DNA from: Candidatus Cloacimonadota bacterium
GTDB lineage: Bacteria > Cloacimonadota > Cloacimonadia > Cloacimonadales > JAFGVF01
Length of the DNA: 38,091 nt
Reading direction: 5' to 3'
NCBI GenBank assembly: GCA_016838885.1
Contig: JAEKNW010000279.1
Span: 1 to 38,091, forward strand
A program made the translations under genes and the position numbers. The stretch's first letter is position 1; each line of letters opens with the position of its first letter. Below the pieces are notes generated by a model that made no database searches, was not told the DNA's origin, and was given only the letters and a program-made list of their open reading frames with translations. Below, one piece after another: positions 1 to 38,091 of the stretch.

Positions 1-147
1 GCTACGCCTCACAAGCCGGGATTTAATACTAACAAGCTTACAGCTTGGGGCGGAGAGAATCTCCACCGTCCGACAGAAGAGGCTTTGTTACCAATAAACT
101 ATTTAGGAGGTGGCTTGATAATTGAACAGTATCTGAAATTAAACTAG
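1..147 (+). CDS. C-terminal end of an unidentified protein (5' truncated by the window)
   Basis: Frame 1 is open from the first base to a TAG stop and encodes the last 48 residues of a protein. The tail is rich in Gly, Asn and Leu and includes NYLGGGLIIEQYLKLN just before the stop. It has no cysteines and no obvious membrane segment. The reading frame uses codons like those of neighbouring genes and ends just before a convergent minus-strand gene, so I take it as a real gene end. I do not recognise the family from this fragment, and the start and most of the protein lie outside the window. Confidence 0.55.
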   Translation, partial: ATPHKPGFNTNKLTAWGGENLHRPTEEALLPINYLGGGLIIEQYLKLN

Positions 148-190
148 ATAGGTTGAGATTATATTTGTTGACCCTACTTGCTTATATAAG

Positions 191-1108
191 CTAGTTCTTT
201 AATAATCTCATCAATAACTTTAAGTAAATCTTCCTCTTGTTGTAGTTTTTTTTTTCCACACTTCCTAATAATTGGAGAGGGTTGATAAGATCTCGTAAAC
301 GCGCAAGGGGGTACCAATTAGGTGGTATTTTTGTTATAGCACAAGAATTATATGTATTTGCAAATAAGCTTAGATCATTAGTATTAAAAGAAGAGGAATA
401 TCTAAAGAACTGTCCCATGTCTGCCAGGGAATGTCCTATTGTACAATATTCCCAATCAACATAGTAGATTTGATCACTGGGAGTAATAATCATATTAGCT
501 GGACGAAAATCAGAATGAATGAAACTTGTATAGTTAGTAATTTGCTCAAGTAACTCAGGATGTTTTTGGATAAAAGATTTAATATAGTTACTTCGCTTAT
601 CACCTAAAAGTTGGAGAGTTTTAGGATTGCTGAGGAAGTAATCATACCATGATTGGAAGGGTGGTAAGTCTAACTCCCTGATAACATAATCTCCTTTTTG
701 ATCAAAGGAGTGAATGTTAGCTAAGGAAGCTGCTACTTGATTGATATGATTAGCAGATAATTTATTAGTAGTTAAATATTTTGAGAGATTTTCACCTGGG
801 ATATATTCATATAGAAGAAAATATCTGAGATTCTTGAATTTATAATCCAGAAGCTGTGGGCATTTAACAAGCTTGGTAAGATATTTGTTCAAAGATATTT
901 CATTGGAGAAAAGGGGCGAATCCTCTGAACTTATTCTTAGTAAATACTTGCTTTGTCCAGCTGAAAGAAGGTAATTACTGTTCCTACAACCAATCTGAAT
1001 TTTCTGCAAGGTAATTGGCTGATGTCTAGCTAATTGAGGGAATAGAGCTTTGATGTCATTTACCTCTATTTCATAGAAAGGATAAGATCGTTCCCAGTAT
1101 AAATCCAT
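191..1108 (-). CDS. Aminoglycoside/choline-kinase-fold phosphotransferase (APH family)
   Basis: This 305-residue protein has the APH/choline kinase fold signature. The catalytic loop reads HSDFRPAN, with His198, Asp200 and Asn205, matching the family's HxDxxxxN motif. It is followed by YYVDWEY, the metal-binding Asp segment. The N-lobe has NYLLSAGQSKYLLRI, where the nucleotide-binding Lys or equivalent would sit. Enzymes of this family phosphorylate small hydroxylated substrates such as choline, ethanolamine, aminoglycosides or sugars, using ATP in the cytoplasm. The substrate cannot be read from the sequence. In an environmental anaerobe a choline/ethanolamine or sugar kinase role is more likely than drug resistance (inference). 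It lies downstream of pckA on the same strand and converges with the partial gene at the window's left edge. Confidence 0.8.
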   Translation of the reverse strand: MDLYWERSYPFYEIEVNDIKALFPQLARHQPITLQKIQIGCRNSNYLLSAGQSKYLLRISSEDSPLFSNEISLNKYLTKLVKCPQLLDYKFKNLRYFLLYEYIPGENLSKYLTTNKLSANHINQVAASLANIHSFDQKGDYVIRELDLPPFQSWYDYFLSNPKTLQLLGDKRSNYIKSFIQKHPELLEQITNYTSFIHSDFRPANMIITPSDQIYYVDWEYCTIGHSLADMGQFFRYSSSFNTNDLSLFANTYNSCAITKIPPNWYPLARLRDLINPLQLLGSVEKKNYNKRKIYLKLLMRLLKN

Positions 1109-1127
1109 AAATTATAATCTCTTATAT

Positions 1128-1151
1128 TGAAAGGCTGAGTTTCCCCAGCCT
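1128..1151 (-). terminator. Possible weak terminator after pckA
   Basis: On the minus strand AGGCTG pairs with CAGCCT (plus 1132-1137 and 1146-1151) across an 8-base loop, then TTTC. The hairpin sits 24 bases after the pckA stop. The U tract is short, so termination may be partial and allow read-through into the kinase gene. Confidence 0.4.
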
Positions 1152-1174
1152 CTCCTCTATTAATATTATCTATA

Positions 1175-2905
1175 TTATAAATGAACTTTAAGAGATTTAA
1201 GTAAATCTGCTAAGAGTTCAGATTTGGTATTGACATCTGATTGTCTGATAAAATCAATTCTTTGTCTAAATCTATCAGCTACAACAGATTTGTATTGTTC
1301 TATATTATTTCTTTTAGCAGGGTCATAGCGATCGTAGTAACCGGGTAAAATCTTCTCTATTGAATCTCTAGTTGGGATTTGAGCTCCATTTAGTAAGCCC
1401 CAATCTTCCCACTCAATTTGATCCATCAAGATGCCTGTTTGCAAAGTTAAGGATGTAGCTAGAGGAATCTTTTCTAAATCTTCATCAGAACTTTTCCAGT
1501 ATCCGATTGAGTTGAAACAGTAAACATCTGCTCCCCCTTCAATAACATGGATAAAGGCTTTGACATCCTTCCATAACTCATAAACACGGAAAGGATTAGC
1601 AAAAGGTTCAAAGACTAATTTATTTAATTCTTCTTCAGTAACATTTTCTGCTCTATTCCTTTTTGTCATCAGAGCTGTTCCCATGGACACAGCAAGATGT
1701 TTGTTGGTGAATCTAATTACCGGAGGCAAAATAGTATCTTTCATTAACCAGGCTAAAGCTTTAGGGAAGCTACATTTGTTGACCCAAATCTTGAGAAGAT
1801 CTCTGTCAAAAAGAGCACGTCCATTTTGATTTCTTAAATCTAAACCAACCGGAGTTTTTACTCCATTAATATCAATAATAGCATGATTCATCAATGATAA
1901 GCAATACTTCCAATCCTTATGGTCAGGCTCTCTGCTATCAGTTTTATCAAACAAGCTTGGTTCCCAAACACGACATACTTGTTCTTCAACATCAATCTGG
2001 AAAGCATCATCATGGAGTACTACTTTACCAAAACCTGCCGGAAGGGTGTCGCAGTTATTTTCACTGTTTGTATGAGAAGACTTACCAGTTCCTGATAAGC
2101 CATAGAAAGCTATTGATCTCTTACCTAATTTGTGATAAAGGCTATCTTCACAAGTAGTAAAGTCAATCTCTTTAATTCCACCGTGACAGGCAGCCATTCC
2201 CAATCTCATTCCAGATGTCCAAGCTAGAGTCAAGGTCCCTTTCTTTCTTTCACCAAAATATTTCATCCCAAAATTGAAGATAACGTTTTCTTTTTCATCC
2301 ACTAAGGCTAATTGAGGAGCACCAACATTGTGATAGAATGGATCATTACTCTTCCAATCATTATAGGCTATGATAATAATATCTTGAATTGGAAGCTCTG
2401 TGCTGTTTTTATACTCTTTTTCTATACACTCAAGAGGCATAAAATTTGTAAGCCAATTGAACATGTTTGCAGCATCAGATTCTGTAGTAACATAAGTAGC
2501 TTTTATCATAAGGTCTTTATCTAAACCAATAATAGCTTCACCTTTAATCAAGGTCTGCTGTTGCATATCGTAAATAGCTTCTCTTAAATCACCCTCGACC
2601 TTATTTTTTTCTGGAACAGTCAAACGGTGATAAAACTTTCTTGCTTTAGCAGTTCTTCCAATGATTTTACCATGGCAATCATTAAGAATTTTTGCAGATT
2701 GAGGTAATCCTACCTTTTTTGCATATTTTGGATAGATATAAAAATCAGTTTCTGATACTCCAGGTTGCTGTCTTGCTAATTCATAAGCCTCAGCAATTGT
2801 TACTTTTCTAACTTTTGAGTCATTAACAACAGTTTCTGCAAGAGCTCTAATTTTCGACATATCTTGCAACTTACTGTAATACTTCGCACTAGGTTTGCTA
2901 GCCAT
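1175..2905 (-). CDS. pckA: Phosphoenolpyruvate carboxykinase (ATP), divergent
   Basis: It probably catalyses the ATP-dependent interconversion of oxaloacetate and phosphoenolpyruvate in gluconeogenesis or anaplerosis. The protein has 576 residues, slightly longer than the roughly 530-540 typical of ATP-type PEPCK. The kinase-1a P-loop GLSGTGKSS begins at about residue 269. The kinase-2 segment VVLHDDAFQID follows, and GMRLGMAACHGG precedes the P-loop where other PEPCKs have the metal-binding His region. GRTAKARKF near residue 83 resembles the oxaloacetate-binding GRSPKDK segment. The N- and C-terminal parts look unlike the Escherichia coli enzyme, so this is a divergent branch. The start is ATG with a strong GGGAGG site. 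It is preceded by its own consensus-like promoter and is probably monocistronic or followed weakly by the kinase gene. Confidence 0.85.
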   Translation of the reverse strand: MASKPSAKYYSKLQDMSKIRALAETVVNDSKVRKVTIAEAYELARQQPGVSETDFYIYPKYAKKVGLPQSAKILNDCHGKIIGRTAKARKFYHRLTVPEKNKVEGDLREAIYDMQQQTLIKGEAIIGLDKDLMIKATYVTTESDAANMFNWLTNFMPLECIEKEYKNSTELPIQDIIIIAYNDWKSNDPFYHNVGAPQLALVDEKENVIFNFGMKYFGERKKGTLTLAWTSGMRLGMAACHGGIKEIDFTTCEDSLYHKLGKRSIAFYGLSGTGKSSHTNSENNCDTLPAGFGKVVLHDDAFQIDVEEQVCRVWEPSLFDKTDSREPDHKDWKYCLSLMNHAIIDINGVKTPVGLDLRNQNGRALFDRDLLKIWVNKCSFPKALAWLMKDTILPPVIRFTNKHLAVSMGTALMTKRNRAENVTEEELNKLVFEPFANPFRVYELWKDVKAFIHVIEGGADVYCFNSIGYWKSSDEDLEKIPLATSLTLQTGILMDQIEWEDWGLLNGAQIPTRDSIEKILPGYYDRYDPAKRNNIEQYKSVVADRFRQRIDFIRQSDVNTKSELLADLLKSLKVHL

Positions 2906-2984
2906 TGTTCCTCCCGAACTCTGTTTATTTTATTATTTTTAAACTTAATACTTAATGTTTTTTTTTAAATTAATCACAGGAGGC

Positions 2985-3013
2985 ATTAAATGAATTTACA
3001 AACTACTTGTCAA
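2985..3013 (-). promoter_or_regulatory. Promoter of pckA
   Basis: The minus strand shows TTGACA (3008-3013), a 17-base spacer, and TTTAAT (2985-2990). This is a full -35 match and 5 of 6 at -10, about 80 bases before the pckA start. The remaining sequence between 3014 and 3133 is very AT-rich, and I see nothing else in it. Confidence 0.65.
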
Positions 3014-3133
3014 GCTTACAAAAATTTTTTCTTAAATAAATACATCTAAATAATTAATTAACAATAAATTAACATAAGCATCTATAATAACTCATTTTTT
3101 ATAATTAACCCAAATTCACTATTTTTTTGACAA

Positions 3134-3165
3134 GAAAAAGAGGTCTAACATGAATGTTAAACCTC
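3134..3165 (-). terminator. Intrinsic terminator after rpmA
   Basis: On the minus strand GAGGTTTAACAT and ATGTTAGACCTC form a hairpin with one mismatch (plus 3140-3165), followed directly by TTTTTCTTG. It lies about 20 bases past the L27 stop codon and separates the ribosomal-protein genes from pckA. Confidence 0.8.
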
Positions 3166-3185
3166 AAGCTGTCAATCTAATATTT

Positions 3186-3440
3186 TTAAGCTGGAACTAT
3201 ATCAATATATTTCCTACCATTCTTTTTTGTAACAAATTGAACTTTCCCTTCTTGAACAGCAAAAATCGTATGATCTTTACCAATTCCTGTTCCGATTCCG
3301 GGATGGAACTTTGTTCCTCTTTGTCTGACAATAATATTGCCTGATATTACAAATTCATTTCCGTACTTTTTGACACCGAGATATTGAGGATTACTATCTC
3401 TTCCGTTTCTAGTCGATCCACCTGCTTTCTTATGAGCCAT
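3186..3440 (-). CDS. rpmA: Large ribosomal subunit protein bL27
   Basis: This 84-residue basic protein starts [16 protein letters not shown], the hallmark N-terminus of bL27, whose extended tail reaches the peptidyl transferase centre. [15 protein letters not shown] is the conserved core. It has no N-terminal cleavage extension of the kind seen in Firmicutes bL27. It follows rplU by 9 bases and ends just before an intrinsic terminator, so the two form a short operon. The length is normal for the family. Confidence 0.97.
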
Positions 3441-3449
3441 TTCTTCCTC

Positions 3450-3764
3450 CTATCTTTTTATCTCTTGAATTTTAATTTCTGTAAAATTCTGTCTGTGGCC
3501 ATTTTTTTTCTTATAGCCTTGTCTTCTTTTCTTTTTGAAAACAATAATTTTCTTATCTTTTTTGTGTCCAAGGACTTCGGCAGTAACCATGGCACCTGCT
3601 ACATTTGGGGTTCCAAATGTGATATCATTCTCGTCTCTTAGAACAAGTACTTCGTCTATGCTAACTATATCGCCAGCATTTTGATCAGCAAGGTAAGGCA
3701 CTTTTACGACAGCGTCTTTTTCGACCTTAAACTGATATCCTTTAAAATGAACTATTGCGTACAT
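3450..3764 (-). CDS. rplU: Large ribosomal subunit protein bL21
   Basis: The product is 104 residues with the typical bL21 start MYAIVHFKGYQFKVEKD and the C-terminal segment FKKKRRQGYKKKNGHRQNFT, which binds 23S rRNA. The family normally has about 100-105 residues. The start has a GGAG Shine-Dalgarno site a few bases upstream. It is the first gene of the rplU-rpmA pair, an arrangement conserved in most bacteria. A TTGACA-containing promoter lies 39 to 67 bases upstream of the start codon and overlaps the end of rng. Confidence 0.97.
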   Translation of the reverse strand: MYAIVHFKGYQFKVEKDAVVKVPYLADQNAGDIVSIDEVLVLRDENDITFGTPNVAGAMVTAEVLGHKKDKKIIVFKKKRRQGYKKKNGHRQNFTEIKIQEIKR

Positions 3765-3802
3765 TTTTTCTCCTTTATTTTTTATAAAATAAGTTCTTAA
3801 GC

Positions 3803-3831
3803 TATAAATTTAAATCTGTAAATCTTGTCAA
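3803..3831 (-). promoter_or_regulatory. Probable promoter of rplU-rpmA, overlapping the rng stop
   Basis: The minus strand has TTGACA (3826-3831), then a 17-base spacer and TTTATA (3803-3808). The -35 box is perfect and overlaps the TGA stop of rng (3828-3830). The -10 is poor, so the assignment rests on the -35 and its position before a ribosomal-protein operon. Confidence 0.45.
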
Positions 3832-5333
3832 GCACTATATTGATCTGTGATATCTTCCCGACTCTTACCCTTAAAAACTCTGAAATCATGGCGATGAAGT
3901 TTTTCATTGCTAACAAATTCCACTTTAAACTTATAATTGGAATAGATATAATCTGGATGATCTAAGATAAATACTCTAATATCAGGATTAACTTCAACTC
4001 TTATCTGTTCTTCTTTAATAAAATAAGCTGCTCGGTTTAACCAACGGCTAATATTTACTAAAACAGCATCAGAAGAGAGAATTCTCCCAGTTCCAAAACA
4101 ATAAGGACAGGATTCAGAGTAAGCTGATATAATTGAGGGTCTGATTCTTTTACGGGTAATTTGCACTAAACCTAGAGGACCAAAAGGGTAGGCTTTATTT
4201 CTAGCCCGGTCTTTCTTTAATTCTCTTTTAAGAACGTCTAAGACCTCTTCCCTACTCTTTTCTTCTCCCATATCAATGAAGTCTATGATAATGATCCCTG
4301 AGAGGTCACGAAGCCTAATTTGACGAGCTACTTCTTTGGCGGCTTCTTTATTGGTTTTAGTGATAGTATCTTCATACTTTGATTTTCCGGTAAAGCTTCC
4401 TGTATTAACATCGATAGCAACTAGTGCTTCAGTTTGGTCTATTTGGATATTACCACCGCTAGGCAGATATGATTTTGAGTTGAAAATTGTCTTAATTTTT
4501 TTCTCTATGCCGAAAGCATCAAAGATAGGAGTATCTTCATTATAGAACTCAATTCTACTTAAGAGATCAGGAGCTATATCAGCTATTTCACTTTTAATTT
4601 CCTTAAGAAAATCAACATCATCGATAACAACTCTGCTAACTTCATCTCTGAATAAATCTCTAATCAGGGTATTTTGTATTTTGTTTTCATCGAAAATACA
4701 AACAGGAGGTTTAGCATATTTAATCTGTTTTTCAATAACTTTCCAACTCTTGGTCAGAGCCTTGTATTCTGCTGTTAACTCTTCGTCTGTGCATCCTTCT
4801 GCTTCTGTTCTGACTATTAATCCATGATCCTTATCTTTCAAATTATAAAGAAAAGTTTTTAATCTCTTTTTTTCTTTAAATGATTGGATTTTACGGGAAA
4901 CAGATATTTTCGTTTTGTTTGGAAAGAAAACAAGAAATTTACCTGGGATTGAGATTTGACCTGTCAATCTAGCACCTTTCTTATTAAGTGGTCCTTTTTG
5001 AACTTGGACGATTATTTCTTGTCCAGAGTGAAGATATTTCCCTATCTTAGAAGAGTCGTTAGATTTATTGGTAACTTTACCATCTCCTTCAACTTCATCT
5101 AAATAGTCGACTATAATATCAGTATAGTGTAAGAAGGCTGTGCGTTCCAGACCAAGATCTATGAAAGCTGCCCCCATTCCGGGTAAAACATCCTTAACAA
5201 TTCCTTTATAGATATTACTAACTATATTGGAGTTGTTAGGTTTTTCGACGATAAACTCCAAGAGCTTACCGTTCTCTAATACTGCTATCCTTTTTTCTAA
5301 AGGTGTAACATTTACTACTATTTCAAAATTCAT
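3828..5333 (-). CDS. rng: Ribonuclease G/E family endoribonuclease
   Basis: This 501-residue RNase E/G-type enzyme cuts single-stranded RNA at AU-rich sites in rRNA maturation and mRNA decay. The N-terminal S1-like RNA-binding domain spans roughly residues 35-130. The catalytic DNase I-like part has both metal-binding aspartates in context, LVAIDVNTG and IIIIDFIDMGEE. The Zn-link motif CPYCFGTG follows near residue 420. There is no long C-terminal scaffold, so the size fits RNase G rather than full RNase E. It is 28 bases downstream of sppA and immediately before rplU-rpmA, next to which rng/rne genes are often found. The start ATG encodes MNFEIVVNVTPLEKRIAVLE, a standard family beginning. 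Confidence 0.93.
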   Translation of the reverse strand: MNFEIVVNVTPLEKRIAVLENGKLLEFIVEKPNNSNIVSNIYKGIVKDVLPGMGAAFIDLGLERTAFLHYTDIIVDYLDEVEGDGKVTNKSNDSSKIGKYLHSGQEIIVQVQKGPLNKKGARLTGQISIPGKFLVFFPNKTKISVSRKIQSFKEKKRLKTFLYNLKDKDHGLIVRTEAEGCTDEELTAEYKALTKSWKVIEKQIKYAKPPVCIFDENKIQNTLIRDLFRDEVSRVVIDDVDFLKEIKSEIADIAPDLLSRIEFYNEDTPIFDAFGIEKKIKTIFNSKSYLPSGGNIQIDQTEALVAIDVNTGSFTGKSKYEDTITKTNKEAAKEVARQIRLRDLSGIIIIDFIDMGEEKSREEVLDVLKRELKKDRARNKAYPFGPLGLVQITRKRIRPSIISAYSESCPYCFGTGRILSSDAVLVNISRWLNRAAYFIKEEQIRVEVNPDIRVFILDHPDYIYSNYKFKVEFVSNEKLHRHDFRVFKGKSREDITDQYSA

Positions 5334-5361
5334 TGCAATCCCTTACAGAATTACATCTCAA

Positions 5362-7095
5362 CTAATTTTCAAACTCCATTGGAAGTATTGTTTGGATTTG
5401 ATGCTGTTTGAAATTATCTAACATCATCTTTTGCTGGAAGAGAGTTTCTGAAGTGTTTTTTAGTAACAAATTTTTAATTTGAGTACTACCAAATCTTTCA
5501 GCTATAAGATACTCAAGAAAGTTTTTTCGGACAGGGAAATTCTCTCTGGTATAATCTTCTTGAAGATTGGCTAATTTCGTAGCATAAGTGATTGCATCTT
5601 TGAGGTTTCCGACTTCATCAATTAGCCCATTATTTTTAGCTGATTCAGCATCCCAAATTTGACCTTGGGCTACTTTCTCTACATCATCAAGAGTAGTGAA
5701 TTTACCATCTCTACCATCTTTTACAATTTTCTTGAAAGAATCATATACAAGGTCTGCAGAACTCTTTAAAGCACTCAATTGCTGTTCTGAGACACCGTTA
5801 AGAGTATTTAGCCATGTGCTTTTTTTGCCATATTCGAGGCTTTCGTGATTAATGCCAATTTTTTCTTGTAATTTTTTAGCATCAGGAACCATTTGGACTA
5901 CGCCGATGGAGCCTGTGATGGAGTATGGATCAGCAAATATTTTGCTACCAACTGTACTAATCATATAGCCGCCAGAGGCAGCCACGTCACCCATCGAAAC
6001 AACAACTGGCATCTTTTCTTTTAGTTTTTTCAAAATTTGTAAAATTTCTTCAGATTCTAAAGCACTTCCACCAGGGCTATTAACTCTAATCACACAAGCC
6101 TTGATTTTTTGATTCTTTAATATTTCTTCTACCGCATCTTCTATCCAATCAGAAGTAAGTGTTGAAAAGTCGCTCTCGAATGGCATAATACTGCCATTAA
6201 GATATAAAACTGCTATTATATTGTTTGTTTTTAATTTATTTGATTTAGAACTTGCTAAATATTTCTTATAATCAATTACATTTTCAAATCTATTTTTTTC
6301 TTTTTGTAAGAAATCTGTTTCGAAGGCCCTCATCTCAATAATCCCGGTTCTTTCGAGCTCTACTGGATCGAGAAACATAAACTTTTCATTAGTTATAACG
6401 CCTTCAATTAATATTGGTGATAAATTAAGGTTTTTTGATAATTGATTAACAAATAGGTCATAGCGGGCTTTTAAAACTCGATCTAAATTTTCTTTAGTTT
6501 CATCTGACATACTATCGTGTGAATATTGAGTACCATAATCCTTATATTTACCTGCACTTACGACATGCATTTTAATTCCTAGATTATCAAACATATTCTT
6601 GTAATATGCCATATTAACCCCAAAACCTTTTAGGTACAAGCCTGCTGATGAGCTTGCTGAGATGGTTATTTCATTAGCAACAGAGGCAAGTAGCATGTCA
6701 TTATTTGAAGCCATTGTTAGATAGGCTATAACAGGCTTACCTGTTTTCTTAAAATCTTCTAGAGCATAAATAATTTCATTAAGTGAAGCATAACCAAGGG
6801 AAGTCATTTCCGGCTGTAACAAGATACCATCAATACGTTGATCAGTTTTTGCTATTTTAATAGCTTCAATTATCTCAACTACACTAGCCTGATTATAGAA
6901 CATATTATCACCAGAGAAACGAGAATACTCAGGTATTGGACCTGATAAGGATATCGATAAGAGGGTGTTGGCATTAAGAGTAATATAGTTACTTCTAGCT
7001 AATTTGGTTAATCCAAATATTGAAAATACAATTATGAATATTATTAACACAATTGAAGTTAAGCACCCTAAGCTATACGCTGTAAATTTCTTCAT
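5362..7095 (-). CDS. sppA: Signal peptide peptidase SppA, 67K type
   Basis: It digests cleaved signal peptides in the inner membrane, with its active site on the periplasmic side. The 577-residue protein has one N-terminal membrane segment (about residues 7-27) and two tandem S49 protease domains, as in Escherichia coli SppA. The expected catalytic dyad is visible: Lys185 in GKYKDYGTQYS in the first half, and Ser374 in GDVAASGGYMIST in the second. RDS-like HDSMSDETKENLD follows the lysine as in the family. SppA and rng are close enough (28 bases) to be cotranscribed. The weak promoter at 7145-7173 would drive both. Confidence 0.93.
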   Translation of the reverse strand: MKKFTAYSLGCLTSIVLIIFIIVFSIFGLTKLARSNYITLNANTLLSISLSGPIPEYSRFSGDNMFYNQASVVEIIEAIKIAKTDQRIDGILLQPEMTSLGYASLNEIIYALEDFKKTGKPVIAYLTMASNNDMLLASVANEITISASSSAGLYLKGFGVNMAYYKNMFDNLGIKMHVVSAGKYKDYGTQYSHDSMSDETKENLDRVLKARYDLFVNQLSKNLNLSPILIEGVITNEKFMFLDPVELERTGIIEMRAFETDFLQKEKNRFENVIDYKKYLASSKSNKLKTNNIIAVLYLNGSIMPFESDFSTLTSDWIEDAVEEILKNQKIKACVIRVNSPGGSALESEEILQILKKLKEKMPVVVSMGDVAASGGYMISTVGSKIFADPYSITGSIGVVQMVPDAKKLQEKIGINHESLEYGKKSTWLNTLNGVSEQQLSALKSSADLVYDSFKKIVKDGRDGKFTTLDDVEKVAQGQIWDAESAKNNGLIDEVGNLKDAITYATKLANLQEDYTRENFPVRKNFLEYLIAERFGSTQIKNLLLKNTSETLFQQKMMLDNFKQHQIQTILPMEFEN

Positions 7096-7144
7096 CTATT
7101 TCTCCTGAAATTATTTATTTACTAAATATATTTTTATCTAATTT

Positions 7145-7173
7145 TATGAAATTTTATTATAATAAATTGTCAA
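7145..7173 (-). promoter_or_regulatory. Possible promoter of sppA-rng
   Basis: The minus strand has a perfect TTGACA (7168-7173) with TTCATA 17 bases on (7145-7150). The -10 match is poor. It lies about 50 bases before the sppA start, and no better candidate is visible in this very AT-rich gap. Confidence 0.35.
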
Positions 7174-7221
7174 GAAATATTATTGATAAGTTTATAAAAA
7201 AGAACAGAATTATTAAATTTA

Positions 7222-7266
7222 TAAAAATGCTCATTCGTTGATTTGTTGACAAATCAGCGATTGAGC
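7222..7266 (-). terminator. Intrinsic terminator after the TerB-like gene
   Basis: Two 18-base arms (plus 7229-7246 and 7249-7266) pair with only two mismatches across a 2-base gap, so the apical loop must open a little. On the minus strand the hairpin is followed by ATTTTTAT. It lies about 100 bases beyond the TerB-like stop. The bases between 7267 and 7368 contain nothing I can identify. Confidence 0.7.
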
Positions 7267-7368
7267 TATTAAGTATATCAATACTAAAAACGGTAAATGG
7301 TTGTTAATTCTTCCTATTACATCTCTGAATGGGTAAAACCTATCCAGGCTCATAAACTTCTATAACTT

Positions 7369-7947
7369 CTATTTTTTTTGTAATTCTTGCTTTACTTCCA
7401 TCTCAATCCTATCTAATTCTTCAGTTGCTACATCCATAGAAAGAGCTATATTATGAATTGCTCTTTTTTCTGCTTCATCAAAGACATTATCAGACATAGC
7501 ACTAAAAAAACACAAACGGATCAAATAGTAACGTTTTTCGGGGTTATTCTGGTATAATAAGTAAATTTCTTCAAGTATTTTATCTAAATTTAATTTATTT
7601 GTTTGATATTCTGCGTAAAGCTTGTCATAAATATTAAGAATTACTTCTTTTTCATTATCGCCGAATTTTTTAGAGAGCTTACTGAATTCATAAGGTCTCT
7701 GTTCCATTTGGAAAAGCATATCATTAACAATTTGTTCTTTCTCAGCTTGATCAATAGTTTTATCAGCATTAGCAACATATATCAAAATTGCCATACTACT
7801 AACAATTAAAGAGAACTCATCAAATATCTGAATCTCTTCGTCAGTTACAGGTTGATAATTTTTTGGTTTAAAAAAATCTTCTAGTTCGCGGTCCTTGTGT
7901 TCGGTAGTAGAACTTAGTTTGTGGATACTATTTTGCCATCTACTCAT
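7369..7947 (-). CDS. TerB-like domain protein
   Basis: The protein resembles the TerB/DjlA-N superfamily of small helical bundles. Two acidic helical repeats are visible, NADKTIDQAEKEQIVNDML near residues 60-80 and SDNVFDEAEKRAIHNIALSM near 150-170, as in TerB metal-binding regions. I chose the ATG at 7947 (MSRWQNS, 192 aa). The upstream ATG at 7959 contains the GGAGG Shine-Dalgarno sequence itself, while that GGAGG sits 5-6 bases before the 7947 ATG. No signal peptide is seen, so it is probably cytoplasmic. The function in this family is poorly defined (stress or membrane-associated roles are suggested), and no tellurite-resistance genes are nearby. It has its own good promoter and terminator. 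Confidence 0.75.
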   Translation of the reverse strand: MSRWQNSIHKLSSTTEHKDRELEDFFKPKNYQPVTDEEIQIFDEFSLIVSSMAILIYVANADKTIDQAEKEQIVNDMLFQMEQRPYEFSKLSKKFGDNEKEVILNIYDKLYAEYQTNKLNLDKILEEIYLLYQNNPEKRYYLIRLCFFSAMSDNVFDEAEKRAIHNIALSMDVATEELDRIEMEVKQELQKK

Positions 7948-7984
7948 CTTTTCCTCCATTAATTAAATTACGTTATTTTTATAA

Positions 7985-8012
7985 ATTATAGTTAACTTTC
8001 TATGGATGTCAA
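7985..8012 (-). promoter_or_regulatory. Promoter of the TerB-like gene
   Basis: The minus strand shows TTGACA (8007-8012), a 16-base spacer and TATAAT (7985-7990). Both hexamers are perfect, about 40 bases before the start codon. It is the best sigma-70-type promoter in the window. Confidence 0.8.
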
Positions 8013-8130
8013 ATATTACTTTTCAAATTAGGCTTATTAACCCCTAAGAAATTATTGACAATCATTAAGCTCTCTTACGAAATTAGGATCTGCTTTCTTT
8101 CATCAATTTATGCTTTTTTCAAAAAGATTA

Positions 8131-8159
8131 TTGACAAATGTTAAGTAGTTTTATTTATT
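8131..8159 (+). promoter_or_regulatory. Probable promoter of the outer-membrane protein operon
   Basis: TTGACA (8131-8136) is followed after 17 bases by TTTATT (8154-8159), about 30 bases before the ATG at 8188. A near copy of the same block (ATTATTGACAA, three bases, TTAAG) lies 76 bases upstream at 8051-8069. The rest of 8013-8187 shows nothing else. Confidence 0.5.
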
Positions 8160-8187
8160 TGATAGACAAATAGAAATGGAGTGATAA

Positions 8188-9435
8188 ATGAATAATAAAA
8201 AATGGTATTTTACCTTGATGATAATAACTCTGTCCTTGCAGATAAGTGTCTTAACTGCTGGCAATTCAATCTTTTCCGTGAGTGGACTACCATCTCAGTA
8301 TTTGGGAAATGATATCTATAGTCAAGGAATGGGAGATGTAGGATTAGGAGATGGTTTGCGTTTATCCAACGGTTTTGGGAACCCGGCATTGATTAATACA
8401 GCAAACACAGTTAATTTTTATACAGGTTTAAAACTTGGTTATATTAAGTATAATACCGATAGTAATTCAAGTTATACCGACAATGCTTTAGACTTACCAT
8501 TTTTTAGTATTGTTGCCCCTTATGGCAATCATAAATTTGCATTCCAGTTTAATTCTTGGAAATCAGGAAATTTTGATAATATAGTCGAGACCACATATTC
8601 TCTTACCAATGATGATGGAGAGGAAGAAGAGTACACTTTATCTGAACAGAACTTGTTCAGTTCTTATATTTATAAGTTAGATGCCTATTATGGTTATAGA
8701 TTACCAGCCGGGTGGAGTATGGGGCTTGGACCTAATATATATATCGGCCATAGAGAAAGAGAGTTGATTCAAGATTCAGGAAATGGTGTTTTCAATACTA
8801 AAAACAAGACAAAGATAACTTTTACAGATATTGGATTTAGTGCCGGAATCTTGAAACAGGGAGCCACTTGGTCTTTAGGAGCAAATTATGAGTATGGTCG
8901 AGAAATTCAAGCTAAAAAGGAGTTTTTCACCATTCACTCCAATGAAGAATTAGAAGATGTAGAGTTAAACCTACCCCATCGATTTGGTTTTGGATTTGCC
9001 AAAAAATGGGCAGGACTTTTTAAAGTTGCCAGTGATGTTAACTATGAAATATGGGATAGTTTTCTAGGAGAAGACTACCATAATGCTTGGAAAGCGGGAA
9101 TTGGATTTGCTTATGAACCAAAATTAGGCAGAAAAGAGTTTTATAAATTAATCCCGGTCAGGACAGGTTTCTCACTAAGAGAACTTCCTTTTGAGGAAAA
9201 TGATGAGAAGATTTATGAGAAAAGTTTCACAGTTGGATTTTCTCTGCCACTAAAATCAAGAGTAGATAAATTAGATTTTGCCTTTGAATATTTGATTAGA
9301 GGTGATGTTGACACACACGGTATTGAAGACAGATCCAGTATGTTTATGATTGGAGTATCTGGCTTTGATATCTTCAGAAAGGTTCATACTCGCAAGGCAC
9401 CTAGAGATATACCTGTAAAAGAAGATTTAAACTAA
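8188..9435 (+). CDS. Outer-membrane beta-barrel protein (PorV/UPF0164/FadL-like)
   Basis: The 415-residue protein begins with a signal peptide: basic MNNKKW, then a hydrophobic stretch, then cleavage near LTAG (about residue 25). The mature part is a beta-barrel type protein with many alternating aromatic/Gly strands such as YYGYRLPAGWSMGLGPNIYIGH. GMGDVGLGDGLRLSNGFGNPALIN is the N-terminal signature shared by UPF0164/PorV-like proteins, where the NPA motif is typical. In Bacteroidetes PorV helps type IX secretion. Without other T9SS genes here I claim only an outer-membrane barrel of this superfamily, perhaps a transporter for hydrophobic compounds. It is the first gene of a plus-strand run and is 13 bases before the RecJ-like gene. 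Confidence 0.75.
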   Translation: MNNKKWYFTLMIITLSLQISVLTAGNSIFSVSGLPSQYLGNDIYSQGMGDVGLGDGLRLSNGFGNPALINTANTVNFYTGLKLGYIKYNTDSNSSYTDNALDLPFFSIVAPYGNHKFAFQFNSWKSGNFDNIVETTYSLTNDDGEEEEYTLSEQNLFSSYIYKLDAYYGYRLPAGWSMGLGPNIYIGHRERELIQDSGNGVFNTKNKTKITFTDIGFSAGILKQGATWSLGANYEYGREIQAKKEFFTIHSNEELEDVELNLPHRFGFGFAKKWAGLFKVASDVNYEIWDSFLGEDYHNAWKAGIGFAYEPKLGRKEFYKLIPVRTGFSLRELPFEENDEKIYEKSFTVGFSLPLKSRVDKLDFAFEYLIRGDVDTHGIEDRSSMFMIGVSGFDIFRKVHTRKAPRDIPVKEDLN

Positions 9436-9448
9436 TAAGGATAATTTA

Positions 9449-11017
9449 ATGAAGTTACGGTGGTTATATAGTGAAAGTGATAAGAGTTTTATTGATCAGA
9501 TTTTAATCAATCGGAATAAAACAAAATATGATTATCAGAAGAAATTAGAAGATGCACCTAATGAGTTCTTGCTTAGAGATTTGGAGATTGCCATCGATAG
9601 AATATTGCATGCCATGTATCATAATGAAAGAATAGTAATTTTCGGACATGACGATCCTGATGGGGTAACGGCAACTTATCTTCTCTATGATTTTTTTAAT
9701 TATAGTGGCTATCAAAACCATTTCTATTATATCCCGAATAGGCTTGTTGATCATCATGGTATTCAAGACAGCTTTGTTGAATACTTAAAGATTAAGAATG
9801 CCGATTTACTTATTACTGTAGATAATGGGATATCTTCCAAAGACAAAGTGGAAGAGATTAAAGCACTAGGAATCGATGTCATAATCACCGATCATCATCT
9901 TTTTGATCAGGCCAATATCCCCTTAGCTACAGCAGTGATTAATCCAAAACGGGAAGACTGTAGTTATCCTTATGACATGCTTGCCGGTGTGGGAGTATCT
10001 TTAATGCTGGTTAAAGGTATTGCTAAGAAGTTAGATAAAGAGATGAAACCTTCATATTACTTTTGGACAGCAGTTGGTTCTTTAGCAGACAGAGTTCCCA
10101 TGGCCCATGTAAATTGGATAGTAGTGCGCCATGTTTTAGATTACTGGGATGATATTAATGACAATACTATAAATATGTTAAAATCTTTCTGTAGTCCCAT
10201 TGTAAGTAATTTTGATAAAATGAATTTCCTAACATACAGTTATAGAATGATTGCAAATGGCAGAGAACTTGAAGGAAAGCATCATGGTTTGCAGTTTATT
10301 TTGGCAAATGATAAAGAAAAATATGATGAATTCACTCTGATTCAAACTGAGAAAAAGGCCAATGAACAGAATTTATTTGCTCTTAACACCATTATAGCAG
10401 AAATCTTAGCAGATTATGATGGCAAGGGAGTTATCTATTTTGATCAAGAGAGTCGCATCCCTAGTCCCTTATTAGGTACTTGTGCTACTTTTTTAGTTAA
10501 CACCCTTTATGAGCCCGTCATAATGCTGAAAGAACGTGATGATATAATAATTTGCGAAGGAAGATGTAGTGTAGGCTTTAGTATTTTGGAGGCCTTTAAA
10601 TATTGTGAAGAAGCCTTGATTCAATTTGGGGGACATGTAAAAGCAGGCGGTTTTACTATGTATAAAGAGAACTTGCCTAAGTTTATTAAGTTATATCGTG
10701 AATATTTTGAGCAAGAAAAAACTCACATTGAAGAGAATAAAACAATTGATATAGATGCTGTTATAGATATAAATGAGTTAGATAATGATGCAATTGATAA
10801 GTTAGATTTCATGTTACCTTTTGGGCAGGATAACCAAGAGCCGATGCTTTTAGTTAAGAATTTTGATTTGAGTGGTAATCATCATCGATTGTTATTTGAT
10901 AACGGGATTAAAAATGAACTAATTTATGGAAAATCTTACGAACTAGTTGTTCAAATCAATAATAATGGACAAGCTAAAGTGATTGATTACAGAGAGAGTG
11001 ATGAAAATAGTAATTGA
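9449..11017 (+). CDS. DHH/DHHA1 phosphoesterase, RecJ-like single-strand exonuclease
   Basis: The 522-residue protein is a DHH-family nuclease, probably a RecJ-type 5'-3' exonuclease acting on single-stranded DNA or RNA in repair. The metal-binding motifs appear in order: GHDDPDG (residues about 68-74), TVDNG, the family's DHH in IITDHH, and SLADRVPM. The DHHA1 domain has the substrate-binding QFGGHVKAGGFTM near residue 390. It is somewhat shorter than most RecJ proteins (about 560-580), with a shortened C-terminal OB-like region. Related DHH proteins such as NrnA are much shorter. The start ATG is preceded by AAGGA. The gene overlaps the following ferredoxin gene by 17 bases. Confidence 0.85.
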   Translation: MKLRWLYSESDKSFIDQILINRNKTKYDYQKKLEDAPNEFLLRDLEIAIDRILHAMYHNERIVIFGHDDPDGVTATYLLYDFFNYSGYQNHFYYIPNRLVDHHGIQDSFVEYLKIKNADLLITVDNGISSKDKVEEIKALGIDVIITDHHLFDQANIPLATAVINPKREDCSYPYDMLAGVGVSLMLVKGIAKKLDKEMKPSYYFWTAVGSLADRVPMAHVNWIVVRHVLDYWDDINDNTINMLKSFCSPIVSNFDKMNFLTYSYRMIANGRELEGKHHGLQFILANDKEKYDEFTLIQTEKKANEQNLFALNTIIAEILADYDGKGVIYFDQESRIPSPLLGTCATFLVNTLYEPVIMLKERDDIIICEGRCSVGFSILEAFKYCEEALIQFGGHVKAGGFTMYKENLPKFIKLYREYFEQEKTHIEENKTIDIDAVIDINELDNDAIDKLDFMLPFGQDNQEPMLLVKNFDLSGNHHRLLFDNGIKNELIYGKSYELVVQINNNGQAKVIDYRESDENSN

Positions 11018-11180
11018 TACTAGGATATGTGATAGATGTGGTTGTTGTGTAGCTATTTGCCCACAACTGGCAATTGAGATTAGTGAGTATTTGGTAAAAA
11101 TAAATCAAGCAAAATGCATAAAATGCCTTATTTGCTTACCAAGCTGTCCTGTTGGAGCAATTATCAATGTTTCAGAATGA
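11001..11180 (+). CDS. Two-[4Fe-4S] ferredoxin, probable partner of the adjacent reductase
   Basis: This 59-residue protein has two cluster-binding motifs, CDRCGCCVAICP and CIKCLICLPSCP, each CxxCxxCxxxCP, so it carries two [4Fe-4S] centres and moves low-potential electrons in the cytoplasm. I chose the ATG at 11001 over a TTG 18 bases upstream. It is preceded by AGAGAGAG and gives the usual short N-terminus. It overlaps the RecJ-like gene by 17 bases and the reductase gene by 14 bases, which implies translational coupling. In archaea a ferredoxin gene adjacent to geranylgeranyl reductase supplies its electrons (reported for Methanosarcina), and the same is inferred here. Confidence 0.9.
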   Translation: MKIVIDTRICDRCGCCVAICPQLAIEISEYLVKINQAKCIKCLICLPSCPVGAIINVSE

Positions 11181-12351
11181 GCAAATCTATGATGTGGCTA
11201 TCATAGGAGGTGGTCCTGCCGGAATGACTACTGCTTTTAAATGTGCAGAATCAGGTTTAAAAACAGTAGTTTTAGAACGAGACAGAGAAATTGGGGTCCC
11301 AGTTAGATGCGCAGAGGGTGTTATGAATAAAGCACTTGAGCATTATGGAGATATTCCGGAATCAGTAATAGCCTCTCAGATTAATAAAATTATAATTCTT
11401 CCCCCTAACAAAATCCCTATAATAGTTAACTCCTCGCAAGGGGTGATTCTAAATCGAGAGCTATTTGATAAATTCTTAGCTAAGAAAGCTTTAGATGTAG
11501 GAACTAAAATTCTTCTAAAACATGATGTTTTTAATGCTAGCTATAATAGTAATGAAAATTTATTCTACCTTCAAATTAGAGATCAAGGCCTTCCAATTAA
11601 GTCTAAATTATTAGTAGGAGCAGATGGGATAGATTCTCAAGTTGGACGCTGGTTTGGCTTGTCAAAGCAATTAGACTTAGATGATATTGATTCTTGTGCT
11701 CAATATCTTTTATATGATGAAAATATTCAGGATGGAGAATGTAGTTTCATCTTTGATAACACTTATGCTCCAGGTGGTTATATCTGGATTTTTCCTAAAG
11801 GGAATAAATCTGCAAACATCGGTTTAGGGGTAAATCCTAAAAAAGCAGAGAAAAGTGCAAAAGCCTATTTAGATGAATACATAAGCGTCAACTTCCCTAA
11901 AGCAAATGCACTAAGATTCACCTGTGGAGGGGTACCTGTCAGGCAAAGCAATCAAGTTCTAGTTAAAAATAGAGTTATGCTTGTGGGAGATTCTGCTTAT
12001 CAATCAAATGCTATCAGTGGTGGTGGGATTGATACTGCAATTTCTGCCGGACTTTTATGTGGTTCTTCCATCGTTAAAGCCTACTCCAAAGGTCAGTTTA
12101 ACGATAAAAAACTTTCTATATATGAACAAAAATGGCACTCTAAAAACCATAATAAAGAGAAGATTGAGCAGATTATAAAAACCAAAATTACTAATGCTTC
12201 TAATGATAAATTAGATAAGTATTTTGACTACATTCGCGATCTATCTCTAGAAGAACTTAACGTTTTGAATATTTTTAAAACTTTGATTTTAAAGAGGCCT
12301 TCTCTCTTTGCCAAGCTTTCAACCAAAGTTTTCTTTGATTTTTTGAAATAG
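11167..12351 (+). CDS. Geranylgeranyl reductase family FAD-dependent oxidoreductase
   Basis: The flavoprotein belongs to the geranylgeranyl/digeranylgeranylglycerophospholipid reductase family, which saturates double bonds of prenyl chains on lipids or quinones. The FAD-binding Rossmann motif is AIIGGGPAGMTTA near residue 13, followed by VVLERD. The second FAD motif is MLVGDSAYQSNAISGGGID near residue 275, and LLVGADGIDS lies between. I chose ATG 11167 (394 aa) because GGAG lies 9 bases before it, whereas the TTG at 11152 has no site. The last residues end LSTKVFFDFLK with no membrane helix. The substrate is unknown. A polyprenyl phosphate or menaquinone chain is likely, given the adjacent lipid-linked glycosyltransferase (inference). 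Confidence 0.85.
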   Translation: MFQNEQIYDVAIIGGGPAGMTTAFKCAESGLKTVVLERDREIGVPVRCAEGVMNKALEHYGDIPESVIASQINKIIILPPNKIPIIVNSSQGVILNRELFDKFLAKKALDVGTKILLKHDVFNASYNSNENLFYLQIRDQGLPIKSKLLVGADGIDSQVGRWFGLSKQLDLDDIDSCAQYLLYDENIQDGECSFIFDNTYAPGGYIWIFPKGNKSANIGLGVNPKKAEKSAKAYLDEYISVNFPKANALRFTCGGVPVRQSNQVLVKNRVMLVGDSAYQSNAISGGGIDTAISAGLLCGSSIVKAYSKGQFNDKKLSIYEQKWHSKNHNKEKIEQIIKTKITNASNDKLDKYFDYIRDLSLEELNVLNIFKTLILKRPSLFAKLSTKVFFDFLK

Positions 12352-12359
12352 GAGATATA

Positions 12360-13301
12360 ATGAAATTATCTTTTGTAATTCCAGCTTTGAATGAAGAAGA
12401 ATCCATAAATCAGCTTTATCAAGAAATAATCGACAATTGTGGTCAACATGATTATGAGATTATCTTCATAGATGACGGAAGTACTGATAAAACTTTCTCA
12501 GTAATGAGGTTCATTTCAGAGAAAGATAAACAAGTAAAAGTTATTAAGTTTCGTAAGAATTTTGGTAAAGCTTATGCACTCCATACCGGATTTGAAAGAG
12601 TTACCGGGGATATAATTTTTACAATGGATGCTGACTTACAAGATAATCCTGTTGAGATTAGTAATTTTCTTGATAAGATGACTGAAGGATATGATTTAGT
12701 TACAGGATGGAAAGTTAAAAGACGCGACCCTATCAGTAAGCGTTTACCCTCAAAACTCTTTAACTGGGTTACATCTAGAACCTTTAAGCTTAAACTAAAT
12801 GATTATAATTGTGGTTTTAAAGCCTATAGTAAGGCTCTTGTCAAAGAATTAGATATCTATGGTGAGATGCATCGATATGTCCCTGCCCTTGCTGATGCAA
12901 AGGGTTTTAAGGTTGGTCAAATTCCAGTGCATCACAGAGCCAGAGAATTTGGTAAATCCAAGTATGGAATTGAACGCTATCTTAGAGGTTTTTTAGATTT
13001 GCTTACTGTGAAACTAATTACAAAATTTAACCGTTCCCCTCTCTATCTCTTTGGTGGCATAGGTTCTATCCTAACTATACTAGGAACAATCCTCGGACTC
13101 TATCTCACGATCATGAAATACGCTATGGGAATGCCTCTATACAACAGGCCAGCTCTTTTCCTCTCGATTTTACTGATTTTAGTGGGTATTCAATTCTTTT
13201 CAATTGGTTTATTAGGTGAATTAATCGTTAATCAAACCAGAAAACACACAAAAGATAATGCCATTTCTATTGAAGAGGATCTAAATTTTGAAAATAAATA
13301 G
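12360..13301 (+). CDS. Family 2 glycosyltransferase, polyprenyl-phosphate type (GtrB/ArnC/DPM1-like)
   Basis: It likely moves a sugar from a nucleotide sugar onto a polyprenyl phosphate at the cytoplasmic face of the inner membrane. The 313-residue protein has the GT-A features SFVIPALNEEESI at the start, FIDDGSTDKT near residue 40 and the catalytic DADLQD at residues 90-95. HRYVPALAD and SKYGIERYLRG are conserved in this subgroup. Two C-terminal membrane helices (about residues 225-250 and 260-288) match GtrB and ArnC topology. It starts 8 bases after the reductase stop with AGGAG upstream. Its last 14 bases overlap the acyltransferase gene. The donor sugar cannot be told from sequence. Confidence 0.88.
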   Translation: MKLSFVIPALNEEESINQLYQEIIDNCGQHDYEIIFIDDGSTDKTFSVMRFISEKDKQVKVIKFRKNFGKAYALHTGFERVTGDIIFTMDADLQDNPVEISNFLDKMTEGYDLVTGWKVKRRDPISKRLPSKLFNWVTSRTFKLKLNDYNCGFKAYSKALVKELDIYGEMHRYVPALADAKGFKVGQIPVHHRAREFGKSKYGIERYLRGFLDLLTVKLITKFNRSPLYLFGGIGSILTILGTILGLYLTIMKYAMGMPLYNRPALFLSILLILVGIQFFSIGLLGELIVNQTRKHTKDNAISIEEDLNFENK

Positions 13302-14181
13302 AAGAGCCCAGAAGAATTTCTGGGAGAATCTAGGACTTTCCTTCTTCCTGTGGTTCTTTAAAACTCTTAGTGATAAGGGTGTGAAAAGGTTTATGAATTT
13401 TATTTCAGTAAATATAGGTTATCGAATAGGTATTCGCAAGAAATTAGTAATCCAACAAATGAAAAGAGCCCTTCCTGGCCTTAGCCATCAACAAGTATTA
13501 GATTATACAAAAAGAATGTATCAGCATTTTGGTTTAATGGTCTATGAAATCTTCAAATGTGATAAGGATGCCTTAGTTGATAATGCCTCAATTGAAGGAC
13601 TAGATAACATAGAAGAGGCAATAAGTTCAGGCAAGAGTGTGCTGTTAGCTACGGGGCATTTTGGTAATTGGGAGATGTTAGGATTTTATCTTCTAAAAAG
13701 AAAAATCAAACTAAGTGCTATTGCCAAGAAACAACGAAATCCTTTTTTTGATGAGTATTTTGTTCAGTTCAGAGCAAAGTATGGATTAGACCTAATCTAC
13801 CAAAAAGGTGCTCTGAAAGGAATCCTAAGGGCAATAAAAGACAATAGAATGATCTTCTTCTTACATGATCAGGATGCCAGAAAATCTGGTGAAATCATGC
13901 CTTTCATGAATCATGATGCTTCTGTTTTTATGGGTATAGCAAAAATCGCACTTAAAGCTAATCTACCTATTATGCCTGCTTATCATATCAGAACCAAAGA
14001 AGGTAAAAGTATTTTTAGATTTGAAAAAATCTTCTACCCTAGTGATGAAAACATGACTGCTTTCGAGGTAATGGATAAACTCAATAATTCTCTGGCTGAA
14101 ATGATTACTAAGTATCCAGAATTATGGTTCTGGGTTCATAAACGTTGGAAGAGTGTAGAGAGAAAGAAGCGAAACCCCTAA
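13288..14181 (+). CDS. LpxL/HtrB-type lysophospholipid or lipid A acyltransferase
   Basis: The 297-residue protein belongs to the LPLAT family that adds secondary acyl chains to lipid A (LpxL/LpxM) in the inner membrane. The catalytic motif HFGNWE is present with His124 and Glu129. DQDARKSG near residue 194 and LPIMPAYHIR near 230 are the further acceptor and acyl-binding blocks. A hydrophobic segment sits near the N-terminus (residues 13-25). The start is TTG at 13288, with GAGG 9 bases upstream. No in-frame ATG follows until well inside the conserved region. Translational coupling with the GT2 gene is likely. It supports an outer membrane with acylated glycolipid. Whether the true substrate is lipid A is inference. 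Confidence 0.85.
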   Translation: MKINRRAQKNFWENLGLSFFLWFFKTLSDKGVKRFMNFISVNIGYRIGIRKKLVIQQMKRALPGLSHQQVLDYTKRMYQHFGLMVYEIFKCDKDALVDNASIEGLDNIEEAISSGKSVLLATGHFGNWEMLGFYLLKRKIKLSAIAKKQRNPFFDEYFVQFRAKYGLDLIYQKGALKGILRAIKDNRMIFFLHDQDARKSGEIMPFMNHDASVFMGIAKIALKANLPIMPAYHIRTKEGKSIFRFEKIFYPSDENMTAFEVMDKLNNSLAEMITKYPELWFWVHKRWKSVERKKRNP

Positions 14182-14192
14182 GATTGTTAAGG

Positions 14193-15407
14193 TTATTCGT
14201 ATCGCAAAGCATCTATAAGATTTAAGTTAGCTGCTTTTCGAGCCGGATACCAACCAAAGAAAATTCCGATTATAGCTGAGAAACTAAATGAAAGTAGCAC
14301 TGACCAAGTTGTAATAACAACACTCCAGTTCATCATATTTCCTACAACTTTGGCTACGACAGAGCCCAAGACAATGCCAATTATCCCACCTAATCCACTT
14401 AAAAAGATTGCTTCAAAGATAAATTGTCTAAGTACATCTCTTTTCTTGGCTCCAACAGCCATGCGTAATCCTATCTCTTTGATTCTCTCAGTAACAGATA
14501 CCAGCATAATGTTCATGATTCCAATACCTCCTACTATGAGTGATATTCCTGCTATACTTGATAGTAGAAGAGTTATGGTAGATGAGACATTATTAGCCAT
14601 ATTAGCCAGATCTGTTTGAGAATTAACAATAAAACTATCTTCGGTTAGAGTTTTATTTTTAAGAAGAAGAAGTTGTAAAATCTCTTCTTTTACGATAGGG
14701 ATTATATCTTTAGAAATTGCTGATACATTTATGGTAATCTGAGGCTCTCTCCAGCCTCTAAGTCTTGCTAAGACAGTAGTGTAGGGAATTAAAACAACAT
14801 CATCTAAATCACCACCTACAGCACTCTGACCTTTTTCGGCAAGAACCCCAACAATTTCAACAGGGACATTTCTGATTGTGATTCTTTGTCCGACAGCTCC
14901 ACCATCAGGAAAAAGATAATCTGCAACGGTTTTACCAAGAACCATAACCTTTGCTCCAGATTGAATTTGAGTAGAAGAGAAAAACTGCCCATCCGAGACG
15001 TCGTAATTCCTGATAAAAAAGTATTCAGAGTTAACTCCATAAGCCATTGTTCGCCAGTTTTTTGAGCCAGCTCTAAGCCTACCATAGGTTGTTACAACGG
15101 GTGATATATAGTTAACACCTTGGACTTGATATTTTATAGATTCAACATCAGTTAACTTGATTGCATTACCTGTGCCTGATTCTTGTCTAACAGCAGTTCT
15201 CGGATTGGAGTTAGAAGAGACGGTAATGACATTAGTTCCCATTGTGGCTATTTCAGCTTCCACTAATTTCTTGGCTCCCTCTCCGATGGCCAACATCGTA
15301 ATAACAGCTCCAACCCCAATGATGATACCAAGCATTGTTAAGAGTGTTCTAACTTTATTTTTTACTAATGACTTTAAAGCAACTGTAAGTATTTCGAATA
15401 ATAACAT
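14193..15407 (-). CDS. MacB-type ABC transporter permease (FtsX family)
   Basis: This 404-residue membrane protein has the layout of the MacB permease part. An N-terminal helix (about residues 17-43, TLLTMLGIIIGVGAVITMLAI) is followed by a large periplasmic domain. Three C-terminal helices come after about residue 280, with TERIKEIGLRMAVGAKKRDV (the conserved FtsX coupling segment) between the second and third. It ends WYPARKAANLNLIDALRYE, a family hallmark. The ATP-binding domain is a separate gene immediately upstream, overlapping by one base (TAATG). Such complexes do mechanotransmission-driven export of peptides, lipoproteins or small molecules. The neighbouring adaptor indicates a tripartite pump, but no TolC homologue is in the window. 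Confidence 0.92.
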   Translation of the reverse strand: MLLFEILTVALKSLVKNKVRTLLTMLGIIIGVGAVITMLAIGEGAKKLVEAEIATMGTNVITVSSNSNPRTAVRQESGTGNAIKLTDVESIKYQVQGVNYISPVVTTYGRLRAGSKNWRTMAYGVNSEYFFIRNYDVSDGQFFSSTQIQSGAKVMVLGKTVADYLFPDGGAVGQRITIRNVPVEIVGVLAEKGQSAVGGDLDDVVLIPYTTVLARLRGWREPQITINVSAISKDIIPIVKEEILQLLLLKNKTLTEDSFIVNSQTDLANMANNVSSTITLLLSSIAGISLIVGGIGIMNIMLVSVTERIKEIGLRMAVGAKKRDVLRQFIFEAIFLSGLGGIIGIVLGSVVAKVVGNMMNWSVVITTWSVLLSFSFSAIIGIFFGWYPARKAANLNLIDALRYE

Positions 15408-16159
15408 TAGTTCTCCTCTTTTTTAGCGTGAGATAGCTGTTTTAGAACTTCCATAGCACTTTCAATTTTGTGGTTCTTAACATCATTGATAATTTTGCCA
15501 TCTGAGAAAGTTACTATTCTTTCAGTAAATTGTGCAATTTCAGGCTCATGAGTAACTATGATGATGGTGATTCCTTTTTTGTGAAGCTCCTGAAAGACAT
15601 TTATTATTTCCAAACTGGTTCTGGAATCTAGATTACCTGTGGGCTCATCTGCAAAAAGTATCACCGGATTATTAACGATCGCTCTGGCAATAGCTACTCT
15701 TTGTTGCTGTCCACCAGATAATTGATTAGGATAATGATGTAATCTTTCGCTCATCTGAACAGTCTTTAAAGCATCTTCTGCCATGGAAATACGTTCTTTT
15801 CTTTTCAGACTTTTCCGATATAATAGTGGCAATTCAACATTTTCAAGAGCAGAGGTTCGAGAGAGAAGATAGAAAGATTGAAAGACAAAGCCTATTTTTT
15901 GATTTCGAATATCTGCTAAGTCGTCTTTAGGGATATCTTCAATCATGACATTATCAAGTCTATAAGAACCGGAAGTCGGCTTATCTAGACATCCCAAAAT
16001 ATTCATAAGGGTAGTTTTACCAGAGCCACTCATACCCATGATAGAGACAAACTCTCCTTTTTGGATGGATAGATTAATACTTTGCAAGGCATGAACCTCA
16101 ATATCCCCCATTTTATAGGTTTTCGTTAGATCTTTAACCTCAATTAAGTTGATTAACAT
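15407..16159 (-). CDS. ABC transporter ATP-binding protein (MacB/LolD type)
   Basis: This 250-residue ATPase energises the FtsX-type permease encoded directly after it. The motifs are all present: Walker [10 protein letters not shown] near residue 42, the signature [14 protein letters not shown] near 143, Walker [14 protein letters not shown], and the switch His in IIIVTHEPE. Its closest family is the LolD/MacB exporter class. The last 25 residues ([14 protein letters not shown]...) are a short charged tail beyond the core domain. It is 9 bases downstream of the adaptor gene, so adaptor, ATPase and permease are one operon. The start gives [18 protein letters not shown], normal for the class. 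Confidence 0.94.
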
Positions 16160-16168
16160 GATAAGTCC

Positions 16169-17413
16169 TTAGAATCTTCGCTGTTGCATACTATTTGAGA
16201 AAGCACTTGAACTACCTGCAGTGTTTGTTAAATAACTAACTCCAATTATAACTTCGCTTCCTTCTTCGAGACCAGAAACTACTTCAATAAATGTACCATC
16301 AGATTCGCCAACCTTTATATCGATTTGCTTTGGTAGTCCATTTTCTAATATCCATATTTTTGCATCTCTCTGACTCGATTGCTTTTCTCCGGTCATCCCT
16401 TCTTTTTTTCTACCCTGTCCTCTCCTAGTCTCAGCTGTTGGGGTTACGACTGGAGCACTTTCGATCTTTTTTGAATCTATTCCCATAGATTCCCAGATCT
16501 CTTGAGTTGGTCTAAACTGCATTGCTCGTTCTTGAATTGCTAAAACATTAGGTTTTTCCGAAATGATAATTTCTAGATTTGCAGTCATTCCAGGGAGAAG
16601 AATATTACCGGGATTTTGGATTGATATGATAACAGGATAGGTTATCACGTTTTGGTCTGAAGAGGGATTCAATCTAACTTGCTTAATTGTCCCTTTAAAC
16701 CTTTTTTGGGTGAAGGCATCTACGGTAAATCTCACAGGGAGCCCTTCTTTTACTTTGCCAATATCAGCTTCATCAATATTTGCTTCAATTTGCATTTCAT
16801 CCAATTTATTAGCAATCATAAAGAGAGTTGGTGCATTAAGACTGGCTGCCACTGTCTGCCCCTCATCAACATTCCTTGATGTAACAATACCATCAATGGG
16901 GGAGTAAATAAAGGCATTGGTGAGATTCTTCTGAGCCTTTTGTACTGAGAATTCAGCTTTTGCCAGACTTTGAACTGAGAGATTATAAGTATATTTTGCT
17001 TGCTTGAGTTCGTATTCAGATATCATGTTCTGATCAAAAAGTTCTTGTTTTTTATCTACATCATCAGAATTGTTTTCTAAAGTTAGCCTACTCCGATTTA
17101 GTTCAATTTTTGCTTCTTCCAAGGCCATTTCTAAGGTTTCAGTATCTAATTTTGCCAATAAGTCACCTTTTTTAACTGAATCATTGAAATCTTTATATAG
17201 TTTTTCGATTTTCCCTGAGACTTCAGTACCAATTTCGACCTTAGTAATAGGATTAATTGTACCAATGGAGGTTATAGTTTGGGTTATAGTCGTTGTCCCA
17301 GTTTTAAAAACTCTCCATTCCATGGCATTTGTCTTATTTTTAAATTTCCAGTATCCTGCACCTATTAAGCCAATAATTATTATTATAAGGGCGAATTTAG
17401 CTATTTTTCTCAT
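16169..17413 (-). CDS. MacA-like periplasmic adaptor (HlyD/RND membrane fusion family)
   Basis: This 414-residue adaptor would link the inner-membrane ABC pump to an outer-membrane channel. It has an N-terminal membrane anchor (residues 6-22, with little ahead of it). A barrel/lipoyl half follows, ITKVEIGTEVSGKIEKLYKDFNDSVKKGDLLAKLD near 55-90. Next come an alpha-helical hairpin (about 95-165) and the second lipoyl half, YSPIDGIVTSRNVDEGQTV. A beta-barrel and membrane-proximal domain complete it. An unusual Lys/Arg/Glu-rich insert (ETRRGQGRKKEGMTGEKQ) interrupts the C-terminal domain near residues 325-345. The start has GAGGA upstream. It is the first gene of the adaptor-ATPase-permease operon, and the palindromic element at 17443 lies about 30 bases upstream of it. 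Confidence 0.9.
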   Translation of the reverse strand: MRKIAKFALIIIIIGLIGAGYWKFKNKTNAMEWRVFKTGTTTITQTITSIGTINPITKVEIGTEVSGKIEKLYKDFNDSVKKGDLLAKLDTETLEMALEEAKIELNRSRLTLENNSDDVDKKQELFDQNMISEYELKQAKYTYNLSVQSLAKAEFSVQKAQKNLTNAFIYSPIDGIVTSRNVDEGQTVAASLNAPTLFMIANKLDEMQIEANIDEADIGKVKEGLPVRFTVDAFTQKRFKGTIKQVRLNPSSDQNVITYPVIISIQNPGNILLPGMTANLEIIISEKPNVLAIQERAMQFRPTQEIWESMGIDSKKIESAPVVTPTAETRRGQGRKKEGMTGEKQSSQRDAKIWILENGLPKQIDIKVGESDGTFIEVVSGLEEGSEVIIGVSYLTNTAGSSSAFSNSMQQRRF

Positions 17414-17442
17414 AATGATTCCTCATTTTTTAATTTATTTTT

Positions 17443-17607
17443 AACCCGAATTGTGCAGTAGAACTTTAGAGAAGAGTGCAGATTCTTTTAGCAAAATAAC
17501 TTACAGAATTCGGACGCATATAATATATATATTCGGAAGAATTATGGGAGTTACTTTTGCAAAAGAATATATTGCTATTCTCAAAGATCTACTGCATTAT
17601 TTTGGTT
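17443..17607. repeat. Long palindromic repeat element, full-length copy
   Basis: The 165-bp sequence begins AACCCGAATTGTGCAGTAGA and ends with the imperfect inverse (…TCTACTGCATTATTTTGGTT). Inner segments also mirror each other: GATTCTTTTAGCAAAATAAC near 17481 against GTTACTTTTGCAAAAGAATA near 17550, and ACAGAATTC against GAATTATGG. The whole element can fold into one long hairpin around an AT-rich centre (TATAATATATATAT). The left half recurs at 37996, and a core-deleted form occurs at 18678. It lies between macA and yitT. The 220-bp gap holds nothing else. Confidence 0.8.
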
Positions 17608-17658
17608 TAATTACAATCCTACTTAGAACAAGACTTTGTTCTATCTTTTTTAAACTTA

Positions 17659-18654
17659 TCACTTCTTTCTTTTAGCAGAATCCAGTTCAGCTTGAATTTG
17701 TTGAATGCTTTTATTGTCTTGGAAATTTAGTTGTCTACTCTTAAAGCCAAAACCCATGACATCATATACATCATTTAGGATTACAAAAGAATTTGGGTCA
17801 ATGCTTTTTACTAAATCAGTAAGAGGTCCAACCTGTCGTCTATTGCAGACACAGAGCAGGACATTCAAGTCTCGACCGCTCCAGCCTGATTGTGCTTTAA
17901 ACATTGTTACGCCACGATTCAATCTTTTATAGATTTCATTTTTAATTTCAATAGCTTCTGTAGAGATAATATATACTCCTTTAATATAAGGAAGTCCTTC
18001 GCTGGCAATATCAGTGATTTTTGTAGAAATAAACAAGTTAATATAAGCCCAAATAAGAAGTTTGATATCTTGGAAGGTGATAGCGACAAAAAGAATAATT
18101 AAAGTTTCAATCACCCAATAAGCTGAGCCGACTGAGATTCCGGTCTTTTGTTTTACTAAGGCAACAGGGATATCAGTTCCTCCAGTTGAACCTCTAAATC
18201 TGAAGATAATACCTAAACCTAGTCCTAACATTACTGACCCGGCTATGGCTGAAAGATACATCTCATCTGGGGCCAACATTGCCAAAACCTCTTTTCCTTT
18301 AAAAATATGGGTGTATGGCTCTAATGATCTGATAATTCCCATCTTATGAAGAGTACTAAAACTGACAGCATCTATCATCAAAGCTGAGGTAATCATCCCA
18401 AAAATTGATCTTGCTCCAAAGGTTCTGCCTATCAATAAAAAACTAATAATGAAAAGTGGAATATTCATTAACAAGCTTATAACTCCGACAGGTAAATCAA
18501 AATAGTGATTAAGAACTTGGGCAATACCTCCCACCCCACCCGGGGACATTTGATAGGGCACTAAAAACCAAGAATAGCCTATTCCAAAAAAAATACTACC
18601 TACAATTATTCCTAAGATTTTCTTGTAATCTAAGGATTCAAAAGCGTTTTTCAT
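17659..18654 (-). CDS. YitT/DUF2179 family membrane protein
   Basis: The 331-residue protein has the YitT layout. Five or six hydrophobic helices fill the first 220 residues, e.g. ILGIIVGSIFFGIGYSWFLV, then GGVGGIAQVLNHYFDLPVGVISLLMNIPLFI and GSTGGTDIPVALVKQKTG. A soluble DUF2179 domain follows (from about residue 225, with LNRGVTMFKAQSGWSGRDLNVLLCV). The family is widespread but its function is not settled. Transport or cyclic-nucleotide-like ligand sensing by the C-terminal domain are guesses. No clear partner is adjacent. Copies of the palindromic repeat lie 52 bases after its stop and 24 bases before its start. A TTGACA at 18757-18762 has no good -10 box. The start is ATG (MKNAFESLDYKK). 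Confidence 0.88.
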   Translation of the reverse strand: MKNAFESLDYKKILGIIVGSIFFGIGYSWFLVPYQMSPGGVGGIAQVLNHYFDLPVGVISLLMNIPLFIISFLLIGRTFGARSIFGMITSALMIDAVSFSTLHKMGIIRSLEPYTHIFKGKEVLAMLAPDEMYLSAIAGSVMLGLGLGIIFRFRGSTGGTDIPVALVKQKTGISVGSAYWVIETLIILFVAITFQDIKLLIWAYINLFISTKITDIASEGLPYIKGVYIISTEAIEIKNEIYKRLNRGVTMFKAQSGWSGRDLNVLLCVCNRRQVGPLTDLVKSIDPNSFVILNDVYDVMGFGFKSRQLNFQDNKSIQQIQAELDSAKRKK

Positions 18655-18677
18655 TCTTCCTCTTTTTTTTCTTTTAT

Positions 18678-18725
18678 CCCAAATAATGCAGTAGAGCTTT
18701 GCAAAGATCTACTGCATTATTTGGG
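18678..18725. repeat. Short (core-deleted) copy of the palindromic repeat
   Basis: Two 24-base arms (18678-18701 and 18702-18725) form a nearly perfect hairpin with a single G/A mismatch. Their sequence, AAATAATGCAGTAGAGCTTTG against its inverse, equals the terminal ends of the 165-bp element at 17443 with the inner part missing. No U tract follows on either strand, so I do not call it a terminator, although it follows trmL. Confidence 0.75.
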
Positions 18726-18788
18726 GTTATCTGCAAAGATTCCTAAAGAAGATTTATGTCAATAGAAATCGGGATTATCCTATTAAGT

Positions 18789-19253
18789 TTAGAAATTGAA
18801 ATCTAGCTGCCTTAGAGCTTCAAAGAGAATAATAGCCACACTATTAGACAGATTTATAGATCTTATCTCACTTGTCATGGGAATAGTAATGTTCATATTC
18901 TTATTTTTAAAAAGAATTTCTTCCGGAATGCCTCTTGATTCAGGCCCGAAGATAAAAGCATCGCCCAGTTTGTAGTGGATGTTAGTATATTTTTGGTCTG
19001 TTTTTGTTGTGCAATAATAGACATTTACATGAGGGAACATCTCTAAGAAGTCTTCTAATGAATCATGAATTGTGAGATTTAGTTTATGCCAGTAATCTAA
19101 TCCTGCGCGTTTAACTAATTTATCATTAAGGAGAAATCTCATAGGTTTAATGATATGTAACTCTAAATTAGCTCCGACACAAATCCTTCCAATATTCCCA
19201 GTATTGCTAGGGATTTCGGGTTGATATAATACTACTTTGAACTTATTGCTCAT
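18789..19253 (-). CDS. trmL: tRNA (cytidine(34)/uridine(34)-2'-O)-methyltransferase TrmL
   Basis: This SPOUT-class enzyme methylates the 2'-OH of the wobble nucleotide of some leucine tRNAs using S-adenosylmethionine. At 154 residues it has the normal length. Motif 1 is PEIPSNTGNIGRICVGANLELHIIKP and motif 2 is FIFGPESRGIPEEIL. Motif 3 is IPMTSEIRSINLSNSVAIILFEALRQ, which forms the knotted cofactor site. The RNA-binding Trp-containing DYWHKLN is present. The gene overlaps the solute-binding lipoprotein gene by 11 bases and is the last member of the operon starting with the endonuclease Q gene. Confidence 0.93.
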   Translation of the reverse strand: MSNKFKVVLYQPEIPSNTGNIGRICVGANLELHIIKPMRFLLNDKLVKRAGLDYWHKLNLTIHDSLEDFLEMFPHVNVYYCTTKTDQKYTNIHYKLGDAFIFGPESRGIPEEILFKNKNMNITIPMTSEIRSINLSNSVAIILFEALRQLDFNF

Positions 19254-20316
19254 TAAAATTCCTTTTATATATTTTCCAATAATCTAACCATTCAGCTAAA
19301 TATTTTTCGACAACTCTTCGATTTATTTTGTGATTAATTACTTTTTTGGGGAAGTCAATCACTCTATGTCCTTCACTCTTATCAGCATATTCGATAATGG
19401 GATACCAATTCGTGTTCTTCACTATGAAAGATTGAGTATCAAGTTTGTGTAACCATAGAAGAAAAACCTCAGCCTTCGTTATATTTTTACACCTTTGAGT
19501 TATGGCTGCAGAATGAATCATCTTGTAACTTCCCTCAGCCATATAGATATACTCCATAGTTGGAGGGTAACCTGCTTCATAACCTTGTATCACGTCTGTT
19601 ACGGGATGGAAGATATACTTATCATCATGCTTCCAGAAATTATCCCAGGCATCATTTTCATTATCTTCGATGGAGAAGATGCCTCCTTTAATCCTGTTCC
19701 AACATGAAGCATAGCCATGAAACTTAAAAATGCCTTCTATTTGATTAAACAAAGCACGACCATACTCTGTCTCTATAGCATCACATATAATAATTTTATC
19801 AAAATACTCTTCCTTCTGCATGACTCCAAAACTTTTGGGCATGGAGTTCTTGTTACTAGTCTTCTTGATTAAAGCAAGATAAGAATATTGATAAGGAACA
19901 AATCTCTTATTTTTATCAAATCTGTTATTTGATCTTACATTAGAAAAATAAACATCCTTTAGACTACGAAAAATATCTAAACTATCTAATTCTGTATAAA
20001 ATACATTTGATAAGCCTAAGACTAAATCAGGATAATTGAGAAAATCACTCTCTGCTAATTTGTCAATAATCTCTTTCTTACTTCCTCCGTTTTCCCAGAT
20101 TAACTTAGTCTTACTCTCCTCTAAGAATTTCTGTGATAAGGAATCAATCAAAGCTAATTCAAAAAAATCTTCAGTCGCTAAAACGTGCAAAGAGTCAGTC
20201 GCAGAAATTTGCTGAGATTCTTCTTTAACTACGAAAGTTTCACTTTCAATCTTGTTTTTGCAACTTATTAATAATAATAAACTTAAAACGAAAGTAATAT
20301 ACAATAATTTTTTCAT
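19243..20316 (-). CDS. Periplasmic solute-binding lipoprotein (ABC type, ThiB/AfuA-like)
   Basis: This 357-residue protein starts with a lipoprotein signal peptide, MKKLLYITFVLSLLLLISC, whose LISC lipobox gives Cys19 as the first mature residue. The mature part resembles the iron/thiamine/aminoethylphosphonate class of extracellular binding proteins: ALIDSLSQKFLEESKTKLIWENGGS near 55-80, YPDLVLGLSN, and FVPYQYSYLALI. I chose ATG 20316 because the TTG at 20328 lies inside the mlaE gene and has no better site. The mlaE stop is one base before the ATG. No matching ABC permease and ATPase sit next to it, only MlaE, so the ligand and partner are unknown. It overlaps trmL by 11 bases. Confidence 0.7.
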   Translation of the reverse strand: MKKLLYITFVLSLLLLISCKNKIESETFVVKEESQQISATDSLHVLATEDFFELALIDSLSQKFLEESKTKLIWENGGSKKEIIDKLAESDFLNYPDLVLGLSNVFYTELDSLDIFRSLKDVYFSNVRSNNRFDKNKRFVPYQYSYLALIKKTSNKNSMPKSFGVMQKEEYFDKIIICDAIETEYGRALFNQIEGIFKFHGYASCWNRIKGGIFSIEDNENDAWDNFWKHDDKYIFHPVTDVIQGYEAGYPPTMEYIYMAEGSYKMIHSAAITQRCKNITKAEVFLLWLHKLDTQSFIVKNTNWYPIIEYADKSEGHRVIDFPKKVINHKINRRVVEKYLAEWLDYWKIYKRNFNEQ

Positions 20317-20317
20317 A

Positions 20318-21058
20318 TTAAATCCCAAATAGTATCCAAGCTACAAAGAAATCTAGTACCAGAATCATAATTGAAGAATATACTACAGTATTGGTAGTTG
20401 ATATTCCAACCCCCTCTGACCCATTTCCTGTTTTATGCCCCTGATAACAAGCAATCGATGTGATAGTTATTCCAAAAGCTAAAGCCTTGATTAAACCTCC
20501 ATAAATATCACTCATAGCAAAATAATTCTGCATATTAGAGAAAAATGTATAAAAGGATATATTATACTTCAAAACTGAGAAAAAGAAGCCGGATAAGATT
20601 CCAACTAACATAGATATAATCGTGAGAATAGGCACCATAAATGCCCCTGCAACGATACGAGGCATATAGATAAAGTTATAAGGACTAATGGCCATCGATT
20701 CGAGGGCATCAACTTGCTCAGTAACTTTCATTGTCCCAATTTCAGCAGTTAAGGCTGCACCAATCTTACCTGTAAGCACTAGAGCAGTAAGAACCGGAGC
20801 CAGCTCAATGACTACAGACTTCTCAACTAATACTCCCAAGTAGCTTAGAGGTATCCTCCCCTTGGTCTGGTAAATCGCTTGAAGAGCTGTTACAAATCCT
20901 GTGAATATCGAAGTGATGATGATTAACCAAAGGGAGTCAAGTCCTATTTTTTTACAAACTCTCAGAAAGTAATATCTTCTCTTGAAAATAAAGGGTAATT
21001 CTTTGATTACTTTGATGTTGAATAGTATGAATGAACCAAATTTTGCCAGTGAATTCAT
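20318..21058 (-). CDS. MlaE-family ABC permease (lipid transport)
   Basis: This 246-residue permease belongs to the MlaE/TrbYci family, which with MlaF-type ATPase and MlaD-type MCE protein moves phospholipids between the inner and outer membranes. The family signature is visible at roughly residues 80-135 as VVIELAPVLTALVLTGKIGAALTAEIGTMKVTEQVDALESM, followed by four to five hydrophobic helices. The neighbours do not include an ATPase or MCE-domain protein, so those must be elsewhere. The next gene encodes a periplasmic solute-binding lipoprotein instead. It follows dnaB by 2 bases and is read in the same operon. Sequence quality and length are normal. Confidence 0.88.
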   Translation of the reverse strand: MNSLAKFGSFILFNIKVIKELPFIFKRRYYFLRVCKKIGLDSLWLIIITSIFTGFVTALQAIYQTKGRIPLSYLGVLVEKSVVIELAPVLTALVLTGKIGAALTAEIGTMKVTEQVDALESMAISPYNFIYMPRIVAGAFMVPILTIISMLVGILSGFFFSVLKYNISFYTFFSNMQNYFAMSDIYGGLIKALAFGITITSIACYQGHKTGNGSEGVGISTTNTVVYSSIMILVLDFFVAWILFGI

Positions 21059-21060
21059 AT

Positions 21061-22407
21061 CTAAACTTCAGTTGGAGTCATCTCTAAATTTCTAAAGGCT
21101 GTTAAATGAGGAATAAACAATAATCGGGCAGTTCCTACGGCACCATGTCTATTTTTTCCTATGATAACCTCAGCAACTCCTTTATCTTTAGAATCTTCAT
21201 TATAGTATTCATCACGATAAATAAACATAACAATATCAGCATCTTGCTCAATTGCACCTGATTCACGCAAATCAGCTAAGCGAGGACGTTTATCTTCGCG
21301 ATTTTCCAATCCACGATTTAACTGAGAAAGGGCAACTACCGGAACTTCCAGCTCTTTTGCAAGGATCTTTAAAGACCGTGAAATTTCAGCTATTTCTTGC
21401 TGTTTGTTATCTTTGTATCTTTGTGATGACATTAATTGCAAGTAGTCAATCAGGACCAAATCTAACCCTTTTGCTTCAGCTTTCAATCGTCTCAATTTAG
21501 CTCTGAGTTCTAAGGGGGAGTTAGTTCCTGAATCATCTATGTAGAGTTTTTTCTCTGATAACATCATCCCATAATTGGTAACTCTCAACATCTTTTCATC
21601 AGTCATTCCAAAGCCTTTCAAAATTGCATCCATTGGGACTTCTGAAGCTGCAGAAAGCATTCTCTTAAGCAACTCATCAGCCTGCATCTCCATAGTAAAG
21701 ATAGCTACTTTTTTGTTATGATGAGTTATTGCATTAAAAGCTATATTTAATGCTAGGGCCGTTTTACCCATAGCAGGACGGGCAGCCAGAACGATTAATT
21801 GACCGGATTTAAATCCACCTGTTTTACGATCTAAATCAGTATATCCAGTTGGAACGCCAATAACAGAAGTATGAGAAGTGGCAACTTCATTAATTTCTTC
21901 AAGAGTCTCTCCCATTAGAGAAGCGATATCTTTGAAATAATTAGTAGACCTCTTATTGGTAACATTGTATATCATCTGTTCAGCATTATCGATTATATCT
22001 TCCACATCCTCTTCTGCTGTATAACATTTTTCAATGATATTATTAGATGTTACGATTAACTCTCTTAAAAGAGCTTTTTGGGTAACAATCTTTATGTGAT
22101 AAGAGAGATTGGCTGTTGATAATACAAAATCTGATATCTTGTTTAAATAATCTGTTCCACCCACTTTTTCAATAAGATTATTAGGCTGCAACCGTGCTGA
22201 GAGCGTAACTAAATCAATTTCAATACTATCACTATAAAGTTCTTTCATTGTTTGAAACAGAATCTTATGGGCAGTTCTATAGAAATAATTATCTTCCATT
22301 TCTGAGATTGCATTTGAAGCAGCAACATTATCTAACATCATAGCACTTAACACTGCTGCTTCAGCATTTACGTCATAAGGTAGAATTCTATCATTTGATT
22401 GACTCAT
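21061..22407 (-). CDS. dnaB: Replicative DNA helicase DnaB
   Basis: It unwinds DNA ahead of the replisome as a hexameric ring. The protein has 448 residues. The N-terminal helical domain (residues about 8-110, LPYDVNAEAAVLSAMMLDNVAASNA) and linker are followed by the RecA-like domain. Walker A is ARPAMGKTALALNIA near residue 210 and Walker B is LVLIDYLQLM near 320. The conserved LADLRESGAIEQDADIVMFIYRDEYY and GKNRHGAVG follow. No intein or insertion is present. It starts with ATG overlapping the coaD stop by 4 bases (ATGA), an arrangement that suggests translational coupling. Confidence 0.96.
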   Translation of the reverse strand: MSQSNDRILPYDVNAEAAVLSAMMLDNVAASNAISEMEDNYFYRTAHKILFQTMKELYSDSIEIDLVTLSARLQPNNLIEKVGGTDYLNKISDFVLSTANLSYHIKIVTQKALLRELIVTSNNIIEKCYTAEEDVEDIIDNAEQMIYNVTNKRSTNYFKDIASLMGETLEEINEVATSHTSVIGVPTGYTDLDRKTGGFKSGQLIVLAARPAMGKTALALNIAFNAITHHNKKVAIFTMEMQADELLKRMLSAASEVPMDAILKGFGMTDEKMLRVTNYGMMLSEKKLYIDDSGTNSPLELRAKLRRLKAEAKGLDLVLIDYLQLMSSQRYKDNKQQEIAEISRSLKILAKELEVPVVALSQLNRGLENREDKRPRLADLRESGAIEQDADIVMFIYRDEYYNEDSKDKGVAEVIIGKNRHGAVGTARLLFIPHLTAFRNLEMTPTEV

Positions 22408-22901
22408 ATTCCCTTACCTCTTCTTTTTTGGATTAAAGCATCTGCCACGCATTTGGGCACAAGAGTCTCAACATCTCCCCCGACTGCAGCAATATTTCTG
22501 ACCATGCTGGAAGATAAATAGAGGAAATCAAAGCGAGGAACTAAAAATATAGTTTCGATCTCATCACTTAACTTCTTGTTCATCAAAGCCAGTTGTAATT
22601 CATACTCGAAGTCGGAAACAGCTCTTAAACCTCTAATCATGATATTAGTTCCTAACTTCTTAGCAAAATCAACAACTAAACCTTCAAAAGATTCAGCTCT
22701 AGCATTTGGAATATCGATTAAAGCCTCTTCACAAAGCTGGGTTCTTTCCTCTAAAGAAAAGAAAGTCTCTTTATAATTATCCTTGGCTATAGCCATCACA
22801 ACTTCATCAAACATTTCTGAAGCTTTCTGAACAATATTAATATGCCCTAAAGTGATAGGATCAAATGTTCCGGGATAAATGGCAATTTTTTTCTTAATCA
22901 T
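22404..22901 (-). CDS. coaD: Phosphopantetheine adenylyltransferase
   Basis: It makes dephospho-CoA from 4'-phosphopantetheine and ATP, the penultimate step of coenzyme A synthesis. The 165-residue protein has the nucleotidyltransferase motif YPGTFDPITLGHINIV near residues 9-24. The catalytic His is in the T/HxGH part (LGHI). The second segment IMIRGLRAVSDFEYELQLALMNKKL is typical, as is YLSSSMVRNIAAVGGDV. Length is normal. It overlaps pepP upstream and dnaB downstream by ATGA, so all three are coupled in one operon. Confidence 0.96.
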   Translation of the reverse strand: MIKKKIAIYPGTFDPITLGHINIVQKASEMFDEVVMAIAKDNYKETFFSLEERTQLCEEALIDIPNARAESFEGLVVDFAKKLGTNIMIRGLRAVSDFEYELQLALMNKKLSDEIETIFLVPRFDFLYLSSSMVRNIAAVGGDVETLVPKCVADALIQKRRGKGI

Positions 22902-24142
22902 CGATGTAAAGAAGCCTTTCTAATTGCTTCTAACTCTGATACTTCTTTAGGTATGGCTCCTGATAGAACCTTATAGCCAGACTCAGTAACTAAAATGTCA
23001 TCTTCAATCCTAACTCCGATTGATTCTTCAGGAATATAGAGACCAGGTTCAATTGTGATGACCATACCTGCTTCCAGATTAGAGTTCCTAGCTCCTACAT
23101 CGTGAGTATCTAAACCAAGATGATGACCTATAGAGTGCATATAGTACTTTCTAAATTCACTATCTTCTTTGATTAATCCTAACTTATGACACGCTTTAGT
23201 GATTAATTCATTGGTCTTATCATTCAACTGCATCATAGAAACACCAGGTTTTATCATTTCGATTATCTCTTTCTGAATAGCCAAAACTTCTTGATATACC
23301 TCTTTAGCACGTGGAGTAAACTTTTCTCCAATTGGGAATGTTCTTGTAATATCAGCACTATAACCATAACTAGAAGCACCCACATCACAGAGAACCATAG
23401 TATCCTTATCAATCTCAGTATCGTTGTCTATATAATGCAAGGTAGCAGCATTCTTGCCACTAGCGATTATAGGAGTAAAGCCCCAAAACCTGAAACCGCT
23501 AGAGAGCATTTCGTTGTATAGCATAGCTTCTAACTCAAATTCAAACATACCTGCTTCAGCATAATTAAAAATCTCATCTAGACCTTGACCGGTTACATCA
23601 ATTGCATATTGCAATTGTTCAAGTTCAAACTCATCTTTGATCTGCCTAAGAGGTCTTACAATATCAGTAAAATCACCAACTTCAATACCGGGAACTCTCT
23701 TCTTTAACTCTTCAGCGAAGAATAATCTTGAATCTAATGGTTTATTCATTTCCCCAATTTGGTAATTACAATATACTTTTCTAACTCCATTGAAGGCCAT
23801 GATAGTTGTTATATTAGCCTCAAACAAATCAGTGAACTGAACATTCTTTATTGTAGAAATCTCAGTTGCTTCTTCAGGATACATCTTTGCTCCATCCCAA
23901 ACTATTCTCTCAGGAATATTTCTCTCAATATAAAGAGTTGAATTGAGTTTGTCAGAATTCTTTACAACAACTAATCTGGCATTAGCTATCTCTAAGCCTG
24001 TGAAATAGAGAAAGTTTTTATCTTGTTCAAAACGATTTACTCCATGGACAGGGTCATTACTGAAAAGTATCACTGCTTCATTATTATTAAGTTGCTCAGC
24101 TAACTTTTCGAACCTTTTTGGTATAAAATCACGAATTTCCAT
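22898..24142 (-). CDS. pepP: Xaa-Pro aminopeptidase (M24B metallopeptidase)
   Basis: It removes N-terminal residues before proline from peptides, using two metal ions (usually Mn). The mature length is 414 residues. The N-terminal creatinase-like domain spans about 1-165, with the catalytic M24 domain after it. Metal ligands are in context: the aspartates in CDVGASSYGYSADITRTFP, His in HSIGHHLGLDTHD, Glu in TIEPGLYIP and Glu in GVRIEDDIL. I chose ATG 24142 (MEIRDFIPKRF), because GGAGG lies six bases before it. The TTG at 24163 used by the longer frame has no site. It follows endoQ by 26 bases and overlaps coaD by 4. Confidence 0.9.
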   Translation of the reverse strand: MEIRDFIPKRFEKLAEQLNNNEAVILFSNDPVHGVNRFEQDKNFLYFTGLEIANARLVVVKNSDKLNSTLYIERNIPERIVWDGAKMYPEEATEISTIKNVQFTDLFEANITTIMAFNGVRKVYCNYQIGEMNKPLDSRLFFAEELKKRVPGIEVGDFTDIVRPLRQIKDEFELEQLQYAIDVTGQGLDEIFNYAEAGMFEFELEAMLYNEMLSSGFRFWGFTPIIASGKNAATLHYIDNDTEIDKDTMVLCDVGASSYGYSADITRTFPIGEKFTPRAKEVYQEVLAIQKEIIEMIKPGVSMMQLNDKTNELITKACHKLGLIKEDSEFRKYYMHSIGHHLGLDTHDVGARNSNLEAGMVITIEPGLYIPEESIGVRIEDDILVTESGYKVLSGAIPKEVSELEAIRKASLHR

Positions 24143-24168
24143 ACTGTACCTCCATAAGGACAATTTAT

Positions 24169-25398
24169 TTATTTAATAACTAATTTTCCATACTCTCCAT
24201 CATAACCTGGAGGAGCAAACTCAAATCTTTCAGCTTTGACAGCCAAGATAGCTATCAAGGTTGCTGTAGGAATCTGATTTTCAAGCGCATCATTAATATT
24301 ATTCTCACTTGCTAACCACAATCTGATTTCTGTGTTAAAATGTCTAATAATTTCTTCATAAATTTTCATGACTTTATAAGATGTTACACTCTTTAGATTT
24401 AGAGAATAGGCAATTACTTCAATTAGAGGTATAAGATGAACAGCTTTTCTCTTTCTGGGGATAATGCTTGGATCTCTCAATTGGTGGACTCTATCATAAA
24501 CACCTAAGGTCATCTTCTTTGAGCAAATGGGACATGATAAATCTACCTTTTCTGAAGATGGGATAAGAAACTCTTCTTTATTATTGTGCCTCTTACCGGC
24601 ATGACCAGTTCGATAATATCGGCCTTCTGCTGGATTGAACTCCGCTGTAAGCACTACCTTGTTTTTCCTAATCGAGTTAATGATTTCGCTATAAGATTGC
24701 TTTTCAACATCTAATACGGTAAACTCGCGACCTACACGATTTAGGGCAGAGCTATGGCAGTCACTATTGGATATGAACGTGAGGTCCGCTATCTTAGGTA
24801 TTTGGGCGAGTAGTTCCGGATCTGCACTTAAGCCGGTCTCAACAGCATGAATATTAGGTAAAAATGAGCCATAGAACTCCTCTATATCCTTAAGCATATT
24901 CTTACAACCCATCACTCCATCCGGAGTCATTATATGAGCAGGGATAATCTCAATTTCGGGGTGAATGGAACTAATTTCTTGCAATCTTAAAATCATCTCT
25001 TCTCTATTATCTGAAACTATGAATGGTCTGCCAATAGTATTCTTCTGCTTCCATACTTCCATTAAATGAGCACATTCTTTAACAGCATCAAAATTAGGAA
25101 ATAGGATGATATGATGGGCTACTATTTTATTTTTATAGCTCGGTAACTTAACTGTCAGAATGACCTCTGTTTGTAAGAGAAAAGAAGAAGTATCATGGAC
25201 AGACAACTTAAAGAGGCCATTACCTGCATCGATCAATAAGTTTTCTAATTCTCGATATCTCTGAGGTAACAAGACATCTCCTGTACCAAAAACATCAATT
25301 CCTTTCATTTTCATAGTTCTTGAAATATCCTCAAGCAGAATAGTTCCTACCCCTCCAGCATAACCGGAATGAGAATGCAAATCTACAGCTAAGTTCAT
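24169..25398 (-). CDS. Endonuclease Q-like protein (PHP domain plus zinc finger)
   Basis: This 409-residue protein resembles endonuclease Q, which nicks DNA 5' to deaminated bases (hypoxanthine, uracil) and abasic sites. The PHP-type catalytic domain supplies metal-binding residues: DLHSHSGYAGG at residues 6-16, DVFGTGD near 42, VAHHIILFP, IIPAHIMT and ISNSDCHSS. A CPIC zinc-finger half lies near residue 288, and MTLGVYDRVHQL after it is as in EndoQ. The first half of the usual zinc finger here reads GHAGKRHNNK, without CxxC, so the zinc site may be His-rich or lost. It is the first gene of the operon ending in trmL. The ATG has AGGAG 11 bases upstream, slightly far. Confidence 0.75.
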   Translation of the reverse strand: MNLAVDLHSHSGYAGGVGTILLEDISRTMKMKGIDVFGTGDVLLPQRYRELENLLIDAGNGLFKLSVHDTSSFLLQTEVILTVKLPSYKNKIVAHHIILFPNFDAVKECAHLMEVWKQKNTIGRPFIVSDNREEMILRLQEISSIHPEIEIIPAHIMTPDGVMGCKNMLKDIEEFYGSFLPNIHAVETGLSADPELLAQIPKIADLTFISNSDCHSSALNRVGREFTVLDVEKQSYSEIINSIRKNKVVLTAEFNPAEGRYYRTGHAGKRHNNKEEFLIPSSEKVDLSCPICSKKMTLGVYDRVHQLRDPSIIPRKRKAVHLIPLIEVIAYSLNLKSVTSYKVMKIYEEIIRHFNTEIRLWLASENNINDALENQIPTATLIAILAVKAERFEFAPPGYDGEYGKLVIK

Positions 25399-25422
25399 TA
25401 TTATTATATCTCCTATTATTGT

Positions 25423-25464
25423 AAAAAAAGCAAGAACTTTTTGAATTTATCAAAAGTTCTTGCT
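25423..25464 (-). terminator. Strong intrinsic terminator after the TraB-like gene
   Basis: On the minus strand, after the TraB-like stop, AGCAAGAACTTTT pairs with AAAAGTTCTTGCT and is followed by seven T residues. The hairpin occupies 25429-25464 and the tract 25423-25429. Confidence 0.9.
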
Positions 25465-25495
25465 AATCCATGTCAATGTTTTATTTTTTTAAAAT

Positions 25496-26407
25496 TTAAT
25501 ATTTAACTATTTTATACTTTTTACTCTTGTTTAAGCGATTTATGATTCCATCATCATTGACATAATGCCCGGCACCTAAAATGATAAAGGCTTTAGTGTT
25601 ATCGGCTAACATTTCTTCTATTTTCTCAGTCATCTTTATATCTCTTTCCCCGAAGAGCATGTCTAAATATTGTTTCTCTTCAGGTGTTTCCCAAGAAGTC
25701 ATAAAAGTATTCATAGCTTTAGCATCACCAGTCTGCCACAATGTTATTAGCGAGTCTAGCATTGTCTGAAAATCTTGAGATTCCTTCAAAGTTTTGTAAA
25801 GTAATCCTTCTGAAATCTCATCACTACCAAACAGCATTCCCATTTGTTCTTCAATTGATTCAAATTCAACGATTTTTTTATCATCTTCAATTGCCCGGGT
25901 AATATAATGCTTATCAATCCCTAATTCTTCATCTAAACCAGCTAACTGAGATTCTAAAACTGATATGGTTAGGATTAACATGCCTGGTTTCATACTCTCA
26001 AACATTGTAATATCCATATCTTTTTCTTTCAAATATTCAGTGAGAATATCTACTGTCTCTTGGCTTAGATGATCTATAAGCTTAGTACCATCTTGATAAT
26101 ACATATTATCCATAATAATTTTCTGCACAGCATTTTCATCTAAACTGGAGATATCAATTTCAACTCCTAAAACTTGGCTTTCAGTGTAAGCAGTCTCTAC
26201 AACATTAGGCATGGGATAAAATTCAGCTTTACCAAAGTGGATAGAGCCTAATAAATAGACACTGCTATCATCATCAGATACTTTCCAAAACATCATCTCC
26301 CCACCACTAAGTGGATCCTTGCCTTCTAGTTGATTGTCTGCTTTTCCCCCACATCCAACCAAAAATAGAATCAAAATACTAACAATAAGTAAATTCTTTA
26401 CTTTCAT
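25496..26407 (-). CDS. TraB/GumN (TIKI-type) family lipoprotein
   Basis: The 303-residue protein starts with a lipoprotein signal peptide MKVKNLLIVSILILFLVGC, where LVGC is the lipobox. The mature protein has TraB/GumN family features: SVYLLGSIHFGKAEFYPMP near residue 50, with the GSIHFG motif, then a helical region with many acidic residues and a final FIILGAGHYVNDDGIINRL near 275. Eukaryotic TIKI proteins in this superfamily are metalloproteases, and the bacterial relatives are poorly understood. It sits downstream of the large lipoprotein gene, separated by a terminator hairpin, and is closed by its own strong terminator. Confidence 0.85.
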   Translation of the reverse strand: MKVKNLLIVSILILFLVGCGGKADNQLEGKDPLSGGEMMFWKVSDDDSSVYLLGSIHFGKAEFYPMPNVVETAYTESQVLGVEIDISSLDENAVQKIIMDNMYYQDGTKLIDHLSQETVDILTEYLKEKDMDITMFESMKPGMLILTISVLESQLAGLDEELGIDKHYITRAIEDDKKIVEFESIEEQMGMLFGSDEISEGLLYKTLKESQDFQTMLDSLITLWQTGDAKAMNTFMTSWETPEEKQYLDMLFGERDIKMTEKIEEMLADNTKAFIILGAGHYVNDDGIINRLNKSKKYKIVKY

Positions 26408-26446
26408 ACTTTCCTCTTTTGTTACTGGTTATTGCTTTTTTAAAAG

Positions 26447-26474
26447 CAAAAAGGCAGCATGAGTTGCCTTTTTG
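26447..26474 (-). terminator. Intrinsic terminator after the large lipoprotein gene
   Basis: AAAAAGGCA and TGCCTTTTT pair across a 7-base loop (26447-26474), 28 bases past the lipoprotein stop. The arms end in A/T runs on both sides, so it could work on either strand. On the minus strand the following bases are CTTTT. Confidence 0.7.
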
Positions 26475-26501
26475 ACTGCTATAAATTAGTATATTTTCTT
26501 A

Positions 26502-28889
26502 TTATTCATTTAGTAATTGCTCAAACAATAGAGTTAACTCACTTTTATTCATATAAGATAATGGGAATCCAAAGACAAAACATCTATTCTGATTGGTAAT
26601 TTTCCCTACAGCTAAGGGAAGGTCATTAAATTGATTATATTCTTCAATAGTTGCCGGTGAATAAGCATCATCCCCAACTTCTTTAATATCTGAACGATAA
26701 ATTATTTGAGTTAAATTATCATCTGGAGTAGCATAATTTCCTGCAAAATAGGATAAATCAGATAATCCACGTCTTGCAAAAATAAGTGCATTATGTTGCT
26801 CTTCTAAATATAGATTCATTTCTGGTAGATTAGATAATGATGCTATATTAGTTGTAGGCATAAATTTATCGAAGAACCATTTATTGGCTGGAACTGTAAC
26901 TACTGCATTAAGTCTAAAATCTATTCCAAAGTAATTTCTAAACATATTACGGTTCTTATTTACCATCTCATCATTCATGGATTTTAAGTTACCTGCTGAG
27001 CTTAGAATTACGTTTCCACCGTTATTTAGATATAACTTTAATACATCGTAATCACTACCAAAATATGTAGTACCGGCAGCTTCTTCGCGATAAATTACTG
27101 TCTTATATTTCTGTACATCAGAATATGCAAGGTTACATGCAGCATTTTGCAGACCAGTTATAGCATTAATCTCAGATCTTTTAAAGAAATCAACATTTGG
27201 GTAATCTGCTAAAACTTCCCGATATACTGAATCAGCATAAACTTGAGTTGAACTCCATGAAGGGAATGTTGAAGCTTCTAGAACCATGATCCCATCTTTT
27301 TCCGCTTGTGGAACAGGATCTGCTATGTAAAATTCAAAAACAGCAGGTGTTGGGTCATATTCAAATTGTAAATCGACAGCACTGACTTCTAATTTATGAT
27401 AGCCAGGAGCTAAGTTACCAATTTCTAATCCTCTAGAAATAGACCATACACTTGTCTTTGGAACTCTTAACCATTCAGTCATTGTGCCGTCTTCTTCTAC
27501 ATGAGTTACTAAATTATCTGGATTTTGAGATAAGGCAAAGAAATCAAAAGGAGCATCATCGAAGCGTATATCATAAGCAATTATTTCTGAATAATAATCT
27601 TTGTTATCAGCTTCATTTAGGACACGTCCTACCTCAGTATCATAAGGACTATCAGAAAAAACAATAGCTCCTGTACTAGAAGTTGGAGGTGTTCCATATT
27701 GACCATAATAACCCCATCTAGAGAAAACTTTTAGATTTGGTGAATTTACAACAGTTTTTCTGCCTTCACTATCAGTGAAGAAACTAGTAGCATAAATCAC
27801 AGGTATTGGGCCATCCTTGAATAAGTATGGGTAGTTTTCGAGGTCTTCATTAACTACATAATCCTTGTAATGATTATCACCTAGGGCATAAGTTTTTTGT
27901 GGATAAATAACAGTTTTAGGGTGGAAACCTTCCTTAACAGCAAATTCAATAATTGATTCATTTGATTTAACTCCGGCATAGTTATATGCATGAGCTGTAA
28001 TTCTTGTAAAAGTCAATTGTTCTGAATCAGTTTCAGTCCCATCAAAATCAGGAGTTAATGGAGGTGTAGTATTCTTTGTAAGAATTACCTCTCTGTCAGT
28101 GGTAGTGAACCAGCTAGTTTCTTCAACTAACTCTGGAATATCAAGAGAATCAGCATCAGCATCATAGATATATTTACCAAGTTTATATTCATAGTAATCT
28201 GCACCTGGAACAGCTAAAGGGTCACCTGGAATTGTACTCATGGAAAAAGTAATGAATAATCCTGTACCAACTTCTTTTCCGTCAGGATTACCTCTTGAGG
28301 TAGATAGAATACAATTAGGTACCGAAGATTCTGTTTTAAATGATCTTCGTGCTATATTACTAACTGATCCTCTATTATCGATAGCGATAACTTCGATACT
28401 ACTAATTTTCACTGCAGGTTCTCCATCTTCATTTGCAGGGAAATTAACTACAGTATATTGATTTTGCGACCAGACAGTTTTTTTAGCTTGGTTTGAAGTG
28501 AGTGGGATATTTTCATCAGCACCTGGTTTGTAGTGAACAACCCAGCCAACTAATTGATTACCCTCATAAACTACTGGTTCTAATTCACCTATTTCATCAA
28601 TTACAGAGTTACCAGGTGTTGCAATAGGAGTACCATTTTCATCTAAGATTCTATAAGCTATACCAGCAATAGTACCGTCTTCATCAGTAGCGTTCCAATA
28701 CACTCTTTGCTGGAAAACTAAACTTTCTAAAGTGTCAGCAGCACTCTCAGTAACAGCCCCTTCCCATGAAGTAATTCTTATCTCAGGTGCTTTATTACTT
28801 TTGTAATCACCATCAACACCACATGCAGTAATAGCTAAAAGGACTAAGATAGTCCCTAAAAGCAAACTCATTTTTAAAGCTTTACGCAT
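26502..28889 (-). CDS. Large surface lipoprotein of unknown function
   Basis: At 795 residues from ATG 28889, it begins with a lipoprotein signal peptide, MRKALKMSLLLGTILVLL and ITAC (Cys22 or so). I chose this ATG because GGGAGG sits six bases before it. The ATG nearer the site, at GGATG, is too close. The middle part is beta-rich with Ig-like or fibronectin-like stretches (VYWNATDEDGTIAGIAYRI near 55). A C-terminal alpha/beta domain after about 540 resembles GATase-like or DUF4350 folds: MVLEASTFPSWSSTQVYADSVYREVLADYPN, then LKLYLNNGGNVILSSAGN. I do not recognise a named family. It is probably exposed on the cell surface or outer membrane. Confidence 0.6.
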   Translation of the reverse strand: MRKALKMSLLLGTILVLLAITACGVDGDYKSNKAPEIRITSWEGAVTESAADTLESLVFQQRVYWNATDEDGTIAGIAYRILDENGTPIATPGNSVIDEIGELEPVVYEGNQLVGWVVHYKPGADENIPLTSNQAKKTVWSQNQYTVVNFPANEDGEPAVKISSIEVIAIDNRGSVSNIARRSFKTESSVPNCILSTSRGNPDGKEVGTGLFITFSMSTIPGDPLAVPGADYYEYKLGKYIYDADADSLDIPELVEETSWFTTTDREVILTKNTTPPLTPDFDGTETDSEQLTFTRITAHAYNYAGVKSNESIIEFAVKEGFHPKTVIYPQKTYALGDNHYKDYVVNEDLENYPYLFKDGPIPVIYATSFFTDSEGRKTVVNSPNLKVFSRWGYYGQYGTPPTSSTGAIVFSDSPYDTEVGRVLNEADNKDYYSEIIAYDIRFDDAPFDFFALSQNPDNLVTHVEEDGTMTEWLRVPKTSVWSISRGLEIGNLAPGYHKLEVSAVDLQFEYDPTPAVFEFYIADPVPQAEKDGIMVLEASTFPSWSSTQVYADSVYREVLADYPNVDFFKRSEINAITGLQNAACNLAYSDVQKYKTVIYREEAAGTTYFGSDYDVLKLYLNNGGNVILSSAGNLKSMNDEMVNKNRNMFRNYFGIDFRLNAVVTVPANKWFFDKFMPTTNIASLSNLPEMNLYLEEQHNALIFARRGLSDLSYFAGNYATPDDNLTQIIYRSDIKEVGDDAYSPATIEEYNQFNDLPLAVGKITNQNRCFVFGFPLSYMNKSELTLLFEQLLNE

Positions 28890-28965
28890 TAACATCCTCC
28901 CAAGGTCATTAATTATTATCATTATTAAGTTAATTTTTCAAGTTTGATTTATTTAGTCAATATAT

Positions 28966-29832
28966 TTATTTATTTTTTGCTATTTTTTTTGATTTTAAGA
29001 GATTTTTGAACAATTCATAAGTTGTAACAGAGCCAATTCCTCCAGGGACTGGAGTTATCGCTGAGACTGAATCAAAAACATCTTGATAGTCAATATCACC
29101 AACATAAGTAGCATTTCCTTCAGCATTTTTTACTTCATTTATGCCAACATCAATGGCAATGCAATTATTTTTTAAAAAATCTTTAGTTACATAATTTGCT
29201 TTCCCGATTGCAGCAATTAAAATATCAGCTTGCTTGGTAATTTCTTTGATATTATTAGTTTTACTATGACAAACAGTAACAGTAGCATTTCCTGTTTTAT
29301 CTTTTCTGAGAAGCATATTAGCCAGAGGTTTCCCGACAATAGCACTTCTGCCGATAATTACTATGTTTTTACCCTCAGTTTCAATATTATAGTAATCCAA
29401 CATAGTTAAGCAAGCTGTTGCTGTACAAGGGAATAATCCTTCTTGTTCAAGCATAAGCTTACCCAGATTCTCCGGATGAAAGCCATCAACATCTTTTGAA
29501 GACTTTATTAAGGAATTAATCTCAGATTCATGAATATGAGGAGGAAGCGGTTTCTGTAACATAATTCCAGCAACAGTATTATCAGTATTAAAACCTACTA
29601 TTAAATCAACAAGCTCAGATTGAGGAGTATTTTCCTCTAGGGTGATTAAATCTACTTGTACTCCTAATTTCTTTCCTTGGTTAAGAATATTTTGAACATA
29701 GAAAGCTGAAGCTTTATCATCACCAAGTCTTATGACTTTCATAATCAGGGGCTCTGCCAGCTCATTGATTTCTACTTTAAGTTCACTATATTTATCTTTA
29801 ATTAATGGTTTGGCTTTAAGAATTTTCTCCAT
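28966..29832 (-). CDS. folD: Methylenetetrahydrofolate dehydrogenase/cyclohydrolase FolD, atypical active site
   Basis: FolD interconverts methylene-, methenyl- and formyl-tetrahydrofolate in one-carbon metabolism. At 288 residues it has near-normal length. PLPPHIHESEINSLIKSSKDVDGFHPENLG, the NAD(P) motif GRSAIVGKPLA, VCHSKT and TPVPGGIGSVTTYELF are all recognisable. The catalytic lysine of the Tyr-x-x-x-Lys segment (YVASK in E. coli) is replaced: here the protein reads YVQNILNQGKK, with Tyr45 but Ile49. The DVDGF aspartate and the QxPLP glutamine are retained. It may keep dehydrogenase but lack normal cyclohydrolase activity. I chose ATG 29832 over TTG 29835. It overlaps ymdB by 17 bases. 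Confidence 0.9.
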   Translation of the reverse strand: MEKILKAKPLIKDKYSELKVEINELAEPLIMKVIRLGDDKASAFYVQNILNQGKKLGVQVDLITLEENTPQSELVDLIVGFNTDNTVAGIMLQKPLPPHIHESEINSLIKSSKDVDGFHPENLGKLMLEQEGLFPCTATACLTMLDYYNIETEGKNIVIIGRSAIVGKPLANMLLRKDKTGNATVTVCHSKTNNIKEITKQADILIAAIGKANYVTKDFLKNNCIAIDVGINEVKNAEGNATYVGDIDYQDVFDSVSAITPVPGGIGSVTTYELFKNLLKSKKIAKNK

Positions 29833-30607
29833 CAAAGCATCTCCTAATTCGTATTATCTTATTTGTAAGGTTTGTATGATCATCTATATCAAGCATGACA
29901 CCATTAATTTCTAATCCCTTTTGTGAGGTTTTGTAAGGTTTATGCACCCCATCTTTGATAGAATCGATAATGATATCTTTTTGAACACCAATAACTGATG
30001 CGTGTCCACCAGTCATACCCACATCAGTGATATAGGCAGTACCTTGAGGAAGAATTTGTTCATCAGCAGTTTGGACATGAGTATGAGTACCAACTAAAGC
30101 TGAAACTCTACCATCTAAGAACCAGGCCATTGCCCGCTTTTCGGCAGTAGCTTCTGCATGAAAATCAACAAATATAATATTTTCTGTTATTGAATATTTT
30201 TCCAGAAATTCATCAACACATTCAAAGGGTGAATTAGCAGGAGGCATAAAGCTTTGTCCAGCTAAATTTAGAAGTAATAAATTCTTAGCTCCGATTTGTG
30301 CACTAATGAAATTCATACCAATATCCGGTTTGGGATAATTCATAGGTTTGCAAATTCTTTTCTCTAGTTTTAGGTAAGGAAGTGAGTCTGGCTTATCCCA
30401 TAGGTGATTACCGCTAGTCGCATAATCAACTCCATAAGAGAAGGCTAATTTAGCAGCTTTTTCGCTTATACCTCTTCCATCATCTAGATTCTCAAAATTT
30501 GCAATACAGATATCTACAGAAAACTCGTTTTTGAGATGTTTTAAATTCTTTTTTAAAACTTCTCTTCCCGGTTTTCCATAGATATCTCCTAAGAAAAGTA
30601 TTTTCAT
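29816..30607 (-). CDS. ymdB: YmdB-family metallophosphoesterase (TIGR00282)
   Basis: The 263-residue protein belongs to the YmdB calcineurin-like phosphoesterases. Bacillus YmdB hydrolyses 2',3'-cyclic nucleotides and affects biofilm and sporulation decisions. Metal-binding motifs are visible: GDIYGKPGRE near residue 7, CIANFENLDDG near 36 (N and E), TSGNHLWDK near 65, FVDFHAEATAEKR near 145 and GTHTHVQTAD near 170. ITDVGMTGG follows. It directly follows rny (3 bases), the classic pairing, and overlaps folD. The cytoplasmic location is implied by the lack of a signal peptide. Confidence 0.94.
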   Translation of the reverse strand: MKILFLGDIYGKPGREVLKKNLKHLKNEFSVDICIANFENLDDGRGISEKAAKLAFSYGVDYATSGNHLWDKPDSLPYLKLEKRICKPMNYPKPDIGMNFISAQIGAKNLLLLNLAGQSFMPPANSPFECVDEFLEKYSITENIIFVDFHAEATAEKRAMAWFLDGRVSALVGTHTHVQTADEQILPQGTAYITDVGMTGGHASVIGVQKDIIIDSIKDGVHKPYKTSQKGLEINGVMLDIDDHTNLTNKIIRIRRCFDGENS

Positions 30608-30610
30608 AAT

Positions 30611-32173
30611 TTATTTTGCAACAGCAATTTGCCTTGTTTCTCTAATAACAGTAACTTTTATTGTTCCCGGGTATTGTACTTCTTTTTCAATTTTAGAAGC
30701 TATATCTTGAGCGATAAAAGCAGCGCTTTCGTCATTAACATTAGTAGGTTCAACAATGATTCTTAACTCTCTACCAGCTTGAATAGCATAAGATTTATTA
30801 ACCCCTTCGATAGAACCTGCAATTTCTTCTAGTTTAGATAATCTTTGCATATATGATTCAAGCATTTCTCTTCTGGCCCCAGGTCTTGCACCTGAAATAG
30901 CATCAGAGGCTTGAACTAAAGCAGCATAGACGGTGTCAGGAGTAACATCTTCATGATGAGCTTCAATGGCATTTATGACAGTTTTGCATTCGCCATTCTT
31001 ACGAGCGATATTAGCACCGATTACAGCATGAGAACCATCAAACTCGTGATCAATAGCCTTTCCTATATCATGGAGGAGACCGGCACGACGCGCCATCTCT
31101 TGGTTGAGACCTAATTCAGCCGCCATAATACCAGAAATCCAAGCAGTTTCAATTGAGTGTTGGAGTACGTTTTGACCATAACTGGTACGATATTTTAATC
31201 TACCTAGAATTTTAATGATATTTGGAGATATGTTATGAACATTTGCTTCCAAGAAGGCTTTTTCACCGACTTTAACCAAGTGCTCATCCATCTCTTTTCC
31301 GGTTTTTTCGATTACTTCTTCAATTCTGCCCGGGTGAATTCTACCATCAGAGATTAATTTTTCTAGAGATAATCTGGCAATCTCTCTGCGAATTGGATCG
31401 AAACAGGATAGAACAACAGCTTCTGGAGTGTCATCAATGATTAAATCAACACCTGAAGCTTTTTCGAAGGAACGAATATTTCTACCTTCTCTACCAATAA
31501 TTCTTCCTTTCATTTCGTCTGAAGGAAGAGAAACTACAGAAACAGTAGATTCTGAGACATAATCAACAGCCATTCTTTGAATAGCAGTAGCTAATATTTC
31601 AGCTGATTTAGCTGTAGCGTCTGATTTAAGTTGTTCAATTGATTGTCTGATTTCACCGGCAGTATGTTTTTTTGCTGTTGAGATTAATTCAGATTTGAGT
31701 TGATTAAGAGCTTCTTCGTGTGTCATACCGGCAATTTCTTCTAATTTCTTTTGTTGGTCATTTATTAAATTGTCTATTTCATCAGCTCTTTTATTGAGAA
31801 CATCTTCAAATTTTTGATTTTTTCTTTCTAATTGTGTTAAGTTAGTCTCTTTGTTCTCAAGAGATTCCAGCCTTCTATCTAAGGAAGCAAGTCTGTCATT
31901 AGAAGCTTTTTCTAATTTACGCAGCTCTTTTTGACGTTCTTTAATCTCATCTTCCAACACTTTCTTTTGTTGGAACCATTCTTCTTTACCTTCTAGGATT
32001 TTCTCTTTTTTAAGAGATTTGGCTTTCTCTTCAGCATCTTGGATAATTTTTTCAGCAATAACCTTTTGGTTACTAATTAGACTAAAAGCTTTTTTTCTGA
32101 GGATTAGATAAACTATCCCCATGCTCAGCATTCCAACAATAATTCCTATGGCAATATATATTATATTTCCCAT
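30611..32173 (-). CDS. rny: Ribonuclease Y
   Basis: This membrane-anchored endoribonuclease starts mRNA decay. The 520-residue protein has an N-terminal membrane helix (residues 3-25) and a long coiled coil (about 30-200, rich in Glu and Lys). A KH RNA-binding domain follows, with MKGRIIGREGRNIRSFEKASG near 223-243. The HD domain has HDIGKAIDHEFDGSHAVIG near 370, with the catalytic His-Asp. The C-terminal part ends VIRETRQIAVAK as usual. Length matches the family. The start has GAGGA upstream, and a TATAAT with a palindrome lies 20-40 bases before the ATG. It heads rny-ymdB-folD. Confidence 0.97.
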   Translation of the reverse strand: MGNIIYIAIGIIVGMLSMGIVYLILRKKAFSLISNQKVIAEKIIQDAEEKAKSLKKEKILEGKEEWFQQKKVLEDEIKERQKELRKLEKASNDRLASLDRRLESLENKETNLTQLERKNQKFEDVLNKRADEIDNLINDQQKKLEEIAGMTHEEALNQLKSELISTAKKHTAGEIRQSIEQLKSDATAKSAEILATAIQRMAVDYVSESTVSVVSLPSDEMKGRIIGREGRNIRSFEKASGVDLIIDDTPEAVVLSCFDPIRREIARLSLEKLISDGRIHPGRIEEVIEKTGKEMDEHLVKVGEKAFLEANVHNISPNIIKILGRLKYRTSYGQNVLQHSIETAWISGIMAAELGLNQEMARRAGLLHDIGKAIDHEFDGSHAVIGANIARKNGECKTVINAIEAHHEDVTPDTVYAALVQASDAISGARPGARREMLESYMQRLSKLEEIAGSIEGVNKSYAIQAGRELRIIVEPTNVNDESAAFIAQDIASKIEKEVQYPGTIKVTVIRETRQIAVAK

Positions 32174-32193
32174 TAAATCCTCACTTTATCTAT

Positions 32194-32214
32194 ATTATAT
32201 CCTCATTTGAGGAT
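32194..32214 (-). promoter_or_regulatory. -10 element and 16-bp palindrome ahead of rny
   Basis: The minus strand reads TATAAT (32194-32199) adjacent to ATCCTCAAATGAGGAT (32199-32214), a perfect 6-bp-arm palindrome. No TTGACA is found at the right distance. The palindrome lies in the usual spacer region and could be an operator. On the plus strand the same hairpin precedes CTTTTTTT, so it might also be a terminator in the other orientation, although no plus-strand gene is known there. Confidence 0.45.
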
Positions 32215-32232
32215 CTTTTTTTCCCTGTTTAT

Positions 32233-32383
32233 CAGAAAAAGAGGTTCCGCAATACCGTGTCCAAGATTGAATCCGAGAACTATGTTCAAGGTGGGCATCT
32301 ACCTTTTTAGCTTTGCTGATCCGTAACAACGACGGCTTGAGCGCTACCAATGGCTCGATTCCCTCAAAATTGGCAGTTCTTCT
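32233..32383 (-). ncRNA. ssrS: Probable 6S RNA between zapA and rny
   Basis: The 243-bp gap has a structured minus-strand transcript of about 150 bases with bounds approximate. The ends GAAGAAGA and UCUUUUUC pair over 8 bases. GAAUC plus GAG pairs with CUC plus GAUUC. CACCUUGAAC followed by AUA and GUUC mirrors the CACCUUGAACCAAGGGUUC of the Escherichia coli 6S RNA 3' bubble. A CCGU...ACGG hairpin lies inside. TATATT at 32386-32391 is a plausible -10. The position next to zapA matches the E. coli zapA-ssrS arrangement. 6S RNA binds sigma-70 RNA polymerase to reduce transcription in stationary phase. A structure search would settle it. Confidence 0.6.
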
Positions 32384-32416
32384 TCAATATAAGATCACGA
32401 ATATTGCAGAACTAAA

Positions 32417-32677
32417 TTATTCATCTAAAAAGGAATCAATATCAATAGTATCAATCTGATTATTAAACTGAGCTAATTGATCTTGAATGGTAATCATTTG
32501 ATCTGTCATTTTCAGCATACAAAAAAGCAGAAACTTATCAAGGTCTAAGCTTTTGTATTCTAGGGACATATCTCTCAGAAATTTTTTCAAATCAGATATT
32601 GTTCTTTCCAATTTATCGGGGTCATCAGTTTTAACACTGAAGTGTTTTCCTAATAAGTCAAATTGGATTTCTTTCAT
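32417..32677 (-). CDS. zapA: ZapA-like cell division protein
   Basis: The 86-residue protein resembles ZapA, which bundles FtsZ at the division ring. Residues 1-25 (MKEIQFDLLGKHFSVKTDDPDKLER) give the small beta head, and the rest is helical and coiled-coil with many Leu and Met. It is shorter than E. coli ZapA (109) but normal for short-type homologues. The gene overlaps neither neighbour but lies 15 bases after the coiled-coil gene. The adjacent 6S RNA and upstream pheT match the typical order pheT-zapA seen in several phyla (established). The family is low in identity, so the call depends on size, layout and context. Confidence 0.8.
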   Translation of the reverse strand: MKEIQFDLLGKHFSVKTDDPDKLERTISDLKKFLRDMSLEYKSLDLDKFLLFCMLKMTDQMITIQDQLAQFNNQIDTIDIDSFLDE

Positions 32678-32692
32678 TATATAAGTTAGAAA

Positions 32693-33073
32693 TTACAAGT
32701 TATCAATATCAGACAGGTCAATGTCTGGGAACATATCTGATAGTTTAGAATCGATTTCATCAGCAGTATTACCGATGTTATCTAGGGCAGATTGAAGTTC
32801 ACTTATTTTTGTTTCCAAGTTACTTCTAATAGCTCTGAGATCTTCGATTGTTTGATTAAGGTCTTTAATTGTGTCTTCATGAGTCATTATTTGCAGTTCT
32901 TTGTTCTCTAATGTCTCATTAAGATTAGCAATATTGTTTTTTTGCTCTTCAGTAATTTGCTCTAATTTAGAAATTGTTTCTAAATTATTATTATTATCAG
33001 CTTCTAAAGCTCTGTATTTTTCAATTAGCTTTTGAATTTTCTGATTTATATTATTCATATTCACTTGATTCAT
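32693..33073 (-). CDS. Small coiled-coil protein, possibly ZapB-like
   Basis: The 126-residue protein is almost entirely a predicted coiled coil from about residue 10 to 100. It has repeating Leu/Ile every 3-4 residues, many Asn, Glu and Lys, and an acidic C-terminus ending DMFPDIDLSDIDNL. No signal peptide or cysteines are present. It lies 5 bases after pheT and 15 before zapA, so a division role with ZapA is reasonable, but no ZapB identity can be proved from this sequence. The name is therefore tentative. Confidence 0.6.
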   Translation of the reverse strand: MNQVNMNNINQKIQKLIEKYRALEADNNNNLETISKLEQITEEQKNNIANLNETLENKELQIMTHEDTIKDLNQTIEDLRAIRSNLETKISELQSALDNIGNTADEIDSKLSDMFPDIDLSDIDNL

Positions 33074-33078
33074 TTTAT

Positions 33079-35490
33079 TTACCTCATTTCAATATTATAA
33101 TTTTTTTCTAAGCTTTGAATCACTTTTTGCATTAATTGTTCAGTAAATTTATCTGTCAATGTTTTATTTTCAGAGTTTAATGTTAAACTAAACATTAAAC
33201 TTCTTTTACCCTTAGGAATATTTTTACCTTTATATTCATCCATAAGTGAGACATTTTTCACAACTGCTTTATTAACAACTTCTATCGTTGAAATAATGTC
33301 AGAGACTTTTATATCAGAATTGACATTGAAAGATATATCGCGATAAACATTAGGGAACTTATTAATTTCTTGGAAATCACGTTTAGAGAAGTCCATAATT
33401 TCCAATATTTGGGTCAAATCAATATCTAAAATATAAACATCTTGTTTAAGTTCAACAGTATCAATGTTGAAACTTTTTGCGATTTTAGGGTCAATTTGAC
33501 CGAAAGAACCAATCTTTAACTTTTTGCAGATAATGTCTAGGGAGTGATTTTCGGTATAAAATTTCTCTTGAGAAGGAGTGTAGGAGATAGTAAGATTTAC
33601 CTCTGTAAATAAATCTTCGACAATCCCTTTAACATCATAAAAATCACACTTAGTAGATTTATCTTTCCAATAGTTATCAAACCTATTACCAGAGAGTAGG
33701 GCAGTTAAGGATTTCCTTTCTTCTGTAGTTTTATCACTGTTGTTTAGGATTATCTTGTTGAGTTCAAAAATCCTTACATCCTTATTTCCTCTATTAATGT
33801 TATATTCAGTACAGTTTAATAGATTAGTTATTAAGGTTGTTCTCATAGCTCTAAGAACATTGCTTTGGGGATTTTTTAACTCTACCAACCTTCTTCTAAA
33901 ATCATCTTCGGAAAGTCTTAGTTTATTCAAGTTATCCGGGTCGAAAAGAGTTAGGTTAATAACCTCGTAAAGGCCTGCAGTTACCATTAGGTCTTTTATT
34001 TTTCTCTCTAATCTAAAGTGTTTATGATTCATTATTCCTTGAGGACTTGTTTTGACTGGGATATTGTTATAGCCATGAAGCCTTACTATCTCCTCTATCA
34101 AATCAATTTCTCTAAGTAAATCTCCTCTGAAATGAGGGATTTTATACTTTATCTTTTCCGAGCTTTCTGTTATTAACTCTAGACCCAAAGCTTTAAGATA
34201 GGACTTAATTTCTACTAATGGAATATGTGCTCCGAGTAATAACTCGACTCTTGCAGGTCTAAGTTCAACTTCAATTTTGGCTAAATCAGGATTTGGATAA
34301 ACATCTAGGCTTCCCTGTTGAAGTTGCCCTCCTGCCAGGTCTAAAATTAAATCAATTGCTCTATCTTTAGTGAAAACTGGTGTTTCTGAAGATAGACCTC
34401 TTTCAAACCTATAAGAAGAATCTGAAAAAAGTTTATGCCTTTGAGAAGTTCTTCTAACTGTAGCATAGTTAAAACAAGCAGATTCAATAACAATATTCTG
34501 AGTATTTAAAGTGATTTCAGAGTTCGCTCCACCCATTACACCAGCAAGTCCTATAGCTTTATCTCCATCAGCAATAACTAAATCATCTTGAGAAAGCTTA
34601 TACACTTCTCCATTTAAAGCCGGGAAACTCTCATTTTCAAAGGCATCCCTAACGATAATCTTCTTACCTGCTAATTTATCATAATCAAAAGCATGAATAG
34701 GATGACCTGTCTCCATCAGAATAAAGTTGGTAATATCAACAATATTATTAATTGGTCTTAGCTCAACAGCTATCAGCCTCTTTTTTAGCCAATCCGGAGA
34801 TTCCTTGACCTCTACATTCTTAATGACAGTAGCTAGATAACGACTACATTTATCTTGGTTCTGAATCTCTAATTTTAAAGAATCATTCACATCGTCATAA
34901 GTATTCCACTCTTTTGCTTGTGGAAGGTGTAATTCCTTATGATATAGTGCTGATAAGTCTCGTGCCACTCCAATTATACCTAATAAATCAGGTCTGTTCG
35001 GAGTGATTTCAACATCATATACTATATCATTGAAATCTAAATATGAAGCTAAATCTTGTCCTATTGAGGCCTTAGTATCAAGTTCCATAATACCATCATG
35101 ATCTTCTGAGATACCTAACTCTTTAGCTGAACATATCATCCCATGAGAAGCATAGCCTTTCAATTTGGCTTTCTTAATCTTAAACTCACCACCAATAATC
35201 GAACCTACCGGAGCAAAAGCTACCTTCAAGCCAGTTCGACAATTAGGAGCTCCACAGACAACCTGTACAGGCTCCTCTCCCCCATCATTAACCATGCATA
35301 CCTGTAAATGATCTGAGCCCTCTATTTTTTGGGCAGATAATACCTCTGCCACTATAAATTGCTTTAAATCTTCACCAATATGTTCAATAGCTTCAACTTC
35401 GATACCTGCGAAAGTAAGGTGGTCTTCTAATATTTTAGGGTCTACATCTAAATTTACATAATCTTTTAACCATTTATAACTTATCTTCAT
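33079..35490 (-). CDS. pheT: Phenylalanine-tRNA ligase beta subunit
   Basis: With PheS it charges tRNA-Phe as an alpha2-beta2 tetramer. The 803-residue protein has the bacterial layout. The N-terminal MKISYKWLKDYVNLDVDP comes first. Next is an EMAP-II-like tRNA-binding domain, about 40-150, with VAEVLSAQKIEGSDHLQVCMVNDG. The B3/B4 editing domain and B5 region (about 215-480) follow, and the C-terminal FDX-ACB anticodon-binding domain begins near 705 (NKFPNVYRDISFNV). All segments look complete. The start is ATG with AAGA-type upstream sequence. It follows pheS by 11 bases and precedes the coiled-coil gene by 5. Confidence 0.97.
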   Translation of the reverse strand: MKISYKWLKDYVNLDVDPKILEDHLTFAGIEVEAIEHIGEDLKQFIVAEVLSAQKIEGSDHLQVCMVNDGGEEPVQVVCGAPNCRTGLKVAFAPVGSIIGGEFKIKKAKLKGYASHGMICSAKELGISEDHDGIMELDTKASIGQDLASYLDFNDIVYDVEITPNRPDLLGIIGVARDLSALYHKELHLPQAKEWNTYDDVNDSLKLEIQNQDKCSRYLATVIKNVEVKESPDWLKKRLIAVELRPINNIVDITNFILMETGHPIHAFDYDKLAGKKIIVRDAFENESFPALNGEVYKLSQDDLVIADGDKAIGLAGVMGGANSEITLNTQNIVIESACFNYATVRRTSQRHKLFSDSSYRFERGLSSETPVFTKDRAIDLILDLAGGQLQQGSLDVYPNPDLAKIEVELRPARVELLLGAHIPLVEIKSYLKALGLELITESSEKIKYKIPHFRGDLLREIDLIEEIVRLHGYNNIPVKTSPQGIMNHKHFRLERKIKDLMVTAGLYEVINLTLFDPDNLNKLRLSEDDFRRRLVELKNPQSNVLRAMRTTLITNLLNCTEYNINRGNKDVRIFELNKIILNNSDKTTEERKSLTALLSGNRFDNYWKDKSTKCDFYDVKGIVEDLFTEVNLTISYTPSQEKFYTENHSLDIICKKLKIGSFGQIDPKIAKSFNIDTVELKQDVYILDIDLTQILEIMDFSKRDFQEINKFPNVYRDISFNVNSDIKVSDIISTIEVVNKAVVKNVSLMDEYKGKNIPKGKRSLMFSLTLNSENKTLTDKFTEQLMQKVIQSLEKNYNIEMR

Positions 35491-35501
35491 AATCTTAAAC
35501 C

Positions 35502-36524
35502 CTATCTATATTGTTTTAAGAATCTTAAATCATTTTCAAAAAGAATTCTCATATCCGGAATATTATATTTCAACATAGTTATTCTATCAATACCTAAGCC
35601 AAATGCATAGCCTGTGTATTTTTCAGAATCAATCCCAACACTCTCTAATACTGCCGGATCTACCATACCTGCTCCACCCATCTCTAACCAACCGCTATTC
35701 TTACAAATTCGACATCCACTTCCTCCACAACTTACACAAGAGATGTCTATCTCCGCACTTGGCTCTGTGAAAGGAAAGAAGTGAGGTCTAATTCTTGATT
35801 TAATATTCTGACCAAACATAGTTTGAACAAAGATATTCAAAGTATCTTTTAAGTCAGCAAAGGAGATATTTTCATCAACAACTAATGCTTCAACTTGATG
35901 GAAAACAGGTGAGTGTGAGGCATCCATTTTATCATTGCGGTAACATCGGCCTGGAGCAATAATCCTAATAGGAGGCTGATAATTCTCCATTGTTCTGATT
36001 TGAACAGTGGAGGTCTGAGTTCGTAACAAGATATTATCTTCTACATAGAATGTATCTGCTAGATTACGAGAAGGATGATCTTTAGGGGTATTTAAAGCAT
36101 CAAAATTATGGAATTCATCTTCTACATCAAAACCATCTGCAATCTCAAATCCCATACTAAGAAAGGTGTCCTCCACTTCTCTCCAAATCTGGGTGAGAGG
36201 GTGCAGTCCACCTTGAACAGTCCTTCTTCCCGGCATTGTCAAATCAATGCGGGAAGATGCAACTTGTTCATTATATATTAGCTCATCGATAATTTGTGTT
36301 CTACTATCGATTAATTGTTGCAGATAATCCTTTGCTTCATTAATTAATTGTCCAAATTCTCGGCGGTCCTCAGGAGCAACATCTTTAATATTCTTCATCA
36401 AAGAGTTTAATTCACTCTTTTTTCCAATTATTCTAGATTTTGCATTTAATAACTCTGGTTTAGTAGTTATAGAATTTAACTCTGATTCAGCCTTATCTAT
36501 TATCTGCTGGAGCTTGTCTTTCAT
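35502..36524 (-). CDS. pheS: Phenylalanine-tRNA ligase alpha subunit
   Basis: The alpha subunit carries the catalytic class II synthetase core. At 340 residues, the N-terminal coiled coil (about 1-90) is followed by motif 2 and 3 regions: HPLTQIWREVEDTFLSMGFEIADGFDVEDEFHNFDALNTPKDHPSRN near 108-150 and GYAFGLGIDRITMLKYNIPD near 307-326. TQTSTVQIRTM and the CVSCGGSGCRICKNSGW zinc-like segment near 262-278 are as in the family. It starts immediately after rplT's stop (no gap) and leads into pheT, the conserved order. Confidence 0.97.
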   Translation of the reverse strand: MKDKLQQIIDKAESELNSITTKPELLNAKSRIIGKKSELNSLMKNIKDVAPEDRREFGQLINEAKDYLQQLIDSRTQIIDELIYNEQVASSRIDLTMPGRRTVQGGLHPLTQIWREVEDTFLSMGFEIADGFDVEDEFHNFDALNTPKDHPSRNLADTFYVEDNILLRTQTSTVQIRTMENYQPPIRIIAPGRCYRNDKMDASHSPVFHQVEALVVDENISFADLKDTLNIFVQTMFGQNIKSRIRPHFFPFTEPSAEIDISCVSCGGSGCRICKNSGWLEMGGAGMVDPAVLESVGIDSEKYTGYAFGLGIDRITMLKYNIPDMRILFENDLRFLKQYR

Positions 36525-36884
36525 CTAAGCTTCCATATTTTTCTTTGCAATATCCACTAATTGTGCGAAAGCTTCTTGATCATGCCATGCTAAGTTAGCT
36601 AACACTTTACGATTTACAGAAATTTCAGCTTTGTGTAGAGCATTGATAAATCTGCTATATGAGATACCTTCATTGCGACAAGCAGCGTTGATTCTAGTAA
36701 TCCATAATCTACGGAAATTTCTTTTCTTCTGCTTTCTATCTCTATATGCGTAACCCCAACCTTTCTCAACTGTCTGAGCTGCGATTCTATATAATCTATG
36801 TCTTGCACCTCTATATCCCTTTGCTAATTTTAACTTTGTCTTCTTTCTTAATCTAGAAGCTACTAAATTTTTCGATCTTGCCAT
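36525..36884 (-). CDS. rplT: Large ribosomal subunit protein bL20
   Basis: The 119-residue basic protein begins [29 protein letters not shown], the extended N-terminal tail that folds into 23S rRNA during assembly. It continues with [26 protein letters not shown], a core signature. L20 also represses its own operon in several bacteria, so it is a candidate regulator of the leader RNA ahead of infC. It follows rpmI by 16 bases with an AAAGGAG site. Confidence 0.98.
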
Positions 36885-36900
36885 TTTAAACTCCTTTTTT

Positions 36901-37101
36901 TTACATCATGCCGCAAAGCATTTTCTTTACTCTTGGTTCATCACATGCTCTGACTATTGCAGAATCTCTTAAATGTCTCTTTAACTTAGGACTTTTCTTT
37001 GTTTTAATATGAGCAGACTTTGCATGATGTCTTTTAATCTTACCACTTCCGGTAACCTTAAATCGCTTAGCAGCGGCTCTGTGGGTTCTAATTTTTGGCA
37101 T
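36901..37101 (-). CDS. rpmI: Large ribosomal subunit protein bL35
   Basis: The 66-residue protein begins [32 protein letters not shown], the bL35 signature, and ends KKMLCGMM. Length is normal. It lies 17 bases after infC and 16 before rplT, forming the conserved infC-rpmI-rplT group. A GGAGG site lies a few bases before the ATG. Confidence 0.98.
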
Positions 37102-37118
37102 TATTCCTCCATTTTATA

Positions 37119-37748
37119 TTATTCATTATCTTCAATTTCTACGATAGCATCATCATCATCATCATCTGTCTTTTCTAATAAATCAATGAGCTTCTCAATA
37201 TCTTTTTTGGGTGATAGAGTCATAGACATGATTCTGCTTTCAGAACGAATCGGCTGATCTATATCAACTATCGGTTTCAACTCTTGCATTAATTTAAGCA
37301 ATAACTCTTCACCTATCTCTTTATGAGCCATTTGACGGCCCTTAAATCTCACAGTAAATTTTACTTTATCATGTTGAAGCAAGAACTTAATTGCATTCTT
37401 TTTCTTGAACTTATAATCATGTTCTTCAGTATTAGGCCCAAATTTGACCTCTTTAACCTGAACTTCTTGTCTGTTCTTTCTTGCTTCACGCGCTTTGCGC
37501 TCTTTTTGATAATAGTATTTACTAAAATCCATAATCTTGCAAACTGGTGGCTTAGCTGATGGAGATATCTCCACTAAATCCATACCGGACTGCTCAGCAA
37601 TCTCTCTAGCTCTAACAATACTTACTACGCCAACTTGCTTGCCTTCAGCATCAATTAATCTTACTTCTCGAGCAGATATTTGCTCATTTACACTTTCTTT
37701 TGGCACTACTTCTTTAGTCTTGGCGCTTCCTCTTCTTATTCTTATTAT
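37119..37748 (-). CDS. infC: Translation initiation factor IF-3, probable AUA start
   Basis: IF-3 keeps ribosomal subunits apart and checks start-codon selection. The N-domain has VNEQISAREVRLIDAEGKQVG and DLVEISPSAKPPVCKIMDF. The C-domain has VKEVKFGPNTEEHDYKFK, KVKFTVRFKGRQMAH and RIMSMTLSPKK, then an acidic tail DDDDDD...DNE not usual for IF-3. The GTG at 37706 has no Shine-Dalgarno site. A strong GGAGG at 37755-37759 lies 6 and 9 bases before two in-frame AUA codons at 37748 and 37745, with the added residues RIRRGSAKTKEVVP leading in smoothly. Rare start codons (AUU in E. coli) are known for infC autoregulation. The start is therefore inferred to be AUA. Confidence 0.9.
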   Translation of the reverse strand: MIRIRRGSAKTKEVVPKESVNEQISAREVRLIDAEGKQVGVVSIVRAREIAEQSGMDLVEISPSAKPPVCKIMDFSKYYYQKERKAREARKNRQEVQVKEVKFGPNTEEHDYKFKKKNAIKFLLQHDKVKFTVRFKGRQMAHKEIGEELLLKLMQELKPIVDIDQPIRSESRIMSMTLSPKKDIEKLIDLLEKTDDDDDDAIVEIEDNE

Positions 37749-37918
37749 AAGAAACCTCCATTTTTTTAGGTTTTCGGTTTAACAAAAAAAGGGCGGATGT
37801 TAACATCCGCCCTAATCCATTATTAATATCTATACTTCATAAGTATTATTCTATCTCGGACCTACACAATATCTACAGGGCAGAATCGTTAGGTAGATGC
37901 ATACACATCTTTCATATT
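37749..37918 (-). promoter_or_regulatory. Leader RNA of the infC-rpmI-rplT operon
   Basis: About 170 bases separate the likely transcription start and infC. They contain a terminator (37784-37812) whose 5' arm GGGCGG can instead pair with CUGCCC at 37878-37883 (one G-U). This alternative pairing would be an antiterminator. GATG/CATC and CUACC/GGUAG-type pairings are also possible. In Bacillus and E. coli this operon is regulated by IF-3 or L20 at the leader. The mechanism here is inferred. Confidence 0.5.
37784..37812 (-). terminator. Intrinsic terminator or attenuator in the infC leader
   Basis: On the minus strand GGGCGGATGTT is followed by its perfect complement AACATCCGCCC (37791-37812) and then seven T residues (37784-37790). 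It is a very strong terminator located about 30 bases before the IF-3 Shine-Dalgarno site, downstream of the promoter. Confidence 0.9.
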
Positions 37919-37924
37919 TATGTT

Positions 37925-37952
37925 ATTATTTCTAACCTCACTTATTCGTCAA
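37925..37952 (-). promoter_or_regulatory. Probable promoter of the infC operon
   Basis: The minus strand has TTGACG (37947-37952), a 16-base spacer and AATAAT (37925-37930), giving 5 of 6 matches in each hexamer. It is positioned to give a leader of about 170 bases. Between 37953 and 37995 I see only a T-rich stretch. Confidence 0.5.
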
Positions 37953-37995
37953 GTTTTTTCTTTTTTTATTCTTCTTGAGGCTATCGAGACTGTTC

Positions 37996-38091
37996 AACCC
38001 GAATGATGCAGTAGAACTTTGATGAAGAGTGCTAGATTCTTTTAGCAAAATAAGTTACAGAATTTGAAGGCATATAATATATATATTCCTG
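37996..38091. repeat. Palindromic repeat element, left part (cut by the window end)
   Basis: The sequence begins AACCCGAATGATGCAGTAGA and aligns with the left half of the 165-bp element at 17443, with about ten differences over roughly 93 bases including one single-base gap. The shared part reaches the AT-rich centre (GCATATAATATATATATTC). The right half is outside the window. It lies upstream of the infC promoter. Confidence 0.8.

Follow-up and report, generated by a model that had tools for sequence, protein, structure and literature searches.

The window, i.e. the whole 38,091-nucleotide stretch that was analysed, is an entire contig (C279) of a Cloacimonadota bacterium, one of the 350 in its 3.34-Mb, 99% complete genome (G000, here the host genome). 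It holds three copies of a palindromic MITE, all situated between plausible genes, as had been claimed for the two copies known beforehand. A YitT/DUF2179 membrane-protein gene (17659-18654, - strand) is flanked by a full-length 161-bp copy and by a minimal 48-bp copy 1.1 kb away from it, while the third copy lies upstream of infC (37119-37706, - strand) at the contig end. The sole listed open reading frame touching a copy (17070-17444, + strand) is a frame antisense to an HlyD-like gene. The features are:

17440-17444, no strand: left copy of the target-site duplication, TTTAA
17445-17605, + strand: full-length 161-bp MITE copy, palindromic, CCC...GGG, with 88-95% identity to ~40 other scored genome copies
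17445-17462, + strand: left terminal inverted repeat (TIR), CCCGAATTGTGCAGTAGA
17588-17605, - strand: right TIR, CCAAAATAATGCAGTAGA as read on the - strand
17606-17610, no strand: right copy of the target-site duplication, TTTAA
18678-18725, + strand: minimal copy of 48 bp in which the two terminal repeats nearly abut, flanked by TTTAT / GTTAT (4/5 matching)
37998-38091, + strand: third copy, left TIR and left arm only, of a subfamily with AAGTTACAG; the contig end cuts the copy

The imperfect palindrome that the preliminary description had drawn from 17443 to 17607 is real, with borders slightly too wide because two bases of the flanking TTTAA were counted in at each end; the element proper comprises the 161 bp from 17445 to 17605 and has the perfect 5-bp direct duplication, TTTAA, on both flanks. 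Its predicted RNA fold is far better than that of shuffled sequence on either strand (+ strand, -60.0 kcal/mol vs -26.9 +/- 3.4, z -9.6; - strand, z -8.8), and the region of the 48-bp copy (18673-18740) gives z -8.0. The reported recurrence of the left half at 37996 is likewise genuine (37998-38091, 93% identity across a 55-nt inner block), and it is a half copy since the window coincides with a complete contig, whose end falls inside the element. Both copies first described therefore stand, but the third one at 18678-18725 and the many copies elsewhere in the genome had been missed. An Rfam search of the window found no curated family at the palindrome, its sole match being a 6S RNA gene elsewhere (32240-32415, - strand; RF00013, 54.7 bits). 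Plasmid and phage records gave no match to the element, and the number of viral contigs bearing a 20-mer of its interior was 0.

Genome-wide, the element belongs to a large family. A 19-base end pattern, ACCCRAATRRTGCAGTAGA, with up to two mismatches allowed, is found 314 + 309 = 623 times in the host genome and the reversed-pattern control 0 times, from which about 300 copies are estimated; these are ~90% identical to one another and have 18-bp terminal inverted repeats of consensus CCCRAATRRTGCAGTAGA at both element ends, so that a search for further copies in the genome yields hundreds with conserved termini. Sizes were taken from a sample of 61 stretches (1.07 Mb), whose contigs were largely chosen for known copies and whose density was not used on its own. 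The 91 paired elements in it, which are without a transposase gene, span 32-221 bp, with classes at 159-162 bp (n=31) and 80 bp (n=10). Short copies look like internal deletions, and in longer ones further hairpin modules have taken the place of an internal segment, namely TAATACTTCGCTAAAGCTACGTATCACAGGCGAAG, CCCCTTCTTTGAGGGGGACACAGGGG and, in nested form, the GGGATTGCGGGCTTCCAGCCCG hairpin. The GGGATTGCGGGCTTCCAGCCCG hairpin, which is nested inside one MITE copy (L150:208-420) and also lies near another TIR (L159, ~4978-5107), may be an independent repeat family. Apparent 1-kb elements on two contigs (C23 and C122), where ends lie ~1 kb apart, proved in each case to consist of two independent short MITEs and the ordinary sequence that separates them. 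In the first sample at least 7 of 17 contigs start in or directly beside a copy, and the family therefore probably accounts for part of the fragmentation of the assembly.

Target-site duplications accompany many of the copies. Three samples of copies, which overlap, gave exact 5-bp direct duplications in 31/56, 40/79 and 40/89; in the 1.07-Mb sample (n=89) the 40 exact 5-bp cases compare with 12 of 4 bp and 0 of 6 bp, and 68/89 copies have a 5-bp duplication with at most one mismatch, an exact one being missing in about half. Permutation of right flanks among copies (10,000 trials) gave a mean of 18.1 and a maximum of 31 against the observed 40/79. The duplicated sequences (TTTAA, TTAAA, ATAAA, TTTAT and similar) are of TTWAA type and do not simply extend the inverted repeat, because they are repeated in direct orientation (TTTAA..TTTAA, ATAAA..ATAAA). 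When each element and one flank are removed, 9/84 insertion sites fall inside an open reading frame of at least 100 amino acids, vs 81% of all TTWAA sites; i.e. genes are avoided, and the single insertions have the look of neutral passengers that lie for the most part in intergenic DNA. At the YitT locus 0/7 relatives have a copy, and gene order there is not conserved in the relatives. The putative transposition of the family is read from the duplications only.

The CCC ends and the 5-bp AT-rich duplication led to a search for the driver in the IS1380 family, whose members duplicate 4-5 bp (PMC12116815), e.g. IS1247 with 1672 bp, 16/13-bp ends and a 5-bp duplication (PMC3281130). The family was thus predicted from ends and duplication length first and then found in the same bacterial order, in which 107 genomes were scanned with PF13701. 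One of them (G043) carries an intact IS1380-type element of 1618 bp, with the duplication GTAAA and with ends that match the 18-bp MITE consensus at 17/18 positions on each side. Its 469-aa transposase passes the PF13701 cut-off (4.6e-24) and has the IS1380 model NF033539 as its best family (4.7e-48; 163.8 bits, short of the curated threshold of 180). The public contig JAQUBO010000231.1 contains another full-length element, with 85% identity to the first. This 5-kb contig (L146) is binned as Bacteroidales, and misbinning or recent transfer is possible. Relics with one TIR occur in three further genomes (G021, G024 and G044), with the TIR 107-108 bp upstream of the transposase start, the spacing also seen in G043; here the TIR search and the transposase search, which are independent, converge on the same loci. 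Internally deleted relics, in which transposase fragments are joined to a TIR, occur in G031 (C30, L112) and G054 (C5, L138) and are possible first steps of MITE formation.

The autonomous partner that was sought thus exists in a relative, as an IS of IS1380 type whose ends are the same. None was found in the host assembly with PF13701, NF033539 or the P0001 protein as query, and a second genome with homologous elements (G094) has no PF13701 match. We infer from the shared ends that a transposase of this type moved the host copies in trans. The favoured reading, to which we assign a probability of about 0.87, is that of a non-autonomous MITE with 18-bp TIRs that serve as recognition sites for an IS1380-family DDE transposase acting in trans. 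Such a transposase would act on the TIRs, cut at the CCC/GGG ends and join the element into 5-bp AT-rich targets, and it would have been lost from the host genome or left unassembled. The interior, a nested palindrome that MITE and IS do not share, is not IS-derived; it has probably shrunk by deletion and been altered by hairpin-module exchange, giving subfamilies of ~32 to 220 bp. The preliminary suggestion of a MITE-like mobile palindrome is thereby upheld by hundreds of copies, conserved TIRs, 5-bp duplications and a same-ended autonomous IS in a relative: in Cloacimonadota it forms a new MITE family whose ends are of IS1380 type, and MITEs are a well-known class of mobile DNA.

In addition to being a MITE, the element might have a function that its full hairpin exerts in single-stranded form, as RNA or as ssDNA in transposition, and the hairpin might be kept by selection; this reading is unlikely. 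The homologous 163-bp element of G094, from another family of the order, has the duplications TTAAA or TTTAA, and it and the host element both fold over their whole length; in the two genomes together 97% of cells are paired. Between them 15/62 pairs are changed on both sides, i.e. by compensatory change across genera, and the covariation score is 0.250 vs 0.139 +/- 0.009 for shuffled and at most 0.093 for slid controls; because related copies are not independent, these changes count as about 15 positions and not as 53 events. When identity alone sets the register, the fixed positions that depart from Watson-Crick pairing favour one strand (G.T 5 vs A.C 0 in the host; 7-8 vs 1-2 in G094). Against selection of the hairpin, double changes within the host genome are limited to 5 pairs and to few inherited events, a count that 205/500 shuffles reach, and pairing could also be restored by arm-to-arm template switching. 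Rare, recent single-copy changes are moreover symmetric (G.T 16, A.C 14), and orientation to co-directional neighbour genes shows no preference (11:15), so that an individual insertion shows no sign of being selected as RNA; the transcribed hairpin RNA of the preliminary description is not borne out, although the hairpin is conserved. These small numbers agree with a picture in which source copies are constrained and inserted ones decay neutrally. A tentative proposal, which we consider rather unlikely, is that the whole-length hairpin, and not its ends alone, is under selection in transposing lineages in single-stranded form, be it RNA or an ssDNA intermediate. There it would help the IS1380-type MITE to spread, and compensatory change across genera would keep the palindrome while inserted copies decay neutrally.

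That the element was moved by another DDE family, one whose ends are similar, is improbable. IS1634, ISH3 and other IS4-group elements are known to leave 4-6 bp duplications too, and the lack of an IS1380 gene in the host assembly speaks for such a source; the host, however, also has no PF01609 (DDE_Tnp_1) match, and among 39 PF13701 or PF01609 loci in the order both ends are found only around the G043 IS (two overlapping loci). Still less credible is an element of REP/REPIN type that owes its spread to a RAYT (Y1, TnpA-REP) transposase. The element is palindromic, intergenic and present in hundreds of copies, and the host genome has one Y1_Tnp gene, but the 18-bp TIRs and 5-bp direct target duplications are unexpected of Y1 single-strand transposition; Y1 transposases do not leave 5-bp duplications. 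The sole Y1 gene (L198; G000:C151:58379-58726, - strand) is RAYT-like and has a different, REP-like palindrome on both sides (CCCAGGGTAAAATTCCTGAAAGGAATTGCAACCCTGGG and TCCCTGAAAGGGA), with no good TIR of the MITE there; gene and palindrome are a separate REP/RAYT system, and the RAYT link raised in the preliminary description falls away. Ordinary bidirectional terminators or chance palindromes, to which the strong intergenic hairpins might point, are ruled out as the origin by hundreds of ~90% identical copies with target duplications and by a stem far too long for a terminator, although some copies may act secondarily as terminators where they lie.

The IS1380-type MITE shares features with several known systems. 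IS1380-family elements such as IS1247 and ISEcp1/ISEc9 have CC-type ends, a 5-bp duplication, ~1.6 kb and one DDE transposase, as does the G043 partner, whereas the element in the window lacks a transposase and has the 18-bp ends alone in common with the IS. Type II MITEs of Anabaena sp. 90 and MITEPye1 of Paracoccus yeei (tied to IS1182) are likewise short, TIR-bounded, intergenic and noncoding with a long stem-loop, but their ends and partner family differ, the comparison being one of features and not of sequence homology. RPE, YAPL/RU-2, NEMIS/Correia and RUP are also dispersed stem-loop elements of ~100-170 bp; they belong to other phyla and many have TA ends or TA targets, unlike the CCC ends and TTWAA 5-bp targets seen here. 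REP/REPIN sequences with RAYT are similarly palindromic, extragenic and present in many copies, and differ from the window MITE in its 5-bp target duplications, DDE-type ends and lack of a linked RAYT. The CCC-type ends and TTAA-like AT-rich target of eukaryotic piggyBac, for which IS1380 serves as outgroup (PMC10813416), resemble those of the MITE by analogy only, since piggyBac duplicates the 4 bp TTAA and the MITE 5 bp.

Among the literature available for searching, no paper on Cloacimonadota MITEs was found, nor one on an IS1380-driven MITE. The elements described here are a large MITE family in uncultured Cloacimonadota, together with its probable driver family. The lasting puzzle of the family is its conserved full-length palindrome, and with this conserved mosaic hairpin the old question of whole-length palindromy in many bacterial MITEs becomes testable by comparison.
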